From: Hyphomonas sp. L-53-1-40
Lineage (GTDB): Bacteria; Pseudomonadota; Alphaproteobacteria; Caulobacterales; Hyphomonadaceae
DNA: 64,000 nt
NCBI RefSeq assembly: GCF_000682775.1
Contig: NZ_AWFI01000001.1
Location: forward strand, 558,001-622,000
Reading direction: 5' to 3'
The notes beneath the pieces are model-generated. The model was not told the DNA's origin. It saw only the letters and a list, made by a program, of their open reading frames with translations, and did no database searches. The position numbers and the translations under genes were made by a program. Positions 1 to 64,000 of this stretch are shown here, one piece after another (the stretch's first letter is position 1; each line of letters begins with the position of its first letter).

Positions 1-1
1 T

Positions 2-1210
2 CTCGAACAAGCAGCTGCAAATGTGAGAGTTGCTGAAGCGATTGCATCTGGAGCTCGGCTTGATCGCAGTTATTCCATATCTACGTCGCTTGATGGAGAT
101 GTGGGGCGGTCCGCTCAGCCAGGCCAAGATGTGACTGCCTCAGTTCAGGGAGCGCTTGCAGCGAGTTGGGAGTACGATGCATTCGGTCGGATTGAAGCCC
201 AAATCGCCGCCGCAGAATTTGATGTCGAAGCGGCTCGGCAGGCTCGCCGAGATGTTGCGGTGATCGTCGCCAGTGAGACGGCTCTGAATTATGTGCAATT
301 GCGCGGTGCGCAAAGACGACTTGCGGTTGCGCGCAAGAATGCCGACACCCAATCCGAAGGATTGGACCTGTTACAAACGCTTCTGGATAATGGTCGGGCA
401 ACCCGTCTGGATATGGAGCGAGCCGAGGCTCAGTACCGTACAACGCTCGCGTCGCTTCCCCGCTACGAAGCGGCGATAGAATCGGCCAAGAGCGCGCTCG
501 CCGCGTTGACTGGACAGCCGGCAAATTCACGATCGAGCCTCGTGATGGAATTGGTGACCAGCGAGGGTGATATTCCAGAGCACCGCGGCGCGATCATGGC
601 AGGGTCGGTTGAAGATCTGGTCCGCCGTCGTCCGGATATTCGCAGCGCAGAAGTGGTGATCGCGCGCCAACTAGCATTGGGCGACGCTGCACGTGCGGAC
701 TTGTTTCCGACGATAACCGTCAATGCGAACGTTCTGGCGCTGTTTGATGATGCCAATGATATCGGCGATTTGACGAGCTTTGGATTTGGCGTTGGCCCTT
801 CGATAAGTTGGGCGTGGCCTGATCTCAGGCGAGTGCGGGCAAACATAGATGCGACCGACGCACGAACAGACGCGGCGATTGCGCAATATGAACAGACCGT
901 GTTGAATGCTTTGAGCGAAGTTGAGTCCGCTCTCTCGGAATACACGAATGAGTTGAAGCGCCGCGACGATCTAAAGAGAGCGGCGGCATCAGCGCAGCGG
1001 GCGATAGAACTTGCGCGTCTACGGTTCGAAGAAGGTCTCGACGATTATCTGGATGTGCTGGAAGCGCAGCGAACATTGTTGACGGCGGAAGATCAGTTGG
1101 CTGAAAGCCGACTTCAGTCATCTAGCCGGGCGATTGCCGCGTATCGAGCATTGGGAGGTATAGAAATGCCGAATGAATATGGGACAGAACCCGCAATCGC
1201 GTTGGAATAG
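2..1210 (+). CDS. RND efflux outer membrane factor (TolC/OprM/NodT family), 5' truncated
   Basis: Outer membrane channel subunit of a tripartite efflux pump. The open frame runs from base 2 without a start, so the signal peptide and the first part of the protein lie outside the window; the first in-window GTG at 23 is not a believable start. The visible part has two OEP-type repeats rich in long amphipathic helices, with the family signatures LRRRPDI-like (VRRRPDIRSAE) at about residue 205 and RFEEGLDDYLDVLEAQRTLL near the end, the same ending seen in the second outer membrane factor at 60173. The adaptor gene follows 2 bp after the stop, so this is the first visible gene of a three-gene operon. 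The exported substrate cannot be told. Confidence 0.9.
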   Translation, partial: LEQAAANVRVAEAIASGARLDRSYSISTSLDGDVGRSAQPGQDVTASVQGALAASWEYDAFGRIEAQIAAAEFDVEAARQARRDVAVIVASETALNYVQLRGAQRRLAVARKNADTQSEGLDLLQTLLDNGRATRLDMERAEAQYRTTLASLPRYEAAIESAKSALAALTGQPANSRSSLVMELVTSEGDIPEHRGAIMAGSVEDLVRRRPDIRSAEVVIARQLALGDAARADLFPTITVNANVLALFDDANDIGDLTSFGFGVGPSISWAWPDLRRVRANIDATDARTDAAIAQYEQTVLNALSEVESALSEYTNELKRRDDLKRAAASAQRAIELARLRFEEGLDDYLDVLEAQRTLLTAEDQLAESRLQSSSRAIAAYRALGGIEMPNEYGTEPAIALE

Positions 1211-1212
1211 AT

Positions 1213-2316
1213 ATGTTTACCAGAAACCTGCTTTTCATTTTAGCTGTCGTGTTTGTATCGTCGCTACCAGCTCAGGCGCAGCGGGGTGGTCCCGCGAGTG
1301 TCTTCGTTGAGCCGGTACAAGAACGCAGTTTTGCGATGAGGATTGAGGCGTTGGGCACGCTAGAACCCAACGAGCAAGTCGATCTGACCCTGAATGCGGC
1401 TGACCGAGTACGGGCGATTTATTTCGACGATGGTGATCGCGTGAAGCAGGGCAAGACCTTGCTCTCGCTTGCGCAGCGCGAACAGGCAGCACTTGTAGAA
1501 GCTGCTGAAGCAACGCTCGATGAAGCGCGGCGCCAGCAGGAACGGCTCGCTCGCCTGGCAGATCAGCAGGCTGTATCCCAGTCAGAACTCGATCAGGCAA
1601 ATCGTAATCTTGATAGCGCTGCGGCACAGTTGCGTGCGGTGCAATCTCGCCAACAGGATCGCGTTCTCGTTGCTCCTTTTGATGGCGTGCTAGGCTTCCG
1701 GATGGTCAGTGTTGGATCATATGTTCAGCCAGGGGATATCGTTGCGCGGCTGATAGATGACAGCGAAATGAATCTGGACTTTTCCGTGCCGTCGACGTTC
1801 TTGAGAACCTTGGCCAAAGGTACGGAAATTGAAGCAAGAACAGCGGATCTTCCCGGGGAAACTTTCAATGGAGTGATTGCGTCAATTGACAACGCAATTG
1901 ATCCTGTGACGCGTTCCGTTCGTGTGCGTGCCACTTTGCCCAACCCGGAGCGTCTGCTGATCTCTGGCATGTTTGTGCAGGTAACCTTGGTGGCGGATCC
2001 ACGACAAGCTCTAGCTGTACCTGAAGAAGCAATACAGCCGGTAGGGCCGCGCACATTTGTATTCGTCGTTGAAAACGAAGGTGGACAACTCATCGCGCGG
2101 CGTAAGGAAGTCGAACTCGGGCTACGCCAGGCGGGGTATGTGGAAGTGATGTCAGGTCTAACGGCTGGCGACGACGTGATTACCGAAGGTATCATCCGTG
2201 TTCGCGAGGGTGCCGCCGTGGAAATTCAGGACCAGTCAATGCTCCTTCCCAAGGCCATCAGCGGCAAGAATCGTAGCGGGGGTGCAGCCGGGTCTCCTGC
2301 TTCTACAGGTCGCTGA
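1213..2316 (+). CDS. RND efflux periplasmic adaptor subunit (HlyD/AcrA family)
   Basis: Membrane fusion protein linking the inner membrane RND pump to the outer membrane channel. A 367-residue protein with a signal peptide (hydrophobic segment ending PAQAQ at about residue 23), a split lipoyl domain around a coiled-coil hairpin (about residues 75-145, rich in Glu, Ala and Gln), then beta-barrel and membrane-proximal domains. The motif VAPFDGVLGFRMVSVGSYV at about 155 is the second lipoyl half. No lipobox is seen, so it is probably anchored by its uncleaved signal or soluble. It starts 2 bp after the preceding stop and ends 2 bp before the pump gene, so the three are co-transcribed. Confidence 0.93.
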   Translation: MFTRNLLFILAVVFVSSLPAQAQRGGPASVFVEPVQERSFAMRIEALGTLEPNEQVDLTLNAADRVRAIYFDDGDRVKQGKTLLSLAQREQAALVEAAEATLDEARRQQERLARLADQQAVSQSELDQANRNLDSAAAQLRAVQSRQQDRVLVAPFDGVLGFRMVSVGSYVQPGDIVARLIDDSEMNLDFSVPSTFLRTLAKGTEIEARTADLPGETFNGVIASIDNAIDPVTRSVRVRATLPNPERLLISGMFVQVTLVADPRQALAVPEEAIQPVGPRTFVFVVENEGGQLIARRKEVELGLRQAGYVEVMSGLTAGDDVITEGIIRVREGAAVEIQDQSMLLPKAISGKNRSGGAAGSPASTGR

Positions 2317-2318
2317 CG

Positions 2319-5300
2319 ATGTTGCTGTCGGATACCTCGATCAAGCGGCCCGTATTCGCGTCGGTGCTTGCGCTTATACTCGTAATTTTTGGCATGGTAG
2401 CGTTCGATCGGTTGCCCCTGAGAGAATACCCTGACATCGATGCGCCAATCGTCTCCATCGATACGAACTATCCAGGGGCGTCTGCCAGTGTTGTAGAAAC
2501 ACGGATCACCCAAATTATCGAAGATCGCATCGCTGGTGTTGAGGGCATTCGCTACATCGATTCCAATTCGAGCGATGGCCGCTCGCGTATAAGCGTGGAG
2601 TTTGGCATAGACCAGGACATTGATGTGGCCGCGAACGATATCCGCGACCGGATTTCTGGTGTGCTGGACAATCTTCCTGAGGATACCGACCCGCCAGAGG
2701 TCGAAAAAGCCGACTCCAATGATGATGTCATTATCTGGCTGAACCTTGCCAGCGAGGCAATGACTACGCCGGAATTGTCAGATTATGCTCAGCGCTATCT
2801 TGTCGACCGGTTCTCCGCCCTGGATGGGGTGGCACGCGTACGAGTTGGTGGCTCCAGAGACTATGCCCTTCGCGTCTGGATAGATCGTAGAGCCTTGGCG
2901 GCACGCAATCTGACCGTAGCCGAGATCGAGCAAGCGTTGCGAAGTGAGAATATCGAAGCGCCCGCCGGCAGTCTTGAATCGGAAAAGCGCACTTTCACGG
3001 TCCGAATTGATCGCACTTTCAAGACGCCGGAAGAGTTCTCTGCGCTTGTGATCGCTGAAGGCGAAGACGGATATTTGGTGCGACTGGGAGACGTGGCACG
3101 GGTTGAGCGTGGGACGGTCGAGGACCGCAACATGTTCAGAGGCAACGGCGTTCCAATGGTGGGGCTGGGCATCATCAAGCAGTCGACTGCGAATACAGTC
3201 GAGGTTGCGGCTGGAGCGCGGGAACTTGCTGACCGGCTGAATGAGACGCTTCCAGAAGGCATGGTGATCGCGCGTAGTTTCGACAGTTCAGTCTTTATCG
3301 ACGCTTCGATTCGAGAAGTTTACACCACGCTTGCCATCGCAGTGGCGCTGGTGACCCTGGTGATATTCATGTTTCTCGGCAGCGTCAGGGCAACCATTAT
3401 CCCGGCAATCACTGTTCCGGTCTCGATCATCGCCACTTTCATTGTGCTCTACGCACTGGGCCTGTCAGTCAACTTGCTGACACTGCTGGCGCTTGTTCTC
3501 GCAATCGGACTGGTCGTGGATGATGCCATTGTTGTGCTGGAGAACATCGTTCGCCGCATGGAAGAAGAAGGCGAGACGCCGCTGGTTGCCGCGTTTCGCG
3601 GTACCCGACAGGTTGGTTTTGCGGTTGTGGCCACAACCCTCGTCCTGATCGCGGTCTTCGTGCCGATCACCTTCATGCAAGGCGATGTCGGGCGGCTATT
3701 CACCGAGTTCGCCCTGACGATGGCTGCAGCCGTTGCATTCTCCAGCATCCTGGCTCTGACCTTGGCGCCCATGCTCGCCTCTAAACTCCTGAAGCGTGAG
3801 AGGAGTGGAGGGTGGCTTGCGGTTGTCCCGAACGCGATAGACGGCGCATTCGGTCGCCTTCGAACGGGATATGGCTGGGTACTGGATCGATTGATCATGA
3901 GGCCGATAGCGGTCGGCCTCGTACTTGTTGCCTTGTTTGCGGGGGCATACAGCCTTTCGCAAACGATTGAGCAGGAGTATGTTCCGGTCGAAGACCGCGG
4001 GGCATTTTTCGTCAGTATACGGGGTCCTGAAGGCGCGTCCTTTGAGTATATGGAACGCTATATGGACGAAATTGAGCGGCGATTGATCCCATATGCAGAG
4101 AGTGGTGAGGTGAGCCGCTTGTTGCTGCGGGCGCCTGGATTTGGCAGTTCGTCATTCAATCAGGGCTTCGTGGTTGTGGTGTTGGATGACTGGTCCAGGC
4201 GGCGTCCGGCGGACGAAATCATAGCGGAAGTGAACGGCAAGTTATCCAACCTGCCGGGCATTAGAGCTTTCGCAATCATGCGGCAGGGACTTGGTGGTGG
4301 CACTGGCAAGCCTGTTCAGTTTGTCCTTGGTGGACCGTCCTACGAACTGTTGACCGAATGGCGAGACCTGTTGGTCACTGCGTTAGAAGATGACAATCCC
4401 GGATTGGTTGATATTGACTGGGATTACAAGGAAACCCAACCGCAATACAGGGTTCAGGTCGACTATGATCGCGCGGCTGATCTTGGTGTGACGGTGACCG
4501 ATATTGGCGTCACGCTTCAAACCATGCTGGGCTCGCGACGCGTTACGACCTATATCGATGATGGCGAAGAATATGATGTCATCCTGGAAGGTCTGAGGTC
4601 TGAGCAAAATACGCCCAACGATGTTCAGAATATCTATGTGCGATCCACACGGTCAGGTGAATTGATCCCCCTCTCCAATCTGGTCACAATTCGTCCGATT
4701 GCGGATAGCCCGACTTTGAACCGGTATAATCGCGTGCGCGCAATCACGATCGAGGCGGGGTTGGCGGATGGTGCATCGCTGGGCACTGCGCTCGACGCCA
4801 TGCAGGCCAAGGCTCGTGAAGTGTTGCCGCAAGAGGCCACATTGGACTTCAAAGGGCAGTCGCTCGACTTCAAGACGTCTGGCCAGTCCCTCATATTCGT
4901 ATTCATCACGGGTTTGGTGATCGTGTTCCTTGTGCTTGCAGCGCAATTTGAGAGCTACCGCCACCCGGTCATCATCATGCTGTGCGTGCCTGCGACATTG
5001 GCTGGAGGGATGCTTGGTATCTGGCTGACCGGAAATTCGCTGAACATCTACACGCAGATAGGCTTGATTATGTTGATTGGCCTTGCAGCGAAGAACGGCA
5101 TTCTGATCGTGGAGTTCGCGAACCAGTTGCGCGACGAAGGCCGCCCCTTTTACGAAGCCATCAAGGAAGCATCGCTCGCGCGCTTCAGGCCAATCGTGAT
5201 GACGAGTTTGACCACAGCTGCCGGTGCTCTCCCACTTATCCTGTCCAGCGGTGCAGGCGCCGAAACCCGATCAGCGATTGGTATCCTGATCCTGTTTGGA

Positions 5301-5447
5301 GTGATCGCCGCTGCGCTGGTGACCGTGTTGTTCGTGCCGACAGCCTATGCTCTGATCGCTCGAGGGTCCGGGTCTCCAGGAGATGTTGCGCGCAAGCTGG
5401 AGTTGGAGAGCCAGGGGGCGGACCGGGCCGCCATTCCAGCAGAGTAG
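2319..5447 (+). CDS. RND multidrug efflux transporter, inner membrane permease (HAE1/AcrB-like)
   Basis: Proton-driven trimeric pump, 1042 residues, the normal length for the hydrophobe/amphiphile RND family. It has the expected plan of one N-terminal helix, a large periplasmic loop, helices 2-6, a second N-terminal-like half and a second periplasmic loop. The paired aspartates of the proton relay are present in helix 4 (GLVVDDAIVVLENIVRR, about residue 400). It begins SIKRPVFASVLALILVIFG, typical of family members that follow an HlyD adaptor. Third gene of the operon. A second RND pump at the other window end is a different gene of the same class. Substrate unknown. Confidence 0.95.
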   Translation: MLLSDTSIKRPVFASVLALILVIFGMVAFDRLPLREYPDIDAPIVSIDTNYPGASASVVETRITQIIEDRIAGVEGIRYIDSNSSDGRSRISVEFGIDQDIDVAANDIRDRISGVLDNLPEDTDPPEVEKADSNDDVIIWLNLASEAMTTPELSDYAQRYLVDRFSALDGVARVRVGGSRDYALRVWIDRRALAARNLTVAEIEQALRSENIEAPAGSLESEKRTFTVRIDRTFKTPEEFSALVIAEGEDGYLVRLGDVARVERGTVEDRNMFRGNGVPMVGLGIIKQSTANTVEVAAGARELADRLNETLPEGMVIARSFDSSVFIDASIREVYTTLAIAVALVTLVIFMFLGSVRATIIPAITVPVSIIATFIVLYALGLSVNLLTLLALVLAIGLVVDDAIVVLENIVRRMEEEGETPLVAAFRGTRQVGFAVVATTLVLIAVFVPITFMQGDVGRLFTEFALTMAAAVAFSSILALTLAPMLASKLLKRERSGGWLAVVPNAIDGAFGRLRTGYGWVLDRLIMRPIAVGLVLVALFAGAYSLSQTIEQEYVPVEDRGAFFVSIRGPEGASFEYMERYMDEIERRLIPYAESGEVSRLLLRAPGFGSSSFNQGFVVVVLDDWSRRRPADEIIAEVNGKLSNLPGIRAFAIMRQGLGGGTGKPVQFVLGGPSYELLTEWRDLLVTALEDDNPGLVDIDWDYKETQPQYRVQVDYDRAADLGVTVTDIGVTLQTMLGSRRVTTYIDDGEEYDVILEGLRSEQNTPNDVQNIYVRSTRSGELIPLSNLVTIRPIADSPTLNRYNRVRAITIEAGLADGASLGTALDAMQAKAREVLPQEATLDFKGQSLDFKTSGQSLIFVFITGLVIVFLVLAAQFESYRHPVIIMLCVPATLAGGMLGIWLTGNSLNIYTQIGLIMLIGLAAKNGILIVEFANQLRDEGRPFYEAIKEASLARFRPIVMTSLTTAAGALPLILSSGAGAETRSAIGILILFGVIAAALVTVLFVPTAYALIARGSGSPGDVARKLELESQGADRAAIPAE

Positions 5448-5620
5448 ACTTTGCCTGTTGTCGCTCGGCGCTCAAGCATCATAGCCAGTGCTCGCTTTTC
5501 TTGCGTGTCTGCTGCAACAATCCGTGCGGCGGTAATCAAGACTTGTGAGGCGCAAGAATGCTCCCTTGAATGCTCAGCTAGTGGCAATTCGAAAGCAAAT
5601 CATGAACAGTTGGGCCGGCC

Positions 5621-7015
5621 TTGAGTGAAACATTCGACAATCTTCCGCCCGTAAACTACGTGGTCAGCGAAGAAGAGTGCGCCGCACTATCCGCAGCTAT
5701 TGATATCGAAGAGCTAACCCAGACCGCACTTGCTCTTGGGAACGTTGATAGCCCATCCATGAGCGAGGCATCAGCTGCAGAGTTTGTGTTTGATTGGTTG
5801 CAAACAGAAGGTTTTGCACCGCGAAAAGTTGGCGCAACGCCTGAACGGCCGAACGTTATCGCTACTTATGGCGGCAAGGGTGACGGAAAGAGCCTGCTCT
5901 ACACTGCGCACCTTGATACTGAAAGTCCGACCTGGAATGCGGATCTGGACGCCCACAAGTTCCGTCCTGAAACGCTGGCGAACCCGGAATGGAACCAGTG
6001 CTGGCTACAGGATGGGGCATTCCACGGCTACCCAATCTCGAATGATCGCGGGCCGATGGTGTGCTTCCTTATGGCCGCAAAGGCGCTGAAATCCTGCGGT
6101 ATTGATCTGTCGGGACGGCTGTACCTTACCGCATCTCCCGGCGAGATCGGTCCTGAGCCGATCGAGGAGGCTCGCGGCGTACAGTATATGGGCAAGGAAA
6201 TCGGCACGCACTACGTGTTCTATCATGGCGGTGTGTCACCCGATTATGCGATCGCGGCCGAGGGGTGTGACTTCGGATTGACGTGGGTTGCATGCGGTTA
6301 TGCCGTATTCCGCATCCAGCTATTTGGCGAAGGCGTATTCACACCACTTCTCGAAAGCCCAGAAAAGGCCGCTGATCACCCCAACCCGATCTATCGTCTC
6401 GGTGACACCATCCAGTCGATTTTGGACTGGGGGCGCACTTATGAGCAGGAGAACATCTACACGTCGTCTGGCGGTGTGGCCAAACCCAAGACGCAAATCT
6501 CCTCTGTCCGTGGTGGCGTTCCATATGCGTTCGGGGCCGGAACGGAAATTTGCTCACTCTATCTTGAAGTCGGTTTGCCGCCGCATGTAGAAATCGGGCA
6601 GGTCCATAGAAGCCTTGAGAGTCATTTGAGACGCCAAGGCATAGGTGAGTTCGGCCTGGAGCCAGTCGTGGTCCGGCACGGATTTGCTGCGGATGAAGAA
6701 CGCGTGTCCCCGCTCGTTTCGGCCGTTGATGCTGCGACCCGGCATACACTGGGCGAGCCTCTGAAGCTGGCGCATCCTGTTTATTCGAGCATGTGGCGCG
6801 ACCACAACGTCTTCAACATGAACCGCATTCCCGCCGTCACAACCGGCTTTCCACGCTGGCGTCCGACGCCAGAGGATATGGTTAAAAGCACTTTGATCTA
6901 TGCGCTGACCGCGTTGTCGATTTGTGGGCGTGCGCCCACATCCGAAAACAAAAAGCCGCTGAGCGGTTCCGATGTCTATGGCGACAACCCATTTTCGTCC
7001 GCTGGAGTATCCTGA
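5621..7015 (+). CDS. M20 family metallohydrolase (peptidase/deacylase-like)
   Basis: Cytoplasmic zinc-type hydrolase of the M20 peptidase superfamily, 464 residues, acting on amide bonds of peptides, N-acyl amino acids or carbamoyl compounds. The first metal-binding motif is YTAHLDT (His97, Asp99) and the bridging aspartate region is NDRGP (Asp142), a variant of the usual D-x-G; an acidic pair follows at about 170-180 and AAEGCD lies at about 210. The start is a TTG at 5621; the next ATG in frame is far inside the fold. The MFS gene begins 3 bp after the stop, so the two form a unit in which a carrier may import the hydrolase substrate. No signal peptide. Exact substrate unknown; the catabolic surroundings suggest an acylated or amide-linked compound rather than housekeeping peptides. 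Confidence 0.8.
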   Translation: MSETFDNLPPVNYVVSEEECAALSAAIDIEELTQTALALGNVDSPSMSEASAAEFVFDWLQTEGFAPRKVGATPERPNVIATYGGKGDGKSLLYTAHLDTESPTWNADLDAHKFRPETLANPEWNQCWLQDGAFHGYPISNDRGPMVCFLMAAKALKSCGIDLSGRLYLTASPGEIGPEPIEEARGVQYMGKEIGTHYVFYHGGVSPDYAIAAEGCDFGLTWVACGYAVFRIQLFGEGVFTPLLESPEKAADHPNPIYRLGDTIQSILDWGRTYEQENIYTSSGGVAKPKTQISSVRGGVPYAFGAGTEICSLYLEVGLPPHVEIGQVHRSLESHLRRQGIGEFGLEPVVVRHGFAADEERVSPLVSAVDAATRHTLGEPLKLAHPVYSSMWRDHNVFNMNRIPAVTTGFPRWRPTPEDMVKSTLIYALTALSICGRAPTSENKKPLSGSDVYGDNPFSSAGVS

Positions 7016-7018
7016 CCC

Positions 7019-8365
7019 ATGAGTGCAAGAATTCCTTTCAAGGCAGGCAGCCAATTGCTGGCAATGAGTTCGCTTGAGCTTTTGCTGGCCGCGGCGACAT
7101 ATTCTTCACTTGGCGTGGTCCTCCCATTTATGGTGATGGATCTGGAGTGGAGCTGGGCGCAGGCTGGGTTTGGATTTACGGTGCTCGGTGCAGTTACCGG
7201 CGTCGCGTCATCTGTGCCGCCATTTCTCATCCGCCGGGTGGGGGTGCGGAACACAATCCTGATTGGTGGTGTTCTGGCCTGCATCGGTTTGTACCTTCTG
7301 CATGGGGTGGAGAGCCTGCCCCAGTACTATATTGCGGCAGCAATCTGCGGTTTGGCCTACCCCATGATGGCGTCCATCCCGACAACCTTCCTCGTGAGCC
7401 GACTGTTCCAGCGGCAATCGACCGCGCTCGGCGTGGCGGCTACGATCAGCGGAATAGGGACGGTGGTCGGGCCATTGATGGTACTTGGCGTATTGGCTCT
7501 TGAAGGTCAGACGTGGCGGAATTATTGGGAATATCAGGCAATCGCCCTACTGGCTGCGGCCGTTTTGTGCGCGATCATCGTTGGTTTGGAGCGCAGATTC
7601 ACTCGGCCCGCACGTGAGGAACTCGTCGCAGCACAGGCTGAAGCGGCGGCACCGACCGTCATGCCTGACCAAGTCGAACTGCCCCCGACACGGAGCAGTC
7701 GCCATATTTACCGGACGACTGTGGACTGGACGACCAAGGCTGCGATGCGGACGACGCAGTTCAAGATTCTTGCCGCCGCATATTGCCTGAACATGATGTG
7801 CCTGGTGACGGTAACCAGCCTCTCGGTGGGCCATTTGATTGAGCGCGGTGTTTCCGAGACTGTTGCCGGAGGCATGTTGAGCATCGAGGCGTTGATCGCG
7901 GTTTTGATCCGGGCATTTTCCGGTGTTCTGGGGGATATCTTCGATCCCAAGCATCTTGTGAGCTTTGCGTTGTTTGCGACGATGATTGGTTGCGCTGTGC
8001 TCGCACTCACAACAGATCATGTCATGCTGCTGTTCTACGCGGTGGGAACAGGTATTGGTTTTGGCACGACGCAACTCGCGTGCACGGTGCTGCTGCTCAA
8101 CTACTTTGGTCGCAAGTACAATCTCGAACTGTTCTCCGCCATGTGTGTTACCGGCGCGATCTCGGCGCTCGGACCTCTGATCGGAGGCGTGATCCGCGAC
8201 GTTTCGGGAAGCTTCTCGCTCATCTTCATATTGCTGTCGGTTCTATCAGCCGGCGTCTTCATGGTCGTGCTTTTCATGAAGCCGCCATATCCCGAGGATC
8301 TGTCCTCCACTGAAGGCGACCCAGTTGGCGACGCCGACATCAAGTACGGGCAGATGGCTGAGTAA
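7019..8365 (+). CDS. MFS transporter
   Basis: Inner membrane carrier of the major facilitator superfamily, 448 residues with about 12 hydrophobic segments and a long hydrophilic central loop (about residues 190-245). It is clearly a paralogue of the MFS gene at 23792: both begin with a helix followed by SSLGVVL or ASLGVVL, then a DL-W-S-AG-F-LG stretch. It starts 3 bp after the M20 hydrolase stop, so co-transcription is likely. The family (monocarboxylate/organic acid-type MFS) usually moves organic anions with protons. Direction and substrate are inferences from context only. Confidence 0.88.
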   Translation: MSARIPFKAGSQLLAMSSLELLLAAATYSSLGVVLPFMVMDLEWSWAQAGFGFTVLGAVTGVASSVPPFLIRRVGVRNTILIGGVLACIGLYLLHGVESLPQYYIAAAICGLAYPMMASIPTTFLVSRLFQRQSTALGVAATISGIGTVVGPLMVLGVLALEGQTWRNYWEYQAIALLAAAVLCAIIVGLERRFTRPAREELVAAQAEAAAPTVMPDQVELPPTRSSRHIYRTTVDWTTKAAMRTTQFKILAAAYCLNMMCLVTVTSLSVGHLIERGVSETVAGGMLSIEALIAVLIRAFSGVLGDIFDPKHLVSFALFATMIGCAVLALTTDHVMLLFYAVGTGIGFGTTQLACTVLLLNYFGRKYNLELFSAMCVTGAISALGPLIGGVIRDVSGSFSLIFILLSVLSAGVFMVVLFMKPPYPEDLSSTEGDPVGDADIKYGQMAE

Positions 8366-8415
8366 TCTCAATAACCTGACCAGCTTCGATCAAGTCTCAA
8401 TTTCGATTTCCTCCG

Positions 8416-9495
8416 ATGGAGTCTGCCATGCCGTCAGATCGCGCACCCAATTTGCCAGGCCAGAAGGCAGCTTCGTCTAAAACACCCTGGACGAAGTGGC
8501 TGAAGCCAGATCCGTACGCACTTGTGCTGCTGTCCGTGGTGGTTACGGCGAGCATTTTGCCATGTCGTGGAGATGCAGCGGTCGGCTTCGAGTGGCTGAC
8601 CAAAGTTGCCATTTTCCTGTTGTTCTTCATGCACGGTGCAAAGCTGTCTCGCGCAGCCATCCTCGGAGGTATTGGTGCCTGGAGACTCCACACGCTCGTT
8701 CTGATGAGCACCTTTCTATTGTTTCCGGCGCTCGGTCTTCTGGTGAGCACACTGCCTAATTCTCTGCTGAGCCCTACAGTCAAGATGGGTTTCCTATTCC
8801 TCACTATATTACCCTCCACAGTGCAGTCCTCAATCGCATTCACCTCCATGGCCAGAGGGAATGTAGCAGCAGCAGTTTGCACGGCATCACTGTCGAATAT
8901 GCTTGGTGTGTTCATCACGCCGCTTCTGGCGGGCCTCCTGATGCGGTCTGAGCTTCAGTCGGGTGGGGGAGATCTGTTGGGGGTGATGCAGTCCATCATA
9001 TTGACCCTGCTTGCCCCCTTCCTTGTCGGCCATCTCAGCAGGCCCCTCATCGGCGCATGGATTGACCGGAACAAGGGCGTTCTTTCAAAGCTCGATCGTG
9101 GCGCGATCCTGCTTGTTGTCTACACTGCATTCAGCGCGGCCGTCGTAGATGGAATTTGGTTGCGCGTATCGGGATTTGATATTGTTACGATCCTCTTCCT
9201 GAGCGCACTGGTGCTCTCAGTGGTATTGTTCCTGACGCGCAAGACGGCGCAAGTGGCCAGGCTGAACAAGGCGGACGAGATCACCTTGGTCATGTGCGGA
9301 TCGAAGAAGAGTCTCGCAAGCGGTGTGCCGATGGCTGCGGCATTGTTTGCTCCAGCGCAAGTTGGCGTCATCATACTGCCCTTGATGATATTCCATCAGA
9401 TGCAGTTGATCGTATGCGCCATGATCGCGCGAAGCTATGGCGAGCGGACTGAAATACCCGATGAGACAGAGGTGCTCGGCGACGCGAGCGCCTAG
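8416..9495 (+). CDS. Bile acid:sodium symporter-like (SBF-like/BASS) transporter
   Basis: Membrane protein of 359 residues with roughly nine or ten hydrophobic helices and the SBF-like pattern, including FLLFFMHGAKLSRAAI near residue 75 and LVMCGSKKSLASGVPMAAALFAPAQVG near residue 300, which is typical of the bacterial SBF-like (YfeH-type) branch. These proteins are sodium-coupled carriers of organic anions. The ATG at 8416 gives the longest reading; a second ATG lies at 8428, and neither has a strong ribosome site. The last 4 bp overlap tail to tail with the convergent dioxygenase gene. It is probably another import route for the catabolic region, but its substrate is unknown. Confidence 0.82.
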   Translation: MESAMPSDRAPNLPGQKAASSKTPWTKWLKPDPYALVLLSVVVTASILPCRGDAAVGFEWLTKVAIFLLFFMHGAKLSRAAILGGIGAWRLHTLVLMSTFLLFPALGLLVSTLPNSLLSPTVKMGFLFLTILPSTVQSSIAFTSMARGNVAAAVCTASLSNMLGVFITPLLAGLLMRSELQSGGGDLLGVMQSIILTLLAPFLVGHLSRPLIGAWIDRNKGVLSKLDRGAILLVVYTAFSAAVVDGIWLRVSGFDIVTILFLSALVLSVVLFLTRKTAQVARLNKADEITLVMCGSKKSLASGVPMAAALFAPAQVGVIILPLMIFHQMQLIVCAMIARSYGERTEIPDETEVLGDASA

Positions 9496-10313
9496 CCGAA
9501 CTGAAACGCCGATACGGTCGAGTTCATGACATTGTCTGAAAAGACTTTGCGGCCTGTCTCGTCATGGCCCGCGCCAGCTGCGACCATGAGTGGAAGCAAG
9601 TGCTCTTCACGAGGATGCGAGTTCCGGCCCTGAGGTGCGTCCAGCCATCGGCTAAGCTTGGCCCAGCGTTCGTCAAGATCGCGGGTTTCGAGTACATCTG
9701 TCAGCCAGGTGTCGAATTCAGCAGACGGTGCGGTGGCCATGGGCGTCCGGAACGCTCGCATGTTGTGATAGCTCATGCCGCTGCCAATGATAAGGACGCC
9801 TTCTTCTCTCAATTGGCTGATTGCCTTGCCGACCTTCAGATGTTTTTCCGGAGAGAGGTCGCGGGTGAGTGACAGGGTCAATATCGGAATATCGGCATCA
9901 GGGAATGCAACCAGTAGCGGCACGAACACGCCATGATCATAGCCCCGGGAACTTTTCAACGGCGCACCAAGGCCTTGCTCCACCATCAATTCCTGAACGC
10001 GATTTGCGAGATCCGGTGCGCCCGGAGCAGGATAGTTGAGCTCATAAGTGTGAGCCGGAAACCCGGAATAGTCGTAGATCATGTCTGGCGAGGCGGCCGT
10101 GGAGACGGTGAACTCCTGCTCCTCCCAATGGGCTGACACAACCAAAAGGGCTTTTGGTTTCTCGGGCAGGCTGGATGGTATGCTTTTCAGCCATTCGGCT
10201 GTCTTGTCCCACGTATCGGCCGGTCCGCCCATCAGCGTCCAGTCCATGAAAAAGCATGGGCCACCTCCATGTGGAATGAACAGGGTGGGCATTTTCGTGG
10301 AGGAAGCAGTCAT
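9492..10313 (-). CDS. Class III extradiol ring-cleavage dioxygenase family protein (DODA/LigB type)
   Basis: Non-haem Fe(II) or Zn-type enzyme of the LigB/4,5-DOPA dioxygenase superfamily, 273 residues. Visible ligands: FIPHGGGP (first His, about residue 15), an HWEEQEF stretch at about 63, and GYDHGVFVPLL at about 125 with its metal-binding histidine; GSGMSYHNMRAF lies at about 180. Members open catecholic rings next to the hydroxyls, though some relatives act on other substrates. It is the only gene of the catabolic region on the - strand and is divergent from the acetamidase at 10529, sharing a 215-bp promoter region that contains a TTGTCC-N7-GGACAA palindrome. With the Rieske oxygenase it could supply ring opening; this is an inference. 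Confidence 0.85.
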   Translation of the reverse strand: MTASSTKMPTLFIPHGGGPCFFMDWTLMGGPADTWDKTAEWLKSIPSSLPEKPKALLVVSAHWEEQEFTVSTAASPDMIYDYSGFPAHTYELNYPAPGAPDLANRVQELMVEQGLGAPLKSSRGYDHGVFVPLLVAFPDADIPILTLSLTRDLSPEKHLKVGKAISQLREEGVLIIGSGMSYHNMRAFRTPMATAPSAEFDTWLTDVLETRDLDERWAKLSRWLDAPQGRNSHPREEHLLPLMVAAGAGHDETGRKVFSDNVMNSTVSAFQFG

Positions 10314-10395
10314 TTTCTATTCCCGATGCTGATCGATATATGGTGTCTTTAGTGTATGTGGCTGCCGGGTGTCTTGCTTTCTCGCGTCCGCAAAC

Positions 10396-10414
10396 TTGTC
10401 CGCGCCGGGGACAA
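10396..10414. promoter_or_regulatory. Inverted repeat TTGTCC-N7-GGACAA between divergent genes
   Basis: A perfect 6-bp inverted repeat with a 7-bp centre lies in the 215-bp region between the divergent dioxygenase (9492-10313) and acetamidase (10529-11620). Size and symmetry fit an operator for a dimeric regulator. Which regulator binds is unknown; the nearby regulators are AraC-type, which more often bind direct repeats. Confidence 0.35.
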
Positions 10415-10491
10415 TCATGTGTGAGCCCGAAATCAGTGCCGCAACTAGTTGGGCGCATATGAACAAGACCAAATAGCGGGCTTGAACTCTG

Positions 10492-10501
10492 ATCCGATCG
10501 G
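10492..10501 (+). promoter_or_regulatory. Shared 10-mer ATCCGATCGG upstream of the acetamidase gene
   Basis: The 10-mer ATCCGATCGG, with a palindromic core CCGATCGG, lies 27 bp before the acetamidase start at 10529. The identical 10-mer occurs again at 11801-11810, just before the AraC-amidase fusion gene. Identity in two promoters of related genes suggests a common operator, but the word is short and CGATCG is common in GC-rich genomes. Confidence 0.3.
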
Positions 10502-10528
10502 TAGGCGATTTGGTTCAAGGAGTAAGTT

Positions 10529-11620
10529 ATGGCGTTGGTGGAAGAGACACGAACAAGCAAGATCAAGGTTCAGCCGGAAAATCTGCACCATTTGAAAGCG
10601 ACACCGGAAACCGTGCACTGGGGATACTTCCACCCCAATATCAAGCCAGCGCTCCGCGTTAAAAGTGGGGATCTCATCCAGGCTGAAGCGATCACGCACC
10701 ATGCCGGGGATGCTCCGGAGTTGATGATGGATGAAACCGTCAAGGCAATCTGGGAGGGCGTTCAACCCGAAGATCGTGCGCCGGGTGTCCACATCATGAC
10801 CGGTCCGATCTATGTAGAGGGGGCCGAACCAGGTGACATGCTGGAAGTGCGCTATTTTCGTATGGTTCCACGCTGCAATTACGGATCCAACCTCGCAGCG
10901 AACTGGGGCCACCTCTATCAGGAGTTTGATGAGAAGGAACGAGTGACGATCTATGAGCTTGATCCGAATGCGAACACGGCTCACGCACTCTACGCCTATG
11001 ATTTCGAAGGCAAGTATCTGATCCCCGGGACCATTACGCATTGTCCTGAGTGTGACCGCGAACCTGCTTTGGTTGGCGTCCGCGTGCCGGCAAGGCCGCA
11101 TTTGGGAACTGCGGGTGTCGCGCCCGCCATTGACGAGCGTGTCAGCACAATTCCCCCAGGCCTGCATGGCGGAAATATTGACAACTGGCGCATCGGAGCC
11201 GGCGCCACGATGTACTATCCTGTGCAAGTAAAGGGCGGGCTGTTTTCGATCGGCGATCCCCATGTCAGCCAAGGCGACGGTGAGATCAGCGGCACGGCAA
11301 TCGAAGCTTCACTCGACGTGCTGTTCCAGATCGTGCTCCGCAAGGACTTCAAGTTTCCTTCGCCGCTTCTTGAAACCCCGGATCACTGGATTGTCCATGG
11401 GTTTGACGAAGACCTGAACCAAGCCATGAAGAATGCCTCACTGGACATGCTTCATCTGCTTACAGAACATCAGGAGCTTAGTAGAAATGATGCCTACTCT
11501 CTCATGAGCGTTGCGACTGATTTTGGGGTGACCCAAGTCGTAGACGGCACGCAAGGAATTCACGTCAAGATTGACCGTGGCATCTTCCCAGAAAAAGGCG
11601 TTGTCAAAGACATCGACTAG
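10529..11620 (+). CDS. Acetamidase/formamidase family protein
   Basis: Cytoplasmic amidohydrolase of the FmdA/AmdA family, 363 residues, predicted to split formamide, acetamide or a related small amide to ammonia and an acid. Family landmarks: TVHWGYFHPNIKP at about residue 30, THHAGD at 57, GVHIMTGPIYVEGAEPGD at about 90, IPPGLHGGNIDNW at about 205 and GDPHVSQGDGEISGTAIE at about 240. An AAGGAG ribosome site 7 bp before the ATG supports the start. It is a free-standing paralogue of the C-terminal half of the next gene (11820-14153). Known relatives in this family differ in substrate, so the amide is unassigned. It probably acts on an amide released by other enzymes of the region. Confidence 0.88.
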   Translation: MALVEETRTSKIKVQPENLHHLKATPETVHWGYFHPNIKPALRVKSGDLIQAEAITHHAGDAPELMMDETVKAIWEGVQPEDRAPGVHIMTGPIYVEGAEPGDMLEVRYFRMVPRCNYGSNLAANWGHLYQEFDEKERVTIYELDPNANTAHALYAYDFEGKYLIPGTITHCPECDREPALVGVRVPARPHLGTAGVAPAIDERVSTIPPGLHGGNIDNWRIGAGATMYYPVQVKGGLFSIGDPHVSQGDGEISGTAIEASLDVLFQIVLRKDFKFPSPLLETPDHWIVHGFDEDLNQAMKNASLDMLHLLTEHQELSRNDAYSLMSVATDFGVTQVVDGTQGIHVKIDRGIFPEKGVVKDID

Positions 11621-11800
11621 ATTGGACGTCATTGATTTATGAAGATTTTATCCAGGTGAACGCAGTATTCAGGCGAGGCTTGATCAGGACTGCTCGACTT
11701 TTAGGCAGTCGCAGTCATCAACCGGATCGGCATGGGCGGGATGCGTTGACCGACGGTACGGCAAACTGAGGATCAAGGATGTTGATGGCTGGGTGCCATA

Positions 11801-11810
11801 ATCCGATCGG
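11801..11810 (+). promoter_or_regulatory. Shared 10-mer ATCCGATCGG upstream of the AraC-amidase gene
   Basis: Second copy of the ATCCGATCGG word found at 10492-10501. It ends 9 bp before the GTG start at 11820, so a bound protein would block transcription or initiation, as expected for autoregulation. The 198-bp gap before the gene also holds a GACTGC/GCAGTC inverted repeat near 11688-11710 but no clear promoter. Confidence 0.3.
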
Positions 11811-11819
11811 AGCCAAACT

Positions 11820-14153
11820 GTGCAGTTTACAACCAACGCGTATCCAAAAGAGCAGAGAAAGGATGCCTGGCACTTCGCGCTACAGCGATTTTCGATGGAG
11901 TTGCTTGCGCATGAGGGTGAGCTCTACGGAGAACTTGTAAGCTTTCGCAGCGCCCAGGATTTCACATTTGTCAGGATCACCTCAACCCAGCACCGGATAA
12001 GGCTCGATCTATCGCAAGGCCCATCCCAGTTCTGGCTGATAATGCTGTTGGAGGGCGATCTCGTCGCCAAGACTGACACCACGACGATTGAAGTCTCCGA
12101 GGGCGATGTTGTGTACGGGGTCGGTGATCTGGACGTGTCGCTCGACTTCAAGCGAGACAACCGGTTTTTGATGGTACAGATCCCGGTCTCTCATCCAGCG
12201 TTGAGGATAAGGTCCAAGCCGCAAGCGGACATTTCGAATTTGGTATCGGAAGCTGGAGTTGGCCGCATGCTGTCAGGCCTGCTGCGCTCTGTTGCGGATA
12301 CGATCACGGATGTTGATGACGATCAGATGCGTCCGACTGAGGTTGCGCTGCCAGAGTTCATCTCGACAGCCTTGATGAGCGAGGCCTCAACCAAGGAACT
12401 GGGCGGCGCTGCTGGCGTGCGCGCAGCTCTGCTGGAGCGGATATTCCAAACCATCGAGATGAGATTGAGCGATCCAGAGTTGAATCTCCATCAGGTCGCC
12501 AAAGAACACAATATTTCCCCGCGTTATCTGCAAAAGCTGTTTGAATCCGTGGGAGACAGCTTCGGACATTTTGTAAAATTGCGGCGATTGGAGAGATGCC
12601 GCCTGGATCTCAGAAGCCCTTTGCACGCGCAGAGATCGATTTCGGATATCCTGTTCCAATGGGGCTTCAATGACAGTGCGTCATTCAGCCGGGCATTTCG
12701 CGAACAGTACGGTATGAGCCCGCGGGAATATCGCCGGATGCCGCCGGGCGACGAATTCGAATCCGAAGTACTGCAGCGCGGGCGGCCTCCTACGGCGAAG
12801 GATCAGGTTATAGAGCCTGAAGAGCCTGACGAAGCGGATGACTATCGCGATGCCGATGATGAGTCTGCTGAGAGAGCTGCTGTCGCACCGGTGCCCGTAA
12901 AACGGGGCGCACGACACCATTATCTGCCGGTTACACCCGATACGATCCATTGGGGCCATTTCAGCAGCTCGCTCAAACCAGTCCTTACGGTGGAATCCGG
13001 TGATTATGTGACGGTGGAGACACTAACGCATCACGCCAATGACGATCACGATCGCATGGTGAAGGGTGATCAGGCTGTTGAGGACATCTATCACTGGACT
13101 GCGGAGGGCAAAACCGTCAATCGTCGGGGCGCTGGCGCACTCGACTCATCTTCGTCGACGGGCCGCGGGGCAGGCGAGGGGTTTGGCGTCCACATCTGTA
13201 CTGGTCCAATCGAGATTGCCGGCGCAGAACCCAATGACATTGTTGAAATCCGTATTCTGGAACTGAAGCCGAGAACGAGTGCCAACCCAAAGTATTCTGG
13301 GCAGTCTTTCGGGAGCAACGCGGCCGCGTATTGGGGATTTCAGTACAATGACCTGCTGACCGAGCCGAAACAGCGGGAAGTGATCACGATTTACGAAGTC
13401 GAAAGTGAGATGGGGCGCTCGTGCGCACGCGCGGTATATAACTATCGCTGGACCCCTCAGACTGATCCCTTCGGGGTTGTGCATGAGTTGTATGATTATC
13501 CCGGCCTCCCAGTGGACACCAGCACGATCGAAAAGAACTATGATGTATTGCGGAACATCGAAATACCGGTTCGTCCTCATTTCGGGGTAATCGGGCTGGC
13601 ACCGCCGCAGACGAAACTCGTGGATTCGATCCCGCCAGGAAATTTTGGCGGAAATCTCGACAATTGGCGAATTGCTCCGGGATCCAGCCTGTTCCTGCCT
13701 GTTGGTGTGCCTGGTGCGCTTCTTTCGCTTGGCGACCCGCACGCATCGCAAGGTGACTCAGAACTCTGCGGTACGGCGATCGAGTGTTCGATGACTGCTT
13801 TGATACAGCCGATCCTGCATCGTGCGAGCGAGAAGATGGGGCATATCCGCGATCTTGATTATCCGTTGTTGGAAACTTCCGATGCATGGGTGATCTTCGG
13901 ATTCAGCCATCCGAATTATCTGAAGGAGCTCGGTTCTTCGGCGCAAAGCGATATCTATAAGAAGTCCTCGATTGACCTCGCGATGAGGGATGCCTTCCGC
14001 AAAGCGCGACGGTTTCTGATGACGGCTTGCGACCTCGACGAAGATGAGGCGATCTCGCTGCTCTCTGTTGGTGTCGACTTCGGTATCACACAAGTCGTCA
14101 ACGGAAATTGGGGCGTTCACGCGATCATCCGGAAAGAACTGTTCACTGCGTGA
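11820..14153 (+). CDS. AraC-type regulator fused to an acetamidase/formamidase domain
   Basis: A 777-residue two-part protein. Residues 1-190 resemble the AraC ligand-binding-like domain and 205-306 form the AraC double helix-turn-helix, ending with the signature GFNDSASFSRAFREQYGMSP. A very acidic, proline-containing linker (about 307-362) leads into a full acetamidase/formamidase domain (about 366-777) with TIHWGHF, THHAND, IPPGNFGGNLDNW and GDPHASQGDSELCGTAIE. Both halves have local paralogues: the AraC half at 15503 and the amidase half at 10529. The frame is open throughout with no sign of a frameshift. The start is GTG at 11820. I infer a regulator that binds or turns over the amide it senses. 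The domain combination is one I do not recognise as an established family. It could also be a simple fusion of convenience. Confidence 0.85.
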   Translation: MQFTTNAYPKEQRKDAWHFALQRFSMELLAHEGELYGELVSFRSAQDFTFVRITSTQHRIRLDLSQGPSQFWLIMLLEGDLVAKTDTTTIEVSEGDVVYGVGDLDVSLDFKRDNRFLMVQIPVSHPALRIRSKPQADISNLVSEAGVGRMLSGLLRSVADTITDVDDDQMRPTEVALPEFISTALMSEASTKELGGAAGVRAALLERIFQTIEMRLSDPELNLHQVAKEHNISPRYLQKLFESVGDSFGHFVKLRRLERCRLDLRSPLHAQRSISDILFQWGFNDSASFSRAFREQYGMSPREYRRMPPGDEFESEVLQRGRPPTAKDQVIEPEEPDEADDYRDADDESAERAAVAPVPVKRGARHHYLPVTPDTIHWGHFSSSLKPVLTVESGDYVTVETLTHHANDDHDRMVKGDQAVEDIYHWTAEGKTVNRRGAGALDSSSSTGRGAGEGFGVHICTGPIEIAGAEPNDIVEIRILELKPRTSANPKYSGQSFGSNAAAYWGFQYNDLLTEPKQREVITIYEVESEMGRSCARAVYNYRWTPQTDPFGVVHELYDYPGLPVDTSTIEKNYDVLRNIEIPVRPHFGVIGLAPPQTKLVDSIPPGNFGGNLDNWRIAPGSSLFLPVGVPGALLSLGDPHASQGDSELCGTAIECSMTALIQPILHRASEKMGHIRDLDYPLLETSDAWVIFGFSHPNYLKELGSSAQSDIYKKSSIDLAMRDAFRKARRFLMTACDLDEDEAISLLSVGVDFGITQVVNGNWGVHAIIRKELFTA

Positions 14154-14157
14154 TCCG

Positions 14158-14176
14158 AGCGCGATGTTCTCGCGCT
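14158..14176 (+). terminator. Probable intrinsic terminator after the AraC-amidase gene
   Basis: A 7-bp GC-rich perfect inverted repeat (AGCGCGA, 5-base loop, TCGCGCT) begins 4 bp after the stop codon and is followed by GTTTCCCTT, a weak T-rich tract. It would separate the fusion gene from the Rieske operon. Confidence 0.55.
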
Positions 14177-14208
14177 GTTTCCCTTAAAAAGGCCGCCGAG
14201 AAACATGT

Positions 14209-14239
14209 TGTGCGCGCAGAGACAAGAATGTGCGCGCTG
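14209..14239 (+). promoter_or_regulatory. Direct repeats TGTGCGCGC(A/T)G, 20-bp period, upstream of the Rieske gene
   Basis: Two near-identical 11-mers begin at 14209 and 14229, exactly 20 bp apart (about two helical turns), ending 43 bp before the Rieske start. Tandem direct repeats at this spacing are the usual form of AraC-family binding sites, and two AraC proteins are encoded beside it. A related CGCGCTGT lies at 14171-14178 inside the terminator stem. Binding is inferred. Confidence 0.45.
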
Positions 14240-14282
14240 TGGATGACAAATTGAGACTGACAGAAGCAGGAAGGACCGGACA

Positions 14283-15488
14283 ATGCCGATCACCATCACT
14301 GAGCAATTCATCCAGTCCCTGGCGACATCCAAGCAGGACGTGCTGGACGCTGAAACATTGCCGCCCGAATGCTACACAGACGCCAATTTCTACGAATTCG
14401 AGAAAGAGGCGCTCTTCACGCACGATTGGCTGTGTGTTGGTCGGGAAGAATGGGTTTCGGAGCCCGGTGACTATTTCACGACTTCGACCGTGAATGAACC
14501 GATCGTTGTTGCGCGGAATCGCAAGGGCGAGTTGAAGGCGATGTCATCCGTATGCCAGCACCGCGCCATGCTCGTGGCCGAGGGTAGCGGGAATGCGCGT
14601 GGGTTTGTATGTCCCTATCACCATTGGAGCTATTCGCTTGACGGCGACCTTGTGGGTGCCCCTGCAATGAACAAGACGTGCGAATTTGATCGCAAGGCGA
14701 ATGGGCTCCCGAACTTCAAGGTTGAGGTCTGGGAAGGTTTCATCTTCATCAATTTTGATCAGCATGCAGCGCCACTGGCACCCAGGTTGGTCCACGTGCA
14801 GGAGGCAATCAGGGGGTATGACCTTGCCAGTGCTGAAGGTCCGCGCCCGGATCCGGCGCCGCGCCTGATGTGGAATTGGAAGGTCATGTTCGAGAATAAT
14901 AATGACGGTTACCACGCCAGCCGGCTACATCATGGACCACTGCATGACTTTGTACCTTCCGAGCGTGCAAGCTTTCCGGACGCACCGGAGGGAGCGGCAG
15001 GTTATCTGAGGTTCAATGGTACGCTCCATCCGGATGCGAGTTTCAATCCGACCCAGAAGGCTGTGCTGCCCGTCTTCCCCGGCCTCTCTGATGAGGCGCG
15101 CCAGCGGATGACGTTTGCGAACATTCCACCGAGCCTATCGCTCGTGATGACAAGCGACATGGTGATCTATCTGATCATTCGCCCTGACAGCCCGGAAACG
15201 CATTATATGGACACGGGCGTGCTTGTTGCGCCTGGGGCCATGGAGGACGAAGCCTATGAGCACAAGATGGAGATGATCATGAATTCGACATCCCATATCA
15301 TTGCTCAGGATTGGCATGTTGACGAAATGGTCCAGCTTGGACTGCGGTCGCGCTTTGCCAAACGGGGGCGCTATTCCTGGCAGGAAGGAGCGCAAGCGCA
15401 ATTCAATGAATGGCTCGTTGACCGGTATGTTTCGGAGTGGAACCGCCGTGCCGAGCCGACGGATGATGCCAACATCGCGGCAGAGTAG
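14283..15488 (+). CDS. Rieske aromatic ring-hydroxylating oxygenase, alpha subunit
   Basis: Terminal oxygenase of a Rieske non-haem iron system, 401 residues. The [2Fe-2S] Rieske motif is C91-x-H93, then C110-x2-H113; the mononuclear iron site is NNNDGYHASRLHH with bridging Asp208 and ligands His211 and His216, and an acidic third ligand is likely near residue 340. Such enzymes dihydroxylate rings, O- or N-demethylate, or hydroxylate side chains. No beta subunit follows, fitting a homotrimeric alpha-only type. No reductase is encoded nearby; a [2Fe-2S] ferredoxin is found 6 kb away at 21401. It heads a tightly spaced run of genes to 20143. Substrate unknown. Confidence 0.92.
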   Translation: MPITITEQFIQSLATSKQDVLDAETLPPECYTDANFYEFEKEALFTHDWLCVGREEWVSEPGDYFTTSTVNEPIVVARNRKGELKAMSSVCQHRAMLVAEGSGNARGFVCPYHHWSYSLDGDLVGAPAMNKTCEFDRKANGLPNFKVEVWEGFIFINFDQHAAPLAPRLVHVQEAIRGYDLASAEGPRPDPAPRLMWNWKVMFENNNDGYHASRLHHGPLHDFVPSERASFPDAPEGAAGYLRFNGTLHPDASFNPTQKAVLPVFPGLSDEARQRMTFANIPPSLSLVMTSDMVIYLIIRPDSPETHYMDTGVLVAPGAMEDEAYEHKMEMIMNSTSHIIAQDWHVDEMVQLGLRSRFAKRGRYSWQEGAQAQFNEWLVDRYVSEWNRRAEPTDDANIAAE

Positions 15489-15502
15489 AGTAGGCCGATC
15501 AC

Positions 15503-16540
15503 GTGAGGCCGCCCGAGCATCCTACCACTTGGAGATTCAACACACGGTCGGTCCCGCCAGCTGATAGAAATGCAGCATGGGCGAATGCAATGCGCAGATT
15601 GCGGTTACCCTTTGTGTCTGATCCGGGTGGCCAGCCCGTTGATGGACAGATGATTATTCAGACGTCCACCATGGGTCTGCAGTTCGCCTGGATTGAGTCT
15701 GGTCGTCAGGTGATTGATGGTCGGGAACTTGAGCAGGGCGAGGGCCTCTGGGTACTCGTTCTGTTGAAGGGGGATGCAAGGTTCAGCACAGACAAATTCT
15801 CGGTGAATGTTGACAACAAGATGATCGTCTTTGGCGCGACACGTCATGACTCCCGTCTGGAAGTGAGTGAAAACAACGCGATACTATTCGTCCGAATTCC
15901 AGCAGTGGCGCTGGGCGGACGATTGATTGCACCGACCCATTATCAAGCTGGTACGCTCGACGGGAATTCTGGAGTTGGACGTATGCTGATCAGCATACTT
16001 CACATATTGGCTGATGAGATTGGAGATATATCCACGCAAGATCTGCGACCGGTCGAGCTTTCCCTGATCGAGATGTTATCCAGCAAACTGCTTGGTGTTG
16101 CCGGAAAACGCTCTTTGGGTGGTGCGGAAGGTGCGCGCGCTGCCCACCTGCACAGAATCCAACAGTCGCTGGAAACACTAATATGGGATCCCGACCTGAC
16201 AATCGCAAAAGCGGCAGACGAAGTCGGCGTTTCGCCACGGTATCTGCAGCGTCTGTTTGCCGCCGATAACCGGAGCTTTAGCGGCTACCTCAAGAAGAGG
16301 CGACTGGAGCGCTGTCATGCCGATCTAATCAGCCCGCTGCATGCGCAGGAATCCATTTCGGAAGTTGCATACCGCTGGGGTTTCAGCAGTTCGGCACATT
16401 TCAGCCGGAGTTTCCGTGACCATTTCGGGCTGTCGCCACGAGAGCATCGCCGCTCCGGTCTGGCGAACCAGATCGAGGATGAAATGAAGGTCAACAAATT
16501 GTGGGGGCAGTATCAAGAGCTCTCGAAAGAACGCCTTTAA
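15503..16540 (+). CDS. AraC family transcriptional regulator
   Basis: DNA-binding activator of 345 residues with an N-terminal AraC-binding-like domain (about 20-190) and a C-terminal double helix-turn-helix (about 215-318) ending GFSSSAHFSRSFRDHFGLSPREHRR. The start is GTG at 15503, 14 bp after the Rieske stop. It matches the AraC half of the fusion protein at 11820 along its whole length: both have GVGRML near residue 150, LGGA-G-RAA near 200 and SPRYLQ-LF near 240. It probably controls the Rieske operon and perhaps its paralogue's targets; the direct repeats at 14209-14239 are candidate sites. Confidence 0.9.
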   Translation: MRPPEHPTTWRFNTRSVPPADRNAAWANAMRRLRLPFVSDPGGQPVDGQMIIQTSTMGLQFAWIESGRQVIDGRELEQGEGLWVLVLLKGDARFSTDKFSVNVDNKMIVFGATRHDSRLEVSENNAILFVRIPAVALGGRLIAPTHYQAGTLDGNSGVGRMLISILHILADEIGDISTQDLRPVELSLIEMLSSKLLGVAGKRSLGGAEGARAAHLHRIQQSLETLIWDPDLTIAKAADEVGVSPRYLQRLFAADNRSFSGYLKKRRLERCHADLISPLHAQESISEVAYRWGFSSSAHFSRSFRDHFGLSPREHRRSGLANQIEDEMKVNKLWGQYQELSKERL

Positions 16541-16600
16541 GTTTGGCTTCAGCATATGGCGTCCCGGAAGGGCGCATGAAAGTAAGTATAGGGATTATAT

Positions 16601-17092
16601 ATGACTTCTCCGAACACTCTGATTTTCGTCGACCTCATGTCTGACGATCCGGTCAAGGCCGGAAAATTCTATGCAGCTGTCATGGGCTGGGAAGACGATG
16701 TTCGAATGGATGGCCAGTTTTGCCGCATGGTGCCGGGCGGAAACTTCAAAAATCCCGACGGATCTGACAGCGAGATCGGAAATCTGCATATGGGCATTGG
16801 GGATGTCGCAAACTTGCGCCCGAATCCCAACCCCGCTGGCGTGGATCCGAGGACCTTGTCTCCATTTGCGAGATCGTCGCGTCTATGGGTTCTGGTAAGC
16901 GAAGACGACTCTGTCGACAGGATCATGACCGCCGCCGTTGAGCATGGAGCGGAAGTTCTGTGGCGGAACCATTACTGGAAAGAGTTTAACGGTTTCAATG
17001 ACGCATTCCGCGATCCTTGGGGGAATGAAATCATCCTGTGGAGGAAGGGTGGCGTCGATCCAGTCATTCCGGAAGGCTATACGAGCGAGTGA
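16601..17092 (+). CDS. VOC (glyoxalase/bleomycin resistance) family protein
   Basis: Small metal-dependent-fold protein of 163 residues with two beta-alpha-beta-beta-beta modules: the first (IFVDLMSDDPVKAGKFYAAVMGW) at about residues 7-30, the second (LWVLVSEDDSVDRIMTAAVEHG) at about 92-115, followed by FRDPWGNEIILWRK. The vicinal oxygen chelate superfamily includes extradiol dioxygenases, isomerases and glyoxalases, and the sequence alone does not decide between them. Its stop overlaps the proposed start of the next MFS gene (GTGA), so the two are translationally coupled. Its place between oxygenase and transporter genes suggests a catabolic role. Confidence 0.8.
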   Translation: MTSPNTLIFVDLMSDDPVKAGKFYAAVMGWEDDVRMDGQFCRMVPGGNFKNPDGSDSEIGNLHMGIGDVANLRPNPNPAGVDPRTLSPFARSSRLWVLVSEDDSVDRIMTAAVEHGAEVLWRNHYWKEFNGFNDAFRDPWGNEIILWRKGGVDPVIPEGYTSE

Positions 17093-18384
17093 CCCAAGTG
17101 ATGGGAGCGGATGTGGCCGGGAAACCGGGAAGTGGTAGCCGGGCAGGTGTAGTTATAGCTGCAACTGTCGGCAACATTGTCAGCACCACTCCCGCCATCA
17201 GTGCCGTCTTCAGCCTGTTCCTGATTCCTATTTCAACAGAATTCGGATGGCCGCGGGCAGTCGTATCAGGCGTGCTGCTTCTCACTGCGGTGATGTCCGC
17301 CATCATCTATCCCTTGGCTGGTCGGCTGTCGGATCGTTGGGGATCTCGCCGAGTTATTCTTGTCGGAAACGCACTTTTCGCTCCGGCGATTGCGGGTTTG
17401 GCTCTGGCCGATGGTTCAGTGGTCCAATTCTACTTGTTGTTCGCCATCGTAGGAGCGACTGGTGCAATCCCATCCACACCAGCCTATTCCAAAGTCATAT
17501 CCGAATGGTTCGATGAGAAGCGGGGGCTGATGCTCGGCGTAGCCGCGGGATTCGGAAACGGCATCGGGTCAACTTTCATGCCCATCGCGGCTGGTCTTAT
17601 GCTGGTCCAGTTCGGGTGGCGCGGCGCATATATCGGAATCGGTTTGATCGTATTCTGCCTGGGCTTCCCAACGCTTCTCGCCTTGCTAAGGGATGCGCCT
17701 GGGAGGGTCGAGGAAATCAAACTCCGCGAGCGACAGCTTGATGTGCCGGACATTCCTGCGGCTCCTCTGCCCGGCGTCAATCTCGCAGAGGCAACTTCAA
17801 CTCGGACATTCTGGATTTTGATGGCTGCAGTCGCACTCGGAGCGGGCTGTATGACGGCCATCTTTACCCATGTGGTTCCGATGCTCATGGATCGAGGTAT
17901 CGTTATCCAGCAGGCCACACTTGCAATCAGCATCTTCGCGCTGGTCACAGCGGGATGGCAGGTGGTGACGGGATATCTGCTCGATAAATTCTACACGCCA
18001 ATTGTCGCGGTACCCATGTTCGCGGCCGCGATACTGGGCCTTCTATGCTTTCAGTTCAGCCAGTCTATGGTGGTGATATATTTCGGCGCGGCCTTGATGG
18101 GAGTTGGGCTTGGCGCAGAGTTCGGATGTCTGTCCTATTTTGTGTCTCGATACTTTGGTCTCAAAGCCTTCGGTATCATCATCGGCGTGTACTACTCCGT
18201 GGTCATTATATTTCAGGGTGGCGCACCAGTCCTTATGGATGTGGGGTTCGATGTCACGGGCAGTTACGAGGCGTCAGTGTGGGTGCTGTCTGTTTTGTTG
18301 GCCATCGGGGCCGCGCTCATCCTCCTGTTGCCGGCGTTTGAGATACAGCGACCCTCCGCATCACTGGAGGCATCTGCGTCATGA
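17089..18384 (+). CDS. MFS transporter
   Basis: Twelve-helix major facilitator carrier of about 431 residues, with the A-motif-like GRLSDRWGSRRVIL at about residue 75 and a central loop near residue 200. The chosen start is GTG at 17089, which overlaps the preceding stop as GTGA; an ATG at 17101 is the main alternative, and a longer frame from 17038 would lie inside the VOC gene. It overlaps the kinase gene by 4 bp at its end. It is less similar to the other two MFS proteins of the region, which form a closer pair. It resembles the monocarboxylate/oxalate-formate antiporter-type branch. Substrate unknown. Confidence 0.85.
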   Translation: MTQVMGADVAGKPGSGSRAGVVIAATVGNIVSTTPAISAVFSLFLIPISTEFGWPRAVVSGVLLLTAVMSAIIYPLAGRLSDRWGSRRVILVGNALFAPAIAGLALADGSVVQFYLLFAIVGATGAIPSTPAYSKVISEWFDEKRGLMLGVAAGFGNGIGSTFMPIAAGLMLVQFGWRGAYIGIGLIVFCLGFPTLLALLRDAPGRVEEIKLRERQLDVPDIPAAPLPGVNLAEATSTRTFWILMAAVALGAGCMTAIFTHVVPMLMDRGIVIQQATLAISIFALVTAGWQVVTGYLLDKFYTPIVAVPMFAAAILGLLCFQFSQSMVVIYFGAALMGVGLGAEFGCLSYFVSRYFGLKAFGIIIGVYYSVVIIFQGGAPVLMDVGFDVTGSYEASVWVLSVLLAIGAALILLLPAFEIQRPSASLEASAS

Positions 18385-19313
18385 GCAAGCTGGACATTCT
18401 TGGAAGCGTGAATCTGGACGTAGTTTTGCGAGTGCATGACCTTCCGCGACCGGGCGAAACTGTGCACGCGATACAATCTGAGCGGTATCTTGGCGGCAAG
18501 GGCGCCAACCAAGCGGTGAGCGCCGCCCGAACGGGTGCCGATTTGCGGTTTCGCGCGTGTGTGGGCGACGACGAGGATGGCGAATGGCTTACTGCGCAAT
18601 TGGCCGCACACGCGGTGACGCCTGCAGACGTGGAAGTCATTTCCGGTGAAGCGAGTGGACGCGCCTATGTATGCGTTGATCAGGCCGGCGAAAATCTTAT
18701 CATCGTACATGCTGGCGCAAATGACCGTTTAAGCCTAACGGCAGATCCGGTTGAGCCAAGCCGGGTTGCGCTTGCCCAACTGGAAACGCCTATCGCTTCG
18801 ACCGTGGACTTTTTCCGGACACACCGGGACCGGGGAACAATTACAGTACTAAACGCCGCCCCAGCCGTGGCTGAAGCCCGGAATTCCCTTTTCGCGCTGA
18901 CAGACATCCTTGTTCTGAATGAATCCGAGTTGGCCTTCTACGCTGGAAGAGAGGTTCTGCCAGAAGATGTCGAGGATATTACAATGCTTGCGAGAGAACT
19001 TATTGCTCACGAAAACCAGGTCATTATTCTCACCTGTGGTGCTGCTGGTGCTTTGGCCATCACCCGGAACGGACTCGACTTCACACCGGCTCGCCTCACA
19101 AAGGTTCGCGACACAACGGGGTCGGGCGATTGCTTTTGCGGCGCGCTCTGTGCGCGATTGGCAACGGGAGCTGAACTTGATCAAGCGATCTACTTCGCCT
19201 CGGTTGCAGCGTCCTTGTCTGTGGAAAAGAACGGCGCAGCTGCATCAATGCCAAGTCTGGAAGACGTTGAGCTTGCGATTTTTGAAATGACCGCAGCGGA
19301 GGTATCAGGATGA
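18381..19313 (+). CDS. PfkB family sugar kinase (ribokinase-like)
   Basis: ATP-dependent sugar or nucleoside kinase of 310 residues. The ribokinase signatures are clear: LGSVNLDVVLRV at about residue 6, the substrate-binding YLGGKGANQAVSAARTGA at about 34-51, NESELAFY at about 178, and the anion-hole/catalytic DTTGSGDCFCGAL at about 240-252 with the base aspartate. It overlaps the MFS gene by ATGA and the SDR gene by ATGA, so the three are one transcription unit. A ribose-type kinase beside RutA/RutB-like enzymes could mean that the substrate is a nucleoside or glycoside whose sugar is salvaged; this is inference only. Confidence 0.88.
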   Translation: MSKLDILGSVNLDVVLRVHDLPRPGETVHAIQSERYLGGKGANQAVSAARTGADLRFRACVGDDEDGEWLTAQLAAHAVTPADVEVISGEASGRAYVCVDQAGENLIIVHAGANDRLSLTADPVEPSRVALAQLETPIASTVDFFRTHRDRGTITVLNAAPAVAEARNSLFALTDILVLNESELAFYAGREVLPEDVEDITMLARELIAHENQVIILTCGAAGALAITRNGLDFTPARLTKVRDTTGSGDCFCGALCARLATGAELDQAIYFASVAASLSVEKNGAAASMPSLEDVELAIFEMTAAEVSG

Positions 19314-20143
19314 AAACCTGGCTAATAACAGGCGTGGGAAAAGGTTTGGGAAAAGACCTTGCCGAGACGGTCCTGCAACGCGGAGATCGGGTTGTCGGCA
19401 CTGTGCGGTCCGAACGCGATGCGCAAGTCTTCGCGGAGACTGATCCGCAACTTGCCGTGCCGATTTTTCTGGACGTCACACACTTTGACGACATCCGTGA
19501 AACGATCAACGAGGTCGAGAAGCGTTTTGGCCAAATCGACGTACTCGTGAACAATGCGGGCTATGGGCTCACCGGTGCGATCGAGGAGACGCCGCTGGAC
19601 AAGATCAAGGCTTTGTTTGAGGTCAACGTGCTCGGCGCGGTTGCCATGATCCAGGCGGTGCTGCCGGGCATGCGCCAACATCGAAGCGGTCATATCATCA
19701 ACATCACGTCGGTGAGTGGTCTGGCACCTTGGGCCGGCACTGGAATATATGGAGCCAGCAAATATGCTATGGAGTGCATTGGGCAGACACTCGCTGATGA
19801 GGTGCAGCCCCTGGGTATCCATGTGACCAATGTGGCGCCGGGTGGCATGCGCACCGAATTTTCAGGTGGATCGCTGGATTCGGCCCCGCCGAGTATATCG
19901 GACTATGATGGCACGGCGCATTTGGCTCATGAGGTTCTGACGGAAGGCAAAGGAAAGGAACCGAGTTCCCCCACGAAGATTGCCCACGCCATATGCGAGA
20001 TGACCGAAATGGATATTCCACCTACGCTGCTCGTTCTTGGGAGTGATGCCTACAAGTACGCTACAGGCCATTTGGCGAAATTGAGTGATGGCATCGAAGC
20101 GTTCAAAAATGTCAGTCTGGCCGTCTCAGCAGACAGCATGTGA
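19310..20143 (+). CDS. SDR family NAD(P)-dependent oxidoreductase
   Basis: Classical short-chain dehydrogenase of 277 residues: cofactor glycine motif TGVGKGLG at about residues 7-14, NNAGYG at about 82, and the active-site Ser at about 135 followed by YGASKYAME (Tyr-x3-Lys at about 150-154). It oxidises or reduces an alcohol/carbonyl, probably with NADP(H) given the basic RSERD after beta-2. It starts inside the stop of the kinase gene and is the last gene of the 14283-20143 run. The nearest subgroup by pattern is the SDR type often annotated as oxidoreductases with PGGMRTEF after the active site. Substrate unknown. Confidence 0.9.
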   Translation: MKTWLITGVGKGLGKDLAETVLQRGDRVVGTVRSERDAQVFAETDPQLAVPIFLDVTHFDDIRETINEVEKRFGQIDVLVNNAGYGLTGAIEETPLDKIKALFEVNVLGAVAMIQAVLPGMRQHRSGHIINITSVSGLAPWAGTGIYGASKYAMECIGQTLADEVQPLGIHVTNVAPGGMRTEFSGGSLDSAPPSISDYDGTAHLAHEVLTEGKGKEPSSPTKIAHAICEMTEMDIPPTLLVLGSDAYKYATGHLAKLSDGIEAFKNVSLAVSADSM

Positions 20144-20264
20144 GAATTCCGATGCCTTCATTATTGTCGGAAAGAATTTGTGTGACACCGGGCAAGACCG
20201 CGTCACCCTTCCATTCTAGCATCTCCACGATGCAAAACCTTGTAAACCGAGTTTGGAGATCATC

Positions 20265-21344
20265 ATGAGCACGATGGAAATATGTGAGCCTGTCACCAGC
20301 GCCGCTGCGTGGAGGGGCGACCAGATCAAGGCAGGCGAAGATTGGATCTACCATTTGTCTCCAGTGCAGATCAAAGAGCTCGAGGAGCTGGGTTCAAAGT
20401 TGGTCGAAGACGACCCAGACCTGCGGTTCGTTCAAGCCTCCGAATATCCGCTGAAGACCTGTGCCGACGCGATCGCGGAATGGGGGCGGGATGTAGATAC
20501 AGGCCGCGGGTTTGTGCTGGTTCGTGGATTGAGAACACATCTCTACTCGGACGCACTTTCGTCAGCGATCTATTATATTCTCGGACTGCATATGGGCGAT
20601 CCGATCCGACAGAACGAGATGGGCGACCTGCTGGATCACATTTACGCAACATCCGACAAAACGATGGATGACCCAACAGCGCTATCGTCCAAGGTGCGTG
20701 ACAAGCTGGTCTTTCACTCCGACAGCTCGGATGTCGTGGCCCTGATGTGCTTGAGGCCTGCAAAAGCCGGGGGGGCATCCTGCCTCGTTTCGGGCGCCGA
20801 AATTTATAACGAGATTTTGCGACGCCGACCGGACCTTGCGCCGCTTTTGCTTGAGCCTTTCCATTGGGACTGGCGCAGGCAAGACCACAATGCGCCAGCG
20901 AACACTTATACTTCGCCGATCATTAGCATCGAAGAAGGTGTGTTCAGCATGTATGCAGGCTCATTGTACATTCTGACGGCTCAGGATTATCCCGGCGTCC
21001 CGCAATTGAGCGACGCGCAGAAAGAGGTGCTGGAGCTGTTTGACGAGATCACATATGAACCTGGCATGGCCATCGAGATGGATTTCCGGCCCGGTGATAT
21101 TCAGTGGCTCTCTAACTATGGCGCGCTACATTCTCGAACCGAATTCTTCGACTTCCCGGAACCACAACGCAAGCGTCACCTGTTAAGGCTCTGGCTGAGC
21201 CGGGATGCAGGACGACCTGTCGTCGAAGGATTTGGAAAGAATGGAGTTGTCCAGGTTCGCGAAAAGCCGCGCGAGGGTGCAGACGATGACAATGCGGGGA
21301 AATTCAAGATTGCGGACGCCGCTGTTCCACGAATGATATCCTGA
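20265..21344 (+). CDS. Fe(II)/2-oxoglutarate-dependent dioxygenase, TauD/TfdA family
   Basis: Non-haem iron oxygenase of 359 residues that couples 2-oxoglutarate decarboxylation to hydroxylation of an organic substrate. The facial triad is visible as His151-x-Asp153 (FHSDSSD) and His289 (GALHSRTEF), with the 2-oxoglutarate-binding Arg near 308 (KRHLLRLW). The ATG at 20265 is chosen because GGAG lies 6 bp upstream; a TTG at 20253 is weaker. It precedes the ferredoxin gene by 56 bp. It shows only superfamily-level likeness to the second TauD-type protein at 27576, so the two probably act on different substrates. Confidence 0.88.
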   Translation: MSTMEICEPVTSAAAWRGDQIKAGEDWIYHLSPVQIKELEELGSKLVEDDPDLRFVQASEYPLKTCADAIAEWGRDVDTGRGFVLVRGLRTHLYSDALSSAIYYILGLHMGDPIRQNEMGDLLDHIYATSDKTMDDPTALSSKVRDKLVFHSDSSDVVALMCLRPAKAGGASCLVSGAEIYNEILRRRPDLAPLLLEPFHWDWRRQDHNAPANTYTSPIISIEEGVFSMYAGSLYILTAQDYPGVPQLSDAQKEVLELFDEITYEPGMAIEMDFRPGDIQWLSNYGALHSRTEFFDFPEPQRKRHLLRLWLSRDAGRPVVEGFGKNGVVQVREKPREGADDDNAGKFKIADAAVPRMIS

Positions 21345-21400
21345 GGTATCCGAGCAATCGGAACGCCGCGCGTAGCCGTTAAAAACAGAGGATGACCTGA

Positions 21401-21721
21401 ATGCCGCAACTACGCATCGTCAAAAGATCCGGAGAAGAAGCGATCATCGACGCAACCGCTGGACATAGTGTGATGGAAGCCATCACCAATTCGGGCGTAG
21501 AGGACATTGCTGCGATTTGCGGAGGAGCATGCGCGTGCGCGACCTGTCACGTGTATGTGGCGGAAGAATATGGCGAGCTTGCCGGTGCCGCTTCGGAATC
21601 CGAGCGAGAATTGCTGGACTTTTCAGATAATGCACGCCCGCAATCGCGGCTATCTTGCCAGATCATCATCACCGAGGCCTTGGCAGGTTTGCGAGTGGAA
21701 GTGGCGCCGGAAGAAGATTGA
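21401..21721 (+). CDS. [2Fe-2S] ferredoxin (adrenodoxin/putidaredoxin type)
   Basis: Small electron carrier of 106 residues with the vertebrate/ISC-type cluster motif C40-x5-C46-x2-C49 and a fourth ligand C86 (RLSCQI). Carriers of this type feed cytochromes P450 or Rieske oxygenases. No P450 is present in the window, so the likely partner is the Rieske oxygenase at 14283, 6 kb upstream. No ferredoxin reductase gene is present, so electrons must come from one encoded elsewhere. GAGGATGACCTG before the ATG gives a usable ribosome site. Confidence 0.93.
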   Translation: MPQLRIVKRSGEEAIIDATAGHSVMEAITNSGVEDIAAICGGACACATCHVYVAEEYGELAGAASESERELLDFSDNARPQSRLSCQIIITEALAGLRVEVAPEED

Positions 21722-21827
21722 GCAAATGCGCTCTGAAGCGAGCCGATCAATAGTTGAGGCGCGAATAGTCAAGAATGCTGGGTAAATGTCGGGTGATATT
21801 CCAGTCAGGAAATGAGGGAAGTGAAGC

Positions 21828-22946
21828 ATGTCTCAGCAACTGGTGCCAACAAAATTCGATCTGCCGTCCGATGCTGGAGGCAAGGATCTTGGTATCTTCA
21901 TGCCGATTGCGAATGGCGGATGGATTTTGTCGAAGAACAAGCCAGAGCTTGATGGGTCGTATGCCTACAACCGCCAGGTGGCGGTCCTAGCCGAGAAGTA
22001 TGGATATGACTTCATCATGTCTATGGCGAAGTATCGCGGCTACGGTGGTGAAACCGAGCACTGGAATTCTACGCTTGATGCGACGGTGACGATGGCTGCA
22101 CTTGCGGAGGTGACTGAGCGGGTAAAGGTCTGGACAACGGTTCATACCATTCTGCAGAATCCGGGCACCGTGGCCAAGATGATTGCAACGCTGGATCAGG
22201 TCACCAAAGGACGGGCCGGCCTGAATGTGGTGACCGGTGCCTACAAGGGCGAGTTCTCGCAAATGGGTATGTGGCCGGAAGGTGTCGATCACGACGCCCG
22301 GTACGATCTCGCCAAGGAATGGATTCAGGCGATCAAAGCCCTTTGGACCCAGCCGTCGGTGACGATGCAGGGGGATTATTTTCAATTGGAGGATTGTGTG
22401 TCCGACCCCAAGCCATCGACCAAGCCTTTCTTGGTTTGTGCCGGTTCGTCGGAAGTGGGCATGCGCTTCAGCGCCAATGAAATGGACGCCATTTTTCTCT
22501 CCGGTGATGTGCCTGAAAAGCTGGCGCAGTCGAGTAACAAGGTAAAGGGCATCGCTGCTGATATGGGGCGTTATATCCGCACATATGCCATGCAGACCAT
22601 CGTGCTGGGCGAGACCGAAGCGGAAGCCGAGGCGACCGCCCTGCATTATCGCGAAGGCTTGGATGAAGAAGCCCTGCGCGGAATGATGCGCGCTTACGGC
22701 TTTCTCGATGCAGAGATTGGCGAGGAGAATGCCTTCGTGAAAAAGGCACGCTCATCCTTTATGGCGCCTCATGTGGCTGGCTCGCCAGACACTGTTATCG
22801 AAAAAATTGGTGAGTTGCTGGAAGTTTCGGGAATCGATGGGCTCATGCTGATCTTCCCGGACTATATTTCTGCCATGCCTTTGTTTGCAGAACACGTCAT
22901 GCCCAAATTGCGGGCCAAGTTTCCTGCGCTTGCCGGGGCAGCTTAG
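21828..22946 (+). CDS. RutA-like group C flavin-dependent monooxygenase (LLM family)
   Basis: Bacterial luciferase-like TIM-barrel enzyme of 372 residues using FMNH2 and oxygen. It follows E. coli RutA closely: LGIFMPIANGGWILS at about residue 20, FIMSMAKYRGYGGETEHWN at about 63, a TTVHTI-NPGTVAKM-ATLD stretch near 105-125, then LNVVTGAYKGEFSQMGMWP. RutA opens the uracil ring by oxidative amide cleavage; other members of this subgroup act on sulfones or chlorinated rings. The next gene, a RutB-like hydrolase, starts on the very next base after the stop. No rutC-G genes and no flavin reductase are found here, so the substrate is likely a cyclic amide other than, or as well as, uracil. Confidence 0.85.
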   Translation: MSQQLVPTKFDLPSDAGGKDLGIFMPIANGGWILSKNKPELDGSYAYNRQVAVLAEKYGYDFIMSMAKYRGYGGETEHWNSTLDATVTMAALAEVTERVKVWTTVHTILQNPGTVAKMIATLDQVTKGRAGLNVVTGAYKGEFSQMGMWPEGVDHDARYDLAKEWIQAIKALWTQPSVTMQGDYFQLEDCVSDPKPSTKPFLVCAGSSEVGMRFSANEMDAIFLSGDVPEKLAQSSNKVKGIAADMGRYIRTYAMQTIVLGETEAEAEATALHYREGLDEEALRGMMRAYGFLDAEIGEENAFVKKARSSFMAPHVAGSPDTVIEKIGELLEVSGIDGLMLIFPDYISAMPLFAEHVMPKLRAKFPALAGAA

Positions 22947-23624
22947 ATGACGTCGCCGCTTTCTGTTGAGGCGCTGCCGCATGTCGACCCAACCCTCTTG
23001 AAGGAGATCATTGAGCCAGCGCGAACAGCTCTCTTGTTGATTGATGTGCAGGTTGACTTCGTATCGCCAGATGGCGTGATCGGAATGGCGGGCGTCGACA
23101 TGTCCGGTATCAACTCTGCCATCGACAAGATGGAGATAGTGCGCGCTACAGCGAAGACGCAAGGGGCTGCCATAGCTTTCGTCCGAGTGGTCACACGGGA
23201 GGAAACAGATTCTACCGCCCTCAAGAATCTGTATGCTCGGCGCGGACGTCCTGGCCAGCATGCAATCTGCCGCGCAGACGAGCCAGGTTCGGACTATTAT
23301 CGATTATTCCCTGAGGACGGAGACATCGAGATCGAGAAAGTCCTGTTTGACGGCTTTTATGGGACGGATCTCGAAGAACAGTTGCGCGCGCGTGGAATCG
23401 ACACAGTTTTGGTCGCGGGTGTGACGACTGATTGCTGTGTTGACCAGACCGCGCGCTCGGCCTTCCATCGGAACTTCAATGTGATTGTGGTGTCTGACGC
23501 ATGCGCAGCTTATGAAGATGCGCTGCACACCGGGGGGTTGTTGGCGCTCGAAAAGAACTGCGCTTTGCTGGCAGATACTGAGTCAGTGCTTTCTGCTTGG
23601 AGCAGCGCTTCGGACAAAGCCTGA
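22947..23624 (+). CDS. Isochorismatase-fold cysteine hydrolase (RutB-like)
   Basis: Amidohydrolase of 225 residues from the isochorismatase/nicotinamidase fold, with the Asp-Lys-Cys triad visible as Asp33 (LLIDVQVDF), Lys131 (EKVLFDGF) and Cys164 (GVTTDCCVDQTA). In uracil breakdown RutB hydrolyses ureidoacrylate made by RutA. Here the ATG abuts the stop codon of the RutA-like gene (TAGATG), which means tight translational coupling and supports consecutive reactions. The fold also hosts nicotinamidases and N-carbamoyl hydrolases, so the exact substrate is open. Confidence 0.88.
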   Translation: MTSPLSVEALPHVDPTLLKEIIEPARTALLLIDVQVDFVSPDGVIGMAGVDMSGINSAIDKMEIVRATAKTQGAAIAFVRVVTREETDSTALKNLYARRGRPGQHAICRADEPGSDYYRLFPEDGDIEIEKVLFDGFYGTDLEEQLRARGIDTVLVAGVTTDCCVDQTARSAFHRNFNVIVVSDACAAYEDALHTGGLLALEKNCALLADTESVLSAWSSASDKA

Positions 23625-23791
23625 CGAGGAAGCTGTCGAGGCAATTTCGCATTCTGTTCGAAGATCAAAAAATCAGTTCGCATGCCGTCAATAATGCGCC
23701 GCCAACATGTGCGATCGTAAGGTCGTGGCGGGCGTGCGGTATCAGGCTGTATCTGACCGGCGTCTCGTCCCTTTTGTGAAGGGAAGCGGAC

Positions 23792-25027
23792 ATGTATCGA
23801 AAATGGATAATCTTTGCGGTTATCGTTGTCGGATTTTTTGTCTTGAATGCGAGTACATTTGCTTCTCTCGGAGTGGTTTTATTCGTCATGGCGGATGATC
23901 TGGGTTGGTCCTACACATCCGCAGGTTTGAGTTTCACGATTTTAGGGCTGGCCGTGGGCTTGACCAGCTTCCTGCCAGCCATCCTGTTGCAACGGATTGG
24001 CGCGCGCCTGACCTTCTGTCTCGGGTTTTTCTGCGTTGCTTTGGGATTCGGGCTGGCCAGCGCCAGCCAGGGGCTTGGCATGTTCTTCGCGGCAATGTGC
24101 CTTGCGGGTGCCGGATTCTCGCTGGCCGGGAACGTCACGGCCGTCTGGCTCATCGGTGAATGGTTTCCCGAGCATACCGGCCGCATGATTGGTCTCTATC
24201 TCATGCTGGGTGGAATTGGAGATATTCTGGGTCCCAGCCTCAGCCACTACATGATGGAATGGACAAATTGGCGTTTCAATTGGATGCTGCTGGCTGTCAT
24301 CTGCGGCGTTCTCATCCTTATTGGTGGAGCATTCATCACAGAGCGCCGAGGCGTATCCGGGGGCACGGCGACGACTGACAACTCGCGCGGGGGCGACGAT
24401 GCAAAGGAAGTCGACGGGGCCATTCCATCCTGGAGAGTGGCTATCGGACGGCCTCTGTTTCTGGTTATCGCGGCCGCCATCACGTTCAATCTCGCCTGCG
24501 TTACGACGGTGCATTCCATCGCGGTGAGCCACTTGAAGCTCCTTGGCCTGTCTCCGGCTGTCGGGGCCTTGGGGCTCAGCTTCATGGCGTTCGTGTCGCT
24601 CGCGTTCAAAGGACTGGCAGGTCCGCTCTGCGAGCGCTTCTCGTCCCGCCACATGTTGGCATTGAGTATGGCGCTGCAGGCTGTCGGGGTCATCATGTTT
24701 GCTATCGCGACCAACCCGGCCCTTGTTTTGGTGTCATCACTAATGTTTGGCGCTGGCTGGGGTATCACTGTTGTCGCAACCATGGTCCTGCTTGTGGACT
24801 GCTTTGGGCGTGTAATTGGTGCACAATTGCTAGGCGCGGCTCACCAGATATCGTCTATTGCTGCCTTTGGCCCGTTGGCAGCTGGCGTGGCAGCTGACAA
24901 AATCGGCTCGTTCGCGCCCGTCTTCTTTGCGTTCGCGGTGGCCCTTGGTGTGCTGGCTTTGATTATACAGGTTCTTCGCGACCCTGGAATGTTGAAACCT
25001 TCTCAGGTGCTCACTCGACCGGTTTAG
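23792..25027 (+). CDS. MFS transporter
   Basis: Twelve-helix major facilitator carrier of 411 residues, paralogous to the one at 7019 (shared N-terminal pattern ASLGVVLFVMADDLGWSYTSAG). A hydrophilic loop at about residues 185-215 separates the two six-helix halves. A GAAGGGA-like ribosome site (gtgaagggaagcgg) precedes the ATG at 23792. It follows the RutAB-like pair by 167 bp and precedes a TonB receptor, so outer membrane receptor and inner membrane carrier may serve the same nutrient. Substrate unknown. Confidence 0.85.
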   Translation: MYRKWIIFAVIVVGFFVLNASTFASLGVVLFVMADDLGWSYTSAGLSFTILGLAVGLTSFLPAILLQRIGARLTFCLGFFCVALGFGLASASQGLGMFFAAMCLAGAGFSLAGNVTAVWLIGEWFPEHTGRMIGLYLMLGGIGDILGPSLSHYMMEWTNWRFNWMLLAVICGVLILIGGAFITERRGVSGGTATTDNSRGGDDAKEVDGAIPSWRVAIGRPLFLVIAAAITFNLACVTTVHSIAVSHLKLLGLSPAVGALGLSFMAFVSLAFKGLAGPLCERFSSRHMLALSMALQAVGVIMFAIATNPALVLVSSLMFGAGWGITVVATMVLLVDCFGRVIGAQLLGAAHQISSIAAFGPLAAGVAADKIGSFAPVFFAFAVALGVLALIIQVLRDPGMLKPSQVLTRPV

Positions 25028-25239
25028 AATGCGGCAAGAATAACCATTGTTCGATCATTTTGCACGGCCTGTCCAGCGAGGTGGTGGGCGGCGTTTGTGG
25101 GTGTAGAGAATAGGTGTTAAGTGCCAATTTTAAAGAGTTTTCAATTATTTTGGCGCTGGAAATCAAGTCAGACCCAAAACCCGGACATAGCGTAGGGTAT
25201 CGCAAATTCTGTGATTTCTGCAGCTTGAGGGATAATGTC

Positions 25240-27537
25240 ATGGGTCGGAACAAAAAAGTCATTTTGAAGTATAGCGTCGCATGTGCGGCAATGAGTTTGG
25301 CCTTTATTCAGGGTGGAAGCGCGTTTGCGGACGATGCTGCTGGTGATGACGATTCGGTTCGTAATATGAACCAAATAACCGTTTACGGAGAAAAGCGCGA
25401 AACTACTCTCCAGGATGCGCCAATCGCATTGAGCGCGATCACGAGTGATATTCTTGACCAGGCTGGCATTACGGACCCCAGCCAATTGAATGGCTATGTG
25501 CCTGGCCTGATGATCACCAAGAGTGGTGGGTCCGAGCGCATCGTGACAATCCGGGGAGTGGGCCAGCAGACGCCAGAAAACTTTGCAACCATTCCGGGCG
25601 TCTCCTTTCACGTAGATGGTGCGTTCCTGCCGAATTCAATCGCGTTGAATATGGGCTTTTTCGACGTTGACCGCATTGAGGTTCTGAGAGGTCCGCAAGG
25701 CACCGTGTTCGGGCAGAGCTCAACGGGCGGATCGATCAACATTATCACCAAGCAGCCGACCCTTGATGAGTACAAGGGCACCTTCAAGGCAACGCTCGGC
25801 GACTACAATTACGTCCAAGGATTTGCGTCTTACAACGTCCCCATCGGTGAAACGGCAGCTATTCGCGGCTCCATTCAGCAAACGTCCCATGATGGCTATG
25901 CGACTGCCACCAGCGTAGATGGCGGATATGAGCTCGATGATGCCGACAATGAGCACTATCGCATTGCGGGGCTTTGGGAGCCGACAGACAAGCTGTCCAC
26001 GACGCTTTCCTATACGCTCTACAATGACAAGCATAATGGCGGTGCCTTGAAGAATCTCGAGGACCCAAACCCCGACATTCGAGAGCTAACTCAGGACTTC
26101 CCTGCCAAGTTCAAACTGCGTTCAGAGCTGGCGACGTTGAACGTCGCTTACGAACTGCCGTTCGCGACACTCAAGTCGGTGACAAGCTATCAAGATCTGA
26201 CGCACGACCAGTCATTCGATGCTGATCGGTTGGATATTGCGACATATGGTGGATATGACCATGTTGCGACTTGGGCGACAGATGCCGAGACCTTCATGGA
26301 AGAGTTGACGATCAGCTCACTGCCGGAGGCCCCAATTGATTGGATCGCGGGTGTTTTTTACTCCAACACAGATTCCGCTCAATACGTGGTCGAGTATCGT
26401 GAGTTGGGGGTCACCTCCATTCCGCCCCTACTTGTGCTTCCGAAGGATACGCCTCAATCGGCAATCCCGGGTAATCTGGCTTATGAAAACATCTCCTCGG
26501 TGAACCGGGAATCCATCGCCCCATTCTTTCAGGCGACGGTGCCAATCATGACAAATCTGAACGCCACCATCGGCGCTCGCTACAATGATGATAAATATGA
26601 GGGCGAAGGCGCTTCCTATTACTCAACTCCTACTCAGAGCTCTTTCGATACCCAGACTTGGACTGGGAAAGTCGGGCTGGACTATGATCTTTCCGAAGAC
26701 TCCATGCTGTATGCGAGTTGGTCGCGAGGGTACAAGCCGGGTGGCCTGAACGGAGGCTCCTCTGGTGCACTGACCGTGTCAACGACCTATGATGAGGAAG
26801 TCGTCGAGGCGATTGAGTTCGGTTCGAAGAATACTTTCCTGGAGGGGCGCGCGACACTGAACGCTTCCATCTTCTTCAACCAGTATGAAAACATGCAGTT
26901 CATTGAAGAGGATCCGATCCCGTATTCGGGTGGCATCGGGAATATTCCTGAGGCGGAGACTTATGGTCTGGAACTCGAAGGTAGCTATCTGGCATTTGAT
27001 GACCAGCTGATGCTTGGTGGTAATATGGCTTTGCTGGACGGCGAAGTTACAGCGGACTATGAGGCGTTGGATCGTCGTTTGGCGGATATCGCTGCTGCGT
27101 CGGCCGAGGCGACCGGTACGATTTACCCTTGGACATTCGATTGGTTCCTGGCGCGCCAATCCGCTGCGGTACAAGTCAATGGCAACACGCCACCAAATCT
27201 GGCTGACTTGACCTATAATCTGTATGCCGCATGGTTCCAGCCGATTGGCGATCATGGAGAGCTCACGTCTCGGATCGAGAATGTGTATGTGGGTGAATAC
27301 GAAGCTCGTATCTTTAATACGGACGGAGCCGACGATGTATCTTCCTACAGCCTCTGGAATGCCTATTTCCAATACAAGCCTGATGAAGGTCCGTGGTACG
27401 TTTCTGCTTCGGTGACAAACATCGCAGATGAGGAAGGCGTGTCTGGCCGGTTTGTGGATCCATACTCTAGTGGAACGGTTAGTAATGAGTATGTGCCACC
27501 GCGCCAGCTGCTCGTTACGTTTGGCTTCGAATTTTGA
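25240..27537 (+). CDS. TonB-dependent receptor
   Basis: Outer membrane active-transport channel of 765 residues. The frame is open back to 25114, but the ATG at 25240 fits a signal peptide (GRNKKVILKYSVACAAMSLAF...SAFA) and has GAGG 9 bp upstream. A plug domain follows (NQITVYGEKRETTLQDAPIALSAI, VDRIEVLRGPQGTVFGQSSTGGSINIITKQP), then a beta-barrel ending in LVTFGFEF with the terminal aromatic residue needed for insertion. It lies between an MFS carrier and a TauD-type dioxygenase, so it probably imports an organic substrate rather than iron. This plug style is common in sphingomonad-like receptors for aromatic and sulfonated compounds. Confidence 0.93.
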   Translation: MGRNKKVILKYSVACAAMSLAFIQGGSAFADDAAGDDDSVRNMNQITVYGEKRETTLQDAPIALSAITSDILDQAGITDPSQLNGYVPGLMITKSGGSERIVTIRGVGQQTPENFATIPGVSFHVDGAFLPNSIALNMGFFDVDRIEVLRGPQGTVFGQSSTGGSINIITKQPTLDEYKGTFKATLGDYNYVQGFASYNVPIGETAAIRGSIQQTSHDGYATATSVDGGYELDDADNEHYRIAGLWEPTDKLSTTLSYTLYNDKHNGGALKNLEDPNPDIRELTQDFPAKFKLRSELATLNVAYELPFATLKSVTSYQDLTHDQSFDADRLDIATYGGYDHVATWATDAETFMEELTISSLPEAPIDWIAGVFYSNTDSAQYVVEYRELGVTSIPPLLVLPKDTPQSAIPGNLAYENISSVNRESIAPFFQATVPIMTNLNATIGARYNDDKYEGEGASYYSTPTQSSFDTQTWTGKVGLDYDLSEDSMLYASWSRGYKPGGLNGGSSGALTVSTTYDEEVVEAIEFGSKNTFLEGRATLNASIFFNQYENMQFIEEDPIPYSGGIGNIPEAETYGLELEGSYLAFDDQLMLGGNMALLDGEVTADYEALDRRLADIAAASAEATGTIYPWTFDWFLARQSAAVQVNGNTPPNLADLTYNLYAAWFQPIGDHGELTSRIENVYVGEYEARIFNTDGADDVSSYSLWNAYFQYKPDEGPWYVSASVTNIADEEGVSGRFVDPYSSGTVSNEYVPPRQLLVTFGFEF

Positions 27538-27575
27538 TCCAGACACTATGCTAATCGAAACGAAAGGTAACTGAC

Positions 27576-28457
27576 GTGTCAGACTTTGAAGGTGACAAGG
27601 ACTATAGTAGTTTTAAGGCCAAACGGATGACACCCTATCTTGGCGCAGAACTTGAGGGCATAAACCTGACGAAGCCCTTGTCACCGGCTCAGGCTGATGA
27701 ACTACGCGATGCGCTGGCCCGGTTTCAGGTGATATTTTTCCGGGACCAGCCCATCAGCCATGATGCCCATAAGGATCTGGGGCGGCTATTTGGGCCGTTG
27801 GCTATCCATTCGGCCGTTGCAGGGATTGACGGGCACCCGGAGATCGTCGCCATTCATGCGGATGCGGATTCCAAATATGTTGCCGGTGAAGGGTGGCATT
27901 CTGACTTAAGCGCTGATGAGGCGCCGCCGCTGGGAAGCATTCTCTACTTGCATACGATCCCGGAAACGGGCGGAGACACAATGTTCTCCAGCATGTACAA
28001 GGCCTATGATGCGCTGTCTGATCGGATGAAGGCCTATCTCGAAGGGCTTGAAGCGGTACATGATGCCAATCCGGTTTATCATGCTCTGTTCAAGGACTAT
28101 GATACGAGGTACCCGGTTGCGACGCATCCGGTTATCCGCACCCACCCTGTCACCGGAAAGAAGTGTATTTTCGTCAATTCGTCTTACACGACCCGGATCG
28201 AGGGAATTCCTTCAGAGGAAAGTGACGCGCTTCTCAAGTTTCTGTTTGACCATGTCAAGAACCCGAACTTTCAGGTTCGGTTTCAGTGGCAACCACACTC
28301 GATCGCTTTCTGGGACAATCGTGCCGTTCAGCATCTGGCGGTGTGGGATTATTTTCCAGAGGTTCGGTCCGGTTACAGGGTGACAATAGCCGGCGACAAA
28401 CCATTCAGCGGCACACTTCAAAATCGAAAACTGGAGACAGTTGCTGCAACTGTTTGA
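27576..28457 (+). CDS. TauD/TfdA family Fe(II)/2-oxoglutarate dioxygenase
   Basis: Alpha-ketoglutarate-dependent dioxygenase of 293 residues, close to the classical TauD/TfdA plan. The iron triad is His108-x-Asp110 (GWHSDLS) and His253 (NRAVQHLAVWDYFP), with the 2-oxoglutarate arginine at about 264-268 (RSGYRV); a GDTMFSS loop at 133-139 is standard. Relatives hydroxylate taurine, sulfate esters, phenoxyacetates and similar compounds, releasing sulfite or an aldehyde. It starts at GTG with AAAGG upstream, 38 bp after the TonB receptor, and is likely co-transcribed with it. A TauE/SafE transporter is encoded nearby on the other strand, which is compatible with a sulfonate or sulfate ester but does not prove it. 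Confidence 0.9.
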   Translation: MSDFEGDKDYSSFKAKRMTPYLGAELEGINLTKPLSPAQADELRDALARFQVIFFRDQPISHDAHKDLGRLFGPLAIHSAVAGIDGHPEIVAIHADADSKYVAGEGWHSDLSADEAPPLGSILYLHTIPETGGDTMFSSMYKAYDALSDRMKAYLEGLEAVHDANPVYHALFKDYDTRYPVATHPVIRTHPVTGKKCIFVNSSYTTRIEGIPSEESDALLKFLFDHVKNPNFQVRFQWQPHSIAFWDNRAVQHLAVWDYFPEVRSGYRVTIAGDKPFSGTLQNRKLETVAATV

Positions 28458-28551
28458 CCTCTGACTCATCGCGGTAGTGCGAGTTAATTATGACGACGGT
28501 TCAAAACTACCGTGAAGCTGCTCGATGCGTCTCGGTCTACAACACACAGTC

Positions 28552-28590
28552 CAGACCCAGCAGGGGCCAATAGGTTCCCTGCCGGGTCTG
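28552..28590. terminator. Bidirectional terminator hairpin between convergent genes
   Basis: A strong stem (CAGACCC plus GCAGGG pairing with CCCTGC plus GGGTCTG, one internal mismatch, 11-base loop) lies midway between the convergent TauD-type gene and the aminotransferase gene. No clear T tract follows on either strand. Position and stability favour a shared terminator. Confidence 0.55.
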
Positions 28591-28620
28591 ATGTGGATTG
28601 ACGTGTGCGAGTCGGACCAG

Positions 28621-29772
28621 CTACGCTCCGACCACTTCAGGAAGAGCTTTGCAGAACCGTTCTACATCTTCGATCTTTCCCATCGAAACTCGCGTCCATT
28701 CATTGTAGTCCATATACTGTCCGCGAACGGATATGAGTTTTGCCGCCATGGCTTTTTGAATATCGTTCGCTTCCTTGCCAGACTTGAAGTAAACGAAATT
28801 GGTTTGGGACGGTAGCCGCTCAAGACCGAGCGTATCGATGGTCATGTTCACCATCTCACGAGCTTCGACAATTTTCTGTTTCGAATAGGCTATGAACGCC
28901 TCATCCTGGTAGGCACCTATAGCGGCAGCATAAGAAGTGCAGGGAGACCATGACATCACGACACCTCTGATTTTCTCCGCCGTTTCTGCGGATGAAATTG
29001 AATATCCCATGCGCAAGCCAGCCATGCCAAAAATCTTCGAGAAGGTGCGTGTCACAATGACATCGTGGCCCTCATCAATCAGCCCGATACAGGTATTGCC
29101 TTCGGGATCGTCGGCGAGCTCCATATAGGCTTCGTCGACCAGAACCGTCGTTTTTGCAGCCATGCGCTTCACGGCCGATTTCAGCGTTGCCGCGTCTGAC
29201 ACCATACCCGTAGGATTGTTGGGATTACACAGCTGGACGATGCCTGTTTCTGATGTGACTTTCGCCTCGATCGCCGCGAGGTCCACGCTCATATCGGCTG
29301 CAAGTGGCACCCGATCGATGCTTCCGACGCCTTGGTTGACGGCATACAGAGCAGTCGTATCCCAGAAAAGACGGGGGGCGACAATTGGGCCCGTCTTGCC
29401 GTAGATCATCGCGATAGCGCTGAGCACCTCGCCGGATCCGGTGGTCAGAACGACTTGCTCAGGTGTAACACCATTCTTGTCCGCGATGAGCTGTGCAAGC
29501 ATCTGAATGGCCTCAGGCGAGGTGTAGTACGCGCCCTTGTTGGCTGCGTACTCTACCATCTTCAATGCGGCCTTGGAGGGGCCGTATGGGTTCTCGTTGC
29601 GGGAGAGCAGTGCCACTCCTTCCTTGGGCCCCAGCAGATACGGGTCCGGCGTTGCAGTCGCGGGAAAGGCGCCTTGTGTTTCGGCTGCTGTGGTTGCGCA
29701 ACCGGCAAGGCTCGCCGTGGCGAGTCCGCCCGCCATCAAGAACCGTCTCGATACGTCAAATGCCATTTTCAT
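28621..29772 (-). CDS. Tat-exported PLP-dependent aminotransferase (HisC-like)
   Basis: Fold-type I aminotransferase of 383 residues related to histidinol-phosphate aminotransferase. The N-terminus carries a twin-arginine motif (VSRRFLMAGG) followed by a hydrophobic stretch and a lipobox-like LAGC at about residues 22-25, so the enzyme is predicted to be exported folded and perhaps lipid-anchored. PLP-binding features are intact: NPNNPTG near residue 185, DEAYMEL near 215 and the Schiff-base lysine in RTFSKIFGMAGLRMGY near 245. Periplasmic location is unusual for an aminotransferase, as PLP and a keto acid acceptor must be available there. Last gene of the - strand run downstream of the ANTAR gene. 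Substrate unknown. Confidence 0.85.
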   Translation of the reverse strand: MKMAFDVSRRFLMAGGLATASLAGCATTAAETQGAFPATATPDPYLLGPKEGVALLSRNENPYGPSKAALKMVEYAANKGAYYTSPEAIQMLAQLIADKNGVTPEQVVLTTGSGEVLSAIAMIYGKTGPIVAPRLFWDTTALYAVNQGVGSIDRVPLAADMSVDLAAIEAKVTSETGIVQLCNPNNPTGMVSDAATLKSAVKRMAAKTTVLVDEAYMELADDPEGNTCIGLIDEGHDVIVTRTFSKIFGMAGLRMGYSISSAETAEKIRGVVMSWSPCTSYAAAIGAYQDEAFIAYSKQKIVEAREMVNMTIDTLGLERLPSQTNFVYFKSGKEANDIQKAMAAKLISVRGQYMDYNEWTRVSMGKIEDVERFCKALPEVVGA

Positions 29773-29826
29773 TTCCTTCCTGATTTCACTTTTAACTCAA
29801 CGTGTTTGCTTTTGCTTCACCCCGTA

Positions 29827-30663
29827 TCAGGTGAACGAATTCCATAGAACGATTGCGGATGTTGCAACCAAGTATACTCCGAACACTCGCTTCAAGGCGG
29901 GCCCGTTCAATGCGTGGGCAGCCCGCGCGCCGAGTGGCGCGGTAATGAACGACATTGCCGTGATGGCAACGACAGCTAGAATATTCACATATCCAAAAGA
30001 GCCAACGGGTAGCTGGCTGGCGCCTAACCCCAGAAGCGCAAATCCGATTGCGCCGGGGACTGCGATGATCACGCCAAACCCGGAGGCTGTCCCGACAGCC
30101 TGGTGTATGGGGCGGCCACACATGGTCATGGTAAGTATGGCAATCGTTCCGCCACCTATGCCTAACAGAGCCGAGAAACCTCCAAGAAAGGAAGCAAGCC
30201 CGGCTAAAGCTACCCCTTTGGGCATTTCGTTAGACAGTTTTACATCCTTCAGAACGGGCATGATGAAGTGCAGGCCCATCAGAAAAACACCAATCGAGAA
30301 AACCCACTTCAAAGATCTGCCATCCATGAATTGGGCCAGAATGATGCCACCGATGACGCCGACGAGCAGCCAGGGTGCCCAGTCCTTTATTATTTGAAGG
30401 TCGACAGCACCCCGTTTGTTGTGGGCGTGAACCGATCGGGATGAGGTAACAATAATGGTGGCCAGCGATGTGCCGATGGCCACATGTGTCAGCACTTCGC
30501 CATCTACGCCGAAGAAGCTGAAAACCAGAAGCAAAGCAGGTACCACGACGAACCCGCCGCCAATTCCAAATAATCCTGCGACAAAGCCGGCGATCAAACC
30601 GGCGATCATCAAAACACTGATTAACTGTGCCAATTGCAATGGATCGTATTCAAGTCCCAGCAT
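29827..30663 (-). CDS. TauE/SafE family anion transporter
   Basis: Inner membrane protein of 278 residues with about eight hydrophobic helices and the two family repeats, visible as GLIAGFVAGLFGIGGGFVVVPALL (about residues 20-43) and LASFLGGFSALLGIGGGTIAILTM (about 160-183). Members export sulfite, sulfoacetate or other organosulfur anions, or move other small anions. It lies 54 bp upstream of the aminotransferase gene and follows the TonB receptor after a strong terminator-like hairpin. It could remove sulfite made by the TauD-type dioxygenase at 27576; that is inference. Confidence 0.88.
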   Translation of the reverse strand: MLGLEYDPLQLAQLISVLMIAGLIAGFVAGLFGIGGGFVVVPALLLVFSFFGVDGEVLTHVAIGTSLATIIVTSSRSVHAHNKRGAVDLQIIKDWAPWLLVGVIGGIILAQFMDGRSLKWVFSIGVFLMGLHFIMPVLKDVKLSNEMPKGVALAGLASFLGGFSALLGIGGGTIAILTMTMCGRPIHQAVGTASGFGVIIAVPGAIGFALLGLGASQLPVGSFGYVNILAVVAITAMSFITAPLGARAAHALNGPALKRVFGVYLVATSAIVLWNSFT

Positions 30664-30710
30664 TCAAGGTCCAGTTCTGAAAAGAATGAGTTTCGATGAT
30701 GAAGTAGGTG

Positions 30711-30736
30711 TGGGGGGCGCCCGGGAGCGCCCCCCA
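30711..30736. terminator. Strong GC hairpin between TonB receptor and TauE/SafE genes
   Basis: A perfect 10-bp inverted repeat (TGGGGGGCGC pairing with GCGCCCCCCA, 6-base loop) lies 40 bp after the TonB receptor stop on the - strand. There is no T tract, so it may terminate, attenuate or protect the 3' end of the receptor mRNA. It would make TauE/SafE expression lower than, or separate from, the receptor. Confidence 0.5.
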
Positions 30737-30775
30737 ACTCCAAGTTAACCTGTACGGTGGCTCGGTTGATAAACA

Positions 30776-33397
30776 TCAGAATGTCGCTGATGCCTTGACG
30801 TAGTAGTAGCCACCTTGCCAGTCGACGACGGAGTCAGATCGATAGATCCGTCCACAGCAGGTTTCGCCAATCGCCGCATCGCCTGCATCTGGATAGTTGT
30901 CGAATGCGTTTCTGACACCAGCGGAGAGGGTGAGAGCATCGTCGACTTCATAGGATGCTTCGAAATCAAACAGGATTTCTCCGTCCCATTCCTGGATATC
31001 GGCGAGGGTGGATGAGGCCGCATTTTCATATCCACCATAATAGTTGGCGCGACCAAGGAGACTGATCGGACCAGCCTGGTGGAGTACGGTGAACACGCCC
31101 CGCCAGTTGGGTGTGCCATTCAGGAAGTCGAATTGGCTCTCGTCATTGAAGAGTGCGTCCACGTCGCTGTCAAATTCAGTCTTGTTATAGTTGACCGATC
31201 CAGTGAAGCTTGTGTTTTGGCCATTCGCCCATGGCATGGTGTATGTTGCCACGATGTCGACGCCAGATGTGGTCGTGTCGAAAGCATTGGTGAAATAGAA
31301 CACGCCGCCAATCGACTCAGCACCGGTGACACCGGCAGCGACGAGCGCGAGATAGTTGTCATAGGCTGTCCCTGAAGCCGGATCGCTTGAAACGTCCTGA
31401 GTGGAGATTGCATTGACCCGATCAGCCAAGTCGATCTGGTAGAAGTCGACTGTCAAACTCATATTCTCGAAGTTCGAGGTCATGCCGAGTGTGTAGTTTG
31501 TGGATGTCTCAGGTTCGAGAGGTGTCGCTCCCAGTGCCTGCGCTACTGGTCCACTGGCCGGGAAAAGACCAGTCGCTACCGGGAAGCCATTGGGCAGTCG
31601 GGTAGAGACGTTAGTGGTACCCTGCTGTCCCGGCGTCGGCGCGCGGAAACCGGTGCCGATCGAACTGCGAAGCGCCAGGATGTCATTGATCTCGTAGCGG
31701 CCAGCAATTTTCCAGACGGTTTCAGCATCAAAGTCTGAATAGCTTTCGTAGCGCAGAGCGCCTTGCAAGAAGAGTTTCTCAGTGACATCCGCACTCAGAT
31801 CCGCATAGACCGAATGAGAGTCCCGCGTATAGTCTTCTGAAAAGGCGGGTGAATAACCAGGAAAGCCATTCGATCCTACACCGACGACCTGGTATACGGG
31901 ATCATCCGGATCGGAGCAGTCGAGCGTGGATCCTGCAGCCATGACCGCCACACCGGCCGCAGTCGGAGCCATGGAATCGCAGAAGCCGAACGGGTCTGCA
32001 CCGGCAAACGGACCATCTTCATAAGACGCCTTGTCACCTTCCACCAGTTCATAGGCTTCGTCCAGATAGCTAAGGCCCACTGCGAATAGGAGCGGGCTCG
32101 CAAGCCCGACTTCGAATTCTTTTGAGAAGTCAGCCTGAAGTTGTGCCTCTTCGTTGATCAGGTCGCCAGGACGGAACACGGTCGGCGTGTCGGGGCCCAT
32201 GGACGGGTTGATTGTATTTGCCAGCGTGTACTCGATCTCGTTATGTCCGTAGCGCGCGCTAAGGTCATAGTCGAACCCGGCAATGAGGCCTCGCAAGCCA
32301 CCAACGAAGGAATAGTCAGTTACATCACCGAAGAATCGCGGGGTGAAACCACCCGGGAAAATCTCCAGCGGCGAATAAATTGATCCATCTTCAAGTCGCA
32401 AGTCTTCAATCGTGCCGTTACCGGGATAGCGATAGAAGAAGCCGCCATCTGATTTGCTGCTGGAATAGTTGCCGAAGGAATAGAGTTCGGCTGTGTCGTT
32501 GATCGTGTAGGCGGAGTTGTAAAATAGCCGAACGGCTTCGCTGTTGGGTTGGCCCCAGGGTTGAACGGCGCCGAAGTCACCAAGTGACGCAGACGGGACG
32601 CCTTCGATGAACTCGGGCGTGAGGCTGGCCGCGTAACCGGCTGTGGGATCGAAGTCCGGATTGCTCGGGTCGAGACAGAACCAGGACTCACAATACTGTT
32701 CGCTTCGACTGGTCGCGTCCGCCTTGCTGACTTCACCGGAAACGCTGAGGAAACCTTTCCCACCCAGATCGAAGCCGTAATTGCCCGATACCGTGTATTG
32801 GAAGCCATCACCTTCATAATACTGGCCGACATCGACGCTGACCGAACCACCTTCCGAATTGTCTTTGAGCAGGAAGTTGATGACTCCAGCAATAGCATCC
32901 GACCCGTATTGCGCCGCGGCGCCATCCCGGAGGACTTCGATGCTTTTGAGGGCAGAAGCCGGAATGGTGGCCACGTCCGGGCCTTGCGTTCCAGATCCAC
33001 CAATGGTCACGAGTGCGGCGCGATGGCGCCGTTTCGAGTTCACCAGCACAAGCGTCTTGTCTGTTGGCAAGCCACGCATTTCAGCGGGGCGGACAAAAGA
33101 ACTACCATCAGAAATTGGCTGGCGAGTAAGGGAATAGGATGGAATGAGTGTTTTCAGAACATCATTCGTGTCCGTGAACGGCACCGCGCTGAGTTCATCT
33201 TCACTTAGAACATCAATTGGGACAGGCGAGTCCTGGATGGAGCGAGGTTTTCCGCGAGACCCCGTTACCGTGACCGCTTCCTGAACCGAGACATCATCTG
33301 TCTCTCCCTCTTGGGCTTGCGCCGCTGTGATCATGGAAAGGCTGACTGTGGCGAAGGCACACGACAGTAGTTGTGTTCGCAGTTTGGATACTTTCAT
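30776..33397 (-). CDS. TonB-dependent receptor behind an ANTAR-type leader
   Basis: Outer membrane receptor of 873 residues with a signal peptide ending AAQAQ at about residue 29, a TonB-box-like region EAVTVTGSR, a plug domain with RGLPTDKTLVLVNSKRRHRAAL and LKSIEVLRDGAAAQYGSDAIAGVINFLLK (about 110-175), and a barrel that ends YYVKASATF. This plug style belongs to the large receptors for complex organic substrates rather than classic siderophores. It is the first gene after the ANTAR regulator, separated by 357 bp holding two AAAGGC hexaloop hairpins, so its synthesis is likely controlled by antitermination or RNA refolding. The ligand is unknown. Confidence 0.93.
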   Translation of the reverse strand: MKVSKLRTQLLSCAFATVSLSMITAAQAQEGETDDVSVQEAVTVTGSRGKPRSIQDSPVPIDVLSEDELSAVPFTDTNDVLKTLIPSYSLTRQPISDGSSFVRPAEMRGLPTDKTLVLVNSKRRHRAALVTIGGSGTQGPDVATIPASALKSIEVLRDGAAAQYGSDAIAGVINFLLKDNSEGGSVSVDVGQYYEGDGFQYTVSGNYGFDLGGKGFLSVSGEVSKADATSRSEQYCESWFCLDPSNPDFDPTAGYAASLTPEFIEGVPSASLGDFGAVQPWGQPNSEAVRLFYNSAYTINDTAELYSFGNYSSSKSDGGFFYRYPGNGTIEDLRLEDGSIYSPLEIFPGGFTPRFFGDVTDYSFVGGLRGLIAGFDYDLSARYGHNEIEYTLANTINPSMGPDTPTVFRPGDLINEEAQLQADFSKEFEVGLASPLLFAVGLSYLDEAYELVEGDKASYEDGPFAGADPFGFCDSMAPTAAGVAVMAAGSTLDCSDPDDPVYQVVGVGSNGFPGYSPAFSEDYTRDSHSVYADLSADVTEKLFLQGALRYESYSDFDAETVWKIAGRYEINDILALRSSIGTGFRAPTPGQQGTTNVSTRLPNGFPVATGLFPASGPVAQALGATPLEPETSTNYTLGMTSNFENMSLTVDFYQIDLADRVNAISTQDVSSDPASGTAYDNYLALVAAGVTGAESIGGVFYFTNAFDTTTSGVDIVATYTMPWANGQNTSFTGSVNYNKTEFDSDVDALFNDESQFDFLNGTPNWRGVFTVLHQAGPISLLGRANYYGGYENAASSTLADIQEWDGEILFDFEASYEVDDALTLSAGVRNAFDNYPDAGDAAIGETCCGRIYRSDSVVDWQGGYYYVKASATF

Positions 33398-33513
33398 AAT
33401 GTATTGACCCCTCTATTCGCCGCACGACGAATATGATTTGACCGCCTAAGGACGGACTGGAAATCGAACACCAAGGCACAGCAAAAGCGCTGGTGATCGA
33501 GTCGGTTTTGAGA

Positions 33514-33529
33514 GGCCCGCCTTTGGGCC
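33514..33529 (-). ncRNA. ANTAR target hairpin 2 (hexaloop AAAGGC)
   Basis: On the - strand the RNA reads GGCCC-AAAGGC-GGGCC, a perfect 5-bp stem with a six-base loop having A at loop position 1 and G at position 4, the recognised requirement for ANTAR-domain binding. It overlaps an alternative GCCTT/AAGGC stem that would hide the loop. Confidence 0.65.
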
Positions 33530-33577
33530 AAGGCAGCTATCTGCTGCAGAAGACACCCCCTTGTGCCTTCAGAACTG

Positions 33578-33595
33578 AAGCCCGCCTTTGGGCTT
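33578..33595 (-). ncRNA. ANTAR target hairpin 1 (hexaloop AAAGGC)
   Basis: On the - strand the RNA reads AAGCCC-AAAGGC-GGGCTT, a perfect 6-bp stem with the same hexaloop as hairpin 2. The two hairpins are 48 bases apart, a longer linker than I would expect in described ANTAR targets. Identical loops on different stems argue for a common binding protein, and the ANTAR gene lies immediately upstream. Confidence 0.65.
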
Positions 33596-33754
33596 GAAGA
33601 GAAGCTTTTCAGGTCATAAAAAAGCTGGGTAGCGGAACGTATTCTGCGATGATGAATGAACACAGTTTGCCAGATTTTCACGCACCCTCGCTCAGCTTAG
33701 GTGAAACTTCGAGCAGTGAGGCTGGTTCACGTCAGCCAGGCTGGCATCGTCATA

Positions 33755-34360
33755 TCAAGGCAGCAGGTCCGACAGTGAGATCACGGCATCGCAGACGCTT
33801 TTCAGAGATTTTCCTTGGCGCATGGCCGTGGACCGGAGTGACTGATAGGCCTCCTGCTCGCTCATGCCGCGGGTTTGCATCAGAAGGCCTTTTGCGCGTT
33901 CCACAGTCTTGCGCGCAGCCAGGTTGTCTTTTGATTTCTGCAATTCACCCTGTAGCGTCGATACGAGTTTGTGCCGTTCCAGCGCGATTGTGATCAGGGG
34001 ATTTATTCGTGAGGCATTGAGCCCGTCTACCACGAACGACGTCACGCCACCCCGAATAGCCTGCGGCGCAAGGTTTTCCTCGTCACGCTCGACGAACCAG
34101 AGGATTGGAAGCTGAGTTGATGCAGCCAGACGCTCGCTGATCGATATCTGCTCGGGGCGTGCCGACTCTGACGAAAGAATTAGCAGGTCGGGCCTGATTC
34201 CCTCAAGTTCGGCCGATATGCCCGCGAACGAGAATTCATCAACCAATCTTATCGTGAGGCTTTCTGGCAAACCCTCCAGTATATTTGCGACGTCGTCCTG
34301 TGCGTTGGCGACAACAAGCACAGACAGTGCTGATAAATCGGCTCGGTCCGGCATGTTCAA
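33755..34360 (-). CDS. ANTAR domain RNA-binding antiterminator (NasT/AmiR-like)
   Basis: Regulator of 201 residues with an N-terminal receiver-like domain (about 10-130), a coiled coil (about 130-150) and a C-terminal ANTAR domain (about 150-197: KTVERAKGLLMQTRGMSEQEAYQSLR...KSLKSVCDAVI). ANTAR proteins bind paired hexaloop hairpins in leader RNA and stop premature termination. The receiver appears unable to take phosphate: the usual Asp is replaced by Ser (LLILSSES, about 59-66) and the acidic pocket by Ala-Asn. Control is therefore probably by a partner protein or ligand, as in AmiR-AmiC and NasT-NasS. The start is TTG at 34360 with AGGAGGGAG upstream; an ATG two codons on is the alternative. 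The target is probably the leader just downstream. Confidence 0.9.
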   Translation of the reverse strand: MNMPDRADLSALSVLVVANAQDDVANILEGLPESLTIRLVDEFSFAGISAELEGIRPDLLILSSESARPEQISISERLAASTQLPILWFVERDEENLAPQAIRGGVTSFVVDGLNASRINPLITIALERHKLVSTLQGELQKSKDNLAARKTVERAKGLLMQTRGMSEQEAYQSLRSTAMRQGKSLKSVCDAVISLSDLLP

Positions 34361-34674
34361 TATAGTCTCCCTCCTAGTCTCACATGATAGAAAGGGACTT
34401 TTTTTCCAAATCTCTTAGTTTGAATAGCAATACTGGCTGCATTTTTCGTGCCTTTGAGCAAGAAAAGGACAAGTCTGCCTGTTGTTTGATGTCCTGAGGT
34501 AGGTGTTTTGATGCTGCGTATCCTAGAAGTATGACAGCACAGACTCGTGATGCGACGCAGCGACCATGAATGGGCTTGCCCTAGAACTCCAGCGCGTGCG
34601 CAGCCGAATCGCAGGGTATACTTCGCTGTTTTGCGCTTGCGTCGACGAGCTCGGTTTCCCTCCAAGAGGCTTGC
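34361..34674. other. Intergenic region between phnE and the ANTAR gene
   Basis: A 314-bp stretch without a supportable gene; one + strand open frame here merely runs on through the shadow of phnE. It holds the ANTAR ribosome site AGGAGGGAG near 34370-34378 and a run of seven A (on the - strand) near 34395-34403. It is AT-richer than its neighbours. No convincing terminator for phnE and no clear sigma-70 promoter could be read by eye. The ANTAR promoter is expected here. Confidence 0.5.
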
Positions 34675-35688
34675 TCAGACAAGCCGTTTTCGAAAGCGGG
34701 CGGAGATGAGGTCGAGCGCCATTACGGTCAAAAAGATAACCAGCAACATAGTCCCGACCCGATCATACTGGAACATGTCGAACCGGCCTTTCAATTCCTG
34801 TCCGATGCCCCCTGCACCTACAAGGCCGATCACCGTGGCCATGCGTATATTTCGGTCGAGAATGTAAAGGGAGAGGCCTGTATAACTCGGCAGAACTTGG
34901 GGGAGGACGGCGATCCTGAGGATAGCAAAATCGCTGGCTCCGGTGGCCTTCAGCGCTTGTTGAGGACTCTTGTTTGCCGCTTCAATATCTTCGGCGTAGA
35001 ATTTTCCCAGAAAGCCTATGCTGTGAAATGACAGAGCCAGTATACCCGCGATCGGGCCGAACCCAAAAGCAAGCACGAGGAACAGTGCGCTGATCAGTTC
35101 GGGAATTGAGCGAAGCAGGGACACGAGTGATCGCGCCACGCCGTAGATGAGGGGATGTGGTGAGTAATTACTGGAGCATAGCCACGCCAGCGGCAGGCTT
35201 ACCAGTATGGCAATCAGACTGGCCCAGATCGCAATTTCGATTGTCTCCACCATCTTGCCGAGCACGAAGAGAAGATACCCGATCGGTTCGACGAGAAACT
35301 GCCGCTCGGACACTTTCGTGGTCATTTGCAATGTGTCCGGATCAAGCTCGGTTGTTTCAATTTCTACCGTCTCAATGTGCGCCAAGAAGGGCAATCTAGA
35401 TTCATCCAGTCTATCCATCAGGTCTGTGGGGCGACGGTCTGAGATGGCTATAGGGAACATGTCGCGAGTCACACTCTCCATTCCCCTGCTGATTTGTGAA
35501 CTTTCGCGCAGACCGATCGTCTCAAGCGCAAAATCGCCGATCTGACTGACCATCCGATCCAATTGCATACGCTCTGCGGAGATGCTGGCGGCACTGATGA
35601 TGAGGAACAATACAAGTAGTGATTTCCACCCGAAAGGCTGTTTCAGATGCCAGGTGTGAGGTTGAGAGTCGTGCGCAGTATCCATCAT
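34675..35688 (-). CDS. phnE: Phosphonate-type ABC transporter permease
   Basis: Membrane subunit of a PhnCDE-type importer, about 337 residues. After a first helix at about 20-37, a periplasmic segment of roughly 100 residues precedes the permease core with five further helices and the EAA-type coupling loop (EDIEAANKSPQQALKATGASDFAILRIAVLPQVLP, about 220-254). This large first loop is common in PhnE proteins. The open frame extends to 35877, but the real start is ATG at 35688 or 35685, one base after the ATPase stop; the upstream part lies in the ATPase gene. Third gene of phnD-phnC-phnE. The ligand could be a phosphonate, phosphite or phosphate ester. Confidence 0.9.
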   Translation of the reverse strand: MMDTAHDSQPHTWHLKQPFGWKSLLVLFLIISAASISAERMQLDRMVSQIGDFALETIGLRESSQISRGMESVTRDMFPIAISDRRPTDLMDRLDESRLPFLAHIETVEIETTELDPDTLQMTTKVSERQFLVEPIGYLLFVLGKMVETIEIAIWASLIAILVSLPLAWLCSSNYSPHPLIYGVARSLVSLLRSIPELISALFLVLAFGFGPIAGILALSFHSIGFLGKFYAEDIEAANKSPQQALKATGASDFAILRIAVLPQVLPSYTGLSLYILDRNIRMATVIGLVGAGGIGQELKGRFDMFQYDRVGTMLLVIFLTVMALDLISARFRKRLV

Positions 35689-35689
35689 G

Positions 35690-36508
35690 TCACGCGACCT
35701 CCCTCCGCAGAGCGGATGAAGTTTCGTCGAATTCAAAAATTGCCCGAATCGCATCGTGGGTGAGAGCAGCTGGCGGGCCATCGAATACGATAGTGCCATT
35801 GTTGAGACCGATAATTCGGTCCGCATATTCGCGAGCAAGATCGATTTGATGGAGCGAGCAGAGCACGGCTGCATCACGTTCCTGAGCCGCGCTCTTCAGC
35901 AGGTCCATTACATCCGCAGACGATCTGGGATCAAGGCTGGCGACGGGCTCATCGGCGAGAATGAGACTCGGATCGCACATCAATGCGCGCGCAATGCCCA
36001 CGCGTTGTTTCTGGCCGCCAGACAGTTGGCCAGTACGCCGATTGGCATGGTCTTCCGACAAGCCGACACGCGAAAGCAGAGCGCAGGCTTTTTGTTGAAT
36101 CAAGTGGGGGTAAAATTGAAACGCGATACGCCACCAGGAAAGTGCCGTAAGGCTGCCCGACATCACGTTTTGCGCTGTCGTCAATCTGTCGGTCAGGCCA
36201 AAGTCCTGATGCACCATCCCGACACGACGTCGTTGCTTTTTTGTGAGGCGCACTCCGTGAAGCCGAATGTCACCGGAGTCTACAGACGTTAGCTCAACAA
36301 TGACCCTCAGCAAAGTAGATTTTCCCGATCCGGATGATCCAAGTAGAACGCAGAAGCAACCAGGCCTCAGGTCCAACGAAAAATCATCGAGAATTCTCGG
36401 ACCGTCTTTGTACGATTTGAACACATTGGAGATTTCCAGCGTCGGGACGGTGGAGGCGGAAGTGGGTTTGTCTGTCATATTGAAAATTGTGCCGTGGTGA
36501 AAAGACAT
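35690..36508 (-). CDS. phnC: Phosphonate-type ABC transporter ATP-binding protein
   Basis: ATPase subunit of 272 residues with Walker [10 protein letters not shown] at about residues 57-65, Q-loop VHQDFGL near 98, ABC signature [15 protein letters not shown] near 160, Walker [10 protein letters not shown] near 180 and a switch histidine (CSLHQ) near 216. The start ATG at 36508 shares a base with the phnD stop (TGATG); an internal ATG at 36478 is a possible alternative since the first ten residues are not part of the fold. Typical of PhnC in length and order of motifs. Confidence 0.9.
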
Positions 36509-37440
36509 CAGCCGCGTTGGGCTGCGTCGGCCTTGCGCAGGATCGCGGCCATATAGTCATCATCCAGAAATGATGTCGCGGAGATCACGCTATCAAACAA
36601 AGCTTCACCGGCTTCGGTATTATAGCGATCCACACGCTTGCCGCCGTATCCCCGAATGGCGGCCGGACCAATGCCTTCAGCCTCATGTACATTTGCCATG
36701 GCGCGCTTGAGCTTTGCTTTGATGTCCGCTGGCAATGCAGTGTTCATCGCTATGGGGGGATTCGGAATTGGTTGCGATTTGGCGAGCACCCGAAATGCGC
36801 GTGGATCCAGACTGCCTTGGTTCACCGCGCGCTCGAAAGACACAAAAGACGCGCCTGCGGCATCTACCAACCCGTTCTTCAATGCCAACAGGCTGTTGGT
36901 GTGGCTTCCCGTGATCCGCAAGGCTGATAGATCCTTTAGCGGATCGAGCCCTTCGTCTCTCAACATAACAAGCGGATACGCAAAGCTGCTGGCGGAGTGA
37001 CTTGACCCCAGTGCGAGCGACCCTCCCGAAAGGTCAAATACAGAACTTGCGTCAGAATCTGCCGCGATGAACAGGCCAGCATAGTAAGTGGATGCACCAT
37101 TACGTTCTTCGACGGCCAGCAACTGAGCGCACCCGCGGTCTCGCGCTTCTATATAGGAGGCCGGGCCATACCAAACGACATCTGTCAGGCCAGCGCACAT
37201 GGCTTCTATTACGGAGGCATAGCTTTGCCCGGTACTGACGGTAAAGTGCAGGTCACTGGACCGCGTAATGGCATCAAACAGTGGTTGAAAATCGGCTTTT
37301 GTGCCGTCTTCCGTACCGCCATCTGCGGGGATAAGCATGACGCGGAGCGGCTTTTGCGGGCTGCCGACCTCCTGAGTGTGTGCTGTGAAAGCGAACATGG
37401 CGGTTAGCAGGAGAAACACTATGATCGACAGAATGCGCAT
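36508..37440 (-). CDS. phnD: Phosphate/phosphite/phosphonate ABC transporter substrate-binding protein
   Basis: Periplasmic binding protein of about 310 residues (PhnD/SsuA/transferrin-like type II fold). The ATG at 37440 is chosen because it starts a good signal peptide (MRILSIIVFLLLTAMFAFTAHTQ); the frame extends further upstream to 37545 without a sensible N-terminus. Family features: PLRVMLIPADGG at the mature start, the SYASVIEAMCAGLTDVVWYGPASYIEA ligand loop and the LALGSSHSASSFAYPLVML motif. First gene of the transporter operon, divergent from the RpiR regulator, with a candidate operator at 37561-37577. Confidence 0.9.
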   Translation of the reverse strand: MRILSIIVFLLLTAMFAFTAHTQEVGSPQKPLRVMLIPADGGTEDGTKADFQPLFDAITRSSDLHFTVSTGQSYASVIEAMCAGLTDVVWYGPASYIEARDRGCAQLLAVEERNGASTYYAGLFIAADSDASSVFDLSGGSLALGSSHSASSFAYPLVMLRDEGLDPLKDLSALRITGSHTNSLLALKNGLVDAAGASFVSFERAVNQGSLDPRAFRVLAKSQPIPNPPIAMNTALPADIKAKLKRAMANVHEAEGIGPAAIRGYGGKRVDRYNTEAGEALFDSVISATSFLDDDYMAAILRKADAAQRG

Positions 37441-37560
37441 ATCCGAGTTCCCAATATCACCTCGCTGCGTCTGAGCTTGGTGCGCCGCAGCATCGATAGT
37501 GAGAGACGTAGCATTGGCTTGTGACATTGGTGTTACGCAATTCATATATCCTTGATAATA

Positions 37561-37577
37561 ATTGAGTAGAATTCAAT
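37561..37577. promoter_or_regulatory. Candidate RpiR operator 1 (ATTGA-N7-TCAAT palindrome)
   Basis: ATTGAGTAGAATTCAAT lies between divergent phnD and the RpiR regulator gene. A second 17-bp copy, ATTGAGTAATTCTCAAT, lies between the HAD phosphatase and the TonB receptor at 39312-39328. Arms, spacing and the first three centre bases are identical. AT-rich inverted repeats of this type fit a dimeric regulator; the neighbouring RpiR protein is the best candidate. Confidence 0.6.
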
Positions 37578-37607
37578 TCTAAGAGTATGAAATCCAGAGG
37601 GGCGTGT

Positions 37608-38510
37608 ATGTCTGAGAGCAAAGCAAAGCGGAAAGTGGCGCCGAAACGACGGTCTGATGTTGCGATCGTAGACAATGTCATGACGCGCATCCGGGTGCGC
37701 CATCCCTCGCTTGGGCCGAGTACGCGTTCGATTGCGGACTTCGTTCTTGCCAATCCCCGACAAGTGGTGGGGATGTCGGTTACTGAGCTGGCTGAGGCAA
37801 CCGGTGCCAGTGATGGAAGTGTCATCAATTTTTGCCGCCAGTTGGACCTTTCCGGTTTCCAGCAACTGAAGCTCAGCCTCGCCCAAGAGGTGGTGCAGCC
37901 GGTTCAATTCATTCATGAGGATCTCCAGCCGACCGATGATACGCCGACTGTGTGTCGCAAGACCTTCCATGCAGGGGTTCAGGCGCTGAAGGACACGCTC
38001 TCGATTTTGGACGCCGACGCCGTATCTGCGGCGGTGGATATTATTCGGGCAGCCAAGCGGGTTGAAATCTACGGAGTAGGCTCGTCCGCGCCTATTGCGG
38101 AGGATGCACAATATCGGATGCTACGAATAGGTCTTGATGCGCGGGTCGTCGTGGACAGTCATGTTCAGGCCATCAGCGCGTCGCAAACGGGTCCCGATGT
38201 AGCGGTGCTGACCATTTCGCACTCTGGTGCAACGCATGAGACACTTGCTGCAACCAGGTTGGCCAAGGATGCGGGCGCGAAGACAATCATCGTGACCAAT
38301 TTTTCGAGTTCGCCGTTGCAGGCCTACGCGGATGTGAAACTCTTCACCATGGCTCGGGAAACCAAGTTCCGGACCGAGGCTATGACTAGCCGGATCGCCC
38401 AGCTATGTGTGCTGGATGCACTGATTGCAGCACTCGCGCTGGCCGATTATGACCGAGCGACCGAAACGCTCCGCAAAACCTTCGATGTGTTGTCGCTAAA
38501 GCGTTTCTAG
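37608..38510 (+). CDS. MurR/RpiR family transcriptional regulator
   Basis: Regulator of about 300 residues with an N-terminal RpiR-type helix-turn-helix (about 20-95, including TRSIADFVLANPRQVVGMSVTELAEATGASDGSVINFCRQL) and a C-terminal SIS sugar-phosphate-binding domain (about 125-260, with EIYGVGSSAPIAEDAQYRM and TISHSGATHETLAATRLAK). Such proteins sense phosphosugars. The ATG at 37608 is preferred over 37587 because AGAGGGG lies 5 bp before it. It is divergent from phnDCE and overlaps the HAD gene tail to tail by 4 bp. It probably represses both flanking units through the shared palindromes, which implies the imported nutrient yields a sugar phosphate or similar ester. Confidence 0.9.
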   Translation: MSESKAKRKVAPKRRSDVAIVDNVMTRIRVRHPSLGPSTRSIADFVLANPRQVVGMSVTELAEATGASDGSVINFCRQLDLSGFQQLKLSLAQEVVQPVQFIHEDLQPTDDTPTVCRKTFHAGVQALKDTLSILDADAVSAAVDIIRAAKRVEIYGVGSSAPIAEDAQYRMLRIGLDARVVVDSHVQAISASQTGPDVAVLTISHSGATHETLAATRLAKDAGAKTIIVTNFSSSPLQAYADVKLFTMARETKFRTEAMTSRIAQLCVLDALIAALALADYDRATETLRKTFDVLSLKRF

Positions 38511-39283
38511 CCTGTTGCGTCTTTTAGCAGTATCTCAAACACATCTGGTGACTTTGCTGAGGTCAAGATCGCCTTGATTCCCAGTGCGTTTGCGCCAGCG
38601 AGGTCCGTCGCTGGGTTGTCGCCCAGCATCACAACCTGATCCGCTGGCAGGTCAAGCGCCTGGCATCCCATCTGGAACAGATGTGGGGAGGGCTTTCCCA
38701 CGACGTCGATTTTCGTTTCTTCCAGTTCCACACACGCTCTGATGGCTGCCAACAGGGCGCCCGTTTCGGGTTTGATTCCACCGTCTTTCCCAGGATGGGT
38801 CTGGTCGGGGTTGGCCACGATAAGGTGGGCGCCGTTGTGCAGGGAGTTTACCGCGCGTTCCAGACGGCGATAGGTGAACCGTACATCGCGGAGCAGTACG
38901 ACCACGTCTGCGGCTTCCTGAGTCAGGTCGATCCCCATCTTCTTGGCGGTTCCGCGCATGTGCGGATCACCGAGCACCATGACCTTTGCGCCAGCAAAGC
39001 CGGTTGCGCGTCTGAGCGCTTCCATTCCAGCGAGAACCACTTGGTTGCGGTCCAGCTGAATTTCGTTGCAGGCCAGTATGTGCAAGAAGTCGTCCGGTGT
39101 GCATGTGGAGTTGTTCGAGACAATCGCGGTGCGTGTTTGATTGGCGCGCAGAAAATCTGCAGCCTCGGGCACCAGAGTGTTGCCGAGTGCGCAGCAGCCA
39201 TCCCAGTCTACGAGAAACCCTTTGGCCGACCGGCCCATGTTGGCTATTTCTTCAGATCGCGGCGTAGCGAACGCGTAAGGCAT
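38507..39283 (-). CDS. HAD-IIA family hydrolase (phosphatase)
   Basis: Phosphatase of 258 residues in the NagD/4-nitrophenylphosphatase-like subfamily: motif I FLVDWDGCCALG (nucleophile Asp at about 24), motif II IVSNNST at about 55, and motifs III-IV KPSPHLFQMG and MLGDNPATDLAGANALG near the end, with the type IIA cap between. The canonical DxDGT is altered to DWDGC, so the residue after the general acid is Cys instead of Thr. The start at 39283 has GGAG six bases upstream; a second ATG at 39238 is closer to the fold. Candidate substrates are glycerol or sugar phosphates brought in by the phn-like importer. Confidence 0.88.
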   Translation of the reverse strand: MPYAFATPRSEEIANMGRSAKGFLVDWDGCCALGNTLVPEAADFLRANQTRTAIVSNNSTCTPDDFLHILACNEIQLDRNQVVLAGMEALRRATGFAGAKVMVLGDPHMRGTAKKMGIDLTQEAADVVVLLRDVRFTYRRLERAVNSLHNGAHLIVANPDQTHPGKDGGIKPETGALLAAIRACVELEETKIDVVGKPSPHLFQMGCQALDLPADQVVMLGDNPATDLAGANALGIKAILTSAKSPDVFEILLKDATG

Positions 39284-39311
39284 ATTCCACTCCGTTGAAG
39301 GACAATCTATT

Positions 39312-39328
39312 ATTGAGTAATTCTCAAT
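39312..39328. promoter_or_regulatory. Candidate RpiR operator 2 (ATTGA-N7-TCAAT palindrome)
   Basis: ATTGAGTAATTCTCAAT, with extended symmetry ATTGAG-N5-CTCAAT, sits 29 bp before the HAD start on one side and 166 bp before the TonB receptor on the other. It matches the palindrome in the phnD-rpiR gap and would let one regulator control both strands. Confidence 0.6.
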
Positions 39329-39494
39329 TACAAATTGGGATCGAAGTAAATATCATTCACGCAATGTTTTTCAAATCTTCATCTAAGTGTCGCGTTCGAC
39401 CTCTAGAGCAGCCTCGTGGCAAGCGGCGTCAATCGCGCTCGGCCACAGCCCGCTGATGGTTGGCGGGTGTTGGGGTTAGATGGAGAGACCAGCG

Positions 39495-42164
39495 ATGAGA
39501 CTTGATAAGAACAGAAGTTTGAAATTCGGTTTGAGCGTCCTGATGGCAAGTGCGGCGATCCCGGCTGCTTTGGCTCAGCAGGGAGCCAGCACGGAAGATT
39601 CCCGCCGCCTTGAAACCATTCGTGTCGAAGGCCAGACTGTCGATGCGTCCGCATCCGACATCGCCGTGGACTTCGCTGAATACGGCACGCAAGTGCAGTT
39701 GATCAGTTCGGAAGAAATTGAAACGGGCGGGTTCACGAACTTTGGCGAATTGGCCTCTGGCCTGATCCGCGGTGCGAATATTGGCTATTCGCCGGACGAA
39801 GGCGAGTTCACCATCCGCATTGATGGCGGTACTGATCGCGATACCTTGTTGCTGGTCGATGGCGTCCCATTCTTCGATCGCTCATCTCCGTTGGAAGACT
39901 TATGGCCCGCGACAGCCATTGATCCCCGCATGATTGACGGCGTCGAAGTTTATCGTGGTGGCAACAGTCTCTATTTTGGATCCAATGGTGGCCTGGGTGT
40001 CGTGAGCGTGAAAACGAAGCGCCCCGACGGCACGCAGAAGGGCGAATTCGGTGTCTATGCCGGTTCGTTCAAAACCCGCGAGTATTATGGCAACATGTCG
40101 TTCCCACTGGACAAGGCAGGTAAACACTCCGTGCTGGTCTATGGCCGCTCCTACGAGACGGATGCGCACGAACTCTTCGACGAGGAAGCCTATGGCGACA
40201 ATGTGCTTGCGCTCGGCGGACGTCACGAATTCCCATACAGCTTCAATAGTCTGGGCATCAAATATTTGTGGGATATTGCACCTGAGACAGAGCTTCTGCT
40301 CGGTGCTTCGTACACGACGATCGATTTCAGAGACTCCTTCCCGCAAAGCACTATATTTCAGCCGAACTTCACAGAGTTCCCGATTTACACCGGAGAATTC
40401 AAGCATCGCTTCAATGACAAGCTCAAGCTGAATATCGAGGCGCACTATCAGGACCCTCAGCTCAAGAATAACGAGATTGATGCCCGTATCTGCCAGATCC
40501 CCCGTCTTTCTGATCTACCGGATGATATTCAGACCATTGCGGCCGGTCAGGGTATTTCGAGCTTCTCTACGGCAACTGAATTTGAGAGCTTTGCAGCGGG
40601 TATTCCCGGTCTGGCTGCAGGTTGTGTCACGAATCCGGTCGGGAGCGCCGGCGGCGCATCTGATGATCGTTTGAATGGCGGTAGCAATTTCTATATCAAT
40701 CAGGATCCAGACAGCCCGTACTTCGGCCAGCCTTACGGAACGCACCAGAATCCATTCCCAATCGGTGCACCCATTGGATATGTCGTGCAATCTACCGCCA
40801 GCTTCGGCGATGGTGGTCTGACGAAAGGCTTCGGGACGACTGATCAGAGGGAGTCTGGTTATGTCGATTACGGTCTGAATGCACGGGCCACTTTTACGGT
40901 CAATGAGTATATCGAACTCGTCGCAGGTCTCCAGAATACTACCTATAAAGACAATTCTGACGACTCATTCGGCGTCAAGGATGTCAAGCTCACGAGTACG
41001 GGTGTCTACGGGGACCTGAGGCTCTCCCTGCCAGTGCTGGATGGTTTCAGTGGGTCATTTGCCGCTCGTCAGGACTTCAACGACAATTTCGATGATCAGT
41101 CGATCTGGAAAGTCGGGCTTCGTCAAAACTTGGGATACGGTATCTATGCGCGGGGGTCTGGCGGCACGTCGTACAGTCTGCCGAAGATCGACGAAATCGG
41201 CGCATTCGGATCGGGCGCGAACATCAACCCTGGTCTGGAACCACAGGAAGTCAGCGCGTTTAACGTCGGGGCCGGTATCGATGGTGACATTTTTGGCGGA
41301 ACCTACAATGTCGAGATCGGGTACTTTGAAACAGAAATCGAAAATCTTTTCTCCAGCAGGGCTATTGGTGCGGTTTGTTATGAATATGCCAATGATGTTG
41401 CAAACCCATTGTTCAACAATCTGAACAATGACACCGCAGCGATTGAACAGAACCGTCGGAACATCATTCCGCCGAGCGAGTTCTGCGCCACGGCTGCAGC
41501 CGGCCTGAATGATCCTGGCGAAACAGTTGCGGTGAACGCGCTGCGTCAGCAGGATATTGAAGGCTTTACGATTGACGTCGCCTTCGACTTTGATCAGTGG
41601 CAGGCAGACTTCAGCTATACTGATATGGAGTCGCTGGAGCCGAACCCAGTCTTTGGAACGATGGCGCGCCTGGATGGCTCCACTACCGACCTTGGCTTTG
41701 TCGTGCCGGGGAAGGCTGGAAGCGCGGAGTATCGCCAATCTTCAGAACGTCCGGAGTGGACGCTGTCCGGCCTCATCACCTACACGCCAACAGACCGCTG
41801 GACATTTGCACTGAACCCGCGCCTGCAAGGGCCGGAATGGGCATATGCGGGCACCAGCCTGGCGCGCATGGTGGATGAGAACGGAAACCGAGTCGTCGAA
41901 GATCTGAACTTCGGTGACTATTTCGTCCTCAATGGATCTGTTCAGTATTTCCTTGGCGAGGAGAAACAGCACCGTTTCCTCATTCGCGGCGTGAACTTGC
42001 TGGATGAAGAATATTACGAGCGAGCTTCCGGTGGCTCGGGCTATAGCCGGGACCGTGCCGTGGTGCGCGGAGAAGTGGGCCCGAACGACAGTGCATACTA
42101 CCGCCAGTATGGGTGGAACGGCAAACCGCGTTCGTTCTGGATCCAGTACGAGTACTCGTTCTAG
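39495..42164 (+). CDS. TonB-dependent receptor of the organophosphorus region
   Basis: Outer membrane receptor of about 889 residues. The ATG at 39495 has GGAGAG 7 bp upstream and gives a signal peptide (RLDKNRSLKFGLSVLMASAAIPAALAQ); an ATG at 39480 is the alternative. A plug domain with LLLVDGVPFFDRSS and IDGVEVYRGGNSLYFGSNGGLGVVSVKTKRP (about 120-175) is followed by a barrel ending FWIQYEYSF. It is divergent from the HAD phosphatase and 126 bp upstream of phoD. Its neighbours suggest a phosphate-ester ligand. The unusually long extracellular loops around residues 330-440 contain four Cys residues that may form disulfides. Confidence 0.92.
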   Translation: MRLDKNRSLKFGLSVLMASAAIPAALAQQGASTEDSRRLETIRVEGQTVDASASDIAVDFAEYGTQVQLISSEEIETGGFTNFGELASGLIRGANIGYSPDEGEFTIRIDGGTDRDTLLLVDGVPFFDRSSPLEDLWPATAIDPRMIDGVEVYRGGNSLYFGSNGGLGVVSVKTKRPDGTQKGEFGVYAGSFKTREYYGNMSFPLDKAGKHSVLVYGRSYETDAHELFDEEAYGDNVLALGGRHEFPYSFNSLGIKYLWDIAPETELLLGASYTTIDFRDSFPQSTIFQPNFTEFPIYTGEFKHRFNDKLKLNIEAHYQDPQLKNNEIDARICQIPRLSDLPDDIQTIAAGQGISSFSTATEFESFAAGIPGLAAGCVTNPVGSAGGASDDRLNGGSNFYINQDPDSPYFGQPYGTHQNPFPIGAPIGYVVQSTASFGDGGLTKGFGTTDQRESGYVDYGLNARATFTVNEYIELVAGLQNTTYKDNSDDSFGVKDVKLTSTGVYGDLRLSLPVLDGFSGSFAARQDFNDNFDDQSIWKVGLRQNLGYGIYARGSGGTSYSLPKIDEIGAFGSGANINPGLEPQEVSAFNVGAGIDGDIFGGTYNVEIGYFETEIENLFSSRAIGAVCYEYANDVANPLFNNLNNDTAAIEQNRRNIIPPSEFCATAAAGLNDPGETVAVNALRQQDIEGFTIDVAFDFDQWQADFSYTDMESLEPNPVFGTMARLDGSTTDLGFVVPGKAGSAEYRQSSERPEWTLSGLITYTPTDRWTFALNPRLQGPEWAYAGTSLARMVDENGNRVVEDLNFGDYFVLNGSVQYFLGEEKQHRFLIRGVNLLDEEYYERASGGSGYSRDRAVVRGEVGPNDSAYYRQYGWNGKPRSFWIQYEYSF

Positions 42165-42180
42165 TCATCCGATGGTCTGA

Positions 42181-42209
42181 CCCTGTGTGAACAGGGGCAG
42201 GCTCGCCCC
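42181..42209 (+). other. Two overlapping, mutually exclusive hairpins before phoD
   Basis: CCCTGT-GTGA-ACAGGG (42181-42196) and GGGGC-AGGCTC-GCCCC (42194-42209) share three bases, so only one can form at a time. They start 17 bp after the TonB receptor stop and end 81 bp before the phoD start. They could be a terminator, a processing site or a simple attenuator. No T tract follows. Confidence 0.4.
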
Positions 42210-42290
42210 GATTGGATGATTAAAGGCTGCCGGCGTCTGTCCCACATGTCGGCAGCCACCCCTCTTCGCGTGTGGATGGAAGGACTCTCA

Positions 42291-43823
42291 ATGTTTTCTC
42301 GTCGATTGTTTCTGGCGTCTTCTGGCGCTGCTCTTTGGGTGCCTAAACTGGCAAACGCTCAAAACGGCAAGCAGCACTTCACGTTGGGGGTCGCATCAGG
42401 ATCGCCCCGGCCCAGCAGTGTGATTTTGTGGACGCGACTGGCCCCCAATCCGCTGCAAGGCGGCGGTATGCCGTCGGGCGTGGCGCAAGTGCGATATCGT
42501 GTGTGCACTGATGAGGAAATGCGAAAGACGTTGATGGATGGCATCGCCACCACATCCGAAGAAAAGGCACATTCGGTGCATGTGCGTATCGAAGGCTTGC
42601 GGCCGGGTCGGGAGTATTTCTATCAATTTTATTATGGCGATGAGGAAAGTCCTGTCGGGCGGACACGAACCTCAAGTCCTGATAACGACTCAGCCAGGAT
42701 CGCGCTGGCGTATTGCCAGCACTACGAGTCCGGCCACTACGCAGCCTATCGTGATCTTGCGGAGTGGGTGCCTGACTGCGTGCTTCATACCGGAGATTAT
42801 ATCTATGAGGGCGCCATCAGTCCGCTTGGCGCGCGGCTGCGCGATGTGGGGGGCGGGGAGCGGCGTTTGTTTGAGACCGTGCGCCAGCACAATAGCGACG
42901 AAATTACCACCTTATGGGACTATCGAAATCGTTATGCGCTCTACCGTTCCGATCCACACCTTCAGGCGGCACACGCTATTGCGCCCTGGATCGTCGCGAT
43001 GGATGATCACGAGGTCGACAATAACTGGGCCTCAAACACGCCTCAGGACCCGGAAAAGCAGACGCGGCTCGAATTCCAGGTTCGTAAATATGCAGCTTTC
43101 AAGGCCTATTATGAGCATATGCCGATCGAAGAGCCGCCCACTCTGCGAGATATGAGGCCTGCGCTGAAGCTCTACAACAAGTATGTGTTCGGCCCTGCTC
43201 AGATACATTTGCTGGATACGCGTCAGTTCCGGTCGGACCAGCCATGTGGCGATGGCCGCAAGCCGCTTTGTTCAGATGCGGCAGATCCGGCTCGCACCAT
43301 GTTGGGTGCAGGACAGGAGGCTTGGTTGAGCCGTGAGCTCAGACAGTCCAACTCCGCTTTCAATGTCATCGCAACGCAAACCTGGTTCACCCCTTATCGC
43401 TACAACGCGCCGCCTGACGGTCCGGTCACCAATTTGGATAGCTGGGACGGTTATCCGGCTGCGCGCAACCGGCTTTCCTCCGTTTTGGCAAATGATGTGT
43501 CGAACCCAGTTTTCCTTACAGGGGATTGGCACACCGCTATGGCATCGACTCTGTATGAAAAGCCCTTTGACCCGACATCGAAGCGCATCGGCCATGAGCT
43601 CGTGGGTGGTCCCATTTCCTCAGGATGCCCCTGGGCGCGGGATATGGAGGTCATGCGGAGCGCGAACCCCCACGTTTCCCATTTGAATGGGCAGCAACGG
43701 GGCTATCTGCGTGCCACGTTTACATCTGCCAATTGTCATGCCGAGTTTCGCGTCGTTGAGGATGCTGGACGAGCCAACTCACCCGTCTTCACCGATACGG
43801 AAATGCGAACCAAAGACATCTAA
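42291..43823 (+). CDS. phoD: PhoD family alkaline phosphatase/phosphodiesterase
   Basis: Exported metallo-phosphoesterase of about 510 residues. The ATG at 42291 is chosen because GGAAGGA lies 7 bp upstream and it begins a Tat signal (FSRRLFLASSGAALWVPKLANAQ). A PhoD N-terminal domain (about 25-115: FTLGVASGSPRPSSVILWTRLAP) is followed by the metallophosphatase domain with HTGDYIYEG near 165, MDDHEVDNNW near 240 and LTGDWHTAM near 410. PhoD enzymes use Fe/Ca and split phosphomonoesters and diesters in the periplasm. The PHP phosphodiesterase gene follows by 59 bp. Together they could free phosphate or a phosphomonoester for uptake. Confidence 0.9.
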   Translation: MFSRRLFLASSGAALWVPKLANAQNGKQHFTLGVASGSPRPSSVILWTRLAPNPLQGGGMPSGVAQVRYRVCTDEEMRKTLMDGIATTSEEKAHSVHVRIEGLRPGREYFYQFYYGDEESPVGRTRTSSPDNDSARIALAYCQHYESGHYAAYRDLAEWVPDCVLHTGDYIYEGAISPLGARLRDVGGGERRLFETVRQHNSDEITTLWDYRNRYALYRSDPHLQAAHAIAPWIVAMDDHEVDNNWASNTPQDPEKQTRLEFQVRKYAAFKAYYEHMPIEEPPTLRDMRPALKLYNKYVFGPAQIHLLDTRQFRSDQPCGDGRKPLCSDAADPARTMLGAGQEAWLSRELRQSNSAFNVIATQTWFTPYRYNAPPDGPVTNLDSWDGYPAARNRLSSVLANDVSNPVFLTGDWHTAMASTLYEKPFDPTSKRIGHELVGGPISSGCPWARDMEVMRSANPHVSHLNGQQRGYLRATFTSANCHAEFRVVEDAGRANSPVFTDTEMRTKDI

Positions 43824-43882
43824 CGCTTCCCGAACCCGGCATCAGTCAAGCCAGATGCCAATTCCCCTGAAGGACCAAGACC

Positions 43883-45010
43883 ATGTTTTCAAAGATTTTC
43901 CTGATTGCTACGTGTACGGCACTCTATGTTTCAGTCGCGGTTGCGCGTGAACGCGCGGTGGAGTTTCCTGACGCGAAGGATGGCAGCGTCGTTCTGGCTG
44001 CTGATCTGCACACTCATTCGGTGTTTTCGGATGGCGAAGTCTGGCCATCCATCAGGGTCAAGGAGGCCCATCTGGACGGGCTGGAAGTTCTGGCGGTAAC
44101 TGAGCATTTGGAGCATCAGCCACACAAGGCCGACATACCGCACCCTGACCGGAACAGATCTTATGAGATTGCCGAGGGCGTGCGTGCAGATTCCGAGTTC
44201 GACCTGATGATTATCAACGGCGCCGAGGTCACTCGCGATATGCCCTATGGGCACATCAACGCCATCTTCCTGAATGATGCGAACGCGCTTCTGACAGAAG
44301 AACCAAAGCAGGCCATGGAAGCGGCGAGGGCCCAAGGGGCCTTTGTGTTCTTGAACCACCCGAACTGGCTGCCGCATGTGTCGGATGGGATTGCGCGTCT
44401 CAGTGACTATCACAAGGATCTGATCGCGGAAGGCCTGCTTCAGGGCATTGAGGTTGTGAATGGCACGTTGGATGGGCATTCCGAACATGCGCTCCAGATT
44501 GCTCTAGACAATAATCTGACCGTGATGGGCACGTCCGACATTCATGGCTTAGTAGACTGGACCCACGACGCAGGAACCGGTGGGCATCGCCCGATGACGC
44601 TCGTATTGGCGTCGGATCGTAGCGAAGCGGCCTTCAAACGGGCCTTGTTTGAAGGCCGCACAGTGGCTTGGTCTTATGATGACCTGCTCGGCCGGGAAGA
44701 GCATGTGAAGGCAGTTGTTGATGCCTGTCTGACCCTTGAGGCTGAGCCCGCCCTACGTGACTACACAGTAATCTCCGCCAAAATTGTCAATGCTTGTCCG
44801 GTAAATTTCACTCTGCTTAATCAAGGAGAGGAAACCTTCCAGAACACCGGCGATGTGCTGAACGTAAAACGCGATGGGGAGACGGCGGTCGCTGTGCGCA
44901 CCAAAACCGGTAAAGGCCAGATGGTTCTGACCGTTGATGTGCTGAATGCCCAGATTGGCTTTCGCAAGGCTTTGACGACACGTCTTGTGACAGTAATCCC
45001 CACCCAATAG
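43883..45010 (+). CDS. Secreted PHP-domain phosphodiesterase (Sb-PDE-like)
   Basis: Exported metal-dependent phosphoesterase of 375 residues with a signal peptide (FSKIFLIATCTALYVSVAVA) and PHP-fold motifs: DLHTHSVFSDGEVWPS (first His-x-His, about 34-50), VTEHLEHQ near 72, NGAEVTRDMPYGHINAIF near 112, FLNHPNW near 153 and GTSDIHGLVDW near 215. The arrangement resembles the phosphodiesterase Sb-PDE described from sphingomonads growing on organophosphate esters. GAAGGA lies 8 bp before the ATG. It follows phoD and is probably in the same operon. The natural diester is unknown. Confidence 0.83.
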   Translation: MFSKIFLIATCTALYVSVAVARERAVEFPDAKDGSVVLAADLHTHSVFSDGEVWPSIRVKEAHLDGLEVLAVTEHLEHQPHKADIPHPDRNRSYEIAEGVRADSEFDLMIINGAEVTRDMPYGHINAIFLNDANALLTEEPKQAMEAARAQGAFVFLNHPNWLPHVSDGIARLSDYHKDLIAEGLLQGIEVVNGTLDGHSEHALQIALDNNLTVMGTSDIHGLVDWTHDAGTGGHRPMTLVLASDRSEAAFKRALFEGRTVAWSYDDLLGREEHVKAVVDACLTLEAEPALRDYTVISAKIVNACPVNFTLLNQGEETFQNTGDVLNVKRDGETAVAVRTKTGKGQMVLTVDVLNAQIGFRKALTTRLVTVIPTQ

Positions 45011-45043
45011 CCCCAGGATCGTTCCTGAAATTTGCATATTCTT

Positions 45044-45078
45044 GGAGAGCGCAAATCCCGATGGGATGTGCGCTCTCC
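45044..45078. terminator. Long hairpin after the phosphodiesterase gene
   Basis: A 10-bp perfect arm pair (GGAGAGCGCA with TGCGCTCTCC), one internal mismatch, then ATCCC/GGGAT around a 3-base loop: 15 paired bases in 35. It begins 34 bp after the stop at 45010. No T tract follows, but its stability and place favour transcription termination or mRNA 3'-end protection. Confidence 0.6.
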
Positions 45079-45159
45079 TCGTCATGGCGGCAAAGCTCAC
45101 CTCAAATCCAAAGATGCAATTGACTTGCAATAACATTTCCCCTAGTCGGCAATTAATAT

Positions 45160-45174
45160 TGAGACACATTCTCA
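45160..45174. promoter_or_regulatory. Fur-like box upstream of the siderophore receptor
   Basis: TGAGACA-C-ATTCTCA resembles a 7-1-7 Fur site (ideal arms TGAGAAT and ATTCTCA), with the right arm perfect and five of seven left-arm bases. It lies 27 bp before the receptor start, a position that would block initiation when iron is plentiful. Confidence 0.5.
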
Positions 45175-45201
45175 TAAATGCTAATCCAAGGGGTGAATTA
45201 G

Positions 45202-47379
45202 ATGCGAGTATCGCGGGCCAGCGCTGTCAGTACTGTTGCGCTTCTTATAGGTGTGGCGTCTGCCGCTCCAGTCTGGGCGCAGTCTTCTGACACGGACACG
45301 GCCGAAGAGAGTCGTCAGGAAACGGTGATCGTGACCGGTACGACCGGATCTTTCGGTGCCACCAAGAATGAAACTCCTATCGTCGAGACAGCACGCTCGC
45401 TCTCCGTTGAAACCTCCGACATGTTCATAGACAAGGGTGCCTTGCGGTTGGTCGATACGCTGACCTACGTGGCGGGTGTGACTGCCGAGCCATATGGTTT
45501 CTCAACCCGCGGTGATTTCCCATTCTCCCGTGGTCTAAGCATTCCGCGTTATCGTGATTCCATTCAGGAACTTTTCGGTAGCTACAACTCCACTCGTGCC
45601 GACGTATACACGATTGAGCAAGTGGAAGTGCTCAAAGGTCCAGCTTCGGTACTCTATGGTCAGGGGTCACCGGGCGGTATCGTTAACTACGTGTCGAAAA
45701 CGCCTTTGGAAGACTTTGGCGGCGAGATTGCGGCACAAGTGGGAAACAATGATCACTATCAGATTGCCGGTGACGTAACCGGGCCAGTCGCAGGTTCAGA
45801 TGGTAAGCTGCTCTATCGTCTGGTTGGGCTCTATCGCGACACAGGTACGCAGATTGATCAGGTTGATGAGACGACGACGGTTTTCATGCCATCACTCAGC
45901 TGGCTGCCGACCACAGATACCAAGTTTACAGTAATCGGACTTCTTCAGGACACCGATAGCGATGCAGCCGCCCAGTTCATTCCGGTCCAAGGTACGCTCA
46001 ATCCGCTCAGTTCTTCAGGCGGTTACCTGGACACCAATGTCTATGCCGGTGAGCCTGGCTTCAACCGTTATAATACGGACTCGCAGCAAATTACCTTGTT
46101 GGGTGAACATCGCATCAATGATGTATTCAAGCTGGAAGGCACGGCGCTTTGGCGGTCCGGCGAGGCCGACTATCAACAAGCTTGGCCGGTCTTCTACGGT
46201 CCGCGCTATCTGAACCAGATTCTCGATGCCACACCTGCCTTGCAGGCTGCGGCAGACCTGCAGGGACTGACGTTCACCGACACGACGGTGCCCCGCACAT
46301 TCTATCAAGGTGACAATACCTTCGACCAGATGGCAGGTGACTTGCGACTCCGCGCTGAATTTGCCACCGGAAAGTTCGATCACCATGTCCTTGCCGGGAT
46401 CCAGTATCAAGATGTCGAAACTGATAGTGACTCCGCATATTACTTTGGCGGCGGGGTTCTGGCTGGTGACTTCCGATATGTTCTCGACCTGGCGAACCCG
46501 GTTTATGGAAACTATCCGGACCAGGCGGCATTTGACGCGATCTACAGTGACACACCCGCTTCAAACGTCGAAGACTTCGGCATCTATCTTTCCGACCAGA
46601 TATCTTACGAAAACTGGCGTTTCACGCTGGGCGTGCGCAGCGATAGTGTCGAGAATGACAGCGGTACGGCTGTGCAGGATGACGACGCGATATCGACCAG
46701 CGTCGGCGTGCTCTATCACTTCGACAACGGCTTTGCGCCATATGCCAGCTATTCGGAATCCTTCGAGACCGTTGTCGGGACTGATACGCTAACCAACAAT
46801 CCGCTCAAACCTCAGGAAGCCCGTCAGTACGAAGTAGGTATCAAGTATGAGCCGGAAGCCTTCCCGGGATTGATCACGGTCAACTATTTCGACATTGAAA
46901 TCTCGAATTTGTCCAACCCGAACTCCCTGCCGGGCGCCGCTTCGCAACAGGAAGGCGTTGGCAAGCTGAAAGGCTTCGAGTTCGAGAGCCACGTTCAGAT
47001 TGATGAAGTCTATCTGCAAGCATCAATTTCCACGCTGGATGCGGAAGACCCGAACGGATTCCAGTTGGCTGCTGCACCAGAAACGCAGGCATCTTTTTGG
47101 AGCACATGGCGTCCAGACGGCCGTTGGTCCGGGTTCAAATCGGGCGCAGGTATCCGCTATGTGGGCGAGACCGTTTCGGAGAACGGAACCGTCCGCTACG
47201 TGACACCAGACTATACGCTGGGCGACCTGATGGTCGGTTACGAATGGGACACATGGGATTTTCAGGTCAATGCACGCAATCTGACCGACGAAGACTATCT
47301 TACGGGCTGCCTGACGCGGGGAGATTGTTTCCCTGGCCAGCGCCGGACGGTCGTTGCCAGCCTGCGCTACAAATTCTAA
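45202..47379 (+). CDS. TonB-dependent siderophore receptor
   Basis: Outer membrane receptor of 725 residues with a signal peptide ending VWAQ at about residue 23, TonB-box-like QETVIVTG, a plug with RLVDTLTYVAGVTAEPYG and the classic siderophore signature VEVLKGPASVLYGQGSPGGIVNYVSKTP (about 137-165), and a barrel ending VVASLRYKF. This is the siderophore (TIGR01783-type) receptor pattern. AAGGGG precedes the ATG. A Fur-like box lies just upstream and a membrane protein and PepSY protein follow closely, all expected for iron-siderophore uptake. The siderophore is not identifiable. Confidence 0.93.
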   Translation: MRVSRASAVSTVALLIGVASAAPVWAQSSDTDTAEESRQETVIVTGTTGSFGATKNETPIVETARSLSVETSDMFIDKGALRLVDTLTYVAGVTAEPYGFSTRGDFPFSRGLSIPRYRDSIQELFGSYNSTRADVYTIEQVEVLKGPASVLYGQGSPGGIVNYVSKTPLEDFGGEIAAQVGNNDHYQIAGDVTGPVAGSDGKLLYRLVGLYRDTGTQIDQVDETTTVFMPSLSWLPTTDTKFTVIGLLQDTDSDAAAQFIPVQGTLNPLSSSGGYLDTNVYAGEPGFNRYNTDSQQITLLGEHRINDVFKLEGTALWRSGEADYQQAWPVFYGPRYLNQILDATPALQAAADLQGLTFTDTTVPRTFYQGDNTFDQMAGDLRLRAEFATGKFDHHVLAGIQYQDVETDSDSAYYFGGGVLAGDFRYVLDLANPVYGNYPDQAAFDAIYSDTPASNVEDFGIYLSDQISYENWRFTLGVRSDSVENDSGTAVQDDDAISTSVGVLYHFDNGFAPYASYSESFETVVGTDTLTNNPLKPQEARQYEVGIKYEPEAFPGLITVNYFDIEISNLSNPNSLPGAASQQEGVGKLKGFEFESHVQIDEVYLQASISTLDAEDPNGFQLAAAPETQASFWSTWRPDGRWSGFKSGAGIRYVGETVSENGTVRYVTPDYTLGDLMVGYEWDTWDFQVNARNLTDEDYLTGCLTRGDCFPGQRRTVVASLRYKF

Positions 47380-47391
47380 GGCGGGCGCTAT

Positions 47392-47973
47392 ATGAGCCAT
47401 GCTGACTATATCTTGGCGATCCTTGCCGCGGTTGGAGGCTTGTTCGGTCTTGCGCTGCTCTTCGCAGTGTGGCGCAAGCCGGGGCGCCCCGTCCTTCTGG
47501 TGCTGGGATGGGCGCTGGTGGCCGCAAGTCTTGTCGTATGGTTTGTTGTCAATTTTGATCGAGGTGTCGCACAGGTCGCCTCACTCCTGATGCTGATCGT
47601 GGCGGGCGCGATCACTCTGCCGGGGCTGCGCGGAACCAATGGCCTGCAAGCGCCTGTCCGAAACCGCGAGGTACCTGATAACGCACGCCGGTCGACCTTG
47701 CAGATGACAGCCGACATCGGTTCCGGAATTTGGATGTTTCTGCTGGCTGGGCCGGCAGCAGGTGCGATCTCGCTCTATGCTGGAGGGGCGCTCCTGCGCC
47801 TTACCAAACCGGAAATAGGCAATCCGACGAATGCTGTGGTGGTGGCCTTCCTCGTCAGCTTATCCCTGTGGGCCGTATTGAGCACGTTGGTGCTCATGGA
47901 AAAACGCAAATTACGTCGCAGCGTCTATGTGATGGTCGCCTTGGCGGCCGTGCTCTGCGCCGCTCTCATTTAG
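47392..47973 (+). CDS. Small integral membrane protein of the iron-uptake operon (function unknown)
   Basis: A 193-residue protein with about six hydrophobic helices: three at the N-terminus (about 5-25, 33-52, 58-75), a basic cytoplasmic-looking loop, then three more to the C-terminus. I recognise no catalytic motif. It starts 12 bp after the receptor stop and ends 18 bp before the PepSY gene, so it belongs to that operon. Genes of this kind between siderophore receptors and PepSY reductase-like proteins are often small DUF membrane proteins that may assist iron release or transport; that role is inferred from place only. Confidence 0.7.
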   Translation: MSHADYILAILAAVGGLFGLALLFAVWRKPGRPVLLVLGWALVAASLVVWFVVNFDRGVAQVASLLMLIVAGAITLPGLRGTNGLQAPVRNREVPDNARRSTLQMTADIGSGIWMFLLAGPAAGAISLYAGGALLRLTKPEIGNPTNAVVVAFLVSLSLWAVLSTLVLMEKRKLRRSVYVMVALAAVLCAALI

Positions 47974-47991
47974 CTTGTCGAGACTCTTCCT

Positions 47992-49479
47992 ATGGCAAAA
48001 TCCCTCTGGCCAAAATCTTCAAGTGAACGTGTTGATTCCGCCCTGTCGGCGCACTCTGTCATGGGGCTGGTAATCAGCGCTTTGCTGTTTGTCATCTGTG
48101 TGAGTGGCACAATTGCCGTGTTCGAGGACGAGCTGGAATGGTGGGAGCAAGCGGGCACTCCGACGGTGCACGAAGTTTCTCCATCCGTGATGCAAGCGAC
48201 TGCCGAGGAAGTGCTCAAGCGCGATCCCGAAACGACACATCTCTACATGTATCCTCCGCGGGAAAACTGGCCCCGGTTTGTGGCTGGTGGGGACAATGGC
48301 ATATTCGTGTTGAATAAGTCCGGTGAATTCGTGCGCCAGCTGGAGGCGCCTTGGAACGATTTCCTTATTGAACTCCATTACTATCTCACCATGCCGCACA
48401 GTTTCGGCATCATCATTGTTGCCATCTTCGGTGTCATGCTCGTGTCTATGGCAGTCTCGGGATTGCTTGCACATCCGCGTATCTTCCGGGATGCTTTCCG
48501 ATTTCGCCGCACAGGTCAGGCGCGGCTGGCTCAGGCCGACCTTCATAATCGTCTCAGCGTCTGGACCACGCCGTTCCTCGTTGCTGTGGCGGGAACTGGC
48601 GCGATGATCGGACTGTTCGGTGTCGTGGCGTTCGTTTTTGCGCAGACCAATTTTGGTGGCGACACGAAGAAGCTTAGTGAGGCGATCTTCGGCGGTGAAG
48701 TCCTTGAAGCTGACGCTACGCCTGCACCCATTACCGGCGTGGATACGGCGCTCGTCAATCTCGATCGCGATATACCTGGCGCAAACCCTTTCATCGTGAT
48801 CATTCATGAGCCTGGAACCAAAAGTCAGCACATCGAGATCTATGGCGACGAGACCAATCGCCTGATCTATGGTGAAACCTACACCTACTCGACGGATGGC
48901 GAGTTGCTGGCGACCGGGCACAATTCCGACGGGCCGGTTGGTCAACAGATCGCCATGTCGATGTATCGGCTTCATTTCGGTGATTTCGGCGGCGCGCTGA
49001 TGAAGTCGATCTATTTCGTGTTGGGCATCATGCTCTGCATTGTCGTTGCCACCGGCTTGAACATCTATTTCCTCAAGCGCCGCGAGAAGGGGCGTGCGGC
49101 ACCGCGTCTGGAAGCGATGTGGAGTGGTTGGATCTGGGGCAGTATGGCCATGTTCCCGATTACGCTGACGGTTAGTCTTCTGGGTGTCAGTGGCGGTTGG
49201 CTCATCGCGATGTTCTGGCTTGGATCAATCGTGTTTTCAGGTGTTGCAACTGCATGGATGAGTGCAGCGTCGGCGGGCCTTATGTTCCGCGCAATCTTTG
49301 GCGCGGCCTTGCTCTCTGCATCTCTGGTTCACCTGCTGCGCGGCGACATGGATTGGACTAATGCCTACATGGTGACTATCTCCGTGGCTCTGCTTGCCAC
49401 AGGGGGAGCTTTTGTTGCGAAGGCGCTTTGGTCCAAGCGGTTTAGTGCAGAGCCAGCGACGACTGTTCAGGCTGGCTGA
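47992..49479 (+). CDS. PepSY-associated TM domain protein (possible ferrisiderophore reductase)
   Basis: Inner membrane protein of 495 residues with an N-terminal helix (about 20-42), a periplasmic PepSY-like segment, helices near 135-160 and 190-215, a second periplasmic segment (EPGTKSQHIEIYGDETNRLIYGETYTYSTDGELL, about 270-303), and five or six C-terminal helices. Conserved His residues flank the helices, for example ELHYYLTMPHSFG and MYRLHFGDFGG, as in proteins thought to bind haem and reduce siderophore iron. Third gene of the 45202 operon. A shorter relative is encoded at 55292. Confidence 0.85.
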   Translation: MAKSLWPKSSSERVDSALSAHSVMGLVISALLFVICVSGTIAVFEDELEWWEQAGTPTVHEVSPSVMQATAEEVLKRDPETTHLYMYPPRENWPRFVAGGDNGIFVLNKSGEFVRQLEAPWNDFLIELHYYLTMPHSFGIIIVAIFGVMLVSMAVSGLLAHPRIFRDAFRFRRTGQARLAQADLHNRLSVWTTPFLVAVAGTGAMIGLFGVVAFVFAQTNFGGDTKKLSEAIFGGEVLEADATPAPITGVDTALVNLDRDIPGANPFIVIIHEPGTKSQHIEIYGDETNRLIYGETYTYSTDGELLATGHNSDGPVGQQIAMSMYRLHFGDFGGALMKSIYFVLGIMLCIVVATGLNIYFLKRREKGRAAPRLEAMWSGWIWGSMAMFPITLTVSLLGVSGGWLIAMFWLGSIVFSGVATAWMSAASAGLMFRAIFGAALLSASLVHLLRGDMDWTNAYMVTISVALLATGGAFVAKALWSKRFSAEPATTVQAG

Positions 49480-49497
49480 GGCAAACTATGCCTGACT

Positions 49498-52400
49498 TCA
49501 ATGAAAATCCCTGCTTCGCGGGATCACTCGTATATTGCGGGGGTGTTGACCGCTTGTCCGTTGTGTTGGGCCCTTGCGTTCGGGAATTGGGCGTATGACC
49601 TCGTCGGCGCGGTCGAGAACCCTTTTCAACGGATCGTCTCCAATATCTTCTGACAGCTGAACAAGGTCTCCCGTCCGGTCTATCAACTGGTTCGCCACGA
49701 TGTGGGTGACATTGTCGGCGGTTTGAACGCGGCCCTTCACCATCAAGACACGCGCACCCATCACGACTGGCCGAAAGCGTTCGAACACGTTCGGCCAGAC
49801 AACCAGATTGGCGATGCCGGTCTCGTCCTCAATCGTGATGAAACAGACCCCGCTGGCCGAACCTGGGCGTTGACGCACCAGTACGACACCGGCCGTTTGG
49901 ACCCGTGCGCCATTTGGCAAATGGCAAGCCTCCTGCGTTGAGACGACGCCCATCCTGTTATAGCCCGCTCTCAGAAAGGAAACCGGATGATCCTTCAATG
50001 AGAGGCGGGTCGTTTGGTAATCCTGCAGGACTTGTTCTGAGCGCGGCATGAGGGGAAGTCGTGGTACTTGTTCGGCTCCCTGTTCTGCCGCATCAGCTGC
50101 GGCGAACAGGGGCAGCGTGTTGCCGCTGGTTTCGCCGCGTACGCTCCATAGGGCTTCGCGCCGGCTAAGCTGCATTGAGCCGAATGCATCCGCTGCGGCG
50201 AGCAGTTCAAGCGACCGGCGGCTGACTCTTGCTCGTCGGCGAATATCCTCCGGGCGGTCGTAGGCATTGCCCCGGGCAATCATCATGGCTTCCATCTCGT
50301 CCTCGCGCAGACCGTCCACCTGTCTGAAACCGAGACGAACAGCACAATATGTCCCGTCCGTTGGTTCCAGTGTATTGTTCCAGTCCGAAAGGTTCACATC
50401 CACGGGACGGATTTCCACGCCATGCTCGCGTGCATCCCGTACAATCTGCGCGGGCGCATAGAAGCCCATAGGCTGGCTGTTCAGCAGCGCTGCACAGAAA
50501 ACATCCGGATGATGACTTTTTAGCCAACTCGAGATGTACACAAGGTGGGCAAAGGAAGCAGCATGGCTTTCTGGAAATCCATACTCGCCGAAGCCCTTCA
50601 CCTGATCAAAGCATCGTGCCGCGAAGATCGCATCATAGCCGCGCGCGATCATGCGCTCGACCATCATGTCCTGATAGTTGCCAATCGTCCCCATCTTGCG
50701 AAAAGTGGCCATCGCCCGGCGCAGACCGTTGGCTTCATCGGCTGAGAACTTTGCAGCATCCATGGCGATCTGCATCGCCTGCTCCTGAAACAAGGGCACG
50801 CCCAACGTGCGACTGAGGATACGTTCGAGTTCATCCGGCGGTCCGTGCTCAGGTGATGGTGCAGGATAGGTTACGGTTTCAAGGCCTTTCCGGCGGCGTA
50901 GATAGGGATGCACCATATCCCCCTGAATGGGGCCGGGCCGGACGATCGCGACCTCGATCACAAGGTCATAGAAAGTGCGTGGTCGCAGGCGCGGCAGCAT
51001 GTTCATCTGTGCCCGGCTTTCCACCTGAAATACACCGAGGCTGTCACCTTCGCAGAGCATCTCATACGTGGCCTCATCATCCTGTGGGATGGTGGCGAGT
51101 GTGTACTCCAGTCCCTTGTGCAGCTGAAGCAGGTCAAATGCCTTCCGGATACAGGTCAGCATGCCGAGGGCCAGAATATCCACCTTCATGATGCCGAGGG
51201 CATTGATATCGTCCTTGTCCCATTCAATGAAAGTGCGCTCGTCCATGGCGGCATTGCCGATGGGGACTGTCTCGACCAAGGGTCCGCGCGTCAGCACAAA
51301 GCCACCGACATGCTGTGACAGATGACGCGGGAAACCAATCAGCTGCTGGGTGAGCAGAATGGCCCGGCGGATCATTGGATTGGCCGGGTCGAGCCCGGCT
51401 TGGCGGATCTGACCCGGATTGATGGCGCTGCCCCAACTGCCCCAGACCGTTCCGGCGAGGGCGGCGGAGATGTCTTCGGTCAGGCCGAGCGCCTTGCAGA
51501 CCTCTCGCACGGCCGAGCGGGGGCGATAGGAAATCACTGTTGCTGTCAGGGCCGCTTTGTGGCGACCATAGCGACGATAGACATACTGGATGACTTCCTC
51601 GCGGCGCTCATGTTCGAAGTCGACATCGATATCCGGTGGCTCTTTGCGTTCCTTTGACAGGAAACGTTCGAACAGGAGGCTGGTCAGGGCCGGGTCTACA
51701 TTTGTAATTCCTATACAATAGCAGACGGCCGAATTCGCTGCGGAGCCACGCCCCTGACACAGGATGTCCTGCTTGCGTGCCCAAGCCACGATATCGTTCA
51801 CGGTCAGGAAATAGCGCGCATAATCCAGCTCCTCGATCAGGGCGAGCTCCTTGTCGAGGGCGGCGCTGACTTTACCTGGAATGCCATCCGGGTAGCGCCA
51901 TCGCGCGCCTTTCCAGGTGAGGTCATGAAGGTGTTCCTGCGGTGTCTTTCCCACCGGGACAGGTTCGTCCGGATACTCATAGGAAAGCTCATCGAGGCTG
52001 AATTCGCAGCGGTCTGCGATCTCGACGGTTCGGCGCAAGGCTGGCTCGAACCCTTTGAAAAGGCGAGCCATTTCATCCGGTGACTTCAAATGACGTTCAG
52101 CATTGGCCTCCAGTCGGTAGCCAGCTTGTTCTACTGTGCAATGCATGCGGATGCAGGTGAGCACGTCCTGCAGCGGGCGGCGTTCCGGGGTATGGTAGAG
52201 CACATCATTTGTCGCTACGATCGGGATATCCTGCCGGGTGCAAAAATCGGCAAGGCGGGCAATCCGTTCCCGATTACGGCCATGATAAGCATAGCTGGCC
52301 GCCACATAGACGTTGCCTGGCGCGCGTGCCGCGAACCGCTTCAGGACTTCGGCAAAGGTCGTGCCCAGCTTATCCGGCGGCTGGAAAATGAAGACCTGTC

Positions 52401-52752
52401 CTTCGGCATGGGCAAGAATATCTTCCAGAGTGATCAGGCAGTCGCCTTTTTCCGCTTGCAATTTACCGGCCGATAAAAGGTGCGAAAGGTGTCCATAAGC
52501 TGTCCGGCTTTTTGGGTAGCAAATCACTTCCGGACCATCCGTCGGCACGAGGCGCGCACCGACGAGAAGACGCAGGTCGGCTTCTTTTGCCGCGATATGA
52601 GCACGCACGACACCGGCTAGCGTATTATGGTCTGCAACACCGATAGCGACATGCCCCAATTGTTTGGCGACCAGGACGAGTTCTTCTGCATGTGAGGCAC
52701 CGTGCAAAAAAGAAAAATTCGTCGTAAGGGAGAGCTCGGCATAGTCGGTCAT
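49498..52752 (-). CDS. dnaE2: Error-prone DNA polymerase III alpha subunit, DnaE2/ImuC
   Basis: Translesion C-family polymerase of about 1084 residues. It has an N-terminal PHP domain ([23 protein letters not shown]), the polymerase core with [19 protein letters not shown] and the catalytic acidic [25 protein letters not shown] near 400, the QEQAMQIA block, a helix-hairpin region, and a C-terminal OB fold ([25 protein letters not shown]). It lacks the tau- and epsilon-binding tail of the replicative enzyme. The ATG at 52752 overlaps the imuB stop as ATGA. Last gene of the SOS cassette at 49498-55101; works with ImuA and ImuB in damage-induced mutagenesis. Confidence 0.95.
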   Translation of the reverse strand: [1084 protein letters not shown]

Positions 52753-54473
52753 GCGAAGAGGCCGTGTACATACCATTCGGGTGCCCCGCCACGTCCATCA
52801 CCGTAAAGCCCTTCGCGGAACAGCCAATAGCGCCGCCCGGTCGCGTCCTCGACGCGGTAATAGTCCCGCGCGCGGGGCAGTAGCTTTACTGGCTCGGATG
52901 GGGCATCCAGCATGGCCTCGAGATCTGCGCGGACATGCGCGATCTGGGCAGCATCGGCCCGCGGATCCATTTTGGGGGTAAGCCAATAGCGGGCTTGGCC
53001 TCTCAGTGCGGGTGGGGCTTGTGGTGTGGCAATATGGGTCCACCATTCCGGAGCGATCCGTTCAGGTCCGTCGGCCCGCGTCACTGTACGCGGCACGCGA
53101 CGCCAGATGAAGCGCAGAGGCGGGCCGTCCGGCACTTCGGCCATGACTGTGACTCGTTCCGGGGAGGACAGGAGGCGAATGGGGCGCGGTCCGGCAGCCG
53201 GGCTGTGGATAGCAAGGGCCGGGACATCGCCGGTGAACTGCACTTGGCGTTCGGCGCGTTCCGGCACATGACTCTCTCGTGGTTGGACAAGGCTTACGGT
53301 GTGTTCGCCCAGCCGGGCCATGATCCGGTCGGCCAGCGCGGACAGGGCGGCAACGTTCATGTCCGTCGAGGCGAGGTCGCCCGACAGCGCCATGGGGCTG
53401 GTCTCCATCTTGTCTGTGCGATGGGCTTCGAGCAGAAGCAGGTCGATACCAAAGCCGGGGTCAATCGAATCGATCCGTTCACGAAACAGGCGGAGAATGT
53501 GTTTCGGCTCACGCGCAGGGCGGGCGGTCTTCACTTCCAGTTCGGAGCGTGTTCCGTCAGACTTGAATGCCACGAGCAGAAAGTGCCGCGCGCCGAGACC
53601 GGTCGCACTGAGGGCCTTACAAAGATTCTGCGTCAATTGTTCGAGGCCAATTTCGATGGCTTCGTTGGTGGCAATCGGTTCTGGACAGTTCAACCGAGCG
53701 GATCGGATCGGCAGGGGGCGCAGGGGCGCCAGTGGTTCATGGCGCAGGCCTAGGGCCTGGTCGAGCCTTAAGAGTACCGCATCGGCGGCAGATCTTGACT
53801 GGAAGCGCCGTCCCAGAGCTTTTCGATCGATGCCGTAAAGCTGGCCGATCCGCGTGAGGCCGAAGCGGCGCAGCAGGGTTTCAGCGTCAGGCGACAGGCG
53901 CAGGGCTGCGACGGGAAGCTCAGCAAGGCCAGCCTCTTCTTCACCTGCCTGCAGGCAGGTGCCTGGCGCGGCCCGGGAGAGAGCGGAGGCTGCGCCCGGC
54001 GTACCGGCAAGGCCCAGCCGGTGCGGGATGGCATTACGCTCCAGCAGACCGGATAGTGCCTCCATCATGGCCAGTTCGCCGCCATAGAGGTGTTCGCACC
54101 CCGTGGTCTCCAGGATGAGGCCGTCAGTGCCATCGATCGCGATCAGCGGCGCAAACCGGATCATCCAGTCGCCGAGTGCGGACAGGGCGCGGGTGTCGGC
54201 GACCGGGTCCATGTCCTCGGTAACAAGGTTGGGCACGCGGGCCCGTGCATCGGTGAAGGCCAACCCTTCTGCTATGCCAAGCTGACGGGCAGGGTCATTG
54301 GCAGCGGCGATGCGCAGACCCTTGGTGCTGTTTTCAAGCAGGGCAAAGGGCAGGTGAGGGTCAGGCGGTTTGCCGGAGGCCGGGCGGGCCGATCCGGTCC
54401 TGAGAGCGCGGCGAGCGCGCCGGAGTCGGGTCAGCGGCCAGTCCGGAAACCACACGCAAAGATAGCGTTTCAT
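52749..54473 (-). CDS. imuB: Y-family polymerase-like protein ImuB
   Basis: Non-catalytic Y-family relative of about 574 residues that links DnaE2 to the sliding clamp. The start is placed at 54473 (KRYLCVWFPDWPLTRLRRA), the usual ImuB opening; the frame is open to 54620 inside imuA. The palm region lacks the usual acidic catalytic set; a fingers/thumb-like domain with LRRFGLTRIGQLYGIDRKALGRRFQ lies near 195-220, and the C-terminal EDATGRRYWLFREGLYGDG motif is typical of the family. It overlaps imuA by 113 bp and dnaE2 by 4 bp. Confidence 0.93.
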   Translation of the reverse strand: MKRYLCVWFPDWPLTRLRRARRALRTGSARPASGKPPDPHLPFALLENSTKGLRIAAANDPARQLGIAEGLAFTDARARVPNLVTEDMDPVADTRALSALGDWMIRFAPLIAIDGTDGLILETTGCEHLYGGELAMMEALSGLLERNAIPHRLGLAGTPGAASALSRAAPGTCLQAGEEEAGLAELPVAALRLSPDAETLLRRFGLTRIGQLYGIDRKALGRRFQSRSAADAVLLRLDQALGLRHEPLAPLRPLPIRSARLNCPEPIATNEAIEIGLEQLTQNLCKALSATGLGARHFLLVAFKSDGTRSELEVKTARPAREPKHILRLFRERIDSIDPGFGIDLLLLEAHRTDKMETSPMALSGDLASTDMNVAALSALADRIMARLGEHTVSLVQPRESHVPERAERQVQFTGDVPALAIHSPAAGPRPIRLLSSPERVTVMAEVPDGPPLRFIWRRVPRTVTRADGPERIAPEWWTHIATPQAPPALRGQARYWLTPKMDPRADAAQIAHVRADLEAMLDAPSEPVKLLPRARDYYRVEDATGRRYWLFREGLYGDGRGGAPEWYVHGLFA

Positions 54474-55101
54474 CGTCAAGCTCCAGATCAAATGATTGCC
54501 CTGCCATGTGTGGGGCCTGGCGGGACCGTTCGAGCACAGCCTTCCAGCGGAGCGCTCCGGGGGCATGCGTGTCGTAGCGGTTAGGGGATGAGGGGCGCGG
54601 GGAAAGGCGCCATCGGGCACTGGCAGCGGTGGCGCCGTCCCGCGTATAGGGCATCAGCAGAATAACCGGCGTGCCATGCCGCCCGGATACAAGCGCGAGC
54701 CGGCGCGAGGCGGTGAAATTGGCATCCTCCAATTCTGCAATCACCAGTGAGGCCACACCGGAGCGGATGGCTTCTTCGGTGGCCCAGAGAGCTTCTGCAG
54801 GCTTGCGGGGGGTGATGTTCAGGTTTGGGGGCATGTCTGGGGCGACTTCTCGGCAGCCAGCCTGAAGGAGGACACCATGGGCCTGTTTCAGGCTGGACTG
54901 GCGGATCCAGATAACAGGGCCCTTGCGACGTGCGCGTGCCGCGAGCGCAAAGCCGGTCATCGCCGGAAAATCCCCGTGTGAAGCCTCGCAGATCTCATGG
55001 ACACCTGCCTCTCCCAGACCCAGTGGAAAAGGCATGCTCGGCTGCTGCTGAGGCGGGAAGCAATGAAAAGCGTCCTTTAGGGAAGATGGGATTGATGCCA
55101 T
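54361..55101 (-). CDS. imuA: ImuA (RecA/SulA-like) translesion synthesis accessory protein
   Basis: RecA-like small protein of 246 residues, first gene of the imuA-imuB-dnaE2 cassette. Visible features: GLGEAGVHEICEASHGDFPAMTGFALAARARRKGPVIWIRQ (about 27-68) and ASLVIAELEDANFTASRRLALVSGRHGTPVILLMP (about 115-150), matching the RecA-like fold without a classical Walker A. The annotated ATG at 55101 is only 2 bp from the LexA box, leaving no room for a ribosome site; a leaderless mRNA or an internal start (ATG at 55035) is possible. The C-terminus overlaps imuB by 113 bp. Confidence 0.88.
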   Translation of the reverse strand: MASIPSSLKDAFHCFPPQQQPSMPFPLGLGEAGVHEICEASHGDFPAMTGFALAARARRKGPVIWIRQSSLKQAHGVLLQAGCREVAPDMPPNLNITPRKPAEALWATEEAIRSGVASLVIAELEDANFTASRRLALVSGRHGTPVILLMPYTRDGATAASARWRLSPRPSSPNRYDTHAPGALRWKAVLERSRQAPHMAGQSFDLELDDETLSLRVVSGLAADPTPARSPRSQDRIGPPGLRQTA

Positions 55102-55103
55102 TT

Positions 55104-55118
55104 GTTCATTATTTGTTC
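55104..55118. promoter_or_regulatory. LexA (SOS) box upstream of imuA
   Basis: GTTC-ATTATTT-GTTC is a perfect GTTC-N7-GTTC, the direct-repeat LexA site of alphaproteobacteria. It ends 2 bp from the first possible imuA codon, so DNA damage should induce the whole cassette. Confidence 0.88.
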
Positions 55119-55291
55119 TTATCGCGTTGAGTCAACTGACTCCGTCGAGCAGAAAGGATTTCAACAGGTACAGTGGCGGTTTCTGACGGACTTGTCCTGT
55201 AATGGATTATTCAGGACGAGGTTGGCCTAGCCGTAGCAGAAAGATCTGTGGACAGTGCTGACGCTGGCGACAAATGCCCTCGTGTCGGCCG

Positions 55292-55954
55292 TCAGGTATG
55301 TGTGAAAACAAGAAGCAGCAGGATCGGCAAGGCAAAGCCCGCAATCGTAAGTGGCCATGTGCTGGGGCGGCGCGTGGAATGCATCTGCAACAGCCAGAGC
55401 CCAGACGCACAGAACAAGACAACTGCAATGGCGAACAGGTCGAGAAACAATGTCCAGGCGAAGCCAGTATTTCGGCCCTTGTGCAGGTCGTTGAGATAGG
55501 CGACCGCGCCGCGACTGGTTTTTTCGAACATGACTTCGCCGGTCTCACGGTCAATGCTGATCCAGGCATCTCCACCGGGCCGGGGCAGGGTGATATACGC
55601 GTCAAAATCGGTCCATTCGACCGGGCGGCCTGTTGTATCAAAGCTCGTCTCAGATTTGAGATAGGTCGCGACCTCGGCGGGCAGGCTGGACTCGGCGCCA
55701 GTCTTCGCATGTTCATCAAGTAGCGTGACCAGCTCGCCTGGCAGGATGCTCTCGCCTTCGATGGTTTTTGGCTTTGAGGTAAGATCGCTGGCATGATTGA
55801 GCGTAATGCCAGTCGCCGCAAACAGCATCATGCCGACAAGACAGAGCGCGCCAGACATCCAGTGAACGGTTCGCACCTGACGCTTGATGAACATTTTCAA
55901 GGAGGCGCGTTTCGCGGGGGCGGTCTGGGAGAGGCTCATTCCGTCAGGGCTCAT
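55292..55954 (-). CDS. PepSY-associated TM helix domain protein
   Basis: Membrane protein of about 220 residues with an N-terminal helix (VHWMSGALCLVGMMLFAATGITLNHASDL), a periplasmic PepSY-like region containing WISIDRETGEVMFEKTSRGAVAYLNDLHKGRNTG, and two closing helices (WTLFLDLFAIAVVLFCASGLWLLQ and STWPLTIAGFALPILLLLVF). The frame is open to 56089, but the part before the ATG at 55954 is unlike a protein; an ATG at 55939 is also possible and neither has a strong ribosome site. A Fur-like box at 56029-56043 lies 75 bp upstream, so an iron-related role like that of the larger PepSY protein at 47992 is likely. Confidence 0.82.
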   Translation of the reverse strand: MSPDGMSLSQTAPAKRASLKMFIKRQVRTVHWMSGALCLVGMMLFAATGITLNHASDLTSKPKTIEGESILPGELVTLLDEHAKTGAESSLPAEVATYLKSETSFDTTGRPVEWTDFDAYITLPRPGGDAWISIDRETGEVMFEKTSRGAVAYLNDLHKGRNTGFAWTLFLDLFAIAVVLFCASGLWLLQMHSTRRPSTWPLTIAGFALPILLLLVFTHT

Positions 55955-56028
55955 TATCTGTAGTGCGCCGTCTGAAGTTGGGCGCGGTCTGGTGGAGTTT
56001 CGCCTCCTAACATGCGCGAATATGCGCC

Positions 56029-56043
56029 TGCAAGTCATTCTCA
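56029..56043. promoter_or_regulatory. Fur-like box upstream of the PepSY gene
   Basis: TGCAAGT-C-ATTCTCA has one perfect Fur-type arm (ATTCTCA, or TGAGAAT on the - strand) and a weaker partner. A nearby ATTGACTTGC word also occurs before the siderophore receptor at 45118-45127, supporting shared iron control of the two PepSY-linked loci. Confidence 0.4.
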
Positions 56044-56119
56044 ATGCGTGTGTGCAATTGACTTGCTGCGGGCCTGTTGGTCTAGCCAAGACGTATACGT
56101 TTCCTGACCAGGCATCTGA

Positions 56120-57502
56120 ATGCGCTACGCTCTTCTAGACTCATGTGATCCCGTCCGGGCCGCCACACTTTTCTATGGCGATGCGGCAACCCTCTGGCTC
56201 GATAGCGCGGATACCGATCACCCTTCATCACGCTGGTCATATCTCTGCATTGCACCAATCGCGACTTTGCAGGTTCGTGCGGAGGAGCTGTCACGCGGTA
56301 AGGATGGCTTCGCAGACAGGGCGGACGAAGTAAGGGCCTGGATACGCAGCACCGAACGGCAGCGCATTGCGGAAGGTCCCCCGTTCCAAGGCGGCGCGGC
56401 GGGCTATGTTTCCTATGATGCTGCGCCACTCTTCCTTGAGCGATTCAAATCGCGGCACGTGCCGCGCTCTGACCTGATCGAACTCAACCTTTATGACACG
56501 TTGCTGGCATTCGATTTGGAGGGTCAGAAGACTTGGGTCATGTCGGCCGGGCTGAGGGCGGCGAACGCAGAAGAGGATGACGCGCTGGCAGATGCGAAGA
56601 TTGCGGAGGTGCTGACCCGTCTGGGCGACACGCGGCGTGCCCCGGATGTGGACGTGCCATTGGGCTGGTCACGCCCGGATCAGGCTATTGATTACATTGC
56701 GGCCGTAAAGTGTACACAGGATTATATTCTGGATGGCGACATTTATCAGGCCAACATTGCGCAGAATTGGGTGGCATCGCATTGCGACGTGTCGTCGGCT
56801 TTTTCCAACTATCTGCAGATGCGCGAGCGGACGCCTGCGCCCTTCGCGGCGTTCGGCCATTTTGAAGGGCGTGTTCTGGCAAGCGCATCGCCAGAGCGCT
56901 TGATCTCCGCTTCGGCTACGGGGCGAGTCGTGGCGGAGCCGATCAAGGGAACCGTCAGACGCGAGGCTGACCTGATCGAGGACGATCTGGCGCAGGCAGG
57001 CCTGTTGGCCTCTGAGAAGGATCGCGCCGAGAACATCATGATAACTGACCTTCTACGGAATGATTTGTCCATCGTGTGCGAACCTGAATCGGTTGAAGTG
57101 ACATCGCTTTGCCGCTTGGAGACATTCTCCAATCTTCATCACCTCGTCTCGACCATTGAGGGCGACTTGTCGGACGACAAGGATGGCATTGACCTGTTCA
57201 AGGCAGTGTTTCCCGGTGGATCCATCACAGGCGCGCCGAAATTGCGCGCGATGGAAATCATTGACGAACTGGAGCAACGTCCTCGTGGCGCGTATTGCGG
57301 AGCTATTGGCTATGTCGGTTTTGATGGTGCATTGGATTTCAACATCCTGATCCGTACCATTGATCATTTGCCGAAAGAGAGCACGCTATTAGCCGGCGGG
57401 GGGATCACATTGATGTCGGACCCGGGTGGCGAACTAGCAGAGTCAGAGTTGAAAGCAGAGCGGATCGCGCCGTCCCTGTTCCGGGTGGGGAAGAAGGTAT
57501 GA
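56120..57502 (+). CDS. pabB: Aminodeoxychorismate synthase component I
   Basis: Chorismate-utilising enzyme of 460 residues making 4-amino-4-deoxychorismate with PabA. The chorismate-binding core carries EPIKGTVRREADLIEDD (about 275-291); the PIKGT lysine marks PabB rather than anthranilate synthase, which has PIAGT. RNDLSIVCEPESV, ETFSNLHHLVSTIEGDL and FPGGSITGAPKLRAMEIIDELE follow as in the family. The start codon overlap with pabA at its end (ATGA) shows translational coupling. It begins the pabB-pabA-pabC operon for folate precursor synthesis. Confidence 0.92.
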   Translation: MRYALLDSCDPVRAATLFYGDAATLWLDSADTDHPSSRWSYLCIAPIATLQVRAEELSRGKDGFADRADEVRAWIRSTERQRIAEGPPFQGGAAGYVSYDAAPLFLERFKSRHVPRSDLIELNLYDTLLAFDLEGQKTWVMSAGLRAANAEEDDALADAKIAEVLTRLGDTRRAPDVDVPLGWSRPDQAIDYIAAVKCTQDYILDGDIYQANIAQNWVASHCDVSSAFSNYLQMRERTPAPFAAFGHFEGRVLASASPERLISASATGRVVAEPIKGTVRREADLIEDDLAQAGLLASEKDRAENIMITDLLRNDLSIVCEPESVEVTSLCRLETFSNLHHLVSTIEGDLSDDKDGIDLFKAVFPGGSITGAPKLRAMEIIDELEQRPRGAYCGAIGYVGFDGALDFNILIRTIDHLPKESTLLAGGGITLMSDPGGELAESELKAERIAPSLFRVGKKV

Positions 57503-58080
57503 TCCTCGTGCTCAACAATCGCGACAGTTTCGTTCATAATCTCGCGCGCTATCTGACATGCGAAGGCGCGGATGTGACGGTCGTTGATAGTGACCGGATT
57601 ACTCTCCATGAAATCACCGATCTTGCGCCTCAAGCGCTCGTCCTGTCGCCGGGACCATGTACACCGAATGAGGCAGGGATCTGCTTGGAAGCAGTTCAGT
57701 ACTTCGCTGGGAAGCTGCCAGTTCTCGGAGTGTGTCTTGGGCACCAGGCGATCGCGCAGGTTTATGGGGGCAAGATTGTCAGGTCCAATTTTCCCCGCCA
57801 TGGACGCACCACGACGTTGTCAGTGCAGGGCGGAGCCTTGTTTGCTGGCTTGCCCCGCGCTTTTGATGTCAGTCTGTACAATTCTCTCGTGGCAACATTT
57901 GATGATTTTCCGGACCAATTTCAAATTGATGCGGTATCTGCGGAGGGAGACATTATGGCGCTGTCACACACATCCTTTCCGCTATTCAGTGTTCAGTTTC
58001 ACCCAGAGTCTGTGCTTACCGAGCATGGCGCTGAGCTGATCAGGAATTTTGTACAGCTCGCGAAGAACTGGAAACCGTAA
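57499..58080 (+). CDS. pabA: Aminodeoxychorismate synthase component II (glutamine amidotransferase)
   Basis: Class I glutamine amidotransferase of 193 residues supplying ammonia to PabB. It has the oxyanion SPGPCTPNEAG near 50, the nucleophile in VCLGHQAIAQVYGG (Cys at about 80) and the His-Glu pair in VQFHPESVLTEHG near 170. It overlaps pabB by 4 bp and its stop overlaps the next start (TAATG). In many bacteria this subunit is shared with tryptophan synthesis; no trp genes are present in the window. Confidence 0.92.
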   Translation: MILVLNNRDSFVHNLARYLTCEGADVTVVDSDRITLHEITDLAPQALVLSPGPCTPNEAGICLEAVQYFAGKLPVLGVCLGHQAIAQVYGGKIVRSNFPRHGRTTTLSVQGGALFAGLPRAFDVSLYNSLVATFDDFPDQFQIDAVSAEGDIMALSHTSFPLFSVQFHPESVLTEHGAELIRNFVQLAKNWKP

Positions 58081-58892
58081 TGATCTTGTCTCAGCCGTCT
58101 GCCTTGTCTGACCAGTCGGAACTGTTTGACCTTCGGGACCGCGGCTTGTTGTTGGCAGATGGCGTGTTCGATACGTCGCTCGTCAGCGATGGACGCGTCA
58201 TTCTGCGCGATGCACACTTGGACCGGCTTACCGAAGGGGCCACTGCGCTGGGTATTGAACTTGAGCGCAAGACTGTTACCCGTGTGATGGATGCGGCGAT
58301 TGAGGGCACTGTGTCGGGTGCATTGCGTATCACGGTCACACGCGGCGCCGGGGTCCGCGGGCTCGCGGATGACATGGCGGCTTCGCCAACCCTCATCGCG
58401 CGTGTTTCAGAATATGATGGGAGTCTGACGCCAGAGGCTTTGCGAGCGCATAAAAGTACAATCCAACGCAATCCAACTTCCATCACCGCTCGCTACAAGA
58501 CCTTATCCTACACAGACAATATCGCAGCGTTGCGTGGGGCTATTCATGCTGGCTTTAATGAGGCATTCTTTTTCTCGCCTGATGGGCATCTTGCCTGCGC
58601 CAGTGTGGCGAATGTGTTCGTGCAGATGGATGAAGCTATCTTTACGCCGCCCGTTGGGGATGGTGCTCTGCCGGGTGTGGTGCGGAACTGGATTTTGGGA
58701 AAAGGACGTATCGGCGATTTCGCCGTTTCGGAACGGTCCATCTCGCTTGGTGACCTTCGATCCGCAGACAGGGTTTTCCTAACCAACAGTCTGCGCCTGT
58801 TCCAACCGGTCTCAGTGTTTGAAACCAGGACTTTCAATACTGACTTGCCTGCGGGCTGTGCCGAATTGCGAGCAGAACTACTTACCAACTGA
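58080..58892 (+). CDS. pabC: Class IV aminotransferase family, probable aminodeoxychorismate lyase
   Basis: PLP enzyme of 270 residues of the D-amino acid/branched-chain aminotransferase fold. The active-site lysine is in SITARYKTLSYTDNI near 140, with RGLLLADGVFDTSLV near 20 and the phosphate-binding ASVANVFVQMDEAIFTPPVGDGALPGVVRNWIL near 180-210. Directly following pabB-pabA it most likely releases pyruvate from aminodeoxychorismate to give p-aminobenzoate. The sequence alone would also allow a D-amino acid or branched-chain aminotransferase; the operon decides. Confidence 0.88.
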   Translation: MILSQPSALSDQSELFDLRDRGLLLADGVFDTSLVSDGRVILRDAHLDRLTEGATALGIELERKTVTRVMDAAIEGTVSGALRITVTRGAGVRGLADDMAASPTLIARVSEYDGSLTPEALRAHKSTIQRNPTSITARYKTLSYTDNIAALRGAIHAGFNEAFFFSPDGHLACASVANVFVQMDEAIFTPPVGDGALPGVVRNWILGKGRIGDFAVSERSISLGDLRSADRVFLTNSLRLFQPVSVFETRTFNTDLPAGCAELRAELLTN

Positions 58893-58910
58893 CCCCGCTT
58901 TTCCGGAATG

Positions 58911-60026
58911 CTAGGCGAGGGCTTCCGCCAATGGCGTTAGCTCTAGTTCCAGACTTTCCGCAACAGCTTCGCACGTTACTTTGCCATCCCAGACATTGAG
59001 GCCTGCTGCCAAATGCGGGTCTGACTTGAGCGCGGCTTTCCATCTCTTGTCGGCAATTCGCAAAGCATGGGGCAGGGTCGCATTGTTGAGCGCGTAGGTG
59101 GACGTGCGCGCTACGGCGCCGGGCATGTTCGCCACGCAATAGTGGACAATGTCATCGACCACATAAGTTGGAGCATCATGCGTGGTCGGATGGGACGTTT
59201 CGAAACAACCGCCTTGGTCGATCGCGACATCCACCATCACTGCGCCGGGCTGCATGATGGAGAGCATTTGGCGGGTGATGAGTTTGGGCGCTGCAGAACC
59301 GGGGACGAGCACCGCGCCGATTACGAGATCGGCCTGGGCAATTTCCTGTTCCAGCGTTGCGCGGGTTGAGTAAACTGTGTTGGCGCCCGCCTCGAAATGC
59401 GTGGCGAGGCGTTCGAGTACATCTGGATTACGGTCGAGAATGGTAACGTCCGCATGCATGCCGACGGCCATCTGTGCCGCATTGAAGCCGACCACGCCGC
59501 CGCCAATGATCACGACCCGGCTGGCATGTACGCCCGGCACGCCGCCAATCAGAACACCGCGGCCGCCTTTTGCTTTTTCGAGGGCTGAGGCACCGGCTTG
59601 AACGGCCAGACGACCCGCGACCTGGCTCATGGGTTTAAGCAGAGGCAGGCCACCGGTGCGGTCGGTCACAGTCTCATAGGCGATACACGTCGCACCGGAT
59701 GCCATCAGATCCTGCGTCTGCTCAGGATCGGGAGCCAGGTGGAGATAGGTGAAGAGAATCTGACCAGGGCGAAGTTGGGCGCGCTCTGGTGCGAGCGGCT
59801 CTTTCACCTTGATGATCATTTCGCACGTGCTGAACACGTCTGCAGCGGTATTTGCGATCTCGGCACCAACGGCGCGGTAGGCATCGTCAGTCGCACCGAT
59901 GCCCATGCCCGCCTGGGTTTCCACCAAAACTTTGTGCCCGCGCGCGGTGAACTCGCTTACGCTTTCCGGCGTGAGTCCGACCCTGAACTCATTGTTTTTG
60001 ATTTCTTTTGGAACGCCAATCTGCAT
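58911..60026 (-). CDS. ald: Alanine dehydrogenase
   Basis: NAD-dependent enzyme of 371 residues interconverting alanine and pyruvate plus ammonia; hexameric and cytoplasmic. Landmarks: [20 protein letters not shown] at the start, the substrate-binding Lys in IIKVKEPL near 73 and His in LHLAP near 95, and the NAD-binding [19 protein letters not shown] near 170-188. Length is standard. Its promoter region (60027-60090) is very AT-rich and contains GGTTATATTACC on the - strand, a near-palindrome that could bind an Lrp/AsnC-type regulator; this is weak evidence. It is convergent with pabC 18 bp away and may help nitrogen and carbon balance during amine or amide use. Confidence 0.94.
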
Positions 60027-60095
60027 GCGGAGACTCCCAGAGGGTAATATAACCTAATTTCTCGGGGATATCGTATATAATATGCCTTCATGTCC

Positions 60096-60134
60096 AGAGA
60101 AATCGCGCATCTTGTTTCAATGCGCGGTTTCTCT
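60096..60134. terminator. Bidirectional terminator between the RND operon and ald
   Basis: A 7+7-bp interrupted stem (AGAGAAA and CGCGCAT pairing with ATGCGCG and TTTCTCT) around a 9-base loop lies 39 bp after the outer membrane factor stop. On the + strand it is followed by an AT-rich tract. It separates the RND unit from the alanine dehydrogenase promoter. Confidence 0.65.
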
Positions 60135-60172
60135 TTCAAATTTTATTTCGTCTTGAGGGCGGGTCTGCCGGT

Positions 60173-61591
60173 TTATTCCACCACATTGTCTTCCAGTGAA
60201 GCATCCCAGACCGCCAGTGCGCGGTAAAGAGCAAGACTATTCAGGCCGCGATCCAGGTTGGCGAGAATGAGCTGTTGCTGAGCATTGTAGTTTTCACGCT
60301 GGGCATCCAGCACCGTCAGATAATCATCAAGGCCCGATTTGAAGCGCTCCTGCGACAGATAGAACGTGACGCCTGTATCGTCTGCAAGCTGTTCCAGAGC
60401 ATCCAGTCTGCTGGAGATAGTCTCTGATACGGCAAGGGCGTTTGCAACTTCGCGAAACGCTTGCTGAATGGTGCCTTCATAGGTCGCGAGGGCCGCGTCG
60501 GCATTCGCGCGGGCTGCGTCCAGATTTCCGCGTCTCGTGCCGAAGTCGAAGATGGGCACCGAAACGCTCGGGGTGAAGGTCCAGCCCGTCGCATAGTCGC
60601 CTTCAAACAGGTCCGCCAGGTCGCCGCCGACCACGCCCGCGCCGCCTGTCAGGGAGACAGATGGGAAATAGGCAGCGCGCGCGGCGCCTATATCGGCATT
60701 GGCCGCCAACAGATTGCGTTCTGCCTGAATGACATCCGGGCGGCGCAACAGAACTGAGGAAGTTTGGCCAACCGGCAGGTCCAGCACAACGGGAGATGGG
60801 GTCAGTTCGACGTGCGCTTCAATGGACGGTGGCAAGTCTGTTCCCACCAGATAGCGCAGGGTATTCAGGTCTCGGCGGACAGTTGCCCGGAATTCTGCCG
60901 CTTGTGCCTGGGCTGACGCAACAGACGCGGACGCGCGACGCAAGTCAATTTCGCTGGCAGTGCCTGCATCGAACAGAGCCTGTGTGAGGTCCAGGCTTTC
61001 ATTCTGACTGCTCGCCGTCTGTTCTGCCAGTCTCAGCAATTCCTGGTCTGCGGCGAGTTGGAGCCACGCTTCCGCGACAGATGCCACAAGGGAAATCTTG
61101 GTGGCGCGTTCGCCTTCGACACTCGCCAGATAGGTCTGCAGGGCGGCGTCATTGGTGTTCCGGATACGCCCGAAGAAATCGAGTTCCCAGGCAGAGACCC
61201 CTATTTGCGCCGAAGTGCTGTCACCGAAAGAAGACGAATATGTTGCGTCATCCCGAAAGGTGTCGCCCATCTGCGCGCTACCGGACCCGGTGAAGGTAGG
61301 CCAGAAACCTGACCGGGACGTGACGAGGTTCGCACGTGCCACCTCGACAGTCGCGGCGACAGTTCGCAGGTCGCGGTTCTGGTCCAGCGACAGATCGATC
61401 AGTGTACGCAACTCATCCGACTGAACGATGTCTTGCCATGTGAGTGTCGAAACTCCACTCACCGAAGGCTCCGAAACGGGAAGCTCGGTGGGCACGGGCG
61501 CTGTCGGGCGCTCATAGTCTGGCGCCAGATTGACGCAGCCGGTCAGGACAAGCGCACTGAGCGGGGAGGCGAGATATTTTTGACGGCTCAT
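60173..61591 (-). CDS. Efflux outer membrane lipoprotein (OprM/NodT family)
   Basis: Outer membrane channel of an RND pump, 472 residues, with a lipoprotein signal ending in LTGC-like VLTGCVNLAPDYERP at about residues 15-30. Two OEP repeats follow, including LRRPDVIQAERNLLAANADIGAARAAYFP near 285 and the terminal RFKSGLDDYLTVLDAQRENY near 420. Its ATG overlaps the pump gene stop (ATGA), so the two are co-expressed. It is a distant relative of the partial gene at the window start; the ends of both proteins share the GLDDYL-VL-AQR motif. Confidence 0.94.
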   Translation of the reverse strand: MSRQKYLASPLSALVLTGCVNLAPDYERPTAPVPTELPVSEPSVSGVSTLTWQDIVQSDELRTLIDLSLDQNRDLRTVAATVEVARANLVTSRSGFWPTFTGSGSAQMGDTFRDDATYSSSFGDSTSAQIGVSAWELDFFGRIRNTNDAALQTYLASVEGERATKISLVASVAEAWLQLAADQELLRLAEQTASSQNESLDLTQALFDAGTASEIDLRRASASVASAQAQAAEFRATVRRDLNTLRYLVGTDLPPSIEAHVELTPSPVVLDLPVGQTSSVLLRRPDVIQAERNLLAANADIGAARAAYFPSVSLTGGAGVVGGDLADLFEGDYATGWTFTPSVSVPIFDFGTRRGNLDAARANADAALATYEGTIQQAFREVANALAVSETISSRLDALEQLADDTGVTFYLSQERFKSGLDDYLTVLDAQRENYNAQQQLILANLDRGLNSLALYRALAVWDASLEDNVVE

Positions 61592-64000
61592 GCTTGATCT
61601 CCGGATGCGGCAGGGCGTTGACCGCGCAGGCGTGTCGTAACCTGGCGAACTAGAACATAGAAGAGAGGGGCGAACAGCAGGCTGAAGGTCATGGCGGCTA
61701 TAACGCCGCCCACCATGATCCAGCCCATTGCATTACGGCTTTCTGAGCCTGCGCCGGTACTGAGGGCCAATGGCAAGACACCAAAGCCGAAAGCAAACGA
61801 CGTCATCAAGACGGGACGAATGCGCTGTCGTACGGCTTCGATGGTTGCCGTGACAACATCCTTGCCTTGATCTTCGAGGGTCCGCGCGAACTCAACGATC
61901 AGGATCGCGTTCTTGGAGGCCAGACCAACAGTCATCAAGAGGCCGACCTGGAAGAAGACGTCATTAGCGAGACCAAAGAGATTTGCCGCAGTTACAGCGC
62001 CAGTAACGCCAAGTGGGGCGACCAGCAGGACCGATACTGGAATTGTCCAGCTTTCATACAGGGCAGCGAGGCAGAGGAACACGAACAGAAGAGACAGGAT
62101 GTATAGCATCGTTGCCTGGTTGCCTGCTTGACGTTCCTGACGGCTGAGCCCGCTCCATTCAAGAGAGATGTTGCCAGGCAACTGGCTGACCATGTCTTCC
62201 ATGATCTGCATGGCTACACCGGAACTTTCGCCCTCTGCAGGAGATCCCTGGATATTGATGGCAGGAACGCCGCCAAATCGTTGGAGTTGAGGAGAACCAT
62301 AGGACCATTCGCCGGACACGATCTCGTCAAGCGGAGTCATCTCGCCGGACGAGGTACGCACGTGCCACTTGGAAATGTCTTCCGGTTGCATGCGGTCTTC
62401 CGCATCCCCCTGAACATAGACGCGCTTGATACGGCCCCGATCGATGAAGTCGTTCACATAGCTTCCCCCGAAGGCCACGGACAGGACGCTTGTGGCATCG
62501 GCAACAGACACGCCCAGAGCTTGAGCTTTCTGGTAGTCGAGATTCATCTTGAACTGTGGGCCATCGTCACTGCCATTTGGACGGACACCTACCAGGCGCT
62601 GATCCTGAGATGCCATACCAAGAAGTTGGTTGCGGGCATCCACGAATTCAGCATGGGTAAGTCCAGCTGTGTTCTGGATATAGAGATCGAAGCCATTCGA
62701 GTTGCCCATTTCCCGAATAGGCGGTGGGACAATCGGGAAAATTTGAGCTTCGTCGATTTGGGACAGCCCGCCGAACGCGCGGCCTGCGATGGACTGGACG
62801 GAGTTTTCCGCGCCTGGGCGTTCAGACCAATCATTCATGGCTGCGAAAGCCATGCCATTGTTCTGGCCCTGACCGACCACGCTGAAGCCAGCGACGGTGA
62901 ACAGGCCTTTGATATTTCCCTGCTCACTCTCGGCGTAATATTCCCGGACATCATCCATTACGGCGGCCGTCCGTTCGAGTGTTGCGCTTTCGGGCAATTG
63001 AACAATTGTCATCAATGTGCCCTGGTCCTCGTCAGGCAGGAACGCCGTGGGCAGGCGCACAAATAACAGCCCGGTAACAGCGATGATCGCCGCAAACGTT
63101 CCGAGCATGATCCATCTGCGACGAATGATCCGTGTGACCGCGCCTTCATATGCATTGGTGAGTTTGTCGAAGCCGGAATTGAATGCGCGCGCCGGGGTCA
63201 TATACCATGACTTTCCGTTCCCGGAGGATGGCTTCAATAGTGTGGCGCACAAGGCCGGTGACAATACCACCGCGACTAGCACGGACAGCGCCATGGCGGA
63301 CACGATCGTAACCGAGAACTGGCGATAGATAATGCCGGCAGACCCCGGGAAAAAGGCCATAGGCACGAAGACGGCGGATAGGACCACGGCAATACCTACC
63401 AGGGCTCCAGTGATCTGCTGCATGGATTTCACGGTGGCGTCATAGGGGGAGAGGCCATCTTCATGCATGACCCGTTCAACATTCTCCACCACAACGATGG
63501 CATCGTCCACGAGTAGGCCAATGGCCAGCACCATGGCGAACATGGTGAGTGTGTTGATGGACATGCCGAACAGGAGGAGCACGGCGAACGTGCCGAGCAA
63601 GACAACCGGAACCGCAATGATCGGGATCAGCGACGCGCGAAAGCTTTGCAGGAAGATCAGGATAACCACAAATACGAGGACAATCGCTTCGTACAGCGTT
63701 TTTTGGACTTCATGGATCGAGGTTTCGATGAAGGGTGTTGAGTCAACGGGGAACTGGTACTCCAGATCGTCTGGAAAGGATGGCGACATGTTCCTGACGG
63801 CTTCCTTGACTCGCTCGGCTGTTTCGAGCGCGTTTGCGCCCGTCGCCAAGGAGATTGCCACACCCGTTGCCGGCTTGCCATTGAAGCGGGCGATGGTTGA
63901 ATAATCCTGGGCGCCGAGTTCGACCCGCGCGACATCTTCCAGCCGGACGGATCCACCCGCAGGCGTTGTGCGGATCAGCAGCTTCTCGAATTGCTCTGGA
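61588..64000 (-). CDS. RND efflux transporter (HAE1/AcrB-like), 5' end beyond the window
   Basis: Inner membrane proton-driven pump; about 800 residues lie inside the window and the frame continues open through 64000 (GSVRLEDVARVELGAQDYSTIARFNGKPATG precedes the first in-window Met), so the N-terminal part of about 240 residues is missing. Proton relay aspartates are present in GLLVDDAIVVVENVERV. The C-terminal half has LLVAPLGVTGAVTAANLFGLANDVFFQVGLLMTVGLASKNAILIVEFARTLEDQG, close to the AcrB/MexB/MexF branch with dedicated outer membrane lipoprotein. An adaptor gene is expected just outside the window. Likely drug or solvent efflux. Confidence 0.93.
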   Translation of the reverse strand, partial: PEQFEKLLIRTTPAGGSVRLEDVARVELGAQDYSTIARFNGKPATGVAISLATGANALETAERVKEAVRNMSPSFPDDLEYQFPVDSTPFIETSIHEVQKTLYEAIVLVFVVILIFLQSFRASLIPIIAVPVVLLGTFAVLLLFGMSINTLTMFAMVLAIGLLVDDAIVVVENVERVMHEDGLSPYDATVKSMQQITGALVGIAVVLSAVFVPMAFFPGSAGIIYRQFSVTIVSAMALSVLVAVVLSPALCATLLKPSSGNGKSWYMTPARAFNSGFDKLTNAYEGAVTRIIRRRWIMLGTFAAIIAVTGLLFVRLPTAFLPDEDQGTLMTIVQLPESATLERTAAVMDDVREYYAESEQGNIKGLFTVAGFSVVGQGQNNGMAFAAMNDWSERPGAENSVQSIAGRAFGGLSQIDEAQIFPIVPPPIREMGNSNGFDLYIQNTAGLTHAEFVDARNQLLGMASQDQRLVGVRPNGSDDGPQFKMNLDYQKAQALGVSVADATSVLSVAFGGSYVNDFIDRGRIKRVYVQGDAEDRMQPEDISKWHVRTSSGEMTPLDEIVSGEWSYGSPQLQRFGGVPAINIQGSPAEGESSGVAMQIMEDMVSQLPGNISLEWSGLSRQERQAGNQATMLYILSLLFVFLCLAALYESWTIPVSVLLVAPLGVTGAVTAANLFGLANDVFFQVGLLMTVGLASKNAILIVEFARTLEDQGKDVVTATIEAVRQRIRPVLMTSFAFGFGVLPLALSTGAGSESRNAMGWIMVGGVIAAMTFSLLFAPLFYVLVRQVTTRLRGQRPAASGDQA

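Follow-up and report, generated by a model that had tools for sequence, protein, structure and literature searches.

In Hyphomonas sp. L-53-1-40 the only ANTAR gene that we found in the genome lies directly upstream of an operon for a TonB receptor, a TSUP permease and an aminotransferase, and we are confident in the prediction that it encodes a dedicated regulator of this operon which acts through hexaloop hairpins in the leader between them. The window referred to below is the whole stretch of 64,000 nucleotides that was analysed. As described in a sequence-only reading that preceded this work, regulator gene, leader and receptor gene lie on the same strand, and domain matches agree with the assignment of both proteins. 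The locus comprises the following features:

33755..34360, minus strand: ANTAR regulator gene, 201 aa from a TTG start codon, with an alternative ATG at 34354 (PF03861)
33398..33754, minus strand: leader of 357 nt, from the ANTAR stop codon to the receptor ATG
33578..33595, minus strand: P1, hexaloop hairpin AAGCCC-AAAGGC-GGGCTT, 6-bp stem
33549..33570, minus strand: P2, hexaloop hairpin GAAGGCAC-AAGGGG-GTGTCTTC, 8-bp stem
33533..33547, minus strand: small bridging hairpin GCAGC-AGATA-GCTGC, from P2 to P3
33514..33529, minus strand: P3, hexaloop hairpin GGCCC-AAAGGC-GGGCC, 5-bp stem
33460..33496, minus strand: downstream hairpin H4, then UUU, −15.7 kcal/mol, at best a weak terminator candidate
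30776..33397, minus strand: TonB-dependent receptor, first gene past the leader (PF07715 and PF00593)
29827..30663, minus strand: TauE/SafE-family (TSUP) permease, same operon (PF01925, E 2.4e-42; synteny conserved)
28621..29772, minus strand: HisC-like PLP aminotransferase whose N-terminus is of twin-arginine type, same operon (PF00155; HisC-type NCBIfam matches below cut-off)

The ANTAR protein combines a degenerate receiver-like N-terminus, in which Pfam detects no Response_reg domain, with a C-terminal ANTAR domain scoring well above threshold (E=2.1e-18, 66.3 bits, cut-off 27.3). Its best matches in the PDB are Rv1626, EutV, NasR and AmiR. The phospho-acceptor aspartate is replaced by serine, and most relatives likewise carry a residue other than Asp at this position. 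In an alignment with EutV, the RNA-contacting residues R142, K143, E146, K149, E160, Y164, R168 and M172 (residue list from PMC8934654) are kept, among the conserved positions being those that contact G4, and K147 is represented by Arg. The 173-177 loop of EutV is not retained: N173, R175 and R177, which EutV requires for RNA binding (PMC8934654), are R, G and S in the window protein, with basic residues close by. No gene for a kinase, NasS or AmiC stands beside the ANTAR gene in the window; its upstream neighbours are PhnCDE genes, and downstream follow the receptor, TSUP and aminotransferase genes.

Three hexaloops with A at position 1 and G at position 4 are found in the leader (AAAGGC in P1, AAGGGG in P2 and AAAGGC in P3), where dinucleotide shuffles lead one to expect about 0.1 such hairpins. 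The sequence-only reading had recognised the two AAAGGC loops on their 6- and 5-bp stems, and both are there (33595-33578 and 33529-33514); what it took for a plain 48-base linker between two hairpins actually holds P2 (33570-33549) and the bridging hairpin (33547-33533). Folding of the leader, suggested at that time as a check, places P1, P2, P3 and the bridging hairpin in the minimum-energy as well as the centroid structure. P1 and P2 are separated by 7 nt (CAGTTCT), which lies within the 5-12 nt range of the Enterococcus faecalis eut leader, where linkers of 3 or 14 nt drastically reduce induction (PMC3369931) and a 20-nt linker extension abolished antitermination in vitro (PMC8934654). The spacing between P2 and P3 is 19 nt, outside that range, and is spanned by the bridging hairpin. 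In Rfam neither the window nor the loci of eight relatives gave a match at the gathering score, only sub-threshold ones.

The arrangement is widely conserved in the Hyphomonadaceae. We searched 100 relatives for the ANTAR protein; for the receptor the search covered these and the entire family. The receptor occurs in 45 of 105 family genomes and is directly preceded by the ANTAR gene in 37 of these 45, with leaders of about 310-435 nt; within the genus, receptor and ANTAR match are found in exactly the same 20 genomes, and the gene is directly upstream in all of them. Among the named carriers are a Hyphomonas sp. and Hirschia maritima. Most of the loci that were examined over a longer stretch have the order ANTAR, leader, receptor, TauE, aminotransferase, with genes farther upstream varying. 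In the two closest relatives P1 reads AAGTCC-AAAGAG-GGACTT, i.e. a paired change from C-G to T-A with A1 and G4 retained, and the bridging hairpin is present; another subclade has a 3-bp counterpart of the latter with one two-sided change. The P2 loop is AAAGGC in relatives, and a second genus group (L005, L068-L071) also has three consecutive hexaloops. The shared feature is not the identical hexaloop that the sequence-only reading had emphasised: the exact loop is not conserved across relatives, and positions 1 and 4 alone persist. Two further observations concern these leaders. A block resembling GTTGC[GA]GTGCA[CT]CA, a candidate promoter or operator, lies 5' of the hexaloops in L009-L013, L021-L031, L065-L067 and L073 and is not evident in the window; and in L021, L022, L024, L027, L030, L031, L052 and L053 some 75 nt past P3 (CACCTCAGGATATCAGTGCCTTGGGCGTTCGGC...GGGGGCAG) are almost invariant and include a second copy of GGCTCAATGG, with no Rfam match for this segment in the leaders tested.

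We counted hairpins of at least 5 bp closed by a hexaloop, classed them by loop positions 1 and 4, and took the expectation from dinucleotide shuffles. The 37 leaders with an adjacent ANTAR gene hold 60 AxxGxx hairpins compared with 3.8 expected (16-fold), so that the loops, on whose conservation in relatives the sequence-only reading had staked its claim, are indeed kept; each of the other fifteen classes is represented 1-10 times. Under this strict rule 22 of the 37 leaders have at least two A1/G4 hexaloop hairpins and two have no hexaloop hairpin, while in L029, L009 and L011 one loop departs from consensus at position 1 or 4. The related leaders are not independent of each other, yet the sequences of the different subclades have diverged so far that mere common descent does not account for this loop class. 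In 53 leaders of receptor genes that have no ANTAR gene beside them, most from Gammaproteobacteria and some from the family, 11 AxxGxx hairpins were observed and 7.1 expected, and the leaders without ANTAR that belong to the family or the order (L058-L060, L072, L076-L081) show zero or one isolated hairpin and no pair. The same receptor without ANTAR occurs in Alteromonas, Microbulbifer, Croceicoccus and others (L085-L129), in many cases close to genes for a TauE permease and a Tat-type aminotransferase; in Alteromonas a gene that by eye is LysR-like lies divergently upstream of the receptor (L112, 4574-5578).

Two covariance models were built without the window. R2 represents P1-P2 of ten leaders outside the window group, an alignment in which G4 is invariant in both loops and A1 is found in nine of ten rows for each. 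Compensatory changes in relatives, which had been proposed as a further check, were found in the stems of the dual hexaloop: two-sided changes affect 6 of 10 pairs (15 cells against a shuffled mean of 6.1) and the covariation score is 0.444 (0.192 when shuffled, at most 0.079 in slid controls), figures which, like the pairing percentages, lean towards structure since the rows were registered by hairpin. The two best R2 matches in the 64-kb window are P1-P2 (15.6 bits, E 0.11) and P3 (E 0.5), both weak and not outstanding at the scale of the whole genome, where every additional match falls inside coding genes. Across 58 loci (E ≤ 2) the model gave 24 matches, all in loci with the receptor-adjacent ANTAR gene and none in NasT or ANTAR-less loci; run on the family it returned its own training loci only, and across 240 genomes of the class, under strict filters and with no positive control, it returned nothing. 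R1 represents the P2-P3 segment of another subclade and was made from the L021 group alone, because joint MAFFT alignment with the window group displaced the P2 loops by one column. Its best match in the whole genome of our strain is the P2-P3 segment of the window (33571-33513, 23.7 bits), followed by one of 13.8 bits, and no further target came close to the first. Both models recover the window hairpins, and therefore the canonical pair (P1-P2) and the bridged pair (P2-P3) are both common to other lineages.

NCBIfam assigned the receptor to no specific family at its cut-off, and the aminotransferase starts with SRRFLMAGGLA, a twin-arginine type as read from the sequence, and is thus apparently exported via Tat. 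A nitrogen role is suggested by this aminotransferase and by the general theme of ANTAR systems, and by these two alone, the described targets being for the most part genes of nitrogen metabolism (PMC3369931). On the other side of the ANTAR gene (34675-42164) genes for PhnE, PhnC, PhnD, an RpiR-type regulator, a HAD-IIA phosphatase and a second TonB receptor are clustered, which looks like a TonB-coupled uptake system for phosphonate or organophosphate.

Among the known systems, EutV/eut of E. faecalis shares with the window the A1/G4 hexaloops, a P1-P2 linker of 5-12 nt and the G4-contacting residues of the ANTAR domain. It differs in that the window leader has a third hexaloop and a linker bridged by a hairpin, an intrinsic terminator overlapping the hexaloops was sought there and not found, the receiver lacks the phospho-acceptor Asp and has no linked kinase, and the target is a TonB receptor operon. 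NasT-NasS, which occurs in the same family (L043-L051), resembles the window in the receiver-like N-terminal domain of its ANTAR protein and in a target near the regulator gene; however, Pfam detects the receiver in the NasT of the family and not in the window protein, the window has no sensor of NasS type next to the ANTAR gene and a target other than a nitrate gene, so that the locus does not belong to this class. A tree of 49 ANTAR sequences places the 11 that are not linked to the receptor together on one branch (97/95), separate from those that are, among which Hirschia L018 is counted. In L044 the neighbours of ANTAR include, by profile check, a sensor of NMT1_2 type and a molybdopterin oxidoreductase, as in NasT-NasS; the other receptor-unlinked loci were judged by eye. 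The Hirschia maritima region L046 contains a NasT-NasS locus and, about 8 kb away, the receptor-linked ANTAR locus, with RND-efflux-like genes between them. AmiR has a degenerate receiver and controls the adjacent operon through its leader. The window protein resembles AmiR of Pseudomonas aeruginosa in both respects and matches it in sequence, but no AmiC-like sensor gene stands beside it and the target genes differ.

Predicted RNA recognition by the ANTAR protein is very likely because of locus conservation, co-occurrence, loop specificity, model matches and conserved contact residues, and the interpretation of the leader as an ANTAR target ahead of the TonB receptor is strongly supported by the conservation, the co-occurrence, the loop specificity and the RNA-contact residues. 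Leader binding would be the best-supported step of a mechanism in which active ANTAR protein binds the A1/G4 hexaloops of P1, P2 and P3 in the nascent RNA and alters leader folding or elongation, such that the downstream genes are expressed. The effect would probably be activation rather than repression and be exerted at transcription elongation, and the degenerate receiver may sense its signal without phosphorylation. That the hairpins arose by chance or serve another purpose (a DNA operator or a REP-like repeat) while the ANTAR protein acts elsewhere is very improbable: shuffles do yield single hairpins of such size and a 14-nt segment is identical in P1 and P3, as in a repeat, but the 16-fold enrichment is confined to the A1/G4 class and to ANTAR-linked leaders across diverged sequences, and the two covariance models gave no comparable second intergenic site in the genome.

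Given binding of the leader as the main reading, its consequence could take two forms. Characterised hexaloop ANTAR systems act by antitermination (PMC3369931, PMC8934654), and here binding could stabilise P1/P2 or P3 and thereby block formation of an intrinsic terminator. The eut-like P1-P2 linker fits this possibility, and so does H4, a hairpin that lies 3' of P3, ends in UUU (tail TTTCC/TTTACC), reaches −20.1 kcal/mol in L003 compared with −15.7 in the window, and might be a weak terminator in the window group. However, the terminator scan of the window leader was negative, H4 included, which bears out the lack of a U-tract terminator seen in the sequence-only reading; H4 overlaps no hexaloop hairpin, and by eye the window group shows no conserved alternative pairing exclusive with P3. 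Nor do the 37 leaders have a common terminator of consistent type or place, a looser search giving hairpins whose U tails are short and whose positions vary. We do not class the leader as an antitermination element, because neither the window nor, with any consistency, its relatives yielded an intrinsic terminator that overlaps the second hairpin, and canonical antitermination is a genuine possibility on which we would not rely. The absence of a consistent U-tract terminator would instead fit ANTAR action by blocking Rho-dependent termination or by changing mRNA stability or receptor translation, to which we give nearly an even chance. A 2012 survey found overlapping terminators in only ∼30% of matches in ANTAR-bearing genomes (PMC3369931), and in the window group a conserved hairpin adjoins the Shine-Dalgarno region of the receptor; the last hexaloop, though, ends about 116 nt 5' of the receptor start codon, which argues against direct translational control. 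Of the earlier proposal that RNA antitermination controls outer-membrane uptake here, the ANTAR target leader is upheld by conservation and contact residues; antitermination, with no terminator found, can still only be inferred.

Hexaloop recognition by ANTAR proteins is already known. New, as far as the literature searched shows, are the TonB receptor operon as a target, the third hexaloop with a linker bridged by a hairpin, the missing intrinsic terminator that would overlap a hexaloop, and a lineage of receptor-linked ANTAR proteins with no partner gene next to their own; no paper linking ANTAR to TonB receptor control was found, the supplementary tables of PMC3369931, which may list TonB, being outside the scope of this search. 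The TonB target, the third hexaloop, the missing terminator and the missing NasS-type partner therefore characterise a variant of the known ANTAR system. The variant mechanism that the sequence-only reading had suspected stays plausible as regards the terminator; its argument from the linker overlooked P2, the nearest pair of hexaloops being a canonical 7 nt apart. It is a tentative and rather doubtful extension that ANTAR control of outer-membrane nutrient uptake operates family-wide in this form, i.e. with two to three hexaloops, no intrinsic terminator, a distinct lineage and a non-phosphorylated, partnerless receiver.

Descriptions of TonB receptor control usually concern transcription initiation (Fur, or pairs of sigma and anti-sigma factors), riboswitches or small RNAs. 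The conserved hexaloop leader and the adjacent ANTAR gene point to control of outer-membrane uptake at the RNA level. The locus would be a clear test case for ANTAR action without an intrinsic terminator, its 37 natural variants of one protein-RNA pair, many of them strongly diverged, lend themselves to studies of recognition, and the receptor module without ANTAR in Alteromonas and Microbulbifer makes regulation comparable between the two forms. With an ANTAR-RNA pair that is conserved in the family and coupled to TonB, the ANTAR regulon would reach the outer membrane.
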